Notes under the pieces: generated by a model | What the model saw: only the letters and a program-made list of their open reading frames with translations | What the model was told of the DNA's origin: nothing | Databases searched by the model: none | Shown here: positions 1 through 41,826 of the stretch, piece by piece | Numbering within the stretch: position 1 is the first letter of the stretch | Layout of the letters: each line of letters begins with the position of its first letter | IMG/VR virus record: IMGVR_UViG_3300023215_000703 | Span: 1-41,826 of that record | Origin: a virus | Reading direction: 5' to 3' (one strand) | Length of the DNA: 41,826 bases | Program-made: the position numbers and the translations under genes

Positions 1-1
1 C

Positions 2-29
2 CTTGAAGTTACTCCACCTCACCCCATAT
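2..29 (+). promoter_or_regulatory. sigma-32 heat-shock promoter of host htpG
   Basis: CTTGAA at 2-7 and CCCCATAT at 22-29 are separated by 14 bases. This matches the known sigma-32 pattern (CTTGAA, 13-17 bases, CCCCATnT). It lies 42 bases upstream of a start codon whose peptide is the N-terminus of HtpG, a classic sigma-32 regulon member. Transcription would start near 35 and run toward the phage integrase. Confidence 0.85.
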
Positions 30-71
30 TAAGTGCATAACGCAGACACTTTGCTAATTGGAGATACATAA

Positions 72-152
72 ATGACTGCAGCACAAAAAGAAACATTAGG
101 CTTTCAAACAGAAGTAAAACAACTATTAAACTTAATGATTCATTGCCTCTAG
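72..152 (+). pseudogene. htpG: 5' fragment of host htpG (Hsp90 chaperone), cut by the prophage
   Basis: The reading frame has 26 codons and then TAG. It begins MTAAQKETLGFQTEVKQLL and continues NLMIH. This matches the conserved start of bacterial HtpG (…GFQ-EVKQLL-LMIHSLYSNKEIFLRE…). The match is lost just after MIH, where the phage sequence begins with TGCCTCTAG, so the att core should lie around 130-147. GGAG at 60-63 is the ribosome site. The rest of htpG is expected beyond the right end of the prophage, outside this window. HtpG is an ATP-dependent cytosolic chaperone, and this fragment lacks nearly all of its ATPase domain. Whether the phage restores an alternative htpG start at attR cannot be seen here. 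Confidence 0.85.
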
Positions 153-357
153 TCATCTACCGCTATTTATTTTTATCCCTCTTTAATCCTCTTTATTTCA
201 TCTAAAACAATAACTTAAATGTATAGTTAACACTCCTATCTACGGTTATGCACTGACTTTTAATGCTGTTATTGGTGACTTTTGTGTCCTAACTTGTGTA
301 CCATTTTATTTGTGACTCTATTTTTGGTCACATTTGGTACTCAGAGTCGGAGAGTCA
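125..357. other. left attachment site region (attL) with candidate integrase arm sites
   Basis: The htpG match ends about 147, so the crossover core lies at or just before that point. The next 200 bases carry no gene. They contain the direct repeat CCTCTTTA at 178-185 and 188-195 (10-base pitch), and GTGAC motifs at 275-279 and 312-316. An inverted repeat TGTGAC/GTCACA lies at 311-316 and 327-332, just ahead of int. Such short repeats beside int are typical of arm-type integrase sites or int autoregulation. Assigning them to either role is inference. Confidence 0.5.
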
Positions 358-1557
358 ATGAACATTACAGCAGCCAAACTAAAGAGCTTGAACGGTAAAG
401 AGTATGCCGGTAAGCCTGAAATAACGGACGGCGATAACCTATCGTTAAGGATCTCACCAAAGGGTAAGATCTCATTTCAAATACGCTATCGAATTAATGG
501 TAAGCAGGTTCGATATAAATTAGGAACCTATCCAGCAATGACACTTGCACAAGCACGTACTGAATGTGCGGCGCAAATGGCACTGGTAAATCAAAACTTA
601 GATCCTCGAAATATGGAGGCCGTCAACGCGGTTGAGTCGGAGGTAATAGAAAATCCTACGATCAGAGATTGCATTGATTATTGGTATATAAATTATTGCC
701 TAAAAAAGCGCGATAATCCTGCAGGTATAAAGAGCCGTATGGTGTCATGTATAAATGATACGTGGAGTAATCAATATATTTCACTAATGGATAAAACGCA
801 CTTTACCGCGTTTTTTAAGTCGATGGGTGATGTATCTATTGAGAAAGGCAGAGGTAAAGGCTTTGCTTTTAATGCCATTATAGAGATCAGATCTGTATTT
901 AGGTTTTGCATTCGCCAGGGCTTTATTAGCAACACGCAATTTGAAGCGTTAAGGCCAAGTGATTTTGCAACAGATTATGATTCCCGTGAGCATTATTTAA
1001 CACTAAAAGAGTGCCAGTTAATTTGGGCTAATTTAGATGAAATAAACATGACGGATAGAAACAAAGTGATACTGCGCTGTGCCATGGTGTTTGGTTGTCG
1101 TATAAGTGAGTTATGCAAAGCTAAAAAAGATGATTTTGATTTAGATAACCAACTTTTTACAACTCAAAGAGAAAATACAAAGGGCGCTTTGCATTCTATC
1201 GTTCGGCCAATACCAAGCGAGTTAATTGAGGACTTAAAATATATAAAATCGCAATCGCCATCGTATAGCTATATGTTTCCTAACCGTGGCGGTGATCATC
1301 CTGCTAGCAGCTCAAGCGTGAGCCAAATATCTAAGTCGTGTTATGAGGCGATTGAAGGTGTTGGACCGTTTAGGATGCACGACTTTAGGCGGACTATATC
1401 AACGCACTTAACGGATGCGGGATGCCCTTTGCAATTCACGGAGAAGTTGCTAGGGCATAAGATGAAAGGCGTATTGGCGATATACAATAAATCGCCAATG
1501 CTCGAAGGCTTAACGGAGTGGATTAACCGTTGGGTTCTCATGCTGAAAGGCGGTTAG
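358..1557 (+). CDS. int: tyrosine-type phage integrase
   Basis: The 399-residue protein is a P4/DUF4102-type tyrosine recombinase that integrates and excises the prophage. An N-terminal arm-binding domain (about 1-85) is followed by a SAM-like core-binding domain and a C-terminal catalytic domain. Visible catalytic residues are R248 in GCRISEL, H341 and R344 in HDFRR, H367 in LLGHK, and the nucleophile Y376. The ATG at 358 is preferred over an upstream in-frame TTG at 334 because GGAG lies 5 bases before it. The gene is convergent with the excisionase-like gene and their 3' ends overlap by 20 bases. It also lies 206 bases downstream of the htpG fragment and in the same direction. I see no terminator in between, so the heat-shock promoter could transcribe it. 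Confidence 0.95.
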   Translation: MNITAAKLKSLNGKEYAGKPEITDGDNLSLRISPKGKISFQIRYRINGKQVRYKLGTYPAMTLAQARTECAAQMALVNQNLDPRNMEAVNAVESEVIENPTIRDCIDYWYINYCLKKRDNPAGIKSRMVSCINDTWSNQYISLMDKTHFTAFFKSMGDVSIEKGRGKGFAFNAIIEIRSVFRFCIRQGFISNTQFEALRPSDFATDYDSREHYLTLKECQLIWANLDEINMTDRNKVILRCAMVFGCRISELCKAKKDDFDLDNQLFTTQRENTKGALHSIVRPIPSELIEDLKYIKSQSPSYSYMFPNRGGDHPASSSSVSQISKSCYEAIEGVGPFRMHDFRRTISTHLTDAGCPLQFTEKLLGHKMKGVLAIYNKSPMLEGLTEWINRWVLMLKGG

Positions 1558-1741
1558 CTTGATCCCTAAGCGCTTCGCAATGCTGATCAACTACTTGAGC
1601 ATCCCAGCGCTTAGGCTTTCCAACAATTGTAGCCGGCGGGAATTTACCCTCTTTTTCCCATTCCAAAATAGTATTTGGTCTTACGCCGAACAGGGCGGCT
1701 ACGTCTTTTGTTGCTAAGTATCTGCTTGTTGGTAAACTCAT
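1538..1741 (-). CDS. AlpA/excisionase-like winged-helix regulator
   Basis: This 67-residue protein has the helix-turn-helix pattern of AlpA and phage excisionases (ATKDVAALFGV…W…KFP). It probably bends att DNA to direct excision, or regulates int. The ATG at 1741 overlaps the stop of the upstream gene as ATGA and has GGGAG 8 bases upstream, so it is chosen over an upstream in-frame ATG at 1756. It is the last gene of the leftward early operon and its end runs into the opposing end of int. That is the usual place for xis. The family is well supported. The xis role is inferred from position, since a second AlpA-like gene lies at 10431-10640. Confidence 0.75.
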   Translation of the reverse strand: MSLPTSRYLATKDVAALFGVRPNTILEWEKEGKFPPATIVGKPKRWDAQVVDQHCEALRDQANRLSA

Positions 1742-2019
1742 AAATTTTTCTCCCATGCTGCGTAGACACTTTCAATGTGAGGGTGAGTAATAGCTGCTGA
1801 CGCTTTGATTAACTCATTTTTAAAGCCTTCTGCACTCATATTCTTGATTGTAATTAATCTCTCTGGACTGATTACTACGGGGCAAACTAATGAATCTAAA
1901 TAGTCCTCGCCATCCCCTCTATATAGCCAGCATTCTTCCTTATTAAACCGCTTAAATTTAAGTATTTTTAATTCGTCTCTTTCTTTCTCAACTTTTCGGT
2001 AGGAATACCAAATTTTCAT
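1738..2019 (-). CDS. hypothetical phage protein, 93 aa
   Basis: I recognise no family. The protein has 93 residues, is basic at the N-terminus (MKIWYSYRKVEKERDELK) and looks soluble. Its start overlaps the end of the preceding gene by 32 bases and its stop overlaps the next start as ATGA. It is therefore translated as part of the leftward operon and probably coupled to the excisionase-like gene. Confidence 0.6.
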   Translation of the reverse strand: MKIWYSYRKVEKERDELKILKFKRFNKEECWLYRGDGEDYLDSLVCPVVISPERLITIKNMSAEGFKNELIKASAAITHPHIESVYAAWEKNL

Positions 2020-2464
2020 TTTGAGAAATTAGTGATTGAATTTTTTTTGCTGCTTCGTTTGCTAGCTCGAATATGTCAAATTCTGAACTGCCTTCCCTGC
2101 CTTGCTCATCTTCGCCTAGAACTTCTATAACTCCTGTTTCTATTTGTTCAGGCTCTGATACCGCAAGCTCACTCAAGGCCCAACCTCTTTCATAATTTTT
2201 CAAACGCGAGCTTTCTTTGCTTGCGATTTCAATGCGTGGTTTCAATAGCGCCTTGTTTGCTTTTCCTATAGTGCTATCAGTTAGATCTAGGCCTTTAAAT
2301 GCTTTGGTTTTGTTGTGTTCTTCTTTGATTATTTGGTTACGCTCGAAGTCGCGCATTTCAATTACTTCATCAAAGTGTTTTTCACAGGCAAAAGCGCCGC
2401 GATATTCGTAAGCCTCATTAGCTCTTAGCTTTGCATTGCATTTTCGGCATTTGTAATTGCTCAT
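1988..2464 (-). CDS. small zinc-ribbon phage protein
   Basis: The 158-residue protein opens with CRKCN (C6, C9) and a later C27/H30 pair (ACEKH), a plausible four-ligand zinc site of LIM or zinc-ribbon type. A charged helical region with several Lys/Glu stretches follows. No enzyme motif is seen. It is probably a nucleic-acid- or protein-binding accessory factor of the leftward operon. Its function is unknown. Confidence 0.6.
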   Translation of the reverse strand: MSNYKCRKCNAKLRANEAYEYRGAFACEKHFDEVIEMRDFERNQIIKEEHNKTKAFKGLDLTDSTIGKANKALLKPRIEIASKESSRLKNYERGWALSELAVSEPEQIETGVIEVLGEDEQGREGSSEFDIFELANEAAKKIQSLISQNENLVFLPKS

Positions 2465-2471
2465 AAACCAC

Positions 2472-2675
2472 CTACAAATTATATAATTGATAAACTGCTG
2501 CGGCAGCTACCGTTGTTACAGCTAAAAACTTTACAGCACTATGAAGCTTACTTACGCGGGCTACAGCTATCACCTTGCCGTCTTGCGATGCGGCAAATGC
2601 TGCGCCACTTGCGCTAAAGCCTTTGTATTTCCCTTTGGTGCCATTTTCAAAAATGACTGTGTAATTTTTTTTCAT
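2472..2675 (-). CDS. small protein with C-terminal membrane segment
   Basis: The 67-residue protein has a polar N-terminal half with a Gly-rich patch. The last 20 residues are hydrophobic and Ala/Val-rich, ending in QLYNL, and are probably one transmembrane helix with the N-terminus cytoplasmic. It lies between two genes of the leftward operon with short gaps. I do not recognise a family. Small inner-membrane proteins from early operons often act on the host or on competing phages, but nothing here proves that. Confidence 0.55.
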   Translation of the reverse strand: MKKNYTVIFENGTKGKYKGFSASGAAFAASQDGKVIAVARVSKLHSAVKFLAVTTVAAAAVYQLYNL

Positions 2676-2682
2676 AAATCAC

Positions 2683-3099
2683 CTACGCTAACTTTTTGGC
2701 ATAATCAGGGTTCATAGCTCTATAACATGCCGACTTCATACAGCCTTTGGCGTTGTTAAAGCGCTTGTTTAGATCTTCGCGTGTGTCGGGTACTTCGCAT
2801 TCGAAAGTGTCTAAATTAACGCCGTTGTAGAAGTGCCACTTTAGGCGCGGGTTATTTGCACACACATCATTTGCGTAAATCTCTACGTGGTAACCTGCAC
2901 AACGTTCGGGTATGCAACTTGCCGCATCTTTTAATAGGTCGGCTAAGTAACCTTTATGCGACACATTAGGTTTACCGTTTTGAAGTAGAGCCCAGGCGAA
3001 CGAATAAACGTATTCGTTTAAATCCATTTCACCGCCTTTTTGCTCTTTTAATTTAAAGCCATGCTGTAACGCTAGGGCTTTGATTTTTGCATTGTTCAT
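2683..3099 (-). CDS. hypothetical phage protein, 138 aa
   Basis: I recognise no family. The protein is soluble with about six cysteines spread through the middle and end (CIPERC, VC, ECEV, GCMKSAC), which may bind metal. Its start overlaps the stop of the ASCH gene as ATGA, so the two are translationally coupled. Confidence 0.55.
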   Translation of the reverse strand: MNNAKIKALALQHGFKLKEQKGGEMDLNEYVYSFAWALLQNGKPNVSHKGYLADLLKDAASCIPERCAGYHVEIYANDVCANNPRLKWHFYNGVNLDTFECEVPDTREDLNKRFNNAKGCMKSACYRAMNPDYAKKLA

Positions 3100-3743
3100 G
3101 CTGTCACCTCGTCAACGTTCTTGTGTATAACTTCAAACTCAATTACCCATACCCATGGGTTTTTGCACCAATTGCCGTACAATTCATCCCATAAATCCAT
3201 AAATGAGATGTAGTAGGGCATTACTAAAGAGCTTGGTCTTGCGGGGTAAACGCCTTCATTCATTGCTTGCTCATCGGTAATAGCTTTAACTCTTTCGCAA
3301 CGAACGTCAGTTACGCGCAAGGTTAATCGGCTTGCCTTTCTAGGCATATGAATAGATGGTTTCCATTTAACTTCGTCTAATTCTTCTGCGCCCTTATATA
3401 CAGCCCATTCTTTTTGTATGTAATATTCATCGCCGCAACCTTGATCAACAAATAACGTTCTATCTGCTGGATGCTCTGCATCTGCTTCATCAAGACGGCC
3501 CAAGCAAAATGTTTCACGAACCCAAATAAGATCACCTGCTCTGCATGGCCCCTTGAAGTGTGTAAAAATTTTAGTTTGAGGGTTGCCGTTAATGTCTTTT
3601 CCATAATTAAAATCGCCTACAATAAAGTTGCCAGAATCATCTAACCCTGGACTTCCTTTAATTGGCCTGCGGGTCGTAGTTTTACGCCCGTCCATTAGCG
3701 CCTTAACCATTTGCTGATTAAATATCATTGGTATGGTTTTCAT
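3096..3743 (-). CDS. ASCH-domain (PUA-like) phage protein
   Basis: The 215-residue protein begins with the typical phage ASCH signature, MIFNQQMV-ALMDGRKT-TRRP. It continues through GDLIWVRETF, then a P-I-MPRKASRLTLRVTDVRCERV stretch split over residues 130-160, and ends WVWVIEFEV. ASCH folds resemble PUA domains and are thought to bind RNA or modified nucleosides. In phages the role is not established. The gene sits upstream of an unknown gene with an ATGA overlap and downstream of a DNA methyltransferase, so a part in nucleic-acid modification or recognition is possible. Family confidence is high and function open. Confidence 0.8.
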   Translation of the reverse strand: MKTIPMIFNQQMVKALMDGRKTTTRRPIKGSPGLDDSGNFIVGDFNYGKDINGNPQTKIFTHFKGPCRAGDLIWVRETFCLGRLDEADAEHPADRTLFVDQGCGDEYYIQKEWAVYKGAEELDEVKWKPSIHMPRKASRLTLRVTDVRCERVKAITDEQAMNEGVYPARPSSLVMPYYISFMDLWDELYGNWCKNPWVWVIEFEVIHKNVDEVTA

Positions 3744-3976
3744 TGGGTGTCACCTTTTATTGCAACCCTAACTTTATGTTCACACTTGGTATTGCCATGT
3801 GCGCCACAACCGCCTTTTAACTTATGCTTTCCGCAAAGTGCTATTGCTTTTCCCGCCTTACCAACAACACCATTTACAGCGCACTGGTAAACAATTTTGC
3901 CGCTCATATTAATTGCTCCTGACTCTTGATTTAGCGCATACCAGGTATGCGCTCTGCGTTTAGTGCGTGGTTTCAT
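3740..3976 (-). CDS. small Cys/His-rich hypothetical protein
   Basis: The 78-residue protein is basic (pRTKRRAH near the start), with C32, C48, C57 and C64 and nearby His residues, suggesting a zinc-bound or nucleic-acid-binding fold. Its ATG overlaps the methyltransferase stop as TAATG, and its own stop overlaps the ASCH start as ATGA. It is thus tightly coupled on both sides. Family and function are not recognised. Confidence 0.5.
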   Translation of the reverse strand: MKPRTKRRAHTWYALNQESGAINMSGKIVYQCAVNGVVGKAGKAIALCGKHKLKGGCGAHGNTKCEHKVRVAIKGDTQ

Positions 3977-4608
3977 TAGGCTGCTTTTGCCTTTTTATTA
4001 AGCTTGCCTACTTCATTGCCCCAAACCGACCAGCCTTTAACTCGCTTACGAGAAAATAGCTCGATGCGTGGCACATCACCGGCCAATTCAACACACGCCT
4101 CTCTAAACTCATTTGGCTTTTCGCTGTGTTGGCCGATAGGGTAGGCGCCAGAAAACACGCCTCGGCCTAGTATTTCGTCTAGGCTTTCGGTGTCATAGTT
4201 ACCTACTGCGCGCACTGAGCGGCTTGCTACTTTCGGTTTACCCTTGACTGCGATAATGGCCGACTCGCTACCGGCGCGGGTCCAAAATCCCATGCCGAAC
4301 AGCGGGTTATTGTTTATGGTTAGCTTGTTCCAAACAAAACCATTCATATTTTTAAGAGTAAAACCCCATGCTTTCACAACGTCCAGGGCTTCTTGCGGCA
4401 TTGAGCCCACGTACCACATAACCAATATGCAATCGTCCGCTGCAATATCATCAATAGGCATAGCTTTTATCTCGTCTACGCTCATGGTTGACTTGTAGTG
4501 GTGTGCTGCGCCGCTTTTCATGCTGCCGCCAGTTTTTTTGTTGCTAAACTGCCAAGCTGGATCTGAGTAAATAAGGTTAAATTTTTTGCCGTTAAATTGT
4601 TCAAACAT
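3976..4608 (-). CDS. MT-A70-type adenine DNA methyltransferase
   Basis: The 210-residue protein belongs to the MT-A70 class of N6-adenine methyltransferases. The catalytic tetrapeptide, usually DPPW, reads DPAW here (16-19, in LIYSDPAWQF). The SAM-binding side is represented by HSEKPNEFRE (161-170) and RIELFSR (181-187), as in phage members of the family. It would methylate adenines in phage DNA, perhaps to protect it from host restriction. It lies 2 bases downstream of a gene for an HTH plus nuclease-like protein. The change from P to A is unusual but the fold-defining residues remain, so activity is plausible rather than certain. Confidence 0.85.
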   Translation of the reverse strand: MFEQFNGKKFNLIYSDPAWQFSNKKTGGSMKSGAAHHYKSTMSVDEIKAMPIDDIAADDCILVMWYVGSMPQEALDVVKAWGFTLKNMNGFVWNKLTINNNPLFGMGFWTRAGSESAIIAVKGKPKVASRSVRAVGNYDTESLDEILGRGVFSGAYPIGQHSEKPNEFREACVELAGDVPRIELFSRKRVKGWSVWGNEVGKLNKKAKAA

Positions 4609-4610
4609 GA

Positions 4611-5177
4611 TTAACTCGCTTTCTTCATTAGGCTAAAGAAGTCAAAAAGCTCACTTTCTTTAACTTCGTAATCTGCCCATTTGCTTTTAAGGCTTTCAGG
4701 GATAGAAATTGACGATGAATTTGTTGCTATTTCTTTTGGTATAAGAAATACATGCCTTACACTTTTGTCTTTTTCTAATGCGTACAATACAAAGTGATCA
4801 GCTACGTCTTTTTGCTTACTGATACAATAAGCCCACCTAGCTGAGTGGCTTTTACCTTTGCTATTTCTGTAAGCGCCCTGAATTATTGACGCCTTTATAT
4901 CGATGGTTTCATTACCGACACTAAAATCAACGGTTGACTGCCACTGCTCATCGTTATTATCCACAGCAAAAGGAACCGCCTTTTTAAACATTTGTTCTGC
5001 GTGAACAGCTAGCCTGTCAGTAACAGAGCCATAGCGCGCCTTATCGCCACATACAGGAACGTTAGCTCGTTTAAGTATTCGGTATACTTGCTGCCAAGCT
5101 ATGCCAGTTTCCTCGCCAACCAGCTTTAGATTTTTAAGCCTTGAGTAGCTTTCAATGCAAATTTTAGTGTCGCTCAT
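4611..5177 (-). CDS. HTH plus PD-(D/E)xK-like nuclease, putative
   Basis: The 188-residue protein has an N-terminal helix-turn-helix (about 17-40, EETGIAWQQVYRILKRANV). Its core looks like a restriction-endonuclease fold: D84 in TVDFSV, the D-x-K motif D93-I-K95, then a strand-helix region with WAYCISKQ. This spacing fits the PD-(D/E)xK superfamily, but the match is by eye. It lies directly upstream of the MT-A70 methyltransferase with 2 bases between stop and start. The pair could be a small restriction-modification-like unit or a phage nuclease with an unrelated neighbour. It could also be an HTH protein without nuclease activity. Confidence 0.5.
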   Translation of the reverse strand: MSDTKICIESYSRLKNLKLVGEETGIAWQQVYRILKRANVPVCGDKARYGSVTDRLAVHAEQMFKKAVPFAVDNNDEQWQSTVDFSVGNETIDIKASIIQGAYRNSKGKSHSARWAYCISKQKDVADHFVLYALEKDKSVRHVFLIPKEIATNSSSISIPESLKSKWADYEVKESELFDFFSLMKKAS

Positions 5178-5204
5178 GATTTCACCTTTTAAGTTATACG
5201 TTTC

Positions 5205-5825
5205 CTAGAACGGAATATCGTCCATTTCAAAGTCATCACCTGGCTCCATAGGGTTAGATGCGCCACCGCTCATGTATTGACTATTACTAACGCCTTGCTT
5301 CTGCTTTGGAGCAAAACCACCTTGTTGCTGGCTGTTTTGGCCTTGGTTATTGCCCTGGTAATTATTATTACTATTGCCGTAAGAATTATTACCCTGGTTA
5401 TTTTGCTGGCCTTGGTTGTTTTGACCGTAACCACCTTGCTGCTGCGCACCTTGCGTGTTGTTAGCTTGGCCTTGCTGTCTTTGCCCAAGCATTTGCATTT
5501 GGCCTGTAAAGCCATCAACAACAATCTCTGTGGTGTATTTTTCTTGGCCTTGTTGGTCGGTCCACTTGCGAGTTTGCAGTTTACCCTCAACGTAAATTTG
5601 TGAGCCTTTGCGGCAGTATTCACCAACAATTTCTGCTAATTTCCCGAAGAAAATAACGCGGTGCCATTCGGTTTTTTCTACCATTTGGCCTGTGTTTTTA
5701 TCTTTGTAGCTTTCGCTAGTCGCAAGGCTAATTTTTGCTACTGGATTGCCGTTAGGCATGTAGCGCACATCAGGATCTTCGCCTAAATTGCCTACTAAAA
5801 TTACTTTGTTTACTCCGCGTGCCAT
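5205..5825 (-). CDS. ssb: single-stranded DNA-binding protein
   Basis: The 206-residue protein has a complete OB fold (about 1-110, [15 protein letters not shown]…) with the usual SSB sequence. A long Gln/Asn/Gly-rich flexible linker follows, then the acidic tip MDDIPF that recruits partner proteins. It coats single-stranded DNA during phage replication and recombination. ATG 5825 is chosen over GTG 5831 because GGAG lies about 8 bases before it. The gene lies in the same operon as the Rad52-type annealase, with which phage SSBs commonly work. The low-complexity linker is longer than the one in E. coli SSB. Confidence 0.97.
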
Positions 5826-5831
5826 AGTCAC

Positions 5832-5878
5832 AACTCCGTATAAATTGGCCCTTATCTCAGGGCCAGTTAAAATAAGGC
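5832..5878 (-). other. palindrome between DUF2303 gene and ssb
   Basis: The minus strand reads GGCCCT, six bases, then AGGGCC, a perfect 6-bp hairpin directly ahead of the ssb ribosome site. No U-run follows, so it is not a standard terminator. It could slow RNA decay or modulate ssb translation. Confidence 0.35.
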
Positions 5879-6688
5879 TTATATTGTTCCAATGAACGTT
5901 TTAAGCTGATTTTCTTTAAACCCATTGACGATTAAATCTTTAAATTCATTCGCCATTTCTTCTTTTTTAGATTCGAGCTTGATAGCTCTTAAAGATATTT
6001 TTGGTTTATCCTCGCTAGTGATAATCGACAACCTCAATTGGAAGGTTGTTTCTTTTAGCCCTTGATATGGAACACAGGTAAAGTAAATAAAGCTTGGTAG
6101 AGCATCGCTGTTTTTAGCTTCTACGCTGTCCAGCGCACTTGCTTGGTAGCCAAAATCATCAACTTTTGAGTTAACACTTCTTGCTGCTTCGATTGTTAAA
6201 TCACGCATTTTTTTACTTGCTTGTGCCGGTGACATATCCACACCTTCTGAGCTAGAAACAACCATGTGATCCGCCCAATCTTCAATAAACTCGCTTGCAT
6301 CTTTTTGACTAAGCTTTGCACCGGCCACGCCAAGTAAAGCGCGATATGCTTCGGTTCTTTTTAGGCTTAAATGTGCTTTGTGGTTTTGGTGGCCTGGACC
6401 ATCGTTATCACCTAGATCAAAAACTAGCTCTGCGCTCATGCCTTCTTGGTCGATAAAGCATTTTGCATTTTCATTGTCGTATTCCTGCGCGTAATCAAAG
6501 AAATCAGTTGGCAAGAGTGTTTTAAACGAAAGGCGGTAAGCTGACCTGAAAGGCATGTAGCTTTCTAAATTTTTAAGATCAAAGCTGCTTGGAATAGCTG
6601 CGACAGGGGTTTTAGTTCCCTTTAATTGCTCAACCAAAGCAGGAATATTTGCCGACTCTTGGATTTGTTGGATTGCTGATTTTTCCAT
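5879..6688 (-). CDS. DUF2303 (YfdQ-like) phage protein
   Basis: The 269-residue protein matches the general pattern of DUF2303 family members found in phage early operons beside recombination genes. The features seen are FRSAYRLSF, then [17 protein letters not shown] about one third in, and FTCVPYQGL near residue 205. No catalytic motif is known for this family. It lies two genes downstream of the annealase block and just upstream of ssb, so a role in recombination or DNA takeover is likely but unproven. Confidence 0.7.
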
Positions 6689-6733
6689 TATTTTATTTAC
6701 CTTATGGTTAGTTTTAAAAGTTAGTTAAAGGGC

Positions 6734-6766
6734 CAGTTAGTTAGAAACTAAGTTAAACTGGCCTGT
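6734..6766 (-). other. inverted repeat over the 3' end of the 115-aa gene
   Basis: GGCCAGTT and AACTGGCC flank the last codons and stop of the gene at 6737-7084. They can form a stem around its terminal codons. No U-run follows. It may protect the mRNA end or reduce read-through into the DUF2303 gene. Confidence 0.3.
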
Positions 6767-7084
6767 GTATTCTTCTTTAGGCTGCTCAATAGTAAGTACG
6801 CCTCCTTTACCAACGTAAAATGGTGTTTCATTCGTTGCCGTTTCAGCTTTGGCACCGCGCTTAGTTAGCGCCGTAAAAGATACTTTGCTAGAAACGATTA
6901 CTTGGTTGTTCTCGCCAACTTGTTGTAGTGAAAGCTCAATATTCACTTTGCCTTTGCGATTTTTGCCGCCATGAATAACTTGGCCTAAAGCTACCTCGCT
7001 AAGCATGTGTTGTAGCTTTGCTTTAAAAGCGCCAGCTTCAAGCTCAGAAAAGAACGCATCTACATCAGTTTTGTTTTGTGACAT
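6737..7084 (-). CDS. conserved hypothetical phage protein, 115 aa
   Basis: The protein is 115 residues, starting MSQNKTDVDAFFSELEAGAF, with a mixed beta region in the middle (KVNIELSLQQVG…IVSSKVSF). Similar small proteins occur next to DUF2303 genes in other prophages as far as I recall, always without known function. AAGG upstream supports the ATG at 7084. No membrane or signal sequence is visible. Confidence 0.6.
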   Translation of the reverse strand: MSQNKTDVDAFFSELEAGAFKAKLQHMLSEVALGQVIHGGKNRKGKVNIELSLQQVGENNQVIVSSKVSFTALTKRGAKAETATNETPFYVGKGGVLTIEQPKEEYTGQFNLVSN

Positions 7085-7093
7085 TTTTCTACC

Positions 7094-7234
7094 TTACTTA
7101 GTTGTTAATAAAACGATGATGGCAACCACTAGAACGCGAACGCTGTTAACCGCTACCATCTTTAAAAAGTCTCGGCGCTGCTGCTTTGCAATAGCGCTTG
7201 AGCTGTTACCTTTGATTGCCATGTAATCGTGCAT
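7094..7234 (-). CDS. small membrane protein, 46 aa
   Basis: The reading frame starts two bases after the stop of the upstream gene (TAA-AC-ATG). It encodes 46 residues: MHDYMAIKGNS…, a basic KQQRRDF stretch, then one hydrophobic helix (VLVVAIIVLLTT) at the C-terminus. The tight spacing and the AAGG site for the next gene just after its stop argue that it is real. The positive-inside rule places the N-terminus in the cytoplasm. Family unknown. Confidence 0.5.
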   Translation of the reverse strand: MHDYMAIKGNSSSAIAKQQRRDFLKMVAVNSVRVLVVAIIVLLTTK

Positions 7235-7236
7235 GT

Positions 7237-8001
7237 TTAGTAGTGATCCCAGCTTGTTTCGTAGTCGTCAGCATCAAGCCCTTGGTCTAGCTCTATCTGA
7301 CCTTTCATTGCGTACACATTGAAAAGTATTTTTTCCATGCTATATAAGCGGCCCATAGCCAAAGCCTCTCCAGGCTTTTTACCATCTACGCGAATGCTTA
7401 AAATGTCGTATTTACCCGTTTCCTTGTCTTTGCTTAGGTGCAGACTAAAGTCACAGCTATGCTTGTCTTGGTCAGCTTCTTTGTCTATGTAGACAGATAG
7501 TGAATCGCCTGGCTTGTTCCAGGAATAGCCGTTATCGTTTATGATCAGTGTTATATCACCCTCGGATTCATCACCTTCTTGTGCTTCTTTAAGTAGTGAG
7601 TTAACAATGTAAGAAAGCGTTATTTTTTCTGGCACTTCGGCTAGCAACTCTGCAAACTCTTTATCAAGCACTTCGGTTAAGCGTGAGTCGTAAAAGCCTT
7701 GAGCCGCCACTTTCAGGCGGTTTAAAACAAAGTCGTGATAAGTTGGCAAGTCGTCTAAACTTTCAATTTGCGGCATAATTGCCTTGGTCATTTTTTCTTT
7801 CAGTGCCTTACCTAAATCGCTGTAGCTACGAAAAACATTGTCTGCAGTATCTTCGATAAGCGAATCGACCTTTTTGCTAATTGCTATTTCAAGCGCGCCA
7901 GCTTGGATTTTTTCATTTAGAATGCGGCCAAACATTTCCTGAACTGTAGTGCTGCTTGGGTCGATTGTTGGCTCGAATGTATTTTCTTTTTTATCTGTCA
8001 T
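7237..8001 (-). CDS. hypothetical phage protein, 254 aa
   Basis: I recognise no family. ATG 8001 (MTDKKENTFEP) is preferred over an in-frame ATG 29 codons upstream because AAAGGA lies just before it and the longer form would overlap the upstream gene. The 254 residues are acidic with predicted helices and no motif of known function. An acidic protein in a leftward early operon beside ssb and an annealase is likely to act on DNA or on host proteins. That is inference only. Confidence 0.6.
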   Translation of the reverse strand: MTDKKENTFEPTIDPSSTTVQEMFGRILNEKIQAGALEIAISKKVDSLIEDTADNVFRSYSDLGKALKEKMTKAIMPQIESLDDLPTYHDFVLNRLKVAAQGFYDSRLTEVLDKEFAELLAEVPEKITLSYIVNSLLKEAQEGDESEGDITLIINDNGYSWNKPGDSLSVYIDKEADQDKHSCDFSLHLSKDKETGKYDILSIRVDGKKPGEALAMGRLYSMEKILFNVYAMKGQIELDQGLDADDYETSWDHY

Positions 8002-8012
8002 TTTTCTGTCCT

Positions 8013-8252
8013 TTATGCTGCCTGATTGCGCTTTGGTGGCTTTGGTAATCCGCCATTTGTTTCGATAATTGCGTGCATTTTTTTGCAAACGTTGAACGCT
8101 TCAATACGGTTGCGAGTAAACTTACACCCCGGTAACGTCCAGCCTTCCTCGCCTCTAAACTTTGCGGCCTTAACCACCGCCAAACCGAAGCAAAGATCAT
8201 CACAGCGTAAGTGTTCAACCATTCTTAGCTGCGGTACTCGTAAATTTGTCAT
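8013..8252 (-). CDS. hypothetical phage protein, 79 aa
   Basis: ATG 8252 (MTNLRVPQLRM) has GAGG five bases upstream and is preferred over an in-frame ATG at 8291. The 79-residue product is basic with three cysteines (LRCDDLCF, GCKF, VCKK) and a C-terminal PKPPKRNQAA. It lies between the coiled-coil gene and the 254-residue gene. Function unknown. Confidence 0.55.
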   Translation of the reverse strand: MTNLRVPQLRMVEHLRCDDLCFGLAVVKAAKFRGEEGWTLPGCKFTRNRIEAFNVCKKMHAIIETNGGLPKPPKRNQAA

Positions 8253-8309
8253 GTGAACCTCTGTAAAGAGCTTGCGCCCGTAGGCGCTCACTCGGTTGGA
8301 GTTGGAAAC

Positions 8310-9503
8310 TTATGCTGCTAGCACTTTATTTAGGCGTTGCTCTAAATCTTTTATAAGAACGTCCTGATCTTCGATATGACATTCAGCTGCGTCTAGCTGG
8401 TCACAAATACGGTCTAGCTCTTCATTGTCTGCGCGGTCCTGACTGCTCGGCCATAGATCCAGCGGCGTGTAACCTGTTGGCGCGCTAGTGCTTTCAAACA
8501 CTGGCGATTTAAAGTTATTACCAAGTAAAGGCTCGACTTCATCTTTTACCGGCTTGTTGGCTTCTGCTAATGCGTCACGCTCTTGCTGCTCAACCGGCTC
8601 TTGGCTTACTTGAACTTGCGGCTCTGGATCTGTAGTAACGGCTACAGACTCAAGCTGTAGTTTTTGTTGGTGCATCATTTTTAGCTGCTGGATAACTTGA
8701 GCTAACACTTGGATAACTTCATCTAAGCGATCACCGAACTTATCTGCGGTAGGCGTAAACTGCTCTAACTTCTCAATGCGCTCGGCTACCGCTGCGCTAG
8801 ACTTATCAAAGTAATTCATTGGATCATTGCGGAGGTTGTTAATGCGTTCGCCAATCTCTTGCGCTTGCTTTTGTAATCGCTCTTGTTGTGCAATTGCTTC
8901 TTGCTGAATGCGTAATTGCTCGCGCTCTGCTTCAACTGCTTCGGCCGCTTTAGCCGCTTGATACATATTGTTAAGCGCTTCAAGGATATTTTTCTTAGTG
9001 TCGATAGCTTCGTGAATAAGCTCTTTGTCGAACGATTCAGTATCTACCAGGTCTACAGCTTCGATTGTGTCAGCAATGAATTGTGAGCTTTGATTTTTAC
9101 ATTGCGCAGTAAAGTCGTGCATTTGCGCTATTTCTTGGCGCTGCTTGTTTAAGAATGCTTCACGCTCTTTAGCTATGCGTGCGGCTTCTTCTTTGCGGCG
9201 TTTATCTTCAAGCTCAAAAGCGTTAATGATTGGATCGTAAATCACATCAATTTTAGATATTAATTCATCACCGTAGGCTTTAAGCTCGTTAGTAAATCCA
9301 ATGCGGCGATCGTTAATTGATTTAACCAGCTTGTTGCGCTCAGTGCGTATTTTACGGCCTTGCTTAAATTCGTCATCGTCAGACATATCAAGTGAAAACG
9401 ACTTAGGGTATTGCTTGCGTAAATCAGCAAGTCCTTTCTTGGTTAAATCTTCCTGGTAAACAACTTCTACCAAGTTTGTTGCTGTGTTTTGATTAGTAGT
9501 CAT
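8310..9503 (-). CDS. coiled-coil phage protein (DUF1351-like), recombination cluster
   Basis: The 397-residue protein is mostly helical. It has a globular start (1-55), then long Lys/Glu/Ala/Gln-rich coiled coils (about 55-110, 145-215, 270-300) and a terminal coil (370-397). Proteins of this shape commonly sit beside Rad52- or RecT-type annealases in phages. Here the annealase gene ends 2 bases before this start, so they are probably co-translated. GGAG lies 8 bases before ATG 9503. The likely role is as a partner in recombination or a scaffold for it, with no direct evidence from catalytic motifs. Confidence 0.6.
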   Translation of the reverse strand: MTTNQNTATNLVEVVYQEDLTKKGLADLRKQYPKSFSLDMSDDDEFKQGRKIRTERNKLVKSINDRRIGFTNELKAYGDELISKIDVIYDPIINAFELEDKRRKEEAARIAKEREAFLNKQRQEIAQMHDFTAQCKNQSSQFIADTIEAVDLVDTESFDKELIHEAIDTKKNILEALNNMYQAAKAAEAVEAEREQLRIQQEAIAQQERLQKQAQEIGERINNLRNDPMNYFDKSSAAVAERIEKLEQFTPTADKFGDRLDEVIQVLAQVIQQLKMMHQQKLQLESVAVTTDPEPQVQVSQEPVEQQERDALAEANKPVKDEVEPLLGNNFKSPVFESTSAPTGYTPLDLWPSSQDRADNEELDRICDQLDAAECHIEDQDVLIKDLEQRLNKVLAA

Positions 9504-9505
9504 GG

Positions 9506-10441
9506 TTATACTCCGTTTCTTAGGTTGTTTAGCGCCTCTGTATGCGCTTGGTTGACTTGAGCCACAAAGCTACTGCTATCTACCTTGTTTGCTCGACAAT
9601 GACCTTTAAGCTCTTGCAATAAGTGTTTGTGGTTCATTGTTAAAACTGATTCGTTTTCCGCTGTAGTGATGCGGTCTTTAATGGCCGTATTTAGCCAGGC
9701 GTGAAACTTTTTATTAGCGTTCAAGCTGCTTTCTTGCTCTTTAGCTTCAAGCTCTGCTTTTTTGCGATCTTTTATTTCAATCGCTTTATCGCGTATATCA
9801 ATGCGGTTAACGGCTAGAGCGAATTTAAACGCCTGTTCGTAGTGCTCGCGCAGTGTTAACAGGCTGGTTGCTTGCTCGATAGCATCTAGGTACTTATCAA
9901 ACTTGGCAGAAGGTAAAGCCCAATCGGGTAAAGTGGGCGGGAACCATTCAGCGCTCATCTTAGGGCCGTTTTTATTGCTCTTACTAAGCGGTATATTGAT
10001 AAACTCACCGTTCGCTTTGAATCGGTTTTCAACCGGTACGCATGTTGCAAATTCGGTATCAAGTGAGTAAAGGTAGCGACCAATGCCAAATTGAACCGCT
10101 GTACGCTTCATAGCGCCAGATAAAGCACCTTTTAATGCTTCAATTTGCGAATACTCTGAACCATCCCATTTCGTGATCCAGTTATCGCCAAAGCGAATGC
10201 TTAATCCACACAAGTAACCTTTGCCGCTGGCGGCTTCTTTAAATTCGTTTTTCCATCCATCAATGCCGACTACATCGTCTAAACGCTGTTGAATAGCGCG
10301 GTTAGTGATGTAAGGAATAACCATTACCCATGGGTCGCTCTTGCTAGATACGCCGCTTTGTTGAACGCGCCATTCAATATCGTGCGCTTCAAATGGGTCA
10401 GCTAATAAGCGTTGAATTTCTGCTGTTTTTTTATCGATCAT
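9506..10441 (-). CDS. Rad52/Rad22-family single-strand annealing protein
   Basis: The 311-residue protein carries the Rad52_Rad22 domain over about 1-130, ending in the hallmark GALSGAMKRTAVQFGIGRYL (105-124). These proteins anneal complementary single strands and drive phage recombination. The C-terminal 130 residues are a helical extension. It overlaps the AlpA-like gene upstream by 11 bases and lies 2 bases from the coiled-coil gene. No phage exonuclease gene (lambda exo type) is apparent in the operon, so single-stranded substrates may come from a host nuclease. Confidence 0.9.
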   Translation of the reverse strand: MIDKKTAEIQRLLADPFEAHDIEWRVQQSGVSSKSDPWVMVIPYITNRAIQQRLDDVVGIDGWKNEFKEAASGKGYLCGLSIRFGDNWITKWDGSEYSQIEALKGALSGAMKRTAVQFGIGRYLYSLDTEFATCVPVENRFKANGEFINIPLSKSNKNGPKMSAEWFPPTLPDWALPSAKFDKYLDAIEQATSLLTLREHYEQAFKFALAVNRIDIRDKAIEIKDRKKAELEAKEQESSLNANKKFHAWLNTAIKDRITTAENESVLTMNHKHLLQELKGHCRANKVDSSSFVAQVNQAHTEALNNLRNGV

Positions 10442-10640
10442 CTTGAAGCCCTTGCTTGTTATAAGTTACCTTGGGGAGATTTTGCATCCATTCTTCAATA
10501 TCACTAGCAAGCCAGCCCATAGCCTTTTCTGCGATCTTTCTTCTTGCGGGAAACTTACCTTCTCGTTCCAATCTATTTATTGATGAAACGCTTACCCCTA
10601 CCAATTCCACAACTTCTTGTAGTTTTAAAATTCTATTCAT
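10431..10640 (-). CDS. AlpA-family transcriptional regulator
   Basis: The 69-residue MerR-like winged-helix protein has the AlpA pattern (LQEVVELVGVSVSSINRLEREGKFP, then W…DIEEW). GGAG precedes ATG 10640. It is the second gene after the leftward promoter. It probably regulates early genes, but excision is also possible. Two AlpA-like genes in one prophage suggest one acts as Xis and the other as a regulator. Confidence 0.85.
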   Translation of the reverse strand: MNRILKLQEVVELVGVSVSSINRLEREGKFPARRKIAEKAMGWLASDIEEWMQNLPKVTYNKQGLQDDR

Positions 10641-10673
10641 AATTTCACTCCGATTGATTATTTGCGCTCGCTT

Positions 10674-10970
10674 TTAGCTCGCTAACTGAATGAGTGGGGC
10701 TGTTGATGTGTCTTGTTTTTTAAAGCTGCGCACTGTGTTGTATGCCGCTTCAAGCTGATCAACTGCATCGACATCGGTTAAAAAAATCGTGATTGATTTT
10801 TCACACTTGCCATTGACGTAAATAAATACGCAAATTGACGGATCGGTTGCTGTAGTAACAATATTTACATGCACGCTAGGGCGAAAATTAAATGACTCAA
10901 CGGCCAAGGCTGCAATGAGCGTTTTCGCATCAAGCGATAAAGCGGGGAATGTTTGAGAGTTGTTATTCAT
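10674..10970 (-). CDS. hypothetical first gene of the leftward operon
   Basis: The 98-residue protein starts at an ATG preceded by GAGG at a 5-base gap. It is the first gene after the leftward promoter. The position is that of lambda N, but the protein is not rich in arginine and shows no Arg-rich motif, so an N role is not supported. The family is not recognised. Confidence 0.55.
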   Translation of the reverse strand: MNNNSQTFPALSLDAKTLIAALAVESFNFRPSVHVNIVTTATDPSICVFIYVNGKCEKSITIFLTDVDAVDQLEAAYNTVRSFKKQDTSTAPLIQLAS

Positions 10971-10982
10971 GTTTGCCTCAAG

Positions 10983-10998
10983 GTTCGTTTTTCTAAAC
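10983..10998. promoter_or_regulatory. operator OL-a (CI/Cro site)
   Basis: GTTCGT-TTTT-CTAAAC fits the six-site consensus GTTCAT-N4-CTAWAC. It lies just downstream of the leftward promoter. Confidence 0.6.
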
Positions 10999-11007
10999 TT
11001 TGAGGTA

Positions 11008-11035
11008 AGTTTATATAACTATACCTAGTTGTCAA
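11008..11035 (-). promoter_or_regulatory. leftward early promoter PL
   Basis: On the minus strand a perfect -35 TTGACA (11030-11035) is followed after 16 bases by TAAACT (11008-11013). Operator OL-b covers the -10 and spacer. It would drive the operon from 10970 to 1538. Confidence 0.7.
11009..11024. promoter_or_regulatory. operator OL-b (CI/Cro site)
   Basis: GTTTAT-ATAA-CTATAC fits the shared 16-bp dyad. It overlaps the -10 of the leftward promoter, where a bound repressor would block RNA polymerase. Confidence 0.7.
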
Positions 11036-11042
11036 ACAAAAA

Positions 11043-11058
11043 GTTCATAAATCTAAAC
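11043..11058. promoter_or_regulatory. operator OL-c (CI/Cro site)
   Basis: GTTCAT-AAAT-CTAAAC is one of the closest matches to the consensus. It lies just upstream of the -35 of the leftward promoter. Confidence 0.7.
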
Positions 11059-11068
11059 TTAACACTCA

Positions 11069-11093
11069 TAAAAAAGCGCCTTTATCGGGCGCT
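11069..11093 (-). terminator. terminator of the CI operon
   Basis: Read on the minus strand, AGCGCC and GGCGCT form a perfect 6-bp stem with a 7-base loop, followed by a run of T. It ends leftward transcripts from the repressor operon before they reach the early promoter. Confidence 0.85.
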
Positions 11094-11124
11094 ATCTACT
11101 TTTATATGGGGTTTGAGGCGGGTT

Positions 11125-11436
11125 TTAGTGGTTGTTTTTATTTTTGCAGTTGTAAGCGTTTGCAGAAACACTAGGCGAATAACCGCCGTTAATTGATTGC
11201 CATACAATATGTGTAGCACCAGAATCAATGGCTTGTTGTTTTGCTTGCTCTTTAGCGTTCTCAATCCCAGACGAAGCGGCAAGGCCGCCCCAGCCAGAGG
11301 TGCCGCTAACATTGGTTATATAATCACAATTCCCTACATTTCTTTCACTGGTTTCTTTAATTGTGCCTATCGCTTTGGATGAAGCGCAACCAGTGATAAC
11401 CAAGATTATAAGAACTGGCAGTATGTTTTTATTCAC
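11125..11436 (-). CDS. lipoprotein in the CI operon (DUF4156-like)
   Basis: The 103-residue protein starts with GTG (GAGG 7 bases before). It has a signal peptide ending in the lipobox ITGC (C17), so it is a lipoprotein likely anchored to the outer membrane. The mature part has C37 and C96, a Gly-rich stretch and an Ala-rich helix followed by ATHIVWQSINGG, similar to DUF4156 lipoproteins. It is the last gene transcribed with cI, upstream of a terminator and outside the lytic operons, so it should be made in the lysogen. That is the position of lambda rexB, and a surface lipoprotein there suggests superinfection exclusion or lysogenic conversion. This is inference. Confidence 0.7.
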   Translation of the reverse strand: MNKNILPVLIILVITGCASSKAIGTIKETSERNVGNCDYITNVSGTSGWGGLAASSGIENAKEQAKQQAIDSGATHIVWQSINGGYSPSVSANAYNCKNKNNH

Positions 11437-11454
11437 TCTACACCTCTGCTTTTG

Positions 11455-11643
11455 TTATTTGCTGTATAAATTATTGCAAGAGTGAACAACGGCCTTAGCT
11501 GCCATATCTGAATTGGCATTTTCAATATTGCTTAGGATGCACTCATCTGCGTTTTTTGGTGTTAAATAGGTTTGCACACAAACTATTGCTATGAAGGATG
11601 AAATAGCGAACGCGACCCCTATATTTCTCATTTTTTGACTCAT
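11455..11643 (-). CDS. small membrane-anchored protein in the CI operon
   Basis: The 62-residue protein has a short basic start, a hydrophobic segment (8-27, IGVAFAISSFIAIVCVQTYL) and a conserved-looking tail with two cysteines. The tail reads ADECILSNIENANSDM and ends SCNNLYSK. Similar tails occur in small bacterial proteins as far as I recall, so it may be a secreted or anchored domain with one disulfide. It lies between cI and the lipoprotein gene with short gaps and AAAGG before its ATG, so it is probably expressed in the lysogen. Function unknown. Confidence 0.65.
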   Translation of the reverse strand: MSQKMRNIGVAFAISSFIAIVCVQTYLTPKNADECILSNIENANSDMAAKAVVHSCNNLYSK

Positions 11644-11669
11644 TACTAACAGCCTTTTGTAAGTTAAAG

Positions 11670-12311
11670 TTAAAAATCTTGAATCAGCTGTTTAACCACG
11701 CCAATAATCGTGCAGTTTCCATTTATCGGCAGTGTTGGATAGCTGTTATTAAAAGGCTTTAAGTATTTAGCTCCGCCATCAATAACCAGCTGCTTTAATG
11801 TTGCCTCATCGCTATCTTCTAGCCGCGCAACAACAACCTTGCCATGCTCTGCTGGCACGTTGGGGTCAACGATAATAACTGAACCCTCTGGTATAGACTT
11901 CCCTCCGCTAAAGCTTGTCATGCTGTCGCCTTTGACGCGAAGCGCAAACGAGTCATCGCTCACATTTGCCGTGTGTTGGTAAAATACGGTGTCACTTTGG
12001 CGTAAGCTTTCCATATCTATCTCTTTCCATTTGCCTGCTTGCACCCATGAAATTAAAGGGGCCTTTCCTCTTAAATCAGGACCCAGCTCTAATTCAATGT
12101 TTTTTTCCGGCGTACCCTTGCCTTCGATTAGCCATGTTAAATTACAACGCAAGAATTTAGCGAGCCTTATGGCGTTTTCGCCGCCAGGCTTTGTTACCCC
12201 ATTCCGCCACTGGCTTACACTACCTTTAGATACTTTCAGCTGATTAACAATATCTATCCCTTTTACGCCTACGGCTTTCATTTGCTGTTCAAGTCTATCT
12301 TCAAATGCCAT
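11670..12311 (-). CDS. cI: CI-type phage repressor (HTH + S24 LexA-like peptidase)
   Basis: The 213-residue protein keeps the prophage silent. The N-terminal helix-turn-helix (about 17-55, VKGIDIVNQLKVSKGSVSQW) binds operators. The S24 self-cleavage domain follows, with the cleavage site A92-G93, nucleophile S130 (GDSM) and general base K173 (TLKQLVI), all present. RecA-stimulated self-cleavage, hence SOS induction, is expected from the family. It is divergent from cro across a 115-bp promoter region with three operator sites. The next genes on the same strand are two small envelope proteins. Confidence 0.95.
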   Translation of the reverse strand: MAFEDRLEQQMKAVGVKGIDIVNQLKVSKGSVSQWRNGVTKPGGENAIRLAKFLRCNLTWLIEGKGTPEKNIELELGPDLRGKAPLISWVQAGKWKEIDMESLRQSDTVFYQHTANVSDDSFALRVKGDSMTSFSGGKSIPEGSVIIVDPNVPAEHGKVVVARLEDSDEATLKQLVIDGGAKYLKPFNNSYPTLPINGNCTIIGVVKQLIQDF

Positions 12312-12326
12312 TAGTTATATCCCTTG

Positions 12327-12342
12327 GTATAGATAACTAAAC
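12327..12342. promoter_or_regulatory. operator OR-a (CI/Cro site)
   Basis: GTATAG-ATAA-CTAAAC is a near-perfect dyad. It lies between the repressor start and the -10 of its own promoter, where it would allow autoregulation like lambda OR3. Confidence 0.7.
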
Positions 12343-12371
12343 ATAATACTGCTTTTGTGGTTCATTTACCT
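12343..12371 (-). promoter_or_regulatory. repressor maintenance promoter PRM
   Basis: On the minus strand TATTAT (12343-12348) is a good -10. The -35 at 12366-12371 (AGGTAA) is poor and overlaps operator OR-b, as expected for a promoter that needs CI for activation. Confidence 0.5.
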
Positions 12372-12375
12372 TGAC
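12360..12375. promoter_or_regulatory. operator OR-b (CI/Cro site)
   Basis: GTTCAT-TTAC-CTTGAC has a perfect left half and a weaker right half. It covers the -35 of the rightward promoter and the -35 position of PRM. Confidence 0.55.
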
Positions 12376-12400
12376 TTAGTATTGTTCATAAAACTATACT
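12371..12400 (+). promoter_or_regulatory. rightward early promoter PR
   Basis: TTGACT (12371-12376) and TATACT (12395-12400) are separated by 18 bases. Two operator sites overlap it. Transcription starts near 12407 and enters cro. Confidence 0.8.
12384..12399. promoter_or_regulatory. operator OR-c (CI/Cro site)
   Basis: GTTCAT-AAAA-CTATAC covers the spacer and -10 of the rightward promoter, comparable to lambda OR1. Confidence 0.7.
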
Positions 12401-12426
12401 TGCCGCACAAAACTAAGGAGGTTTAG

Positions 12427-12639
12427 ATGAAAACCACAGACGCAGTTGCACATTTTGGCAGCAATATAAAGCTAGCCAATGCTTTCAATCCACCTTTAAC
12501 CAAGGGGGCCATTACGCCCTGGGTAAAATCAGGGCTTATCCCTCGTGGTCGAGCTTGCGAACTTGAGCTGCTTACCGGCGGCAAGCTTAAAGTTGATTTT
12601 TCTGTTTACTCAGATGATGAGCCTCAAACCGCAGCGTAA
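12427..12639 (+). CDS. cro: Cro-like repressor
   Basis: The 70-residue helix-turn-helix protein resembles Cro/YdaS-type phage regulators (TTDAVAHFGSNIKLANAF, then ITPWVKSGLIPRGRACELE, then LTGGKLKV). It is the first gene after the rightward promoter, divergent from cI, with AAGGAGG 5 bases before the ATG. It would bind the same operators as CI to favour lytic growth. Size, position and fold agree with Cro. Confidence 0.9.
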   Translation: MKTTDAVAHFGSNIKLANAFNPPLTKGAITPWVKSGLIPRGRACELELLTGGKLKVDFSVYSDDEPQTAA

Positions 12640-12650
12640 GGAGACTATAA

Positions 12651-13184
12651 ATGTTCTTATCTAAAAATAGTACGTGCAAAAGCTCACCAAGTACCCGCTG
12701 CCCAATGGCGGCGGCAGCTAGTTATGTAAGCGATCACAATATATCTGATATTGCTCGCAAGATTGGCGTTGGTGAAAAAATACTAATCAACAAGCTAAAC
12801 GACAACTGCGACTCGCACCACCTTAATTTGCAGCAGGCGGTTGCGATTGGCGATGTAACAAATGATCACCGAGTTTTAAATGCGTGGGCTTACAGCCTTG
12901 GCAAAACAATTATTGACTTGCCTGATGTTGGACTTTCTGAAGAAGAGCTTGCCGATCAGATTTTAAAAGTTGGCGAAGCTAGCGGCGATTATTGCAAGTC
13001 GATTCGACTGGCTAGAGAGGACGGCATTATTGAAGAGTCGGAATTTAACGATATACAGAGCAAAGCGCTTGAGGCGATTGTGTCTATTTTGCACGTAACA
13101 GCAGAGCTTGAGCAAATGGTTCGTCCTGGACCATCCACAACCCCACCAAACAGCCCTAAAAAAACAAATTTAAAGGTTGCTTAG
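12651..13184 (+). CDS. CII-like regulator (phage CP76 family)
   Basis: The 177-residue protein matches the CP76/CII-like family. An N-terminal helix-turn-helix (SDHNISDIARKIGVGEK…LNDN) is followed by HHLNLQQAVAIGDVTNDH and a helical C-terminus. By analogy to lambda CII it would influence the lysis-lysogeny choice or early gene expression. It follows cro with a 12-base gap and GGAG before its ATG. The family is clear. The CII role is inferred from position. Confidence 0.8.
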   Translation: MFLSKNSTCKSSPSTRCPMAAAASYVSDHNISDIARKIGVGEKILINKLNDNCDSHHLNLQQAVAIGDVTNDHRVLNAWAYSLGKTIIDLPDVGLSEEELADQILKVGEASGDYCKSIRLAREDGIIEESEFNDIQSKALEAIVSILHVTAELEQMVRPGPSTTPPNSPKKTNLKVA

Positions 13185-13186
13185 CA

Positions 13187-13405
13187 ATGGCAGATCACGC
13201 AGACGCAGCACAATTAGAAATAGAGCATACCGAATCGCGCTTAATAGCAAACTTAAAGCAACAAGATGTTGAGCCTACAGACGATTGCATTGAGTGCGGC
13301 AATGAAATTCAAGAGGCCCGTAGAAAGGCTATTAAGACCAATTTATGTATTGGTTGCGCAGAAATGCGCGAGTTGCATAGCAGAAACTACGCAACTCGCA
13401 GGTAA
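13187..13405 (+). CDS. DksA/TraR-type zinc-finger protein
   Basis: The 72-residue protein has a helical start and a four-cysteine zinc finger, C34-x2-C37 and C54-x2-C57 (CIECG…CIGCAEM), typical of phage TraR-like proteins. TraR binds the secondary channel of RNA polymerase and mimics DksA with ppGpp. It would adjust host transcription during infection. It starts 3 bases after the CII-like gene and is followed by a hairpin at 13410. Confidence 0.9.
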   Translation: MADHADAAQLEIEHTESRLIANLKQQDVEPTDDCIECGNEIQEARRKAIKTNLCIGCAEMRELHSRNYATRR

Positions 13406-13409
13406 AACA

Positions 13410-13446
13410 AAACCCGCATCAGCTTTGGCGGCACGATAGCGGGTTT
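13410..13446 (+). other. hairpin between the traR-like gene and the O-like gene
   Basis: AAACCCGC (13410-13417) and GCGGGTTT (13439-13446) form an 8-bp perfect stem with a 21-base loop. The T-run after it is short. It could be a weak terminator (like lambda tR1, which lies in a similar place) or a leader structure for the replication gene. Confidence 0.5.
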
Positions 13447-13464
13447 CAATTTAGCGAGATAATT

Positions 13465-14376
13465 ATGAACAATTTAGCAGAAGTTTACAAGTTCCCTGAT
13501 AAACGAGGGGGCGAAATTAATCAACATGACACAGGTGGTTATGTGAAAGCAGATATTGAGCAAGGTTATGACAGACTAGCCCAAAAGCTAACTGACACGC
13601 TTGCAAATCCACCGGTAAAGCTAAGCGCACGCGAGTATCAAATTGTATTTGCTGTGATCAGTAAAACGTACCGCTGGCAGAAAAAAAATGACTGGATGAC
13701 GAATACGCAAATTAGCAACTTGACCGGAATTGACAGCACAAATATCGGGAAAATAATTAAAGGTTTAATTGCTAAAAAAGTGTTATTTCGTGATGGCAAA
13801 AACACTGGGATTAATCCTGTAGTTAGTGAGTGGCAGGAAATAGAAACTAGTCAAAAGCAACTAAAAACTAGTCAAAAACGACTAGTTAAAAATACCCCTA
13901 AAACTAGTCAAAAACGACTAGCTAACTCGTCAAAAACGACTAAAAAACTAGTCGAAAATGACTGTCACATAAGAAAAGAAACTAATACAAAAGATAATTT
14001 AAAAAAAATAAACAAAAAAAGTTTGCTTGAGACTTTAGATTTTTCTACATGGCCTGCATTGCCAAACCAACAAATATTTGATGATTGGGTCGCTATGCGT
14101 AAAGCAAAAAAAGCGAGCATTAGTCAAACCGTGATCAACAACTTCGGCAAGCAATTTCAAATCGCTTATCAAAATGGCCTGAGCGTTGATGAATGTTTAT
14201 CTGAGTGCATAACGAGAAACTGGCAGGGCTTTAAATATTCTTGGATAGCTAACGCAAACCAGAGCCAGTATTCAGGTATGGCGCAACGCCAATCAAACAA
14301 CGTAGGCGATCAGCTTGCTTACTTGCAAGACTCACTTGCGCATATTCCAACCCCGCACGATGACGAGGTGTTGTAA
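13465..14376 (+). CDS. phage replication initiator, O-like
   Basis: The 303-residue protein has the phage replication protein O N-terminal fold: VKLSAREYQIVFAVISKTY, then MTNTQISNLTGI, then GKIIKGLIAKKV. This is a winged-helix DNA-binding domain at about 40-120. The middle (about 127-170) is repetitive (TSQKRL, TSQKQL) because the DNA there carries iterons. The C-terminal part would contact the helicase loader. It overlaps the P-like gene by one base (TAATG). The layout equals lambda O with ori inside the gene. Confidence 0.85.
   Translation: MNNLAEVYKFPDKRGGEINQHDTGGYVKADIEQGYDRLAQKLTDTLANPPVKLSAREYQIVFAVISKTYRWQKKNDWMTNTQISNLTGIDSTNIGKIIKGLIAKKVLFRDGKNTGINPVVSEWQEIETSQKQLKTSQKRLVKNTPKTSQKRLANSSKTTKKLVENDCHIRKETNTKDNLKKINKKSLLETLDFSTWPALPNQQIFDDWVAMRKAKKASISQTVINNFGKQFQIAYQNGLSVDECLSECITRNWQGFKYSWIANANQSQYSGMAQRQSNNVGDQLAYLQDSLAHIPTPHDDEVL
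13846..13964 (+). repeat. five origin iterons
   Basis: Copies of ACTAGTCAAAAACGACTA start at 13846, 13867, 13903, 13925 and 13947 (spacing 21, 36, 22, 22). Each has inverted arms TAGTC/GACTA around a CAAAAA-type centre. They lie inside the O-like gene, as in lambda. Confidence 0.85.
13965..14030. other. AT-rich unwinding region of the putative replication origin
   Basis: Immediately after the last iteron is a strongly A-rich stretch with long A runs (14000-14021). Together with the iterons this reproduces the lambda ori order: iterons, then DNA unwinding element. Origin activity is inferred. Confidence 0.7.
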
Positions 14377-14945
14377 TGAATAATCAATTATCAACACTCA
14401 GCAATGACAGCAAGCCACAAGCCAATAGCGTGCTTGTAAAAATCATTGGCGGCGAAGTATTGCCAGCGCTTAAAGCTTACTACCCAAACAGCGATTTCAA
14501 TTGGCGCGGAAACTTAACGTTATTTGCCAACGAGTATGCAAGTCAGCTTTACGGAATGGGGATTATTGCAAAGCATGTTCGCATGGCACTTGAAGCAGCG
14601 CGTATACGATCAGCCTCCGAACGACACGCGCCTAATCCAATTGAGTTCAAAATTTTATGCCTGCAGGCCCGCGGTATGCCAACGCTTGAACGCTGTATGC
14701 AAGAAATTAACGAGCAGCGCATTAAAAACTACGGCAAAGATAAAGAATGGTCAGAGCCTTTGGTTTATTGGCTTAATCAGCAAATAGCCGCAGCACGCGC
14801 AACACTGGCGGATAACGCATGGCAAAAAATGGCAAAAGACCGCTACACAAATCTTGCTGATAAATACGGCAAGGGCGAGCTAGAACCTATACCGCTCAAA
14901 ATCGAGTTTAACGAGCCGCCGGCTTACTTGAAATACGTAGGTTAA
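14376..14945 (+). CDS. helicase loader, lambda P-like
   Basis: The 189-residue protein resembles phage replication protein P: VLPALKAYYPNSDFNW in the first quarter, then NEYASQLYG, then PNPIEFKILC. It would load the host DnaB helicase at the iteron-bound O complex. Its start overlaps the O-like stop by one base, so it is translationally coupled. Length is shorter than lambda P (233 aa) but the order and motif agree. Confidence 0.75.
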   Translation: MNNQLSTLSNDSKPQANSVLVKIIGGEVLPALKAYYPNSDFNWRGNLTLFANEYASQLYGMGIIAKHVRMALEAARIRSASERHAPNPIEFKILCLQARGMPTLERCMQEINEQRIKNYGKDKEWSEPLVYWLNQQIAAARATLADNAWQKMAKDRYTNLADKYGKGELEPIPLKIEFNEPPAYLKYVG

Positions 14946-14948
14946 GCC

Positions 14949-15380
14949 ATGGCTAAATCATACGAGCAAGATCAAAAAGAGTTTATTCGCGCACTAAAAG
15001 AAATTTTAGGGAGTGATTACCAAAACGCGTTAGTCGCAGCAAAAGCAGCAAAAGCCGCAGCGCTGAAAGGGATTAAAACGCCGACACCCAAGCAAATGGG
15101 CTTTGCAACAGCAGAGGCTAACCGCGCAATGGCAAGAGCGGCCAAAGAGCATGGCATTGATAGCGTACCGCAGTATATCAAGGACCAAAAAGAGGCCGCT
15201 AAAAACAAACATGCAAACCGTAATAAGGCGCATAGCCAAAACAGGCAAGCGGCTAATCGTATGCAAGACGTTAAAGCAAGCCCTGGCAACTTTACATCAA
15301 AGAAGGTGCCGGCAAATCAAGGTTACTCGCTTAACGAGCAGCTAGAAAAAACATATCAAAACGCAAGAAAAACAGCTTAG
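14949..15380 (+). CDS. hypothetical phage protein, Ala/Lys-rich, 143 aa
   Basis: The product is basic, rich in Ala, Lys and Gln, and probably mostly helical with a disordered end. I recognise no family. It lies 3 bases after the helicase loader gene, in the position of lambda ren or nin genes. A nucleic-acid-binding role is a guess from charge. Confidence 0.55.
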   Translation: MAKSYEQDQKEFIRALKEILGSDYQNALVAAKAAKAAALKGIKTPTPKQMGFATAEANRAMARAAKEHGIDSVPQYIKDQKEAAKNKHANRNKAHSQNRQAANRMQDVKASPGNFTSKKVPANQGYSLNEQLEKTYQNARKTA

Positions 15381-15389
15381 GAGCTAATT

Positions 15390-15701
15390 ATGACTACCAA
15401 AAAAAGCACACTTACTCAGTTATCACCAGCCGGCGAAGTTTTTTGTGATGGCTTTATCTCAAATTCAAAGGCGCAGGCATCAAAGGCAATTCAGGACGGC
15501 GCAGCGGTAAACCATGACGCAGCATTTGCCAACTTAACTAAGTCCGCCGCTGTATTAGCTGAGAAAAATTGCTTAGACCGCCAGGTACGTGACGCGCTTA
15601 TATCAATCGGGGCTCACATTTTAGTGCAAGCACAAAAAGAAGCGGTAGCGGCTCAAGACGCAAAGGCCGAGCCAGCTAAAAAAGCAGATAAGGCCGCGTA
15701 A
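15390..15701 (+). CDS. hypothetical phage protein, 103 aa
   Basis: The 103-residue protein has a helical Ala-rich body and a C-terminal AKAEPAKKADKAA tail. GGAG precedes the ATG. Its stop overlaps the ninB start as TAATG. No family is recognised. Confidence 0.55.
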   Translation: MTTKKSTLTQLSPAGEVFCDGFISNSKAQASKAIQDGAAVNHDAAFANLTKSAAVLAEKNCLDRQVRDALISIGAHILVQAQKEAVAAQDAKAEPAKKADKAA

Positions 15702-16153
15702 TGGCAAAGAAAGTAGTAACCACTACTAACGCCCAATACTTCATGCCCCAAATTGGGCAAGCGGTAAGGGCGCTTTTAAAGCAAGGCAAAAACGTTGTCA
15801 TTGAGTTTAAAGAGCACAAAGCTAAGCGCTCTTTAGCTCAAAACCGTTTGCTTTGGCTGTGGAACCAGATAATTGCTGATTATTTTCGCGAGCACTACGG
15901 ACAAGAAAATAGTTCAGAGGACGTACACGAAGTATTTGTGCGTAGAAAGTTTGGGGTGAAGGTTATTCAAGCTGGCAACGAGGAACCAATAATCGTGCGC
16001 AAGCGGACCCGCAAGCTAAACACAAAAGAGTTTTGCGAGTATCTAAATTGGTTAGAGCAATACTGCGCTGAGTATTTAGAGCTTTTGCTACCACAGCCGG
16101 ACGATCTTTATCACTTGGCTATGTATGGGGAGTCAAACAATGTCGCTCATTAG
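15701..16153 (+). CDS. ninB: NinB recombination protein
   Basis: The 150-residue protein matches NinB (lambda Orf): an N-terminal ALLKQGKNVVIEFKEHKAKR, the SLAQNRLLW helix, and a C-terminal QPDDLYHL. NinB/Orf binds single-stranded DNA and SSB and stimulates RecA-type recombination, replacing RecFOR. It stands in the usual nin-region place between replication genes and a YbcO nuclease. Confidence 0.85.
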   Translation: MAKKVVTTTNAQYFMPQIGQAVRALLKQGKNVVIEFKEHKAKRSLAQNRLLWLWNQIIADYFREHYGQENSSEDVHEVFVRRKFGVKVIQAGNEEPIIVRKRTRKLNTKEFCEYLNWLEQYCAEYLELLLPQPDDLYHLAMYGESNNVAH

Positions 16154-16442
16154 TAAAAAAATAAGAAATAGCGCACGCGGCCAGCAATGCCAAGTGCGTA
16201 TACCTGGCGTATGCAACCGCAACCCCGAAACAGTTGTACTTGCTCATGTTGGCAAGGGTTCAGGTATGGGCCAGAAGTGTGATGATATTCACGCAACTTA
16301 CGCATGTTCAGCGTGTCACGATGTAATTGATAGGCGTGTGCGCATGGGAAGTGCAAACGAGTTACTTGTTTACGCTTACGAGGGCATGGTTAGAACGCAA
16401 AAGCTTTTACTCGAGCAAGAATTAATACAGGTGGCTAAATGA
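16140..16442 (+). CDS. YbcO-type nuclease (DUF1364)
   Basis: The 100-residue protein has conserved C17, C25, H36, and C56-x2-C59-H60. These fit the DUF1364/YbcO family, an HNH-like metal-dependent DNase in lambdoid nin regions. ATG 16140 is chosen over one 5 codons upstream because GGGGAG lies 8 bases before it. It overlaps ninB by 14 bases and the resolvase by ATGA. It probably cuts recombination or replication intermediates. Confidence 0.8.
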   Translation: MSLISKKIRNSARGQQCQVRIPGVCNRNPETVVLAHVGKGSGMGQKCDDIHATYACSACHDVIDRRVRMGSANELLVYAYEGMVRTQKLLLEQELIQVAK

Positions 16443-16879
16443 ACATAACGATTGGTATTGATCCAGATTTTGTTAAAAGCGGTGTTGCTGTTATCCATGG
16501 CAAAACAATCATTCATCTTGAGTCGCTAAGCTTTGTCGATATGTTCGAGTACATAGCGGCGGCGGGTCCAAAAGAAGAAGTATTGATAAAGCTTGAAAAC
16601 CCAAGCGCGATAAAGCCACTTTTTGGCGCCAAGGTTAAAAACAAACGCGCTGTACGTGAGAAAATTTGCCAGGACGTAGGCAAGTGTAAAGCGACAGGCT
16701 CGCTAATACAGCAAGTGCTAGAGAGTCAGGGTTATAAAGTGAAGTTAGTTACACCGCTCAAGGGCCCAGTTAAGCGCATGGCAAAAAGCAGCGACAAATA
16801 CTTTAACCAGATCACAGGCTGGAAGGGTAGAAGCAACGAAGATAAGCGCGATGCCGCATTGGTGGCGCTGTATGGATGA
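16439..16879 (+). CDS. RuvC-like Holliday-junction resolvase
   Basis: The 146-residue protein has the RNase-H-like fold pattern of RuvC: GIDPDFVKSG (D8), VLIKLENP (E53), and NEDKRDAALVAL (D135 and D138, spaced like the last two RuvC aspartates). It would resolve four-way junctions and branched phage DNA before packaging. It replaces the RusA or NinG resolvase of other lambdoid phages. ATGA overlap with the YbcO gene indicates coupling. Confidence 0.8.
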   Translation: MNITIGIDPDFVKSGVAVIHGKTIIHLESLSFVDMFEYIAAAGPKEEVLIKLENPSAIKPLFGAKVKNKRAVREKICQDVGKCKATGSLIQQVLESQGYKVKLVTPLKGPVKRMAKSSDKYFNQITGWKGRSNEDKRDAALVALYG

Positions 16880-17066
16880 TAAGCCGGTAAAACTAAAAAT
16901 GACGCAAGAGCAGCATATTTATGGCTGGATGATAAAGCAGGGTTTGATTAAAACATTTGATTTATCTTGGCCGTGTTTAGCACTAGAAGGTTTGATTGCT
17001 AAGCCCGCTGATTTTGCCGCACACAGCGAAGTTACCGCTATCTTTAGACGCATGGGAGTGAGATAA
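16872..17066 (+). CDS. hypothetical nin-region protein, 64 aa
   Basis: The 64-residue protein overlaps the resolvase by 8 bases, starting with ATG 16872 (MDDKPVKLKMTQEQH). An upstream in-frame start would be buried in the resolvase gene. The sequence HIYGWMIKQGL and TAIFRRMGVR suggests a small helical protein. No family is recognised. Confidence 0.55.
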   Translation: MDDKPVKLKMTQEQHIYGWMIKQGLIKTFDLSWPCLALEGLIAKPADFAAHSEVTAIFRRMGVR

Positions 17067-17067
17067 T

Positions 17068-17628
17068 ATGCAACCAATAAAGCTACTTGCAAAGCTTACA
17101 ACTAAAACGCTAAATCTCACTGGTACGTTTGGTGGCAGTGGGCAAGACGTTATTGATTGGCGGACGGCGGCACATGCTTTGGCAGGTTTACCGCAGTGCC
17201 AAACCAATTGGGCTTACTTTCGCTATGTGGGTGAGGAGACAAGGCTTAATCGTGTTGTACGCTCGCTAACTATGCACGCAACGCTGTTTGTAAAAATACG
17301 CCAATACAAAATAAAGCCAGATACATTAAACGGCTTGGTGATGGCAGCAGTACATGAGTTTGTTCAGCCGGTGTGTGGTGAATGTGATGGTAGTGGTTTA
17401 GCACCGGGGCAAAAGGCCACTAACCTAGAAGCTGATACATGCGTTAAGTGTCACGGACGAGGACGCAAGCCAATATCAAACCGCAGTCGATGTAAAATTA
17501 TCGGTATCGGACATAAAAGCTATACCAGCGCACACGATGAAGTAACAAAGGAACTATTGCGCTTAATAGCTGAGTGGGAGCGCGATATATTCAAAAATAT
17601 ACACGTAAAAATGGGTGACGTAGCATGA
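17068..17628 (+). CDS. Q-like late antiterminator with zinc finger
   Basis: The 186-residue protein has a double CxxCxGxG zinc finger (C103, C106, C125, C128). It is flanked by helical parts with the WRTAAHALAGL and WAYFRYVG patterns found in phage Q/antiterminator proteins of the 82/21 type. It is the last regulatory gene before the late region. A promoter followed at once by two terminators lies at 20520-20644, which is what a Q protein needs. The zinc finger also resembles DnaJ, but the context favours Q. Confidence 0.75.
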   Translation: MQPIKLLAKLTTKTLNLTGTFGGSGQDVIDWRTAAHALAGLPQCQTNWAYFRYVGEETRLNRVVRSLTMHATLFVKIRQYKIKPDTLNGLVMAAVHEFVQPVCGECDGSGLAPGQKATNLEADTCVKCHGRGRKPISNRSRCKIIGIGHKSYTSAHDEVTKELLRLIAEWERDIFKNIHVKMGDVA

Positions 17629-17855
17629 TAACAGCCGCCGAACTTGCAAACGCAACCACACGACTACCAGACCCCGAAACGTTTAGATATAACAGCATTC
17701 AAATAATGCTTCATAACGTGCTTGAGCCAACGGCAAGCGATAAGGGCAAAACCACTTACTTAGAGCAAAGCACTGTAACGTTTGTTAAGCGCAGTATATT
17801 TGGCATTGATACGTGGGTTGTAGAAAGCATGGATATAAACAACGCACACAGATAA
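17625..17855 (+). CDS. hypothetical phage protein, 76 aa
   Basis: The 76-residue protein starts inside the stop of the Q-like gene (ATGA). It looks soluble, with VTFVKRSIFGIDTWVVESM near the end. I recognise no family. It is co-transcribed with the antiterminator. Confidence 0.5.
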   Translation: MITAAELANATTRLPDPETFRYNSIQIMLHNVLEPTASDKGKTTYLEQSTVTFVKRSIFGIDTWVVESMDINNAHR

Positions 17856-17883
17856 GTATATTTAAAGCAAGAGCGAGATAAGC

Positions 17884-18228
17884 ATGAACAAGATAACAAT
17901 AAACGGCAAAACAATTACACACTCAGGCCGTGGCAGTGTGTGTATAAGCAATAACAAAATTACTATTGGTGGTGTGGATATAGAGGATTTAGACACCATT
18001 GAAGAAAAAACAGTAAACATTGTCATTGAAGGTAATGTTGAAAATATAATGACCGAAGATGCTGATATAACAGTAAACGGAACGGCCGGCGCAGCAACCA
18101 CTAAGAATGGAAATATTACGTGCGGCGATGTAAGCGGCGATGTAGAAACTAAAAACGGCAATGTGATGTGTGGAAGTGTCCAGGGCGATGCTACTACAAA
18201 GAACGGCAATATTATGGGAGGCCGATAG
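17884..18228 (+). CDS. beta-helix-like repeat protein, 114 aa
   Basis: The C-terminal part repeats every 16 residues around TKNGN (starting at 73, 89 and 105) with G-D-V spacers. Cysteines C80 and C96 stack at the same repeat position. Such 16-residue periodicity is typical of a short right-handed beta-helix or a polymeric adhesin-type fold. The N-terminal half has alternating Ile/Val strands. It has no signal peptide. Comparable repeats occur in small prophage proteins and in DUF4097-like proteins. Function unknown. Confidence 0.65.
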   Translation: MNKITINGKTITHSGRGSVCISNNKITIGGVDIEDLDTIEEKTVNIVIEGNVENIMTEDADITVNGTAGAATTKNGNITCGDVSGDVETKNGNVMCGSVQGDATTKNGNIMGGR

Positions 18229-18229
18229 C

Positions 18230-18811
18230 ATGAAAAAGCCTAGCAAAGAGCAAATAGAAAAAATAAAAGAAGAATTACCGCACCCTAGAGATTGGATGGG
18301 AGACGTTTATAAGGTGGTTTGGCAAGACCCAAAAAAGCTAGAGCCAATTGGTATGCTAGGCCGTGAGGCTAAGCGCTGTGAGTTATACGATGTAGAGCTG
18401 CTATTTAAAAAGGTTGTTAATGCAAACGGGTATGCGAGTTGGGAGCTTGACGAAGGCTTTAAAAGCTTTGATGAGTTTGTGGCAGAGCAGACAGAACAAA
18501 GCCAAAAGCCTGTCGATGAGTACGGCATCATTGAAATACTAAAGAAACATAACGCAGAAAGCGCTTTAAATGAGATTACAGCCGTTTTTGATAGGTTTTG
18601 CGAGTCTTATATGGGCTCAAGAGAAGATATACGCAAGGGAGCTTTTACAGAGGTTAATTGCTACTTAATGACTTCGCTTATTGAGGGTAGAAAGGACGCA
18701 GAATTGTTAAGAGCAAAAATAACCGACCTAGTAGACTCTTACAATAATTTATATAGAGGGAAAACCCATGCTAATAAAGCCAAACAAGATACTAACAGCG
18801 ATAATGATTAA
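18230..18811 (+). CDS. hypothetical phage protein, 193 aa
   Basis: ATG 18230 (MKKPSKEQIEK) is preferred over an in-frame start 20 codons upstream, which would overlap the previous gene. GGGAGG lies just before it. The 193-residue product is acidic with mixed helices (PHPRDWMGDVYKVVWQDP; IIEILKKHNAESALNEITAV). I recognise no family. It is the last clear gene before the terminator at 18883 and so ends the early operon. Confidence 0.6.
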   Translation: MKKPSKEQIEKIKEELPHPRDWMGDVYKVVWQDPKKLEPIGMLGREAKRCELYDVELLFKKVVNANGYASWELDEGFKSFDEFVAEQTEQSQKPVDEYGIIEILKKHNAESALNEITAVFDRFCESYMGSREDIRKGAFTEVNCYLMTSLIEGRKDAELLRAKITDLVDSYNNLYRGKTHANKAKQDTNSDND

Positions 18812-18851
18812 GTATCCAATACTCATAGACAAGTACCTAACGGAACATTAA
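18768..18851 (+). CDS. possible small protein, 27 aa
   Basis: An AGAGGG site precedes ATG 18768, which opens a 27-codon frame (MLIKPNKILTAIMIKYPIL…). It overlaps the end of the previous gene in another frame and stops before the terminator. It may be real or chance. No family is recognised. Confidence 0.25.
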   Translation: MLIKPNKILTAIMIKYPILIDKYLTEH

Positions 18852-19109
18852 AGAACATAACGGAACAACACCGGAACAAAATAACGCTCTTAATCTAATT
18901 AAGGGCGTTTTTTATTGTCTAAAGCAAAGTTTTAGCGGAACAATGCGGAACAAATGGCGGAACAATTGAAAATGTAAGTTATTGATATTTAATTGATGTT
19001 CGCTTTAAACGGAACATTTGAGGGGGGATTATAACGATTTGTCCTGTTTATCGACTAAATGTTCCTTTTTATATTGCTTAACGTCACCTTATACTTTTAA
19101 ATAGGAACA
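18841..19109 (+). repeat. GGAACA repeat array
   Basis: GAAC cores occur at 18843, 18853, 18863, 18874, 18938, 18948, 18960, 19012 and 19105. Most are part of CGGAACA. Within clusters the pitch is 10-12 bases, one helical turn. Inverted GTTC copies are at 18998 and 19061. About one GAAC would be expected by chance in this length. The pattern suggests cooperative binding of a regulator on one DNA face. Confidence 0.75.
18883..18913 (+). terminator. terminator of the early rightward operon
   Basis: AACGCTCTTAAT and ATTAAGGGCGTT form a 12-bp stem with one G-U pair and a 3-base loop, followed by a run of T. It ends transcription after the 193-residue gene unless antiterminated. Confidence 0.9.
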
Positions 19110-19181
19110 AATGAGGTTTAAGTTTTCTTAATACGGATTAAGTAAAGGCGCTCAAAAAGTTTATGGAGGTGAGTTGCTATA

Positions 19182-19556
19182 ATGATGGAAAGCAATGTTA
19201 GCAAAGCCAAAGATTACACACAGTTGCCAGATGGATTAACCGGTTTGCTTGAAAAGAATAAAGACGCTACGTTTTATGGCGTTGCTAGCGGGCGCTCAAT
19301 GGAGGGCGTTGGTATATTTGATGGTGATGTGCTTTTGATTGATAGGAGCTTAGACGTAAAGCCAGGCGATGTAATCGTGGCAGTATTAAACGGTCAGTTT
19401 GTTTGTAAAATTGCTGACCTTAAAAACAATCAATTATTGTCTGCGAGTGACGAATACGAACCTTACAAACTTAAAGATGGTGACGAGTTCACTTTGGAAG
19501 GAGTGGTAAGCCGTTCTGTTCGCATGTTCCGCCGAAATATTAAGGATAAATTGTAA
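19182..19556 (+). CDS. UmuD'-like S24 protein lacking the cleavage arm
   Basis: The 124-residue protein aligns with the processed form of UmuD. AKDYTQLPDGLTGLL, then ATFYGVASGRSM, then FDGDVLLIDRSL follow UmuD closely, with S39 and K76 at the places of UmuD S60 and K97 (offset 21 for both). Its start corresponds to UmuD residue 22, so it lacks the N-terminal arm that UmuD removes at C24-G25. Phage P1 HumD is a known natural UmuD' homologue of this kind. It could combine with host UmuC to make a mutagenic polymerase. No umuC is present. The next gene's ATG follows its stop directly. Confidence 0.85.
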   Translation: MMESNVSKAKDYTQLPDGLTGLLEKNKDATFYGVASGRSMEGVGIFDGDVLLIDRSLDVKPGDVIVAVLNGQFVCKIADLKNNQLLSASDEYEPYKLKDGDEFTLEGVVSRSVRMFRRNIKDKL

Positions 19557-20060
19557 ATGGACTGGAATGTCTTTTTTAGCACCATGAGTCAAACGTGTGG
19601 AGCGGTTGTTGGTATATTTTCAGCTTTCTTGATTACCAAAATCATAGCTGACCAATCTGAGTTTTCACGATTAAGAGATAAAATATCGACAATGATAAGT
19701 AAGTCTGAATATTTAAAGGCTCATTTTGATAGGGTTGATTTTGAGCAACTAAACAACAAAGAGTTAAAAGATCTTAGCGATATTTTATACAACTCAATAA
19801 AGGATGAAGAGCTAGATAAGTCTCCAGAGTTTTACTATGAATTGATTGATCAACCTTTATATGCATCTAAAAGTGATGCGATTGAGTATATAAAATATGC
19901 AATTCAAAGAGCTGAAAAATATCAGTTAGAAAAAAAGAAAAAGCAGGAAGAAGAAGATTGGAAAAAATCACATCGGGAAAGTTTGGAGCGAGCATTTGGG
20001 AGTAGCGTATTGGCAAATATAGACTTGATGAACTCTATTAAACCTATAACTAATCCTTAA
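19557..20060 (+). CDS. membrane-anchored protein with coiled C-terminus
   Basis: The 167-residue protein opens MDWNVFFSTMSQTCGAVVGI and continues FSAFLITKI, a single hydrophobic segment (about 10-29). A charged helical domain with a Lys/Glu-rich coil (140-152) follows. The N-terminal pattern W-x-x-FFST-x-xQ is shared by a family of bacterial membrane proteins of unknown function. It starts directly after the UmuD'-like stop and is followed 4 bases later by another membrane gene. It may be the N-terminal half of a larger protein broken by a frameshift near 20050. Function unknown. Confidence 0.6.
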   Translation: MDWNVFFSTMSQTCGAVVGIFSAFLITKIIADQSEFSRLRDKISTMISKSEYLKAHFDRVDFEQLNNKELKDLSDILYNSIKDEELDKSPEFYYELIDQPLYASKSDAIEYIKYAIQRAEKYQLEKKKKQEEEDWKKSHRESLERAFGSSVLANIDLMNSIKPITNP

Positions 20061-20064
20061 ATCC

Positions 20065-20505
20065 ATGGCGCATGACCCAATAAATAATAACCGCGAACAA
20101 TCATCTAGAAAGCAACTTATTATAGATTCAAAACATCAAGTTAGCATAAACAGAAAGGTTCTTAACGAATTAGAGGGCTCTAACACTGCGCATCAACTAA
20201 TAAGTCGATCATTGGTAATTGTGCTTTTGTTATTTTTCATAGGTGTAATCTATCCTCTAAGCTTTTTGCCGCTTGTTCCTGGCGCTGAAATAACTTTATC
20301 AATAAGAGCTTTTTTCGACATTTTGTTTTCTCTAAAGGGAGCTTTGCTTGGGTTGCTGGCTGTATCATTTAGCTTCTTAATTGCTACTTTTTGGTCTGTA
20401 AATAACCGATTAAAGCTATCTCCTAAGGAGTGCGAGGATCTAAAAAAAATGTGCCAACCAGAAGGTTTCAGTATTTTTTTGAAAAACTATTGTGACAATA
20501 ATTAA
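20065..20505 (+). CDS. two-helix membrane protein (possible second half of the preceding gene)
   Basis: The 146-residue protein has a polar start, then two strong membrane segments (about 48-70, LVIVLLLFFIGVIYPLSFLP; and 86-112, LFSLKGALLGLLAVSFSFLI) and a cytoplasmic-type tail with two cysteines. Upstream the frame is open back to 20050, so a one-base change could fuse it to the preceding gene and give a protein of about 314 residues. If separate, it is the third gene of a cassette with the UmuD'-like gene. Family unknown. Confidence 0.55.
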   Translation: MAHDPINNNREQSSRKQLIIDSKHQVSINRKVLNELEGSNTAHQLISRSLVIVLLLFFIGVIYPLSFLPLVPGAEITLSIRAFFDILFSLKGALLGLLAVSFSFLIATFWSVNNRLKLSPKECEDLKKMCQPEGFSIFLKNYCDNN

Positions 20506-20519
20506 AAATCAACCACAGC

Positions 20520-20546
20520 TTGCAAACCCCCCAATCCTGATATAGT
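20520..20546 (+). promoter_or_regulatory. putative late promoter PR'
   Basis: An extended -10, TG-A-TATAGT (20538-20546), has TTGCAA upstream (20520-20525, spacer 15). Transcripts would start near 20552 and meet the terminator at 20563 at once. This is the lambda PR'-tR' arrangement on which Q acts. Confidence 0.6.
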
Positions 20547-20562
20547 ATTTTCTATGTTGAAG

Positions 20563-20599
20563 AAATCCGCTTAGTTTTACGACTGAGCGGATTTTTTTT
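20563..20599 (+). terminator. terminator 1 of the late leader
   Basis: AAATCCGCTTAGT and ACTGAGCGGATTT pair over 13 bases with one G-U pair, a 6-base loop and eight T. It may end the membrane-gene operon and also stop late transcripts lacking Q. Confidence 0.95.
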
Positions 20600-20618
20600 G
20601 CTCTATGCTACTTGCTTT

Positions 20619-20644
20619 GCCCGATCTTATGGTCGGGCTTTTTT
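20619..20644 (+). terminator. terminator 2 of the late leader
   Basis: GCCCGA and TCGGGC form a 6-bp stem with an 8-base loop, followed by six T. It lies 19 bases before the endolysin ATG, in tandem with the first. Confidence 0.85.
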
Positions 20645-20663
20645 GTGGGCGAAAGGTTGAGTT

Positions 20664-21050
20664 ATGAAAGCTAGCAAACTAACAGCGCTGGGTTTAACTG
20701 CGGTTCTTGCGGCAGCTGGTGTAACAGTTGCGACATTTGAGGGCCAAGAGTTAACCGGCTATGTTGATCCTGTTGGCATTGCAACCACTTGTTACGGACA
20801 CACACAAACAGCAGTAGTTGGCAAAGAGTACACAGAGGACGAGTGTTTAAATTTACTCGCAGGTGACTTAGCTAAGCACAACTCGCAGTTAATGAGCGTG
20901 ATAAACGTAAATCTGAGCCAAGGGGAGCACATCGCTTACTTGTCATTTCATTACAATGTTGGTCCTGGCAATTTCCGAAGCAGCACATTGGCGCTTGTAA
21001 TGAGTTGGCGCGCTGGATTTATGCCAAAGGTCAAAAGTTACCAGGCTTAA
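20664..21050 (+). pseudogene. SAR endolysin (GH24 lysozyme), frame-broken near the C-terminus
   Basis: The first 109 codons encode a phage lysozyme like P21 R. A weakly hydrophobic Ala/Gly/Thr signal-anchor-release helix (about 6-24) is followed by the catalytic triad E26, D35, T41 with T4-lysozyme spacing, and then FHYNVGPGNFRSSTL. Then the frame changes and stops at 21050. The missing end (ACNELARWIYAKGQKLPG… to TGA 21124) is intact in the -1 frame. A deletion of roughly ten codons plus one base at 20990 explains both. Restored length would be about 165 residues, the size of P21 endolysin. Lysis may be impaired unless a second enzyme exists. Confidence 0.85.
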
Positions 21051-21124
21051 TCACTCGCAGAGAAAAAGAGCGCGCAATGTGCCTGGATGGAGTCACTAAT
21101 GTTAAAACTGTTCAGCAGCATTGA
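20991..21124 (+). pseudogene. displaced C-terminal frame of the endolysin
   Basis: In the frame of 20993 the sequence reads ACNELARWIYAKGQKLPGLI and continues TRREKERAMCLDG, the standard end of GH24 phage lysozymes, to a TGA at 21122-21124. It has no own start or ribosome site. It overlaps the start of the Rz gene, as is usual for intact endolysin-spanin junctions. Confidence 0.85.
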
Positions 21125-21584
21125 AAGGGTGACTATCGTCGCTCTATTGGCGGCACTCGCTTACGCAACATATCAGATTGTTATTATTGAAAGCGAATTA
21201 AAAGAAGCAAACAAAAAAATAACAACAAAAAGCCTAGAGATAGACAATCTCACGATGCAAGCCGAGTTTTTAACTCAAAGCGTTAAACTTACCGAAAAAC
21301 AAAATGCCAAGTTGATAAGCGAGCGCAATACATTATCGCGCTTAAATAATGCTTATCAGTTGGAAGTAAGCTCTTTAACTAGCAGCTTGCACAAAACTCA
21401 AACTGAAATTAACAAACTACGAGAGTCGAGCGATGAAGCAATTAAAACATGGGCTAATGATAGCGTTCCTTGTGATGCTGTTCGCTTGCTCAAGTACGCA
21501 AGAGCCAGTGAGTGTGACAAGGACGGTGGCGCAGACAGAGTACGTGTACCTAGCGCCACCGGAAGAATATCTATCAAACTGTAG
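21099..21584 (+). CDS. i-spanin (Rz-like)
   Basis: The 161-residue protein has one N-terminal membrane helix (about 9-28, VTIVALLAALAYATYQIVII) and a long periplasmic coiled coil (about 30-125), the layout of inner-membrane spanins. ATG 21099 is chosen over one 4 codons upstream because GGAG lies about 6 bases before it. It overlaps the displaced endolysin end and contains the start of the Rz1-like gene in another frame. With the o-spanin it fuses inner and outer membrane in the last step of lysis. Confidence 0.85.
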   Translation: MLKLFSSIERVTIVALLAALAYATYQIVIIESELKEANKKITTKSLEIDNLTMQAEFLTQSVKLTEKQNAKLISERNTLSRLNNAYQLEVSSLTSSLHKTQTEINKLRESSDEAIKTWANDSVPCDAVRLLKYARASECDKDGGADRVRVPSATGRISIKL

Positions 21585-21717
21585 CGTTGACCGCAAACAA
21601 ATAGCAGGTAATGCGACGTTGTTAGCGTATGCGCAGTATTTAGAGTATGTCATAGACAAATGCGATGAAAACATTAAACGAATTAAACAATGGGCCAGCG
21701 AAGTTAATAATGGATAG
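21433..21717 (+). CDS. o-spanin (Rz1-like lipoprotein)
   Basis: The 94-residue protein has a signal peptide and lipobox LFAC (C19), and a Pro-containing periplasmic part (YLAPPEEYLSNC). It begins inside the Rz-like gene in another frame (152-base overlap) and extends past its end, as in embedded or overlapped Rz/Rz1 pairs. The lipid anchor places it in the outer membrane, where it binds the i-spanin coil. At 94 residues it is longer than lambda Rz1 (60). Confidence 0.85.
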   Translation: MKQLKHGLMIAFLVMLFACSSTQEPVSVTRTVAQTEYVYLAPPEEYLSNCSVDRKQIAGNATLLAYAQYLEYVIDKCDENIKRIKQWASEVNNG

Positions 21718-21982
21718 ATCAACAGCAGCAGCAAGCTACACTGCAAGTATCGGCACTGGTGTCGGCGGTTTATTGTCACTTAACAACATGGCGCTAGCGC
21801 TTGGCATTTTATTTACTGTGATCACATTCCTGATGAACTGGCGCTATCAGAGCAAAAAGCACGAGCTTGAACTTCAAAAACGCCGTGAAGATGCTGAGTA
21901 CCACAAGGCACGTATGAGAGAACTGGTGCGTGACGATGAACAAGCATTAGCTGAGTGCAAGGTAAACAGCGGTGATAAGTAG
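21710..21982 (+). CDS. holin (HP1-like)
   Basis: The 90-residue protein has a Ser/Thr/Ala/Gly-rich first part (TAAASYTASIGTGVGGLLSL) that may be a weak membrane segment. A strong membrane helix (MALALGILFTVITFLMNW, about 24-42) and a charged Lys/Glu/Arg tail follow. This resembles HP1-type or pinholin-like holins, which time SAR endolysin release. ATG 21710 is preferred over an in-frame upstream ATG inside the Rz1 gene. The lysis genes run endolysin, spanins, holin, before the terminase. Confidence 0.75.
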   Translation: MDRSTAAASYTASIGTGVGGLLSLNNMALALGILFTVITFLMNWRYQSKKHELELQKRREDAEYHKARMRELVRDDEQALAECKVNSGDK

Positions 21983-22656
21983 TGTCAAAATGGAGCGATT
22001 TAAACGAGCTATTTCAAAAAGAGCATAGCGAAACAAGAATATCGCTGCGTGATTTTTGCGACAACAACAAATTAAACTACAGCACTGCGCGAAAGCATAT
22101 AAGAACATCAAGAGCAGCACCGCGTAAAGCAGTAAAGGATGAAGGCCAAAGGCTTACAAGAGCACCGAACTTTAAACACGGTGGTTATACAAAGTATTTT
22201 AAGCAAGGCGTTAATCAGTTAGTTGAAGCAACAACGCTAGAAGATGAGCTTGATTTATGTCGCGCTCGCATTCACATGGTTATGGACTCGATTGAGGGTA
22301 TCCAAAAGCTATTAGATGATGCGGACACGACAAACGAATCGAAAGTGATGCTTTACGAGTCGTTATTTAAAGCTGAAATGTCACTTGATAGAAATGTCAT
22401 ACGTGCTGAGTCGATAACTAAAACGCTATCAAGCCTTGAGACAGACACACTAGCACGCGGCAAGCTTATTGCGGAAACGACACGTATTAAGCAACAAACA
22501 CAAGCGCTGATCAACGCGACCAAACGCGGTAAGCATCAGGCGGAAATTGCAGAGCATGAAGCAGCCAAAGCACGTAAAGAGGCCGGCGGCACTAGTAAGC
22601 TTGATGATTTCATTGATAAGCGCACAGGCGGTTTAGATACGGTGGTTAGTCAGTAA
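21982..22656 (+). CDS. terminase small subunit
   Basis: The 224-residue protein starts with GTG overlapping the holin stop (TAGTG). It has an N-terminal helix-turn-helix-like part (ISLRDFCDNNKLNYSTARKHI, about 20-40) and a long helical body. A basic patch precedes the C-terminus. It lies directly before the large terminase gene, whose ATG overlaps its stop. It would recognise the packaging site, as small terminases do. The family is inferred from position and HTH. Confidence 0.75.
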   Translation: MSKWSDLNELFQKEHSETRISLRDFCDNNKLNYSTARKHIRTSRAAPRKAVKDEGQRLTRAPNFKHGGYTKYFKQGVNQLVEATTLEDELDLCRARIHMVMDSIEGIQKLLDDADTTNESKVMLYESLFKAEMSLDRNVIRAESITKTLSSLETDTLARGKLIAETTRIKQQTQALINATKRGKHQAEIAEHEAAKARKEAGGTSKLDDFIDKRTGGLDTVVSQ

Positions 22657-24389
22657 TGCAACCAAAGCCAGCTAAATACCCTAAGAGCACATGGCTCACA
22701 GAAGAAGAACGCTTTAATTTAGATGAAGTAGAGCTGTTAGAGCGATGCGAACCCTATCTTGATTGTTGGTGGTGGCGTTTAAACAACTTATACATCATAG
22801 CGGACGAGAAAGGCCGTGAAGTGTTGTTTCGTTGTCGTATAGCGCAAACCATGCTTTTTGTAACGATGTGGTTTTTAAACATCATCTTAAAAGCGCGCCA
22901 GCTTGGCTTTAGCACAGCAATACAAGTTTTTATCCTAGATCACGCCATGTTTAACGATAACAGGCAGTGTGGAGTAATCGCCCAGGGTAAAGAAGAAGCC
23001 AGCGCCATATTTTCATCTAAGATACTTTATCCCTACGAGCGGCTACCAAGTTGGCTTAAAACGGGCAAGCGCTCAGTTAAAAGCAAAACTGGCACCGGGA
23101 TAAAGTTTAATAATGACTCATGGATACGTGTTGCTGTTTCGTTCCGCTCGGGAACACTTCAAGTATTACACGTATCAGAATACGGCAAGATATGCGCTAA
23201 CTACCCATTACGAGCAGACGAGGTTCAATCGGGCTCACTGAATGCGGTACATGAAGGCTCTTATATTTTTATTGAGTCAACAGCAGAAGGCGCAAGCGGC
23301 AATTTCTTTGATATGTCAGTCGATGCGATGGATTTATCAGCATCAGGCATTGTGCTAGGCCAGCAAGATTTTAAATTTCACTTTTATCCATGGTTTGATG
23401 ATCCTAAGTATGTGGCACCAGTGCCGACAGGTGGCTTAAAACTTTCAAAGGAAAAGGCCAAATACTTCAAAGCAGTTGAAGCAGCTAACGGCGTAAAGCT
23501 CACAGACGAGCAAATAAGCTGGTACATAGGCAAGGAGCGCAACCAAAAAGGCAAGATGAAGCAGGAATATCCATCTACACCGATGGAGGCTTTTTTAACA
23601 TCAGGCCGCAAAGTATTTGATAGTGACGATTTAATGCGTGTCGAAGGGCGCTGCGTTAAGCCGTTACTCGTTTATGATCTTGAGCCATACACCGGCAACA
23701 TGAAGAAAATGAACGGCAAGGTTGATTTAAACGCCAAAGGTAGCGATAAGCTGGCCCAATCAACACTCGGCTACCTGCTGATATGGGAATTACCAGACGA
23801 AAACGAGGACTACGCAATAGGAAGTGACGTAGCAGAAGGACTTGAACACGGAGATAGAAGCTCATTAGACGTTGTTGCCAAATCGGATGGGCGACAGGTA
23901 GCACATTGGTTCGGTCATATAGACCCTAAGCGGTTTGCACACATAAACAAGCATATCGGACTTATGTATAACAAGGCCTATATTGGCGTTGAGCGAAACA
24001 ATCACGGTCATGCGACACTTCAAGAGCTTGTTGAGATTTACCCAACGAGCCGGATTTACACGGAAGAACACATTGATCGCGAAGATACGGACGAAGAAAC
24101 ACGCAAGGTAGGCTGGCACACAAGCGCACAGTCAAAACCAATTCTTACCAGTGGATTAGACGCACTGCTAACGAATGATGCTGACGGCATTGTTTGGCGC
24201 GGTACTTCTAGCGAGCTAAGCACATTTGTTTACGACAAAAAAGGCCGTATGGGCGCACAGCCTGGCGGGTTTGATGATCAGGTAATGAGTTACATGATTG
24301 CACAAGAAATGCGAGTAAGAATGCCTAAACGACTAATAAAAGATAATACACCCGCACCACACAACCCTAATCATTGGATGGCAAGATAA
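22656..24389 (+). CDS. terminase large subunit
   Basis: The 577-residue DNA-packaging motor has an ATPase domain with a Walker-A-like KARQLGFST (79-87), a Walker-B-like strand LQVLHVSEYG (168-177, E175), and FIESTAEG as the coupling motif. The C-terminal RNase-H-like nuclease has acidic residues D390 (GSDVAEG), E445 (GVERNNHG) and D539-D540 (GGFDDQ). It cuts and pumps DNA into the prohead through the portal. It starts in the stop of the small subunit gene, and the portal gene follows by 3 bases. Confidence 0.95.
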   Translation: MQPKPAKYPKSTWLTEEERFNLDEVELLERCEPYLDCWWWRLNNLYIIADEKGREVLFRCRIAQTMLFVTMWFLNIILKARQLGFSTAIQVFILDHAMFNDNRQCGVIAQGKEEASAIFSSKILYPYERLPSWLKTGKRSVKSKTGTGIKFNNDSWIRVAVSFRSGTLQVLHVSEYGKICANYPLRADEVQSGSLNAVHEGSYIFIESTAEGASGNFFDMSVDAMDLSASGIVLGQQDFKFHFYPWFDDPKYVAPVPTGGLKLSKEKAKYFKAVEAANGVKLTDEQISWYIGKERNQKGKMKQEYPSTPMEAFLTSGRKVFDSDDLMRVEGRCVKPLLVYDLEPYTGNMKKMNGKVDLNAKGSDKLAQSTLGYLLIWELPDENEDYAIGSDVAEGLEHGDRSSLDVVAKSDGRQVAHWFGHIDPKRFAHINKHIGLMYNKAYIGVERNNHGHATLQELVEIYPTSRIYTEEHIDREDTDEETRKVGWHTSAQSKPILTSGLDALLTNDADGIVWRGTSSELSTFVYDKKGRMGAQPGGFDDQVMSYMIAQEMRVRMPKRLIKDNTPAPHNPNHWMAR

Positions 24390-24392
24390 CAA

Positions 24393-26489
24393 ATGGCTGA
24401 TCACGTAAAATCAAATAAAGACGGCTTTACGCTAGACAAGCTGTTAACGCTACTTGGTGACATTGATAGCCAACCAGATTGGCGCACGCCAGCAACAAAA
24501 GCATGTGCTTATTACGATGGCGACCAGTTAGCGGAAGAAATACGCGCAATACTTAAACGCCGTGGGCAACCTGAAATAGTACACAACATGATTGGACCTA
24601 CTATTGATGGCGTACTTGGTTTAGAAGCGCGCTCGCGCTCTGACTTAATGATCGTGGCCGATGATGATAACGGCGAAGAATTAGCAAAAGGCTTAAACGA
24701 AAAGTTTAAGGACGCATGGCGTTTGTCACATGCCGATCGTGCGTGCTCGGATGCGTATGCAAGCCAATTAAAAAGCGGTATAGGCTGGGTTGAAGTTACT
24801 AAAAACCCTATTCCATTCGCTGCGCCATATCGTGTTAAGTATATTCACCGCCGCGAAGTGTGGTGGGATTGGAACGCTCAAGAAGCAGATAGAAGCGATG
24901 CACGTTGGATGCTGCGCAAAAAGTGGATGGATTTAGACGAGGCGTTAGCTACGTTTCCTGAACACAAAGAGATTTTAAAAAACTCGGTTAACTTGTGGGA
25001 AGATTTTTACAACACGGTTGATAAAGAAGGTGTTGATGATCACGCCCTGCACTCAGCCTGGCATGATAGCCAAAGTTGGAACCGTGGCATGAGCGAATGG
25101 CTAGACCAAACGCGCAACCGTGTTTTACTTCAAGTTATTTACTACAAAGTATGGAAACGCGCACACGTTATCAAAATGAGTGATGGCCGTGTAATTGAAT
25201 ACGATAAAAACAACGATTTACACCGCGCAGCAGTACAAACAGGCAAGGTTAAGCTTGAATACGCCTCATTCCCTAATGTGCGAGAAGCGTGGTTTGTTGG
25301 TCCTCACCGTATTATTGATAGAGCCAGTGAAGCGCCTAACGGCATGTATAACCTGATACCGTTCATTGGTTACCAAAAAGACGCAAGCGGCGAACCTTAC
25401 GGTCTTGTTAGCCGAATGATACCCGCACAAGACGGTATTAATGCCCGCGTGATCCGCCTTAACTACTTACTACAAGCACGCCGTATTGTGGCTGATGAAG
25501 ATGCTACGCAGTTAAGCGATGACAGATTAAAAGAAGAAGTCGAAAAGCCGGACGGTTATATACCGCTAAATCCTGACCGTAAAAGCAAGTTAAAAGCCGC
25601 TGATGCGCTAAGCATTCAAAATGATGTAGGTATCGCAGCACAGCAATTTAACTTGATGCAAAACGATATGAAGTTAATTCAGGATACTGCCGGCGTTTAT
25701 AACTCGATGTTAGGCCAAGACAGCAATGCGACAAGTGGTGTTGCCATTTCTAACTTGGTTGAGCAAGGCACAACAACACTTGCTGAGCTAAACGATAACT
25801 TTCACTTTTCGCGCAATCGCGTAGGTGATTTATTGCTTGCTTACATCATTGAGGATTTAAAGCCGCAAAATAACATACAGGTAACCGTTAATCGTGATGA
25901 CAAGGCCAAGCGTAAGGCGATTGTACTTAATCAGCCTAACGAAGAAGGCAAACGCACAAACGATGTAGCGCGATGGAAAGGCCACTTAGCACTCGCGCCG
26001 GTTAAAGCTACGCCAACGTATCGCCAGCAGCAAGCAACACTGTTAAGCAATGTCATGGCGCAAATACCACCAGAGGCCCAAGCGGCAACCATGCCTATGT
26101 TTGTTGAATTGATGGACCTACCAAACAAAGAGGAATTTTTAGCAACGCTTCGCCAGGCTTTAAACATACCTAAGCCGCAAGAAGATATGAGCGAAGAAGA
26201 ACTTGCACAAGCAAAAGCCCAGGCTGAAAAAGCGCAAGCGATGGAGAAAATGCAAATGCAAGAAATTCAAGGCAATCTTGAAAGGCTAACTCTTGAGCGT
26301 GAACAGCTAAAAGCTAAAATTCTTGAGCTACAGAAGAAAACCGAAACAGAAGAAGTGAAAGACGACAAAGTAATAGCTGAAACTGAAAAGATTTTAAGTG
26401 AAGTACGCAGAAGCAACGCGGAAGTAGCCGCAATGAAATCTAACGTACAAGCAAACATTCAACAGCAACTAGACGCGATACAGGTGTAG
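24393..26489 (+). CDS. portal protein (P22-type)
   Basis: The 698-residue protein matches podovirus portals of the P22 type: ACAYYDGDQL near 40, HNMIGPTIDGVLGLEARSR (65-83), SGIGWVEV (130-137), and the long wing/stem region with GYQKDASGEPYGLV. The C-terminal 120 residues are a coiled-coil barrel-like helix rich in Gln/Glu/Lys. It forms the dodecamer through which DNA passes. Size is close to P22 gp1 (725). This is the main reason to call the virion a podovirus. Confidence 0.9.
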   Translation: MADHVKSNKDGFTLDKLLTLLGDIDSQPDWRTPATKACAYYDGDQLAEEIRAILKRRGQPEIVHNMIGPTIDGVLGLEARSRSDLMIVADDDNGEELAKGLNEKFKDAWRLSHADRACSDAYASQLKSGIGWVEVTKNPIPFAAPYRVKYIHRREVWWDWNAQEADRSDARWMLRKKWMDLDEALATFPEHKEILKNSVNLWEDFYNTVDKEGVDDHALHSAWHDSQSWNRGMSEWLDQTRNRVLLQVIYYKVWKRAHVIKMSDGRVIEYDKNNDLHRAAVQTGKVKLEYASFPNVREAWFVGPHRIIDRASEAPNGMYNLIPFIGYQKDASGEPYGLVSRMIPAQDGINARVIRLNYLLQARRIVADEDATQLSDDRLKEEVEKPDGYIPLNPDRKSKLKAADALSIQNDVGIAAQQFNLMQNDMKLIQDTAGVYNSMLGQDSNATSGVAISNLVEQGTTTLAELNDNFHFSRNRVGDLLLAYIIEDLKPQNNIQVTVNRDDKAKRKAIVLNQPNEEGKRTNDVARWKGHLALAPVKATPTYRQQQATLLSNVMAQIPPEAQAATMPMFVELMDLPNKEEFLATLRQALNIPKPQEDMSEEELAQAKAQAEKAQAMEKMQMQEIQGNLERLTLEREQLKAKILELQKKTETEEVKDDKVIAETEKILSEVRRSNAEVAAMKSNVQANIQQQLDAIQV

Positions 26490-26491
26490 CA

Positions 26492-27214
26492 ATGAGCGAA
26501 ACAAAAGAAGTTATTAACGTAGTGCTTTGTGGTGATGATGGCGCGACAGTCCACATACGCGAAGTAATGGCCGAGTACCAATGCTTTAAAGTGGTTCAAG
26601 CAGCCGAGATTAAATCGGTAGCTACAATGGACGGGCAACCTGATCTTTCATTAATTATCGGCATACCGGGAACTGACATTGATTTGCCTTACATTGCTAG
26701 CCAGGCGCTAATAGCACGCTACACGCCAGTAGCCGGTGATTATATTGTGCTGTATGAAAATGACTATGTATCAATAAGCCCTAAACAAGTATTTGAGGAG
26801 GGTTATAACAAGATTGAATTTGCCGATGTTGGCGGGGATAACGACTTGGGTGTGCCTCAAGAGCATATGGGCCAAGTTAAAGCCATTGCAAAAATGTGTC
26901 ACGAAGTTAACCGCGCTTACACAGCAGTAATGCGAGAGCCATTAAAGCATTGGCATGAGCTGGAAGAACAAGACAAAAACATTGTTATTGAGCATGTAGC
27001 GTTTTTGATTATCAACGTTGATGCTGATGTAAAAGCATGGCATGACGCGTGGGTGTCTAAAATGATTGTGGCGGGCTGGAAGTATGACGCTAAACGCTCA
27101 CTTAAAAACAAAACGCATGAACACTTAAAGCCTTTTCACCACCTACCTGAAAAACAACAAGTCAAAGATGCGCTATTTCATAGCGTGGTAAAACAAGCCA
27201 TTCACGCGGGGTAA
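26492..27214 (+). CDS. RyR-domain phage protein
   Basis: The 240-residue protein has an N-terminal beta-rich part with the phage-typical PVAGDYIVLYENDYVSISP (79-97). A C-terminal RyR domain (about 133-235) follows: MCHEVNRAYTAVM, KAWHDAWVSKMIVAGW, then K-KTHEHLKPFHHLPEKQQ and KDALFHSVV. RyR domains were first seen in ryanodine receptors and occur in phages, where the ligand is unknown. Placed between portal and scaffold, it may be a minor head component or a host-interaction factor. Confidence 0.8.
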   Translation: MSETKEVINVVLCGDDGATVHIREVMAEYQCFKVVQAAEIKSVATMDGQPDLSLIIGIPGTDIDLPYIASQALIARYTPVAGDYIVLYENDYVSISPKQVFEEGYNKIEFADVGGDNDLGVPQEHMGQVKAIAKMCHEVNRAYTAVMREPLKHWHELEEQDKNIVIEHVAFLIINVDADVKAWHDAWVSKMIVAGWKYDAKRSLKNKTHEHLKPFHHLPEKQQVKDALFHSVVKQAIHAG

Positions 27215-27216
27215 AC

Positions 27217-27390
27217 ATGAACGTACTCAAGCACTGGTTTTTAAAATACATAATGCCAGCGTTTGAGCCGGTTAACGTAGAAAAATCAAATGACGCGGTA
27301 CGGCCTGCGTCTTATTTAAAAAATGGCCGGCGAGTAACAGCAATAAGCTGGGGAGGTTTCAATGTAAAACTCCGCAAACCATACAGATAA
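27217..27390 (+). CDS. small basic phage protein, 57 aa
   Basis: ATG 27217 has GGGG six bases upstream and opens 57 codons (MNVLKHWFLKYIMPAFEPV…, ending NVKLRKPYR). It is basic and has an aromatic N-terminus. It fills the gap between the RyR gene and a terminator. Family unknown, but the ribosome site and placement support it. Confidence 0.55.
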   Translation: MNVLKHWFLKYIMPAFEPVNVEKSNDAVRPASYLKNGRRVTAISWGGFNVKLRKPYR

Positions 27391-27416
27391 AGATATTTAC
27401 GTACTACGCAGAAACG

Positions 27417-27450
27417 AAGCCGCTTTTGAGCAATCAGAGGCGGCTTTTTT
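27417..27450 (+). terminator. terminator before the scaffold gene
   Basis: AAGCCGC and GCGGCTT form a 7-bp stem with a 16-base loop (which can pair partly), followed by six T. It separates packaging genes from the head genes. Confidence 0.8.
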
Positions 27451-27537
27451 GTGCGATGCACAAAACTCGCAAGGGCAGCGATACGCCTAAATTTTAATTT
27501 TCGTAACCATACGTTAAATGGTCGATGGGGTAATAAA

Positions 27538-28557
27538 GTGGATGAATTAGACGAGATATTAGCAACTGGCACTGATGAAGAAATCGAGGCGGCATTAGCA
27601 GGCCTAGATATTGATGGTGAAACACTATTTGGTGGCGAAGATGGCGAAAAAGAGCCTGTAGTAGAAACCAAACAAGAGGCACCTGCAGCAGAGTCAAAGC
27701 AGGAAGTAAGCGAAGCACCAGCTAAAACAGACGTAGAAGGGGAGTCGTCAACCAAAGAGGGTGAATCACCAGAAGGTTTTGTTGAAATTGACGGCAAGTA
27801 TTACGTTGAAGCAACGGACGTTAGCAGTAAAAACGGTCAACACAGTTTGCCGTATGAAGTGCTAGCACAAGCGCGTGAACGCGCAGCAGCAGCCGAAGCC
27901 GAACGCGAAAGACTAGCCACCGAAAAAGCAGAGCTTGAAAGTCAGTTTGAGGAAACCAAACGTGTAGCCGAGTTACACAGTAGCCAGTTAAAAGAAGCTG
28001 GTATGGACCCACGCAAACTGCCAGGTGAAATGCTTAAAGATCCTGAGCTAATGGAGCGTATTAAAGATGAATATCCGGAGCTTGGCGAATTAGTTAGTGA
28101 GTTAGCTAGCCAAATTCAGCAATACGGTTCAAAGAACCAGCCGGCGCCAGAAACACCACAAGCACCTTCACAAAATGAAGTGCAAGAAGCGTTTGCGCAA
28201 TCACAGCACTTAAAGCAGTGGATGCAAAATGACGTTGATAAGTGGGATATGGCAAAGGTTATTGATGACAAGCTCACAAAAGACCCATCGTTTGCAAACA
28301 AAACAGTCGCAGAGCGATTTAAAGAAGTTGAAAAGCGCGTACAAAGCGCATTTGGCGAACAGCACAAGCCTAAGCCAAGCAACACCGACTCTGCACCAAT
28401 CCCAAATACACCTACTGACATAGGCACACAGGCAAATGATCTAAGTGCTAGTGCCGGCTTACTTGAAAAAGACGCAGCGACTATCGCAGCCGAAATGGAA
28501 GGTATGACGGAGCAGCAAGTAGAAGCAATGCTTGAGAGCGTGTCAGATTATCTCTAG
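27538..28557 (+). CDS. scaffold protein, putative
   Basis: The 339-residue protein starts with GTG 27538 (VDELDEIL), which has GGGG 8 bases upstream. A GTG at 27451 lies directly after a terminator and is rejected. The product is acidic and helical with a Pro/Glu-rich start, a coiled coil (about 105-145) and a C-terminal LESVSDYL. Position directly before the major capsid gene and composition fit a head scaffold. No protease domain is seen. Confidence 0.75.
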   Translation: MDELDEILATGTDEEIEAALAGLDIDGETLFGGEDGEKEPVVETKQEAPAAESKQEVSEAPAKTDVEGESSTKEGESPEGFVEIDGKYYVEATDVSSKNGQHSLPYEVLAQARERAAAAEAERERLATEKAELESQFEETKRVAELHSSQLKEAGMDPRKLPGEMLKDPELMERIKDEYPELGELVSELASQIQQYGSKNQPAPETPQAPSQNEVQEAFAQSQHLKQWMQNDVDKWDMAKVIDDKLTKDPSFANKTVAERFKEVEKRVQSAFGEQHKPKPSNTDSAPIPNTPTDIGTQANDLSASAGLLEKDAATIAAEMEGMTEQQVEAMLESVSDYL

Positions 28558-28566
28558 GAAATTAAA

Positions 28567-29781
28567 ATGAGCACAATTACAAAAGCACAAGCGGCCAAAG
28601 CGTTTGGCGCTGCCCTGTTTACACATACACGCCGTCAAAATACGTTCGTGAACATGCTAACAGGTGCCGCACCAAAAGCGGCTAAAGCAGATAAAGCACA
28701 CGGCAAAAAGCAAACTGAAAAGGGCGCGCCGGTGGTTATGATCAATGACTTGCAAAGCCAAGCCGGCGACACGGTTGAAATGGATTTATTCCACAACCTT
28801 AACGGCTTACCAACAATGGGTGATAAAAAACTGGAAGGCCGAGGCGAAAGCTTGAGCAAAACAGTGTTTGAATTGCGCATTGACCAAGGCCGTAAGATGG
28901 TTGATAGCGGCGGTAAAATGTCGCAAAAGCGTACTAAGCATGATTTGCTTAGCACTGCTAAAACGTTGCTAGGTAACTACTACAACGACTTAAAAGATGA
29001 AGTGGCAATGTATCACCTGGCCGGTGCGCGTGGCTCGTTTGCGCCAAGCGATATTATTATCCCAACAGAAGATCATAGCGAATTTAAAGAAATCATGGTC
29101 AATGATGTTCTGGCACCAACGTATGACCGTCACCAGTTTGGTGGTGATGCGACTAGCTTTGAAGCGATTGATGCTGCGGATATTATGACGCTAGAAAAGC
29201 TGGACGACTTAGCGCTTATTTTGGAAGAACAAGCCAACCCAATGAAGCACATTAGCTTTGAAGCTGACCAAATGGCGAATGAGTCGCCTTTCTTCTTATT
29301 ATTCGTGACCCCGCGCCAATGGCGTGACCTTTGGGCTTCTGCGACTGATAAAAAGTTACAAGAGCTTCAATCTCGCGCAATTAAACGCGGACAAGGTTTC
29401 AATCACCCTGTATTCAAAGGTGATGTGATCATGTGGCGCAATATTCTTGTGCGTCAATACCGCAAGCCAGTGCGTTTCTTTGCGGGCGATACGGTAACAG
29501 TATCTAACAACGATAAGTTAGCGACAACTAAAATTGTTGAAGCGGGTACAACTATCGATCGTGCAATCCTTCTTGGTGGTCAAGCGCTTGCGAATGCTTA
29601 CGGTAAGTCTGATTCAGGCTCGCATTTCTCTATGACTACAGAGAAAACCGACCACGGCAACGCAAACGAAACCGCTATCGTATGGATGAATGGCTGTAAA
29701 AAAGTACGCTTCTCTGATAAGACAGGCCGCGTAAACGATTACGGCACAATGGTCCTTGATACTGCGGTATCTCTACAGTAA
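28567..29781 (+). CDS. major capsid protein (N4-gp56 family)
   Basis: The 404-residue protein fits the N4-gp56/DUF4043 major capsid family. The N-terminal region has LFTHTRRQNTFVNMLTG and GDTVEMDLFHNL. A central RIDQGRKMVDSGGKMSQKRT is followed by FVTPRQWRDLWASATDKKLQ, and by WMNGCKKVRFSDK near the end. It forms the icosahedral shell. It follows the scaffold gene by 9 bases and is followed by a terminator and a decoration-like gene. Confidence 0.9.
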   Translation: MSTITKAQAAKAFGAALFTHTRRQNTFVNMLTGAAPKAAKADKAHGKKQTEKGAPVVMINDLQSQAGDTVEMDLFHNLNGLPTMGDKKLEGRGESLSKTVFELRIDQGRKMVDSGGKMSQKRTKHDLLSTAKTLLGNYYNDLKDEVAMYHLAGARGSFAPSDIIIPTEDHSEFKEIMVNDVLAPTYDRHQFGGDATSFEAIDAADIMTLEKLDDLALILEEQANPMKHISFEADQMANESPFFLLFVTPRQWRDLWASATDKKLQELQSRAIKRGQGFNHPVFKGDVIMWRNILVRQYRKPVRFFAGDTVTVSNNDKLATTKIVEAGTTIDRAILLGGQALANAYGKSDSGSHFSMTTEKTDHGNANETAIVWMNGCKKVRFSDKTGRVNDYGTMVLDTAVSLQ

Positions 29782-29790
29782 GCCCCTTTT

Positions 29791-29813
29791 AGCCGGAGCA
29801 ATCCGGCTTTTTT
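29791..29813 (+). terminator. terminator after the capsid gene
   Basis: AGCCGGA and TCCGGCT form a perfect 7-bp stem with a 4-base loop and six T. It should limit expression of downstream genes relative to capsid. Confidence 0.9.
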
Positions 29814-29842
29814 ATTTTAACTTTTAGTAATTGGATAAAATT

Positions 29843-30223
29843 ATGAAAGAAACATTTTATAAAGGTGCCGCCGGTAATTTATCGCTTCACCTGGTAACAA
29901 TTTCGCTTGCTGCTTTAGCTACTGAGGCGACAAAAGTTGTCACTGAGTCTTTACCTATTGGCACGCAAATCACAGGCGTTCGCATTGTGAATGAAGCGCT
30001 AGGCACTGAAACTAAGCTAACTGCTCAAGTTGTAAGCCATGCAGGCGATGCCACCGACTTAGCTGAGTTTAACACTGAATCGGCGGGCAATAGTGGCGCA
30101 TTCATTAAGCCGGTTTACATTGGTGATGAAGGCCCAAGTGATTTAGTTGTTAAAAATACGGGTTCGTCTGCGGCGACCGGCGAAGCTGTACTTCAATTAG
30201 AGTACCGATACACAGGTTACTAA
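29843..30223 (+). CDS. head decoration-like protein, 126 aa
   Basis: The 126-residue protein is beta-rich with Thr/Val/Ala and Gly turns and no charged helices, like small head decoration or Ig-like proteins. ATG 29843 is used, though the ribosome site is weak. It stands between two terminators directly after the capsid gene, a usual place for abundant decoration proteins. Family not recognised. Confidence 0.55.
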   Translation: MKETFYKGAAGNLSLHLVTISLAALATEATKVVTESLPIGTQITGVRIVNEALGTETKLTAQVVSHAGDATDLAEFNTESAGNSGAFIKPVYIGDEGPSDLVVKNTGSSAATGEAVLQLEYRYTGY

Positions 30224-30247
30224 GCCTTTTCGATACACGTTTAAATC

Positions 30248-30273
30248 AAGCCCTGCTATTGCGGGGCTTTTTT
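30248..30273 (+). terminator. terminator after the decoration-like gene
   Basis: AAGCCCTGC and GCGGGGCTT pair over 9 bases with one G-U pair, a 4-base loop and a T-run. It is the third terminator within the head block. Confidence 0.9.
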
Positions 30274-30287
30274 ATTGGGGAAAATCC

Positions 30288-30734
30288 ATGAGCAATACAA
30301 CTAATATCGTTTACATCGGTAAGAAGCCTTTTAAAAAAGATACCATATGTAGCACACGCACCATTTTTAAGCAGGGCGTGCCAACACCTGTACCGGCAGA
30401 GCTTGCACAACGCTTTTTAGATTTTGGTGAGGTATGGGTGGCTGAAAAAGAAGCCAAGGGCCACATTGAGCGCCAAAAATTCCTAGAGGAACAAGCAGAA
30501 AAAGATCGTCTAGAGCGCGAAGAAGCTGAAAAGCAAGCACAGTTAGATGCAAGTCTTGTTGTAACCGTAGACGGCGAAGAAATTGATTTAGGCAAGTACA
30601 GTTCAAAACAACTTGATACATTCGTTGTAGCGCATGATCTCGTTATTGAAGGTGCTAAAAAGCCGGTGCCTGATTATCAGCTAAAAGTACGCGATGCAAT
30701 GCGCGCTAAAGCAGCGGACGAAGGCGAAGAATAA
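30288..30734 (+). CDS. virion protein with SAP/HeH-like C-terminus, putative
   Basis: The 148-residue protein has a beta-rich start (YIGKKPFKKDTI…FKQG), a highly charged coil (about 53-83), and a C-terminal GKYSSKQLDTFVVAHDL helix pair. The helix pair resembles small SAP/HeH DNA-binding folds seen in phage head genes. It lies between the decoration-like gene and the adaptor genes. It could be a head-neck component. Family by eye only. Confidence 0.5.
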   Translation: MSNTTNIVYIGKKPFKKDTICSTRTIFKQGVPTPVPAELAQRFLDFGEVWVAEKEAKGHIERQKFLEEQAEKDRLEREEAEKQAQLDASLVVTVDGEEIDLGKYSSKQLDTFVVAHDLVIEGAKKPVPDYQLKVRDAMRAKAADEGEE

Positions 30735-30736
30735 TT

Positions 30737-31273
30737 ATGGCGCAATTATCTAGCTTGATCCCGTTAGTTCGTGAGCGCTGCGGGGGCGTTCTTGATCAAA
30801 TGGCGAAAGACCAGCTAGGTCGCGCCTACCAAAAATTTTGTTATGAATCTCGCTTTTTGGCTCGCTCTCAAGAAATTGAGCAGGGGCAGGACGGGGCGCT
30901 TAACATTGATAGTGATCATGTGATTGTTAGCGTTGATTTTGTTTTAGATGCTAATGGCTACGAGCTTAAAAGCTCAGATGATTACACCGTATCAAACACA
31001 ACGCCAAAGGTGCGCGTGTTTTACCATATCGCCCCGCAATTCCTACTACCTAATGACTTTGAAGCGGACAACACCATTGTTAACCGCTGGGCTGATGCGA
31101 TTGCTGATGGAGCCGCAGCGAATTTATTAATGATGCCTAATACCGATTGGACTGATCTGGCAAAGTCTGACTACTACAAGCGCCGTTTTACAGATGGCTA
31201 CCGCGATGCTTTTCGAGTTGCCGTTAACGCACTGGACGAGCAAAGACCTTCACAACCAAGAGTGTTTTACTAA
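30737..31273 (+). CDS. head-to-tail adaptor-like protein, 178 aa
   Basis: The 178-residue protein starts with a helical segment (LIPLVRERCGGVLDQMAKDQLGRA) and has beta strands in the middle with VFYHIAP, then helices with RWADAIADGAAANLLMMP. This arrangement is common in podovirus neck/adaptor proteins. It overlaps the next gene by one base (TAATG). The exact role is inferred from place. Confidence 0.55.
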   Translation: MAQLSSLIPLVRERCGGVLDQMAKDQLGRAYQKFCYESRFLARSQEIEQGQDGALNIDSDHVIVSVDFVLDANGYELKSSDDYTVSNTTPKVRVFYHIAPQFLLPNDFEADNTIVNRWADAIADGAAANLLMMPNTDWTDLAKSDYYKRRFTDGYRDAFRVAVNALDEQRPSQPRVFY

Positions 31274-31923
31274 TGGCTATTGTTTCCTCAAATGAAATCT
31301 TAATGCGCGTTAATAAGCTGCTTAATGATCCAAACTTTACGCGATGGACCAAAGAAGAATTGCTTAATTACCTTAATGACGCGCAGCGTGCAATTGTATT
31401 GCGCCGACCAGACTCTTATACCGTAGATACCGATGATTTTACGTGTGTAGAAGGCACTAAGCAGTTGTTGCCGGTTGATGCGTTAAAGCTTATTGATGTG
31501 ACGCGAAATGAATCAGGCAAAGCGATACGCGGGCCATACAATCGCCAAGTGCTAGATGACAACTACGACACATGGTATGCGGGCAAAGAGTCAAGCGAAG
31601 TTGAGCTTTATATCTATGACGAGCGCAACCCCAAGACGTTTTATGTTTACCCTGGCGTTATAGAAAACGTAAAGCTAACGCTTGTTTATTCAAAAGCACC
31701 GCCGGCTATTAGCTTGGCAGATAATGAAGCGGGCGAAGTCATTGCACTAGATGATATTTACGTTAACGCAATTATTGAATGGATTTTATATCGCTCATAC
31801 ATGAAAGACGCTGAATATGCGGCCAATCCGAATAAGAGCCAAATGCACATGAACGCGTTTAAAAGCCAGCTAGGCGAGAAAAGCCAAGCTGATGTAGCGA
31901 TGATGAGTGAGGAAAAGGGGTAA
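31273..31923 (+). CDS. phage adaptor protein, 216 aa
   Basis: The 216-residue protein begins with LMRVNKLLNDPNFTRWTKEE, continues LLNYLNDAQRAIVL, and later has DIYVNAIIEWILYRSYMKDAEYAANP. These match a family of phage adaptor proteins (DUF6682-type) that sit under the portal. It overlaps its neighbour by one base and precedes the fibre-like gene. Confidence 0.7.
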   Translation: MAIVSSNEILMRVNKLLNDPNFTRWTKEELLNYLNDAQRAIVLRRPDSYTVDTDDFTCVEGTKQLLPVDALKLIDVTRNESGKAIRGPYNRQVLDDNYDTWYAGKESSEVELYIYDERNPKTFYVYPGVIENVKLTLVYSKAPPAISLADNEAGEVIALDDIYVNAIIEWILYRSYMKDAEYAANPNKSQMHMNAFKSQLGEKSQADVAMMSEEKG

Positions 31924-31927
31924 TAAC

Positions 31928-32488
31928 ATGGCAGCAAGCGCAGGCGCGTGGTATCGCGTAGGAACAGTAAACGTAACAAATGGTAGCGCAGCTATTGTAG
32001 GTGTTGGCAGTAATTGGCAAAACGATGTAATTGCAATCGCTATTGGTGATGCTTTCACCATTGACGCAAAGACCTGGTATGAAGTCATAGCGGTAAACAG
32101 TGATACAAGCATTACCCTTGATCGTGGCTTTGAAGGCTCAACGGATAATGGCGTTGAATATGCAATTTTAAGAAACACCTCGGGAACCATACTTACACGA
32201 ATAGCCGGACAAATAGCCGTACAGTTTAACCAAAAGCAATTGTTTTTAGATGAATTGCGTAACTGGCTAACCTCAGAAGATGATACAGCAACACTTACTG
32301 ATAGCCATGGTATTGAGCACGTTGTTAAGACGGTTAATAAAATTCAAGAGTTAACCGGAACGGCAGCAACGCATGATGTTACTACCAGTAGAGTAGATAA
32401 AACTTCAAATAGGCTATTAAGGTATGCTGACTTCGGCATAGGTACTGCTAGCGGTGTAACTATGGATGACCTAGATAATAACGACTAA
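31928..32488 (+). CDS. fibre/head-closure-like protein, N-terminal part of a frame-broken gene
   Basis: The 186-residue product has a beta-rich start (WYRVGTVNVTNGSAAIVGVG), then a helical part with LFLDELRNWLTSEDDT. ATG 31928 has AGGGG about 8 bases upstream and is used instead of a start 7 codons earlier. The frame stops at TAA 32486-32488. The -1 frame stays open from 32482 and continues without a break into the next reading frame. One lost base near 32485 would explain this. The intact protein would have about 356 residues. It may be a tail or neck fibre. Confidence 0.65.
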   Translation: MAASAGAWYRVGTVNVTNGSAAIVGVGSNWQNDVIAIAIGDAFTIDAKTWYEVIAVNSDTSITLDRGFEGSTDNGVEYAILRNTSGTILTRIAGQIAVQFNQKQLFLDELRNWLTSEDDTATLTDSHGIEHVVKTVNKIQELTGTAATHDVTTSRVDKTSNRLLRYADFGIGTASGVTMDDLDNND

Positions 32489-32997
32489 CAGAAAATTCAC
32501 ATATTAACGGCAAAGATTTTAATGGATTTGTAATACCGATAGGGCGCGCCGCAGGGGCTAGGCTAAATCAAATCGCTATGGATGGAGAGAATAAGCCGAC
32601 TTTATATACCCGAAATTATAATTCAGGAAGGCTTGAATACAAACACAGCGGCAACACTAATTTCACCACGTTAAAAGGTGAAAAAGCAGGAGACCAGTTT
32701 GGAGCTATTGTTTTTAGAAATACAAACTCAGTATTTTTGGTTAAAGACTTGTCAGGTTACACCTCTGCCCCCTCATCTATAACATGTACTGGCACATTTA
32801 AAATTACTAATCAAAGCGGAGTAGATAGGATAACTGGCATAACTGCATCAGATCTATTTTTAGATGTTCTGACTTCAAATAAAAGGTTAAAAGTAAAGGT
32901 CTTAAACATAGATCCAGCAGCACTAAGCTTTGGTGGTGATGACACTTACGAGCTGTGTGCTGAAACTGATGGTTCTAACATAGAGGTTAACCCATAA
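32489..32997 (+). pseudogene. displaced C-terminal part of the fibre-like gene
   Basis: In the -1 frame from 32482 the sequence reads LTENSHINGKDFNGFVIPIG and continues RAAGARLNQIAMDGENKPT, then a beta-rich region, to TAA 32997. An internal ATG at 32578 could start translation, giving 139 residues, but no good ribosome site precedes it. The hydrophilic beta-rich composition fits a fibre end. It overlaps the DUF4376 gene by one base. Confidence 0.6.
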
Positions 32998-33689
32998 TGT
33001 TAAAATTCATAAGCGACAACGATTTTTTGCTAGTCGATAAATATAAGCAAAACGATGATGGCTCAATTAGCTGGGTTTATAACGATGGCAATGCAACTCA
33101 CAGCGGCTTTATTCGTGAGGGCATGACTCGATCTATTCAAGTACCCGATGGCGCAGAGCAAGTGAAAGTAGGTGAAAAACTCGCTTTGGACAGCGAAGGC
33201 AATCAAAAGCTAGATGATGATGGACTGCCGTTATTCGAGCCCGCTTTTGAAGAACAGCAAAAATACAAAGATGAAATAGTCGATATATGGGCCAAGTTAA
33301 AAGAGCAGGTAGAGCAAGGCGCTATAACGATAGACTCGGATCATTTGCTTTTAGAGCAAAAGCAGAGCGCTAAAGATAGTATTAACGCCACTCGCGATGC
33401 GTTGAATGACGCAGATATTGAGTACAACGGTTATACATTCCAAGCGGGTGCGCAATCGCGTGAGGATATTATGGGCGCAGTGGTTACAGGTAGCGATACT
33501 ATTTGGCTTACGCGTGACAACCAAGAAATTGAAATGCTAGCCGAAGATATGCGCGGCCTTGGTCTAGCTATCGCCAACCGTAAAAAGTTTTTAGTGTATA
33601 AGGCCCGTCACTTTAAAGATGCGCTGGACGAGTTAAACGATGAAACCGAAATAAAAGATTTTATCAATAACTTAGATTGGAGCGCATAA
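32997..33689 (+). CDS. tail fibre assembly-like protein (DUF4376)
   Basis: The 230-residue protein has an N-terminal beta part (DGSISWVYNDG) and a C-terminal DUF4376-like helical domain: INATRDALNDADIEYNGYTF, QAGAQSREDIMGAV, LAIANRKKFLVYKA. Such proteins accompany tail fibre genes, often as chaperones or cap proteins. It starts in the stop of the fibre-like gene. Confidence 0.65.
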   Translation: MLKFISDNDFLLVDKYKQNDDGSISWVYNDGNATHSGFIREGMTRSIQVPDGAEQVKVGEKLALDSEGNQKLDDDGLPLFEPAFEEQQKYKDEIVDIWAKLKEQVEQGAITIDSDHLLLEQKQSAKDSINATRDALNDADIEYNGYTFQAGAQSREDIMGAVVTGSDTIWLTRDNQEIEMLAEDMRGLGLAIANRKKFLVYKARHFKDALDELNDETEIKDFINNLDWSA

Positions 33690-33690
33690 T

Positions 33691-34101
33691 ATGAGAGTAA
33701 TATTTTGCACAAACAACCTGCCGCTTAGCTTGCTAATAAAGTTGGTTACATGGTCGCAGTGGCATCATTGTGGTGTCATTGTGAAAGAGCAGGGCATAGA
33801 TTACGTTATACATGCAAAAGCATTTAAGGGCGTTATTAAGGAGCCGCTTAAAAAATTCAAGCTCGACTACCCTGATCACGAAATACGCGTGATGAATGGA
33901 AACTCTACAGATGCGAATGAGCTTTTAGGTCAAAAATATGATTTTGGCGGCGCTATTGGTCATTACTTTAGTGCTTGGAATGATCCGCATAAGTGGTTTT
34001 GCTCTGAGCTGGTAGCGTATTGTCTTGATTATGTAAACCTAGACTTTGTAGGGCGCTTTACACCTCAGCGCTGTTACGCCATGAGCCTACCCATAGAATA
34101 A
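33691..34101 (+). CDS. permuted NlpC/P60-like hydrolase
   Basis: The 136-residue protein has an N-terminal WHHCGVIV motif (H25/H26) and a C-terminal WFCSELVAYCLD (C104). This is the His-first, Cys-later order of permuted papain-like NlpC/P60 (YiiX/LRAT-type) enzymes. Phage versions may cleave peptidoglycan peptides during entry or act in tail assembly. GGAG lies 8 bases before ATG 33691. The gene lies among tail proteins. The fold assignment is from motif order. Confidence 0.7.
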   Translation: MRVIFCTNNLPLSLLIKLVTWSQWHHCGVIVKEQGIDYVIHAKAFKGVIKEPLKKFKLDYPDHEIRVMNGNSTDANELLGQKYDFGGAIGHYFSAWNDPHKWFCSELVAYCLDYVNLDFVGRFTPQRCYAMSLPIE

Positions 34102-34146
34102 GTTTTAAACCTTCCTCAAAAAACACTTACAAAATAAGCGAATCCT

Positions 34147-35757
34147 ATGCCTGCAATATCCGTAAAAACTTTTGCCGGTGAACGGCCTAAAATCGATCCG
34201 CGATTACTTCCCAATGAATCAGCATCTAAAGCTTATGGTTGTCATTTTGATAATGGCAACCTATCGCCTTTAAGACTTCCTGAATTGACAGACGTATCAG
34301 TGATCTCGAACGCAAGAACAATTTACCATTACTTAGACCAGTATTGGTTTTCATGGAATAAAGCAGTTAATGCCGTAGCGAGCCCTATTGCAAACGACCC
34401 TTGGCAGCGCGTTTACTTTACGGGTGATGGATACCCAAAGGTAACTAACAACGCAATTTTTAGCGGGCAAGTCATGCCTGCTAATGCGTACAGGCTGGGA
34501 ATACAATCGCCCGAAGTGCCAATAATTGCAGTGGTGACAGATGCGGCTACCGATGAAATTGATCCGAACGATGATGAAACACGCTATTACACGCACACGT
34601 TTGTCACTGAGCAAGGCGAAGAAGGACCACCAGGCGAAGCGTCACAACGTATTGATATAGAGTACCCTGATGAAGAAGGTACGTATGTAACGCTGTCTTT
34701 TTCACCACCAAATGTTAATGCGTCAAATATAACGCACCGCAGAATATATCGCACAGCTACCGGCGGCGGTGTTGCTGATTATCTTTTTGTTGCTGAAATC
34801 CCTATTTCACAAGATGTATTTGTCGATGACATATCAACGGACGAATTAGGTTCATCACTCGACACTTACGATTACGAAATGCCAAACGAGAACATGATTG
34901 GCTTAACGTCTATGGCTAACGGTATATTGGCCGGCTTTTTTGATAGTACGGTTTGCTTTAGCGAGGCGTACTTGCCGTATGCTTGGCCGAGCGGTTACCA
35001 GCTAACAACCGAGCATGAAATTGTAACCGTTGCTGCGCTTGGTAATACGCTTGCAGTTTTAACAAAGGGCTACCCTTACTTATTCAGCGGCATTAGTCCT
35101 GACGCAATGGCCGGCCAAAAGCTAGAGTCTAATCAATCATGCACAAGCGCACGCTCAGCGGTAATCGTAAACGGCACGCTCATATATGCAAGCCCTGACG
35201 GTTTGATAGGTTTAACCAGTGGTGGGTTAACCATGCTAACTAACCAGATAATAACGCGTGAGCAGTGGCAAGAATACGAACCAGAAACAATAGAGGCGTA
35301 CCACCAAGAGGGCCGCTATTTAGCTTTTTATGGCGCCAACTTAGACAAGGCGTTTATTTTTGATCCGAACACCGGTGATTTTAGACACTTTACGGCCAAA
35401 GCTGATTGCGGATTTAACAGCCTTGTTGATGACACTCTGTATATTTGCCAGGGCGCGGACTTGAGTAAATGGGGTGAGTCTAACGAGCTTACAAGCTACG
35501 AATGGAAGTCTAAGGACTTTTCAGCGAGCGACCTAAGCTTTGCATGCGCAATGGTAAAGGGAGTCGATACGGAGCTTTCAGGGGTTCGCATTTACGCCGA
35601 TGAAGTAGAGATATTGCATTTAGCGCCAGGGCAAATACCCAGCATGGCATTTAGATTGCCACCTAATCGCGGTGATAAGTGGTCATTTGAGGTTTATGGC
35701 AAAGGCACAATACACAGCGTTTCTATTGCAACAACCATGAGAGAGGTTGCGGCTTAA
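34147..35757 (+). CDS. tail tube/stabilisation protein, beta-propeller-like
   Basis: The 536-residue protein is beta-rich throughout, with repeated Gly/Asp/Thr turns. An FN3-like region at about 140-205 reads YTHTFVTEQGEEGPPGEAS, then ITHRRIYRT. Later segments such as GILAGFFDSTVCFSEAYLPY and YLFSGISPDAMAG resemble podovirus tail nozzle or P22 gp10-type DNA stabilisation proteins. It lies directly before the long fibre gene, with TAATG overlap. The role is inferred from size and place. Confidence 0.6.
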   Translation: MPAISVKTFAGERPKIDPRLLPNESASKAYGCHFDNGNLSPLRLPELTDVSVISNARTIYHYLDQYWFSWNKAVNAVASPIANDPWQRVYFTGDGYPKVTNNAIFSGQVMPANAYRLGIQSPEVPIIAVVTDAATDEIDPNDDETRYYTHTFVTEQGEEGPPGEASQRIDIEYPDEEGTYVTLSFSPPNVNASNITHRRIYRTATGGGVADYLFVAEIPISQDVFVDDISTDELGSSLDTYDYEMPNENMIGLTSMANGILAGFFDSTVCFSEAYLPYAWPSGYQLTTEHEIVTVAALGNTLAVLTKGYPYLFSGISPDAMAGQKLESNQSCTSARSAVIVNGTLIYASPDGLIGLTSGGLTMLTNQIITREQWQEYEPETIEAYHQEGRYLAFYGANLDKAFIFDPNTGDFRHFTAKADCGFNSLVDDTLYICQGADLSKWGESNELTSYEWKSKDFSASDLSFACAMVKGVDTELSGVRIYADEVEILHLAPGQIPSMAFRLPPNRGDKWSFEVYGKGTIHSVSIATTMREVAA

Positions 35758-38700
35758 TGGCAAAATTAAAAAAAGGCACGTTCCCTGGCATAGTAAGAAA
35801 AGGCCGGCAAGATCCCACTAGTAGCGCTATCACTGAAAATATAGAGCTGCTAACAGGCCAGCGAGGCAATAACAGAGCTTTATTAATGAGCGACCTTGTT
35901 GATCTTGATGATATGAAGCGCCAGGCACTTATTAATAATGCGAGTGGCGGCACCAATGATGGCGGATTACCAATTACAACAGGCGGAGTGGAAAGACCGC
36001 ACGCGCCTGTCAACCTATCGGCCACAGGTGGCTTTACATTTATAGCCGTTAGCTGGGATCACCCCACCTATAGAGGCCATGCTTACGCTGAAATATGGCG
36101 CAGCGAAACGGACTCATTTAACAGTGCCACGCTAATAGCGACAGAAGTTGCGGACGTATTTAGCGATACTGTAAATATGGGAGCTGAATATTACTATTGG
36201 GTTCGCTTTGTAAATATTGCCGATGTAAAAGGGCCAACGCAGGGCGCAGCCGGTGTTTTTGCAAAAACGCAAAAGTCAGCTGAACTTATACTCGATGAAA
36301 TTGGCGGGCTTATAGAAAAATCGCATTTGAGTGATTTTCTATCAACGGCAGTCGATAAAATACCGGGGCTCGAATACTTAATTGAAGATATTGCTTTAAA
36401 TGAAATACCAGCATTAAAAATCGAAATAGATAACTTTGATTTAGATATAGGCGAGTTACGCGCCGATGTTGACCAGCATTTAATTGATATTCCCAGCATA
36501 CAAGAGCGCATAGAAAGCCTAGATACTATTACGGAGCAGGCAAAGCAAGATGCTGAGGATGCGATAGATAAAGTAGAGGCACTAGACTTTGATACGGACT
36601 CATTAGCTAGACAGTTAATTGAAAGCGCGCTTGTTGGCGATCTAAATTGGGAGGCGAATGCGGTTAAGCTGTACGAGTTTGAATCTAAGCTTGGCGATGT
36701 TAATGCACGCATAGAAGCTGAGTTTTTAACAAAGACAGAAGCAAATGAAGCCATAGCCGCTGCAGCAGAAACCATACAGGTAATGATAGAGGAAAATGGA
36801 ACCGCGTTAAGTGGCGACATTGCAAATACCTATTACACCAAAGCAACAACCGATGAAGTCATTGCAGCCGCAACCTCAACACTTAAATCAGCCATTGAAA
36901 ACCCCGAAGGCGACAGCGTAGGTGCTACGCTATTTAACGATTACTACACATCAACTGCGACAGACAATGCAATAGCAGCTTATGGCCTACAGTTAAAAAG
37001 TGAGATAGAAGATCCGGACGGTGAAAGCCTAGGCGCGCTAATAAAACAAGATTACAGCACTACGGTAGAAACTAATTCAGCTATTAGCCAGGCAACAACG
37101 CAGCTTAAATCTACGATAGACGAAGAAGTAAGCGCGACACTCACGCAAGATTACTACACCAAAACAGAAACCAATGAAGCAATAACATCATCAGCTCAAT
37201 TGCTTAAAGCTGAAATTGAAGATCCTATGGGTAACAGCATAGGCGCTACGCTATTTCACGAATACAGCACAAAGGCCAATGTAGAAGAAGCCGTATCAAG
37301 AGCTATATTTCAAGTAAGTAGTGAAGTTGAGCTTGCAAACGAGCCGTTGGCACAAGCTGTTATTGAAAATGCGCTAGCTAATGATCAGCAGGCAGACCAA
37401 CAAAGAATTGTTACCGCTAATATATTAAGGACTCAAGAGGCTACAACTAGCCAAACAGAAGCGTTAGCGCAATCAATCACTGTTATTGAAACAAACTTTC
37501 TCGAAAGCGAATCAAAGTTAACGCAGTTAAGCGCGGCATTCTCGGACGCAACCAACTCAACAGCAAGCGACATTCTACAGCTAAATACAAAGGTAGATGA
37601 AAACAAGGCATTCCTTGAAGTTAATTATTTAACGAAAGTCGATACAGAAAGCGCTATAAGCCAAGCAACAAACGCAATGCAAAGCGCAATAGAAGGGGCT
37701 ACCTCTGATATTTACGAAAACTTTTTAACCTCTGTAGAGACAGAGCAAGCGATAAGCCAAGCCACAACAATACTAAAAAGCGAAATTGAAGATCCGCAGG
37801 GCAACAGCCTTGGCGCTACGTTATTTAATGAGTATGAAACCAAAGCAGATGCGGAGCAATCAAGCGCTTCAACAAACCAGCAATTAAGAGCGGAGTATGA
37901 AACAAGCGCTATAGCCGCAATTGAAAACGCTTTAGCTAATGACTTGGAGCAAGAGCGAAGGACGATAGCCGAGGCGGATATAATACAAAGGCAAAATGTT
38001 TTTTCTAATGAACAAAGCGCTTTTGCTGAGTCTCTAACGGTTTTAAATGCTGCAATGGGTGAAAACCGAGCAACCCTGTATGAACTCCAATCAACGTTTG
38101 CAAGTAGCACAGAGGCAACCGCAGAAATAATAGAAAAGCTAGATAGCGATATTGATAATGTTTCAGCTGACCTATTAAACAACTACTTAACTAGCGCAAA
38201 AGTAGGCGAAGCAATAGCCAGTGCGGATACTGCGCTACGTGCAACTATTGAAGATCCCGAAGGCAGCAGCATAGGCGCGGACTTACAACTTAACTATTAC
38301 ACAAAGTCTGATACAAATAGTGCCATAAGCTCAGCAACCAACGCGCTTAGGTCACTTATAGAAGATCCAGAGGGCGACAGCATTGGCGCGCTTATCGTCA
38401 ATAATTACACCACCAAAACAGAAGCAGACCAAGCGATAGCAACCGCGTCTGAAACGCTGCTATCCGAAGTAAACGGCGTAAGATCTTCACTGCAAACAGT
38501 AAGCGAAACTGTCGCAACAAACCAAGGTGAGTACAGCGCATTATGGGGCGTCAAGTCTACTGTTAATGGACTCACAACAAGTCTTGGTCTTGTGAATGAT
38601 GGTGTTGAACCTATATTCGCAGTTAAAGGCGCTAAGTTTGCTGTTATAACAGATCAAGATCCTACCAACTTAACGCCTATTTTTGCTGTATCGGATGGCA

Positions 38701-39605
38701 AGACAGTAATTAATACGGCGATTATTGACGAGGCATTTATAAAAAGCCTGGTCACTGATGACCTGCTTGCCAATAGATTGCTTGTTAGCTCAAGACTGAC
38801 AACACCATCAATTAACTATAACCCAAGCAACGGCGCTCGCAGCAGTAACTTTTCGATTGACCCGAACGGCAACATGCTTGCTAAAAGCGCCACGCTTCAA
38901 TCTGTAACCATTAAAGATAATAACGGCAACGTTGTTATGTCATCTACAGGCGCTATACCGTCCTCTAAAGTGACAGGGCTAGGTAACTTAGCCTCTAAAG
39001 ACTCTTTGGCTTACAACGAAATAAGCGGCAGGCCAAATCTAGGGGCGTTCGCATTTTTAAGTGAGCTAGGTTATAACGACTTGAGCGGCAAGCCAGCTTT
39101 TAGAGATTTAGCATTTAAAAATTCAGTTGACTACAGCGAGGTAACAGGGAAACCCGCACTGGGCTCGCTGGCTTATTTAAACTCACTTGCATATGACAGC
39201 ATAACGGGCAAGCCTTCACTTGGTCCATTTGCAGGACTTAGTAAAATATTGAGTTCAAATGTAACTACGTATATTGCTAATGGCGCTATTGGCTCTGCTC
39301 AAATAGACCAGGCTTACATAAACCAATTGTTCGGCCAAAATGCGAGCTTTTACGGTACTGTTTACGCGCAGAATCTTGATGGTGATGTTATTGATTTAAC
39401 AACAAAGAATATTGGTCGAATTACTAACTCTGGATCTGGTGAAGTCGAGGTTGTGAGGTTTTCAGTTTCAAGCCAGCCATTCCAACGAAAAATAATGATT
39501 GATGGCATTAGGGTTTCTAGTAATCCATCATCTAACTCTAACGCATCGAGTACAACACTTAAACTTTACATGGACAGAGCAAACAAACCTAGATACAGGC
39601 GATAG
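35757..39605 (+). CDS. large tail fibre / host-specificity protein with FN3 domain and repeats
   Basis: The 1282-residue protein has an FN3 domain (about 80-165, APVNLSATGGFTFIAVSWDH), helical trimer-like segments, and six copies of an I-E-D/N-P-x-G-x-S-x-G-A/G repeat. These alternate with YYTK-TETNEAI-type coils (about 350-910). A C-terminal set of four S-x-x-Y-x-x-(I/L/V)-(S/T)-G-K/R-P repeats (about 1080-1160) follows, typical of phage fibres. It resembles lambda J/DUF1983 fibres more than podovirus spikes. The frame ends at 39605 but continues in the +1 frame to 39756, so the last 50 residues appear displaced by an extra base near 39581-39587. Confidence 0.85.
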   Translation: MAKLKKGTFPGIVRKGRQDPTSSAITENIELLTGQRGNNRALLMSDLVDLDDMKRQALINNASGGTNDGGLPITTGGVERPHAPVNLSATGGFTFIAVSWDHPTYRGHAYAEIWRSETDSFNSATLIATEVADVFSDTVNMGAEYYYWVRFVNIADVKGPTQGAAGVFAKTQKSAELILDEIGGLIEKSHLSDFLSTAVDKIPGLEYLIEDIALNEIPALKIEIDNFDLDIGELRADVDQHLIDIPSIQERIESLDTITEQAKQDAEDAIDKVEALDFDTDSLARQLIESALVGDLNWEANAVKLYEFESKLGDVNARIEAEFLTKTEANEAIAAAAETIQVMIEENGTALSGDIANTYYTKATTDEVIAAATSTLKSAIENPEGDSVGATLFNDYYTSTATDNAIAAYGLQLKSEIEDPDGESLGALIKQDYSTTVETNSAISQATTQLKSTIDEEVSATLTQDYYTKTETNEAITSSAQLLKAEIEDPMGNSIGATLFHEYSTKANVEEAVSRAIFQVSSEVELANEPLAQAVIENALANDQQADQQRIVTANILRTQEATTSQTEALAQSITVIETNFLESESKLTQLSAAFSDATNSTASDILQLNTKVDENKAFLEVNYLTKVDTESAISQATNAMQSAIEGATSDIYENFLTSVETEQAISQATTILKSEIEDPQGNSLGATLFNEYETKADAEQSSASTNQQLRAEYETSAIAAIENALANDLEQERRTIAEADIIQRQNVFSNEQSAFAESLTVLNAAMGENRATLYELQSTFASSTEATAEIIEKLDSDIDNVSADLLNNYLTSAKVGEAIASADTALRATIEDPEGSSIGADLQLNYYTKSDTNSAISSATNALRSLIEDPEGDSIGALIVNNYTTKTEADQAIATASETLLSEVNGVRSSLQTVSETVATNQGEYSALWGVKSTVNGLTTSLGLVNDGVEPIFAVKGAKFAVITDQDPTNLTPIFAVSDGKTVINTAIIDEAFIKSLVTDDLLANRLLVSSRLTTPSINYNPSNGARSSNFSIDPNGNMLAKSATLQSVTIKDNNGNVVMSSTGAIPSSKVTGLGNLASKDSLAYNEISGRPNLGAFAFLSELGYNDLSGKPAFRDLAFKNSVDYSEVTGKPALGSLAYLNSLAYDSITGKPSLGPFAGLSKILSSNVTTYIANGAIGSAQIDQAYINQLFGQNASFYGTVYAQNLDGDVIDLTTKNIGRITNSGSGEVEVVRFSVSSQPFQRKIMIDGIRVSSNPSSNSNASSTTLKLYMDRANKPRYRR

Positions 39606-39756
39606 AATATCGGCAATCTTACTTGCTACTATACCTGCAAACTCAAGCAGGACGGTGTACGTTAGGATAAGCAAAGGCGGCCCAGGTGAGGAAGTTGGCA
39701 CTTTACCGCAGAGAATAGTAGCGAGGGTTTTCAAGGACGGTTCTACAATTTCATAA
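39588..39756 (+). pseudogene. displaced C-terminus of the large fibre gene
   Basis: In the +1 frame the sequence reads TNLDTGDRISAILLATIPAN and continues SSRTVYVRISKGGPGEE to a stop at 39756. It is beta-rich and fits the end of the fibre. Removing one A from the A runs at 39581-39587 gives a 1332-residue protein. The C-terminal tip is usually where the receptor contacts or trimerisation occur. Confidence 0.7.
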
Positions 39757-39794
39757 TGGATAAACCCCCCATAATAGGTTAATATTTTATCACA

Positions 39795-40211
39795 ATGGAA
39801 AAGTCACACCTGCAATGCGTGTCATGGTCTAAGTACCGTGACCGGCTTAAAGAGCCAATAACTCGAATAGGCAATATTGCAAACGACCCACACCTATACC
39901 AAGAAATCGACAAAGCCTGCTCTCACGAGTGGGCTTTTTTGTTTTTGGTGCCTGATGGTTTCTTTATCTTGTGGCCGCGCCACATTGAAAACCAAACATA
40001 TATTGAGATCACTGTCGCGTCTTGCCATGGCGGGAACGCTACACAGCGATACTTACACCACATCATTAGGCTTGCTAAGTGCGGCAAGGCTAGCTTTATC
40101 GAATTTGCAACCGCTAGACGCGGTTTTAACAAAGTAGCCCCCTTGCATGGTTGGGTTCACGCTGGCGTGCGTGATGATCTAACCGTGTGGCGGCATTTTT
40201 TAGGGGAATAG
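39795..40211 (+). CDS. GNAT-like phage virion-associated protein
   Basis: The 138-residue protein has strands FLVPDGFFILWP and an A-site-like GGNATQRYLHHIIRLA, then ASFIEFATARRGFNKVA and ends DDLTVWRHFLGE. This resembles the GNAT-like proteins coded before internal virion genes in podoviruses. A terminator-like hairpin lies inside its coding sequence (39913-39940). Catalytic activity is not evident. Confidence 0.5.
   Translation: MEKSHLQCVSWSKYRDRLKEPITRIGNIANDPHLYQEIDKACSHEWAFLFLVPDGFFILWPRHIENQTYIEITVASCHGGNATQRYLHHIIRLAKCGKASFIEFATARRGFNKVAPLHGWVHAGVRDDLTVWRHFLGE
39913..39940 (+). terminator. terminator-like hairpin inside the GNAT-like gene
   Basis: AAGCCTGCTC and GAGTGGGCTT pair over 10 bases (two G-U pairs) with a 4-base loop and a run of six T. 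It lies within an open reading frame and may end much of the transcription from the fibre genes. Confidence 0.7.
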
Positions 40212-40213
40212 TA

Positions 40214-40789
40214 ATGGGTAAATCCAGCGGCGAAGTTAAAGAAACCGAATATGAAAAAGAGCTAGCAAAAGTATATGCCGAGGAGTGGGGCTACTACCAA
40301 GACAGCATTGTGCCATTTGAAAACATGGTTATTGATGATGCGAAGCAGGCTAATGACGCAAGTGTTTACGATGACATAGCCGAGAATACAAATCTTGGTT
40401 ACAAAAAATCGTTTTCAGAAGCCAGTAATAACGCACTTTCAAGTATGGAAGCGAACGGCATAAACCCAAATAGCGGCAAGTTTAAAAACGTTGTTAGTGA
40501 TATGGCCGACAACGAAGCGTCAGTAACAAGCGATGCAAAATCACGTTCACAGGTTGCAGGGCAAGAGCGCTACATAGGGAAAATGAGCAATGTTATGGCA
40601 ATGGGGCAAGGGCAATCGCAAGAAGCCACCGCAACGCTCAGTGACATTGCGGCAAGCTCTCAGCAAAAGGCATTTAATGATGCTAGAAATAGCAGAGCAA
40701 ACACCGATTCGGTGCTGGGTGCGGCAGGCGCTTTAGCTGGTGCGGCTGGTAGTTATTACTCAAACAAAAAGCCGCCCCCAAAAGAGTAG
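40214..40789 (+). CDS. internal virion-like protein, 191 aa
   Basis: The 191-residue protein starts MGKSSGEVKETEYEKELAK with AGGGG before ATG 40214. It is helical and polar, with W-YYQDSIVPFE, ANGINPNSGKF, and an Ala/Gly-rich hydrophobic end (AAGALAGAAGSYY) before a basic PPPKE tail. The related-looking gene at 40857 has the same layout without the hydrophobic end. It belongs to the ejection-protein block. Confidence 0.55.
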   Translation: MGKSSGEVKETEYEKELAKVYAEEWGYYQDSIVPFENMVIDDAKQANDASVYDDIAENTNLGYKKSFSEASNNALSSMEANGINPNSGKFKNVVSDMADNEASVTSDAKSRSQVAGQERYIGKMSNVMAMGQGQSQEATATLSDIAASSQQKAFNDARNSRANTDSVLGAAGALAGAAGSYYSNKKPPPKE

Positions 40790-40856
40790 GTATTTATAAT
40801 TGAAAAATCTCAAAAATGAACGCTAACTACAGCCAATCCAACACTTAGGGGGAACT

Positions 40857-41291
40857 ATGGACGAAGAATTTGAATACGATATTTACGGTGTAGATACCAC
40901 CAATATCAGAACAGATAAGTATCAGAACGCTTTAGCCGACCTGACGCGCCAGCAATTTGAAGATTACAAAAACCGGTTTTTACCTGTGCAAGAAGAATTG
41001 TTTGGCCTTGCTACTAGCGACAAGCTCTTAAATGAGCAATTGGCCCGCAACGAAACAAACATAAACACTTCTTTCAACCAATCAAAGATTGCCGAAGATC
41101 AGCGCATGGGTCGCTATGGTTTAAGTGCCGATAACTCAAAGCAAAGCAACGCCAATACAGGCTTATTAAAAAGCCTTACAACGGCCTCTGTAAACAACGA
41201 AACACGCGAGTCAGTAGATGACTTACAAAATTCAATCTTAACGGGGCAAGGCGGTGCGCCGAAAACCCTAGCTGATATAGGTGGTAAATAA
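40857..41291 (+). CDS. internal virion-like protein, 144 aa (related to the preceding gene)
   Basis: The 144-residue protein has ALADLTRQQFEDYKNRFLPV near 30, then RMGRYGLSADNSKQSNANTG. The aromatic-rich start, P after it, a later Gly-x-Asn/Asp stretch and helical character recall the 40214 gene, so both may be diverged copies. GGGGGAA precedes the ATG. Function unknown. Confidence 0.5.
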   Translation: MDEEFEYDIYGVDTTNIRTDKYQNALADLTRQQFEDYKNRFLPVQEELFGLATSDKLLNEQLARNETNINTSFNQSKIAEDQRMGRYGLSADNSKQSNANTGLLKSLTTASVNNETRESVDDLQNSILTGQGGAPKTLADIGGK

Positions 41292-41548
41292 TGGCTTATT
41301 CAATTATGCAAGCCGGCCAAAGCACTAAAAACAAGGCCACTGGCTCACTTAAAACATTGTCGGATATGGAACAAAACCGCGATATGACTAATGAAAATCT
41401 AAAGCAGCAAAAGAAAAGCGCACAGATAAGCGCTACTGGCACAGGTGCTATGGCAGGAGCTATGGCAGGAGCACAAACTGGTTCAGTTGGTGGCCCGTGG
41501 GGCGCTGCAATTGGTGCAGCTATTGGTTTAGCGGTTGGTTCACTTTAA
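41291..41548 (+). CDS. glycine-zipper membrane-active virion protein
   Basis: The 85-residue protein has a polar first half (KNKATGSLKTLSDMEQNRDM) and a glycine-zipper second half: GTGAMAGAMAGAQTG, then GGPWGAAIGAAIGLAVGSL. This is typical of phage proteins that form or line a DNA-transfer channel during ejection. It starts in the stop of the preceding gene and precedes a long coiled protein. Confidence 0.65.
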   Translation: MAYSIMQAGQSTKNKATGSLKTLSDMEQNRDMTNENLKQQKKSAQISATGTGAMAGAMAGAQTGSVGGPWGAAIGAAIGLAVGSL

Positions 41549-41558
41549 GGGGTAATGT

Positions 41559-41826
41559 ATGGCAGGCGCATTTGTAGACGGTGCATTGAAAGGCTTTGAA
41601 ATGATGGAACGCTACCAAGCACGCAAAGATAATAAAGCCCGGTTAGCTGATATGGACAAACGCAACGAACAACGCTATCAAGATGGCTTAGATCGACAGG
41701 CGAAACTAGATGAAGAGCGCAAAGCTAATCGCGAGCAAGACGTTGCTTATCGTAAAAGTCAGGCTAAAGCAACCGCGGATTACCGCAACAGCACGCTTGA
41801 AGCGAACCAGCAGCAAAGGCAGTGGC
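41559..41826 (+). CDS. start of a large internal virion/ejection protein (cut by window end)
   Basis: ATG 41559 opens a frame that runs to the window end (89 codons): MAGAFVDGALKGFEMMERYQ, then highly charged coils rich in Lys, Arg, Asp, Gln. It follows the glycine-zipper gene by 10 bases, with GGGG before the start. Such long coiled proteins are ejected with DNA in podoviruses. The 3' part lies outside the window. Confidence 0.55.
   Translation, partial: MAGAFVDGALKGFEMMERYQARKDNKARLADMDKRNEQRYQDGLDRQAKLDEERKANREQDVAYRKSQAKATADYRNSTLEANQQQRQW

What the first reader, a model, noticed from the sequence alone, without database searches (positions are those of the whole stretch)
18841..19109. 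Helically phased GGAACA array around a terminator and before the UmuD'-like gene
Nine direct GAAC cores, most in CGGAACA, lie within 270 bases where about one is expected. Clusters have 10, 10, 11 and 10, 12 base pitch, with two inverted copies near the next promoter. No ordinary feature explains this. It may be the binding platform of an unidentified regulator, perhaps governing the accessory cassette or linking to late control. It differs from the CI operator.
Basis: partly seen in the sequence, partly recalled or inferred. Interest (0 to 1): 0.7.

Follow-up and report, generated by a model that had tools for sequence, protein, structure and literature searches.

The report
Phage DNA-packaging start site, repeat array
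The repeated GGAACA words are most likely the address label that this marine prophage's packaging protein (small terminase) reads to load the right DNA into new virus heads; related viruses change the label and the reading part of the protein together, and a mobile island in a bacterial genome appears to carry a copy of the label.

Summary
In detail: nine direct GAAC cores (eight GGAACA) lie in 18842-19109, far above chance. They form a conserved ~230-bp non-coding cassette (18838-19069) in about a dozen related prophages, whose neighbouring genes differ. The array does not track CI, Cro, CII, O or the Q-like protein. It tracks one protein, the small terminase TerS (21982-22656), and specifically its N-terminal helix-turn-helix. 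TerS with a different HTH occurs with TGCGCA arrays (11 loci), and a third type with GACC/GGTC repeats (1 locus). Three TerS are hybrids by sequence (TGCGCA-type HTH, remainder nearer the GGAACA type); the two with the array region on the contig carry TGCGCA arrays. A perfect IHF-site match sits between the repeats. A 15.9-kb integrative island in another Pseudoalteromonas genome (integrase, AlpA, type I R-M, no terminase of this family) carries the core site with identical spacing. Best explanation: this is the packaging-initiation site (lambda cosB-like or pac), bound by the TerS HTH. Whether it is cos or pac, and binding itself, are untested. Known kind of element; new arrangement and motifs; useful for the open question of how TerS reads DNA.

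The parts
18842..18878 (+). Upstream repeat cluster: GGAACA 18842, GAACA 18853, GGAACA 18862, GGAACA 18873 (pitch 10, 10, 11)
   Evidence: copy number varies between relatives by 11-bp steps (L210, L211); absent from the island copy
18883..18913 (+). Rho-independent terminator between the clusters, probably ending the early operon
   Evidence: conserved in all aligned GGAACA relatives
18937..18964 (+). Core repeat cluster R-R-R: GGAACA 18937, 18947, 18959 (pitch 10, 12)
   Evidence: same offsets 0, 10, 22 in the G050 island
18975..18987 (-). Perfect IHF consensus match (minus strand TATCAATAACTTA)
   Evidence: conserved in all GGAACA-class loci examined, perfect also in L214, L263, L221; only 4 perfect matches in the whole window
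18996..19017 (.). Imperfect dyad ATGTTCGCTTTAAACGGAACAT; its right half is the fourth core repeat, GGAACA 19011, at +74 from the first core repeat
   Evidence: +74 offset kept in the island
19035..19053 (+). Conserved CGATTTGTCCTGTTTATCG next to the last core repeat; CGATTTGTCCT kept in the island; candidate cleavage region (inference only)
19060..19065 (-). Inverted GGAACA, right edge of the conserved cassette (degenerate in several relatives)
18838..19069 (+). Conserved non-coding cassette: proposed packaging-initiation site
   Evidence: alignments; downstream genes differ between relatives
21982..22656 (+). Small terminase subunit TerS (224 aa): predicted helices 3-18, 22-28, 33-39 (HTH), low-confidence linker 44-68, long helical core
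   Evidence: phrog_370 E 7.7e-35 and phrog_51; AlphaFold2 model mean pLDDT 73.8; covariation
22656..24389 (+). Large terminase subunit TerL
   Evidence: phrog_2 E 2.7e-29, phrog_24361; 53-55% identity to terminase large subunits of isolated phages

Best explanation
The array is the DNA-packaging initiation site of a lambdoid Pseudoalteromonas-type prophage. The N-terminal helix-turn-helix domains of the oligomeric small terminase (TerS, 21982-22656) bind the GGAACA repeats, one HTH per repeat; repeats 10-12 bp apart lie on about the same face of the helix. The host bending protein IHF, bound between the core repeats, would fold the site so that separated repeats meet one TerS assembly, much as at lambda cosB. 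TerL would then be placed to make the first cut nearby and pump the DNA. Shown here: the array and its conservation, the TerS and TerL assignment by family models, covariation of motif with the TerS HTH, conserved geometry in a terminase-free island, and an IHF consensus match. Inferred: binding, IHF action, the position of the cut, and whether ends are cohesive (cos) or headful (pac).
For: (1) Covariation: 12 GGAACA-HTH loci have GGAACA arrays, 11 TGCGCA-HTH loci have TGCGCA arrays, and the one third-type HTH has GACC/GGTC repeats, each 1.7-5.9 kb upstream of terS. No counter-example occurs where enough upstream sequence is held; the chance of such a partition under random labelling is 3e-8, ignoring shared ancestry. 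(2) The link is to the HTH: L185/G012, L196/G017 and L215 have N-termini 78-82% identical to the TGCGCA type (52-53% to the window) but C-parts 82-84% identical to the window; the two with the array region on the contig have TGCGCA arrays. (3) Linkage alone is a poor explanation: L011 shares 97-99% identical lysis proteins with the window yet has another array and TerS HTH; G017 has Q 94%, TerL 93%, portal 93% but TerS 70% and another array. (4) CI, Cro, CII, O and their operators differ among genomes with the same array. (5) A 15.9-kb island at tRNA-Arg (18-bp direct repeats) with int, AlpA and type I R-M has the site with offsets 0/10/22/74 and CGATTTGTCCT conserved; the geometry pattern hits 1 of 397 family genomes, without mismatch. 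(6) Perfect IHF match in every GGAACA array examined, in L214, L263 and the GACC array. (7) N-terminal HTH and helical core match known TerS anatomy (PMC9611059).
Against: No binding, cutting or virion-end data. The phage loci are related by descent, so the association is not 24 independent events. The site lies 1.7-5.9 kb from terS across the lysis genes, unlike lambda cosB (next to terS) or P22 pac (inside terS). IHF matches in several TGCGCA arrays are imperfect and one (L216) has none within one mismatch. Distant TGCGCA arrays are not helically phased. Intergenic GGAACA arrays also occur in many unrelated phages beside replication or terminase genes, where the binder is unknown. No such array was seen near terS of the more distant Aeromonas and Vibrio relatives. 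The island could in principle have borrowed a late-gene control site instead.
Confidence: 0.85

Rival explanations
1. Late-control site: the array lies between the early operon and the lysis genes, where lambda has PR', and is bound by the Q-like protein or another phage transcription factor to switch on late genes.
For: Position after Q and before the lysis genes in all relatives; the Q-like gene is always present; an early terminator lies inside.
Against: Q-like proteins do not separate by array class: G017 Q is 94% identical but has a TGCGCA array, G011 Q is 84% but has GGAACA. No convincing promoter in the cassette. The island copy has no late genes.
Confidence: 0.06
2. Operator of a regulator still to be found, phage- or host-encoded.
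For: Direct and inverted repeats of a 6-mer in a non-coding region; many unrelated phages have intergenic GGAACA arrays.
Against: No protein family is present in all 8 GGAACA genomes and absent from the 4 others. A host factor would not explain the switch to TGCGCA or GACC at the same place in step with the TerS HTH.
Confidence: 0.05
3. Replication origin iterons bound by the O-like initiator or a helicase-loading protein.
For: Phased direct repeats with an IHF site resemble iteron origins; in unrelated phages GGAACA arrays lie beside VapE-like or AAA_25 replication genes.
Against: The O-like gene is absent or unrelated in G004 and G010, which carry the same array; the array is 4-5 kb from the O-like gene; L157/G012 has an O 90% identical to the window but a TGCGCA array.
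Confidence: 0.04

Closest known systems
lambda-type cosB (lambda, 21, phi80, Gifsy-1; PMC4669245, PMC9026076)
   Same: Repeated R sequences read by the N-terminal HTH of TerS, an IHF site between R sequences, packaging specificity that follows the TerS DNA-binding domain (lambda/21 hybrid TerS), and use of related sites by chromosomal islands.
   Different: Here 7-9 short 6-bp repeats (up to 9 GGAACA in L210) at 10-12 bp instead of three 16-bp R sequences; 1.7-5.9 kb from terS across the lysis genes; a terminator inside; no cosN or cosQ identified; TerS sequence unrelated to lambda gpNu1 as far as searched.
pac sites of headful phages (SPP1/SF6, P22; PMC4737164, PMC9611059)
   Same: A TerS-recognised region with several contact points; ring-type TerS with HTHs proposed to read bent DNA.
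   Different: SF6/SPP1 HTHs bind weakly with little sequence specificity and P22 pac is one 22-bp site in the TerS gene; here a strongly conserved word is repeated and swapped with the HTH.
Phage satellites: enteric PICIs and marine PICMIs (PMC9026076, PMC10803314)
   Same: The island with the site has integrase, AlpA and defence genes, sits at a tRNA gene, and lacks terminase.
   Different: It keeps the repeats in phage geometry, whereas PICI-A has no recognisable R sequences and redirects TerS with Rpp; for PICMI115 no cos or pac site was identified; mobilisation of this island is not shown.

Membership tests
TerS recognition site (packaging-initiation site, general) | Motif specificity linked to the TerS DNA-binding domain | tested here: met
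   24 loci in three motif classes, incl. hybrid TerS
TerS recognition site (packaging-initiation site, general) | Direct binding of TerS to the site | not testable with these tools
   needs a binding assay
lambda-type cosB | Repeated TerS-binding R sequences | tested here: met
   repeats present and conserved; sequence and length differ from lambda R
lambda-type cosB | IHF site between R sequences | tested here: met
   perfect consensus at 18975-18987 in the window and GGAACA class; imperfect or missing in some TGCGCA arrays; binding not tested
lambda-type cosB | Located beside terS and a cosN nicking site | tested here: not met
   array is 3.1 kb upstream of terS across the lysis genes; no cosN recognised
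lambda-type cosB | Unique cohesive virion ends at the site | tested here: inconclusive
   two contigs of one strain end at window-equivalent 18805 and one at about 18768, just left of the array, but the other end of the long contig is 2.5 kb short; no virion reads
pac site (headful) | Circularly permuted virion DNA with packaging series starting at the site | not testable with these tools
   no sequencing reads available
CI/Cro operator | Same sites at the CI-Cro intergenic region; covaries with CI | tested here: not met
   operator regions differ and carry no GGAACA; same array with CI of 49-99% identity
Q-dependent late promoter region | Covaries with the Q protein; promoter present | tested here: not met
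Replication origin iterons of the O-like protein | Linked to or covarying with the initiator | tested here: not met

The most novel reading that the evidence does not exclude
Repeats spaced one helical turn apart are read at the same time by neighbouring HTHs of one TerS ring around which the site is wrapped with the help of IHF: a natural, sequence-specific 'nucleosome-type' terminase-DNA complex whose address word can be exchanged by swapping HTH and array together, and which satellites copy to be packaged.
Probability: 0.3. Interest if true: 0.8.

Novelty: new variant of a known kind. Interest (0 to 1): 0.62.

Why it matters
How small terminases find viral DNA is described as still unanswered (PMC9611059), and packaging sites are often not found even in well-studied systems (PMC10803314). 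Here comparison alone gives a site, its motif, its likely reader, two alternative motif-HTH pairs and hybrid TerS proteins, which is a ready set for binding and swap tests. The island copy suggests satellites in Pseudoalteromonas that carry restriction-modification genes and may travel in this phage family's particles.

Tried and rejected
CI, Cro, CII, O, Q-like and DksA-like proteins as binder: no covariation. CsrA-type RNA sponge (GGA motifs): dropped because the motif changes to TGCGCA or GACC at the same place. Immunity-specific or moron-specific promoter: array kept with other genes downstream. Plain pattern scan of viral contigs: mostly coding repeats, plus a separate set of unrelated intergenic arrays. 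Conserved-core scan: 16 true cassettes, four chance hits (L243, L245, L246, L253). Fixed-geometry scan of viral contigs: L269-L271 are unrelated tandem repeats. TGCGCA-core pattern in 108 genomes: prophages plus four chance coding hits, no TGCGCA island found. Pattern was mis-spaced (it misses the known island) and is uninformative. PDB sequence and fold searches with TerS and TerL gave nothing useful. Distant Aeromonas and Vibrio relatives: no array near terS.

Full report
Observation. Eight direct GGAACA plus one GAAC-only core lie in 18842-19109, with inverted copies at 18998 (GTTC) and 19060. In 60 third-order Markov copies of the window no 270-base stretch held more than three GGAACA; the window has eight. 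A terminator sits between the two clusters.

Setting. The window is a 41.8-kb virus record with the order integrase, early left genes, CI (S24), P22-type Cro, CP76-type CII, O-like replication protein, NinB, YbcO, resolvase, Q-like zinc-finger protein, array, S24/UmuD-like protein, lysozyme, Rz, TerS, TerL, portal, coat, tail. The nearest annotated phage DNA is Pseudoalteromonas, and the TerS family is found in 4 of 108 Pseudoalteromonas species genomes, so a Pseudoalteromonas-type host is likely (inference).

Conservation. Using the Q-like protein as anchor, relatives with up to wholly different genes on either side keep a cassette equivalent to 18838-19069: four repeats, terminator, three repeats, an AT-rich segment, a fourth core repeat and CGATTTGTCCTGTTTATCG. 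The gene after it may be S24, a lysozyme, or others, so the cassette does not belong to the S24 gene. The copy at 19104 lies outside it. L210 and L211 have extra upstream repeats added in exact 11-bp steps.

Which protein goes with it. Some relatives with the same Q-like protein lack GGAACA and instead have several TGCGCA at the same place; L011 has GACC/GGTC repeats around a terminator at the same place. A gene-by-gene identity table over 16 relatives shows that CI, Cro, CII, O and Q vary independently of the array class, while one gene, 21982-22656, splits cleanly: 83-96% in GGAACA genomes, 59-70% in the others. It is the small terminase (phrog_370, E 7.7e-35). The contrast is sharp in recombinants: L011 has lysis proteins 97-99% identical to the window but TerS 61%; G017 and G012 have TerL 93 and 90% and portal 93 and 91% but TerS 70 and 69%.

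Inside TerS the difference is in the N-terminal HTH and the linker. G012, G017 and L215 have N-termini 78-82% identical to the TGCGCA type and C-parts 82-84% identical to the window; G012 and G017 carry TGCGCA arrays, and L215's contig does not reach the expected array. More distant TerS (44-46%) with a similar HTH (NYS[ST]ARRYIK), L223, L226 and L228, also have five or six TGCGCA copies upstream, as do three prophages in species genomes. AlphaFold2 places helices 22-28 and 33-39 as the HTH, a disordered linker at 44-68, and a long helical core, the usual TerS layout (PMC9611059).

IHF. A perfect WATCAANNNNTTR match lies at 18975-18987 between the core repeats, in every GGAACA cassette examined, in L214 and L263 (TGCGCA) and in L221 (GACC). 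Other TGCGCA arrays have one-mismatch sites, which are common by chance (1.9 per kb), and L216 has none. Lambda cosB has the same kind of order, with IHF between R3 and R2 (PMC4669245, PMC9026076).

The island. A search of 108 Pseudoalteromonas species genomes with the cassette found one strong match (E 7.6e-8) in a genome without this TerS. It aligns without gaps over 130 bp (83 identical), with repeats at offsets 0, 10, 22 and 74 and CGATTTGTCCT kept, while the sequence between has diverged. The geometry pattern occurs in 1 of 397 family genomes, this one, with no mismatch. The host element runs between 18-bp repeats 15.9 kb apart, the first in a tRNA-Arg gene, and encodes an integrase, DUF6387, AlpA, unknown proteins, type I R-M genes and an AAA protein; no capsid or terminase family was found. 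This is what a phage satellite that borrows a packaging site would look like. Mobilisation is not shown.

Ends. Two assemblies of one strain end at the same base, equivalent to window 18805, and a third contig ends at about 18768. This fits a packaging start near the array but is weak: the two assemblies may share reads, and the long contig lacks 2.5 kb at its other end.

Mechanism. Most likely TerS oligomers dock HTHs on the repeats, helped by IHF bending, and position TerL to cut and start packaging. The conserved CGATTTGTCC beside the last repeat is a candidate for the cut or for another contact. Cos versus pac is open. A side role in late transcription is possible because the site lies where the late promoter is expected.

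Known versus new. That TerS specificity follows its N-terminal domain is established for lambda and phage 21 (PMC9026076). New here are the many short repeats at 10-12 bp, three interchangeable motif-HTH pairs in one family, the distance from terS, and the island copy. In the distant TGCGCA arrays the repeats are not helically phased, so phasing cannot be a general requirement.

Noticed in passing
L265 / L272 (G050:C1, about 291.8-307.7 kb), site at L265:9587-9718 (-): 15.9-kb integrative island at tRNA-Arg with integrase, DUF6387, AlpA, type I R-M and AAA protein that carries the core packaging site; likely phage satellite.
   Followed up: partly
L042, L049, L058, L069, L106, L111, L120, L123, L130, L136, L143 and others: Many unrelated phage contigs have intergenic GGAACA arrays (pitch mostly 8-12 bp, both orientations) beside VapE-like or AAA_25 replication genes or terminase genes; the binder is unknown and may differ from TerS.
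   Followed up: partly
L158:6220-6410, L151:2390-2550, L263 near 2620-2770: TGCGCA arrays in relatives share CGATTAAAT six bases after a TGCGCA copy, possibly the counterpart of CGATTTGTCC in the GGAACA class.
   Followed up: partly
window 33662-33674: The same 13-mer as the array's IHF site (TATCAATAACTTA) occurs once more, inside a coding region near the end of 32997-33689; probably chance.
   Followed up: no
window 17068-17628: Q-like protein with paired zinc-finger motifs, only weakly matched to antitermination protein Q (phrog_127), conserved in all relatives; late promoter not identified.
   Followed up: no
window 22656-24389: TerL and TerS belong to the group found in Sepvirinae podoviruses and many Vibrio phages; TerL has no Pfam match at E 1e-3.
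   Followed up: partly
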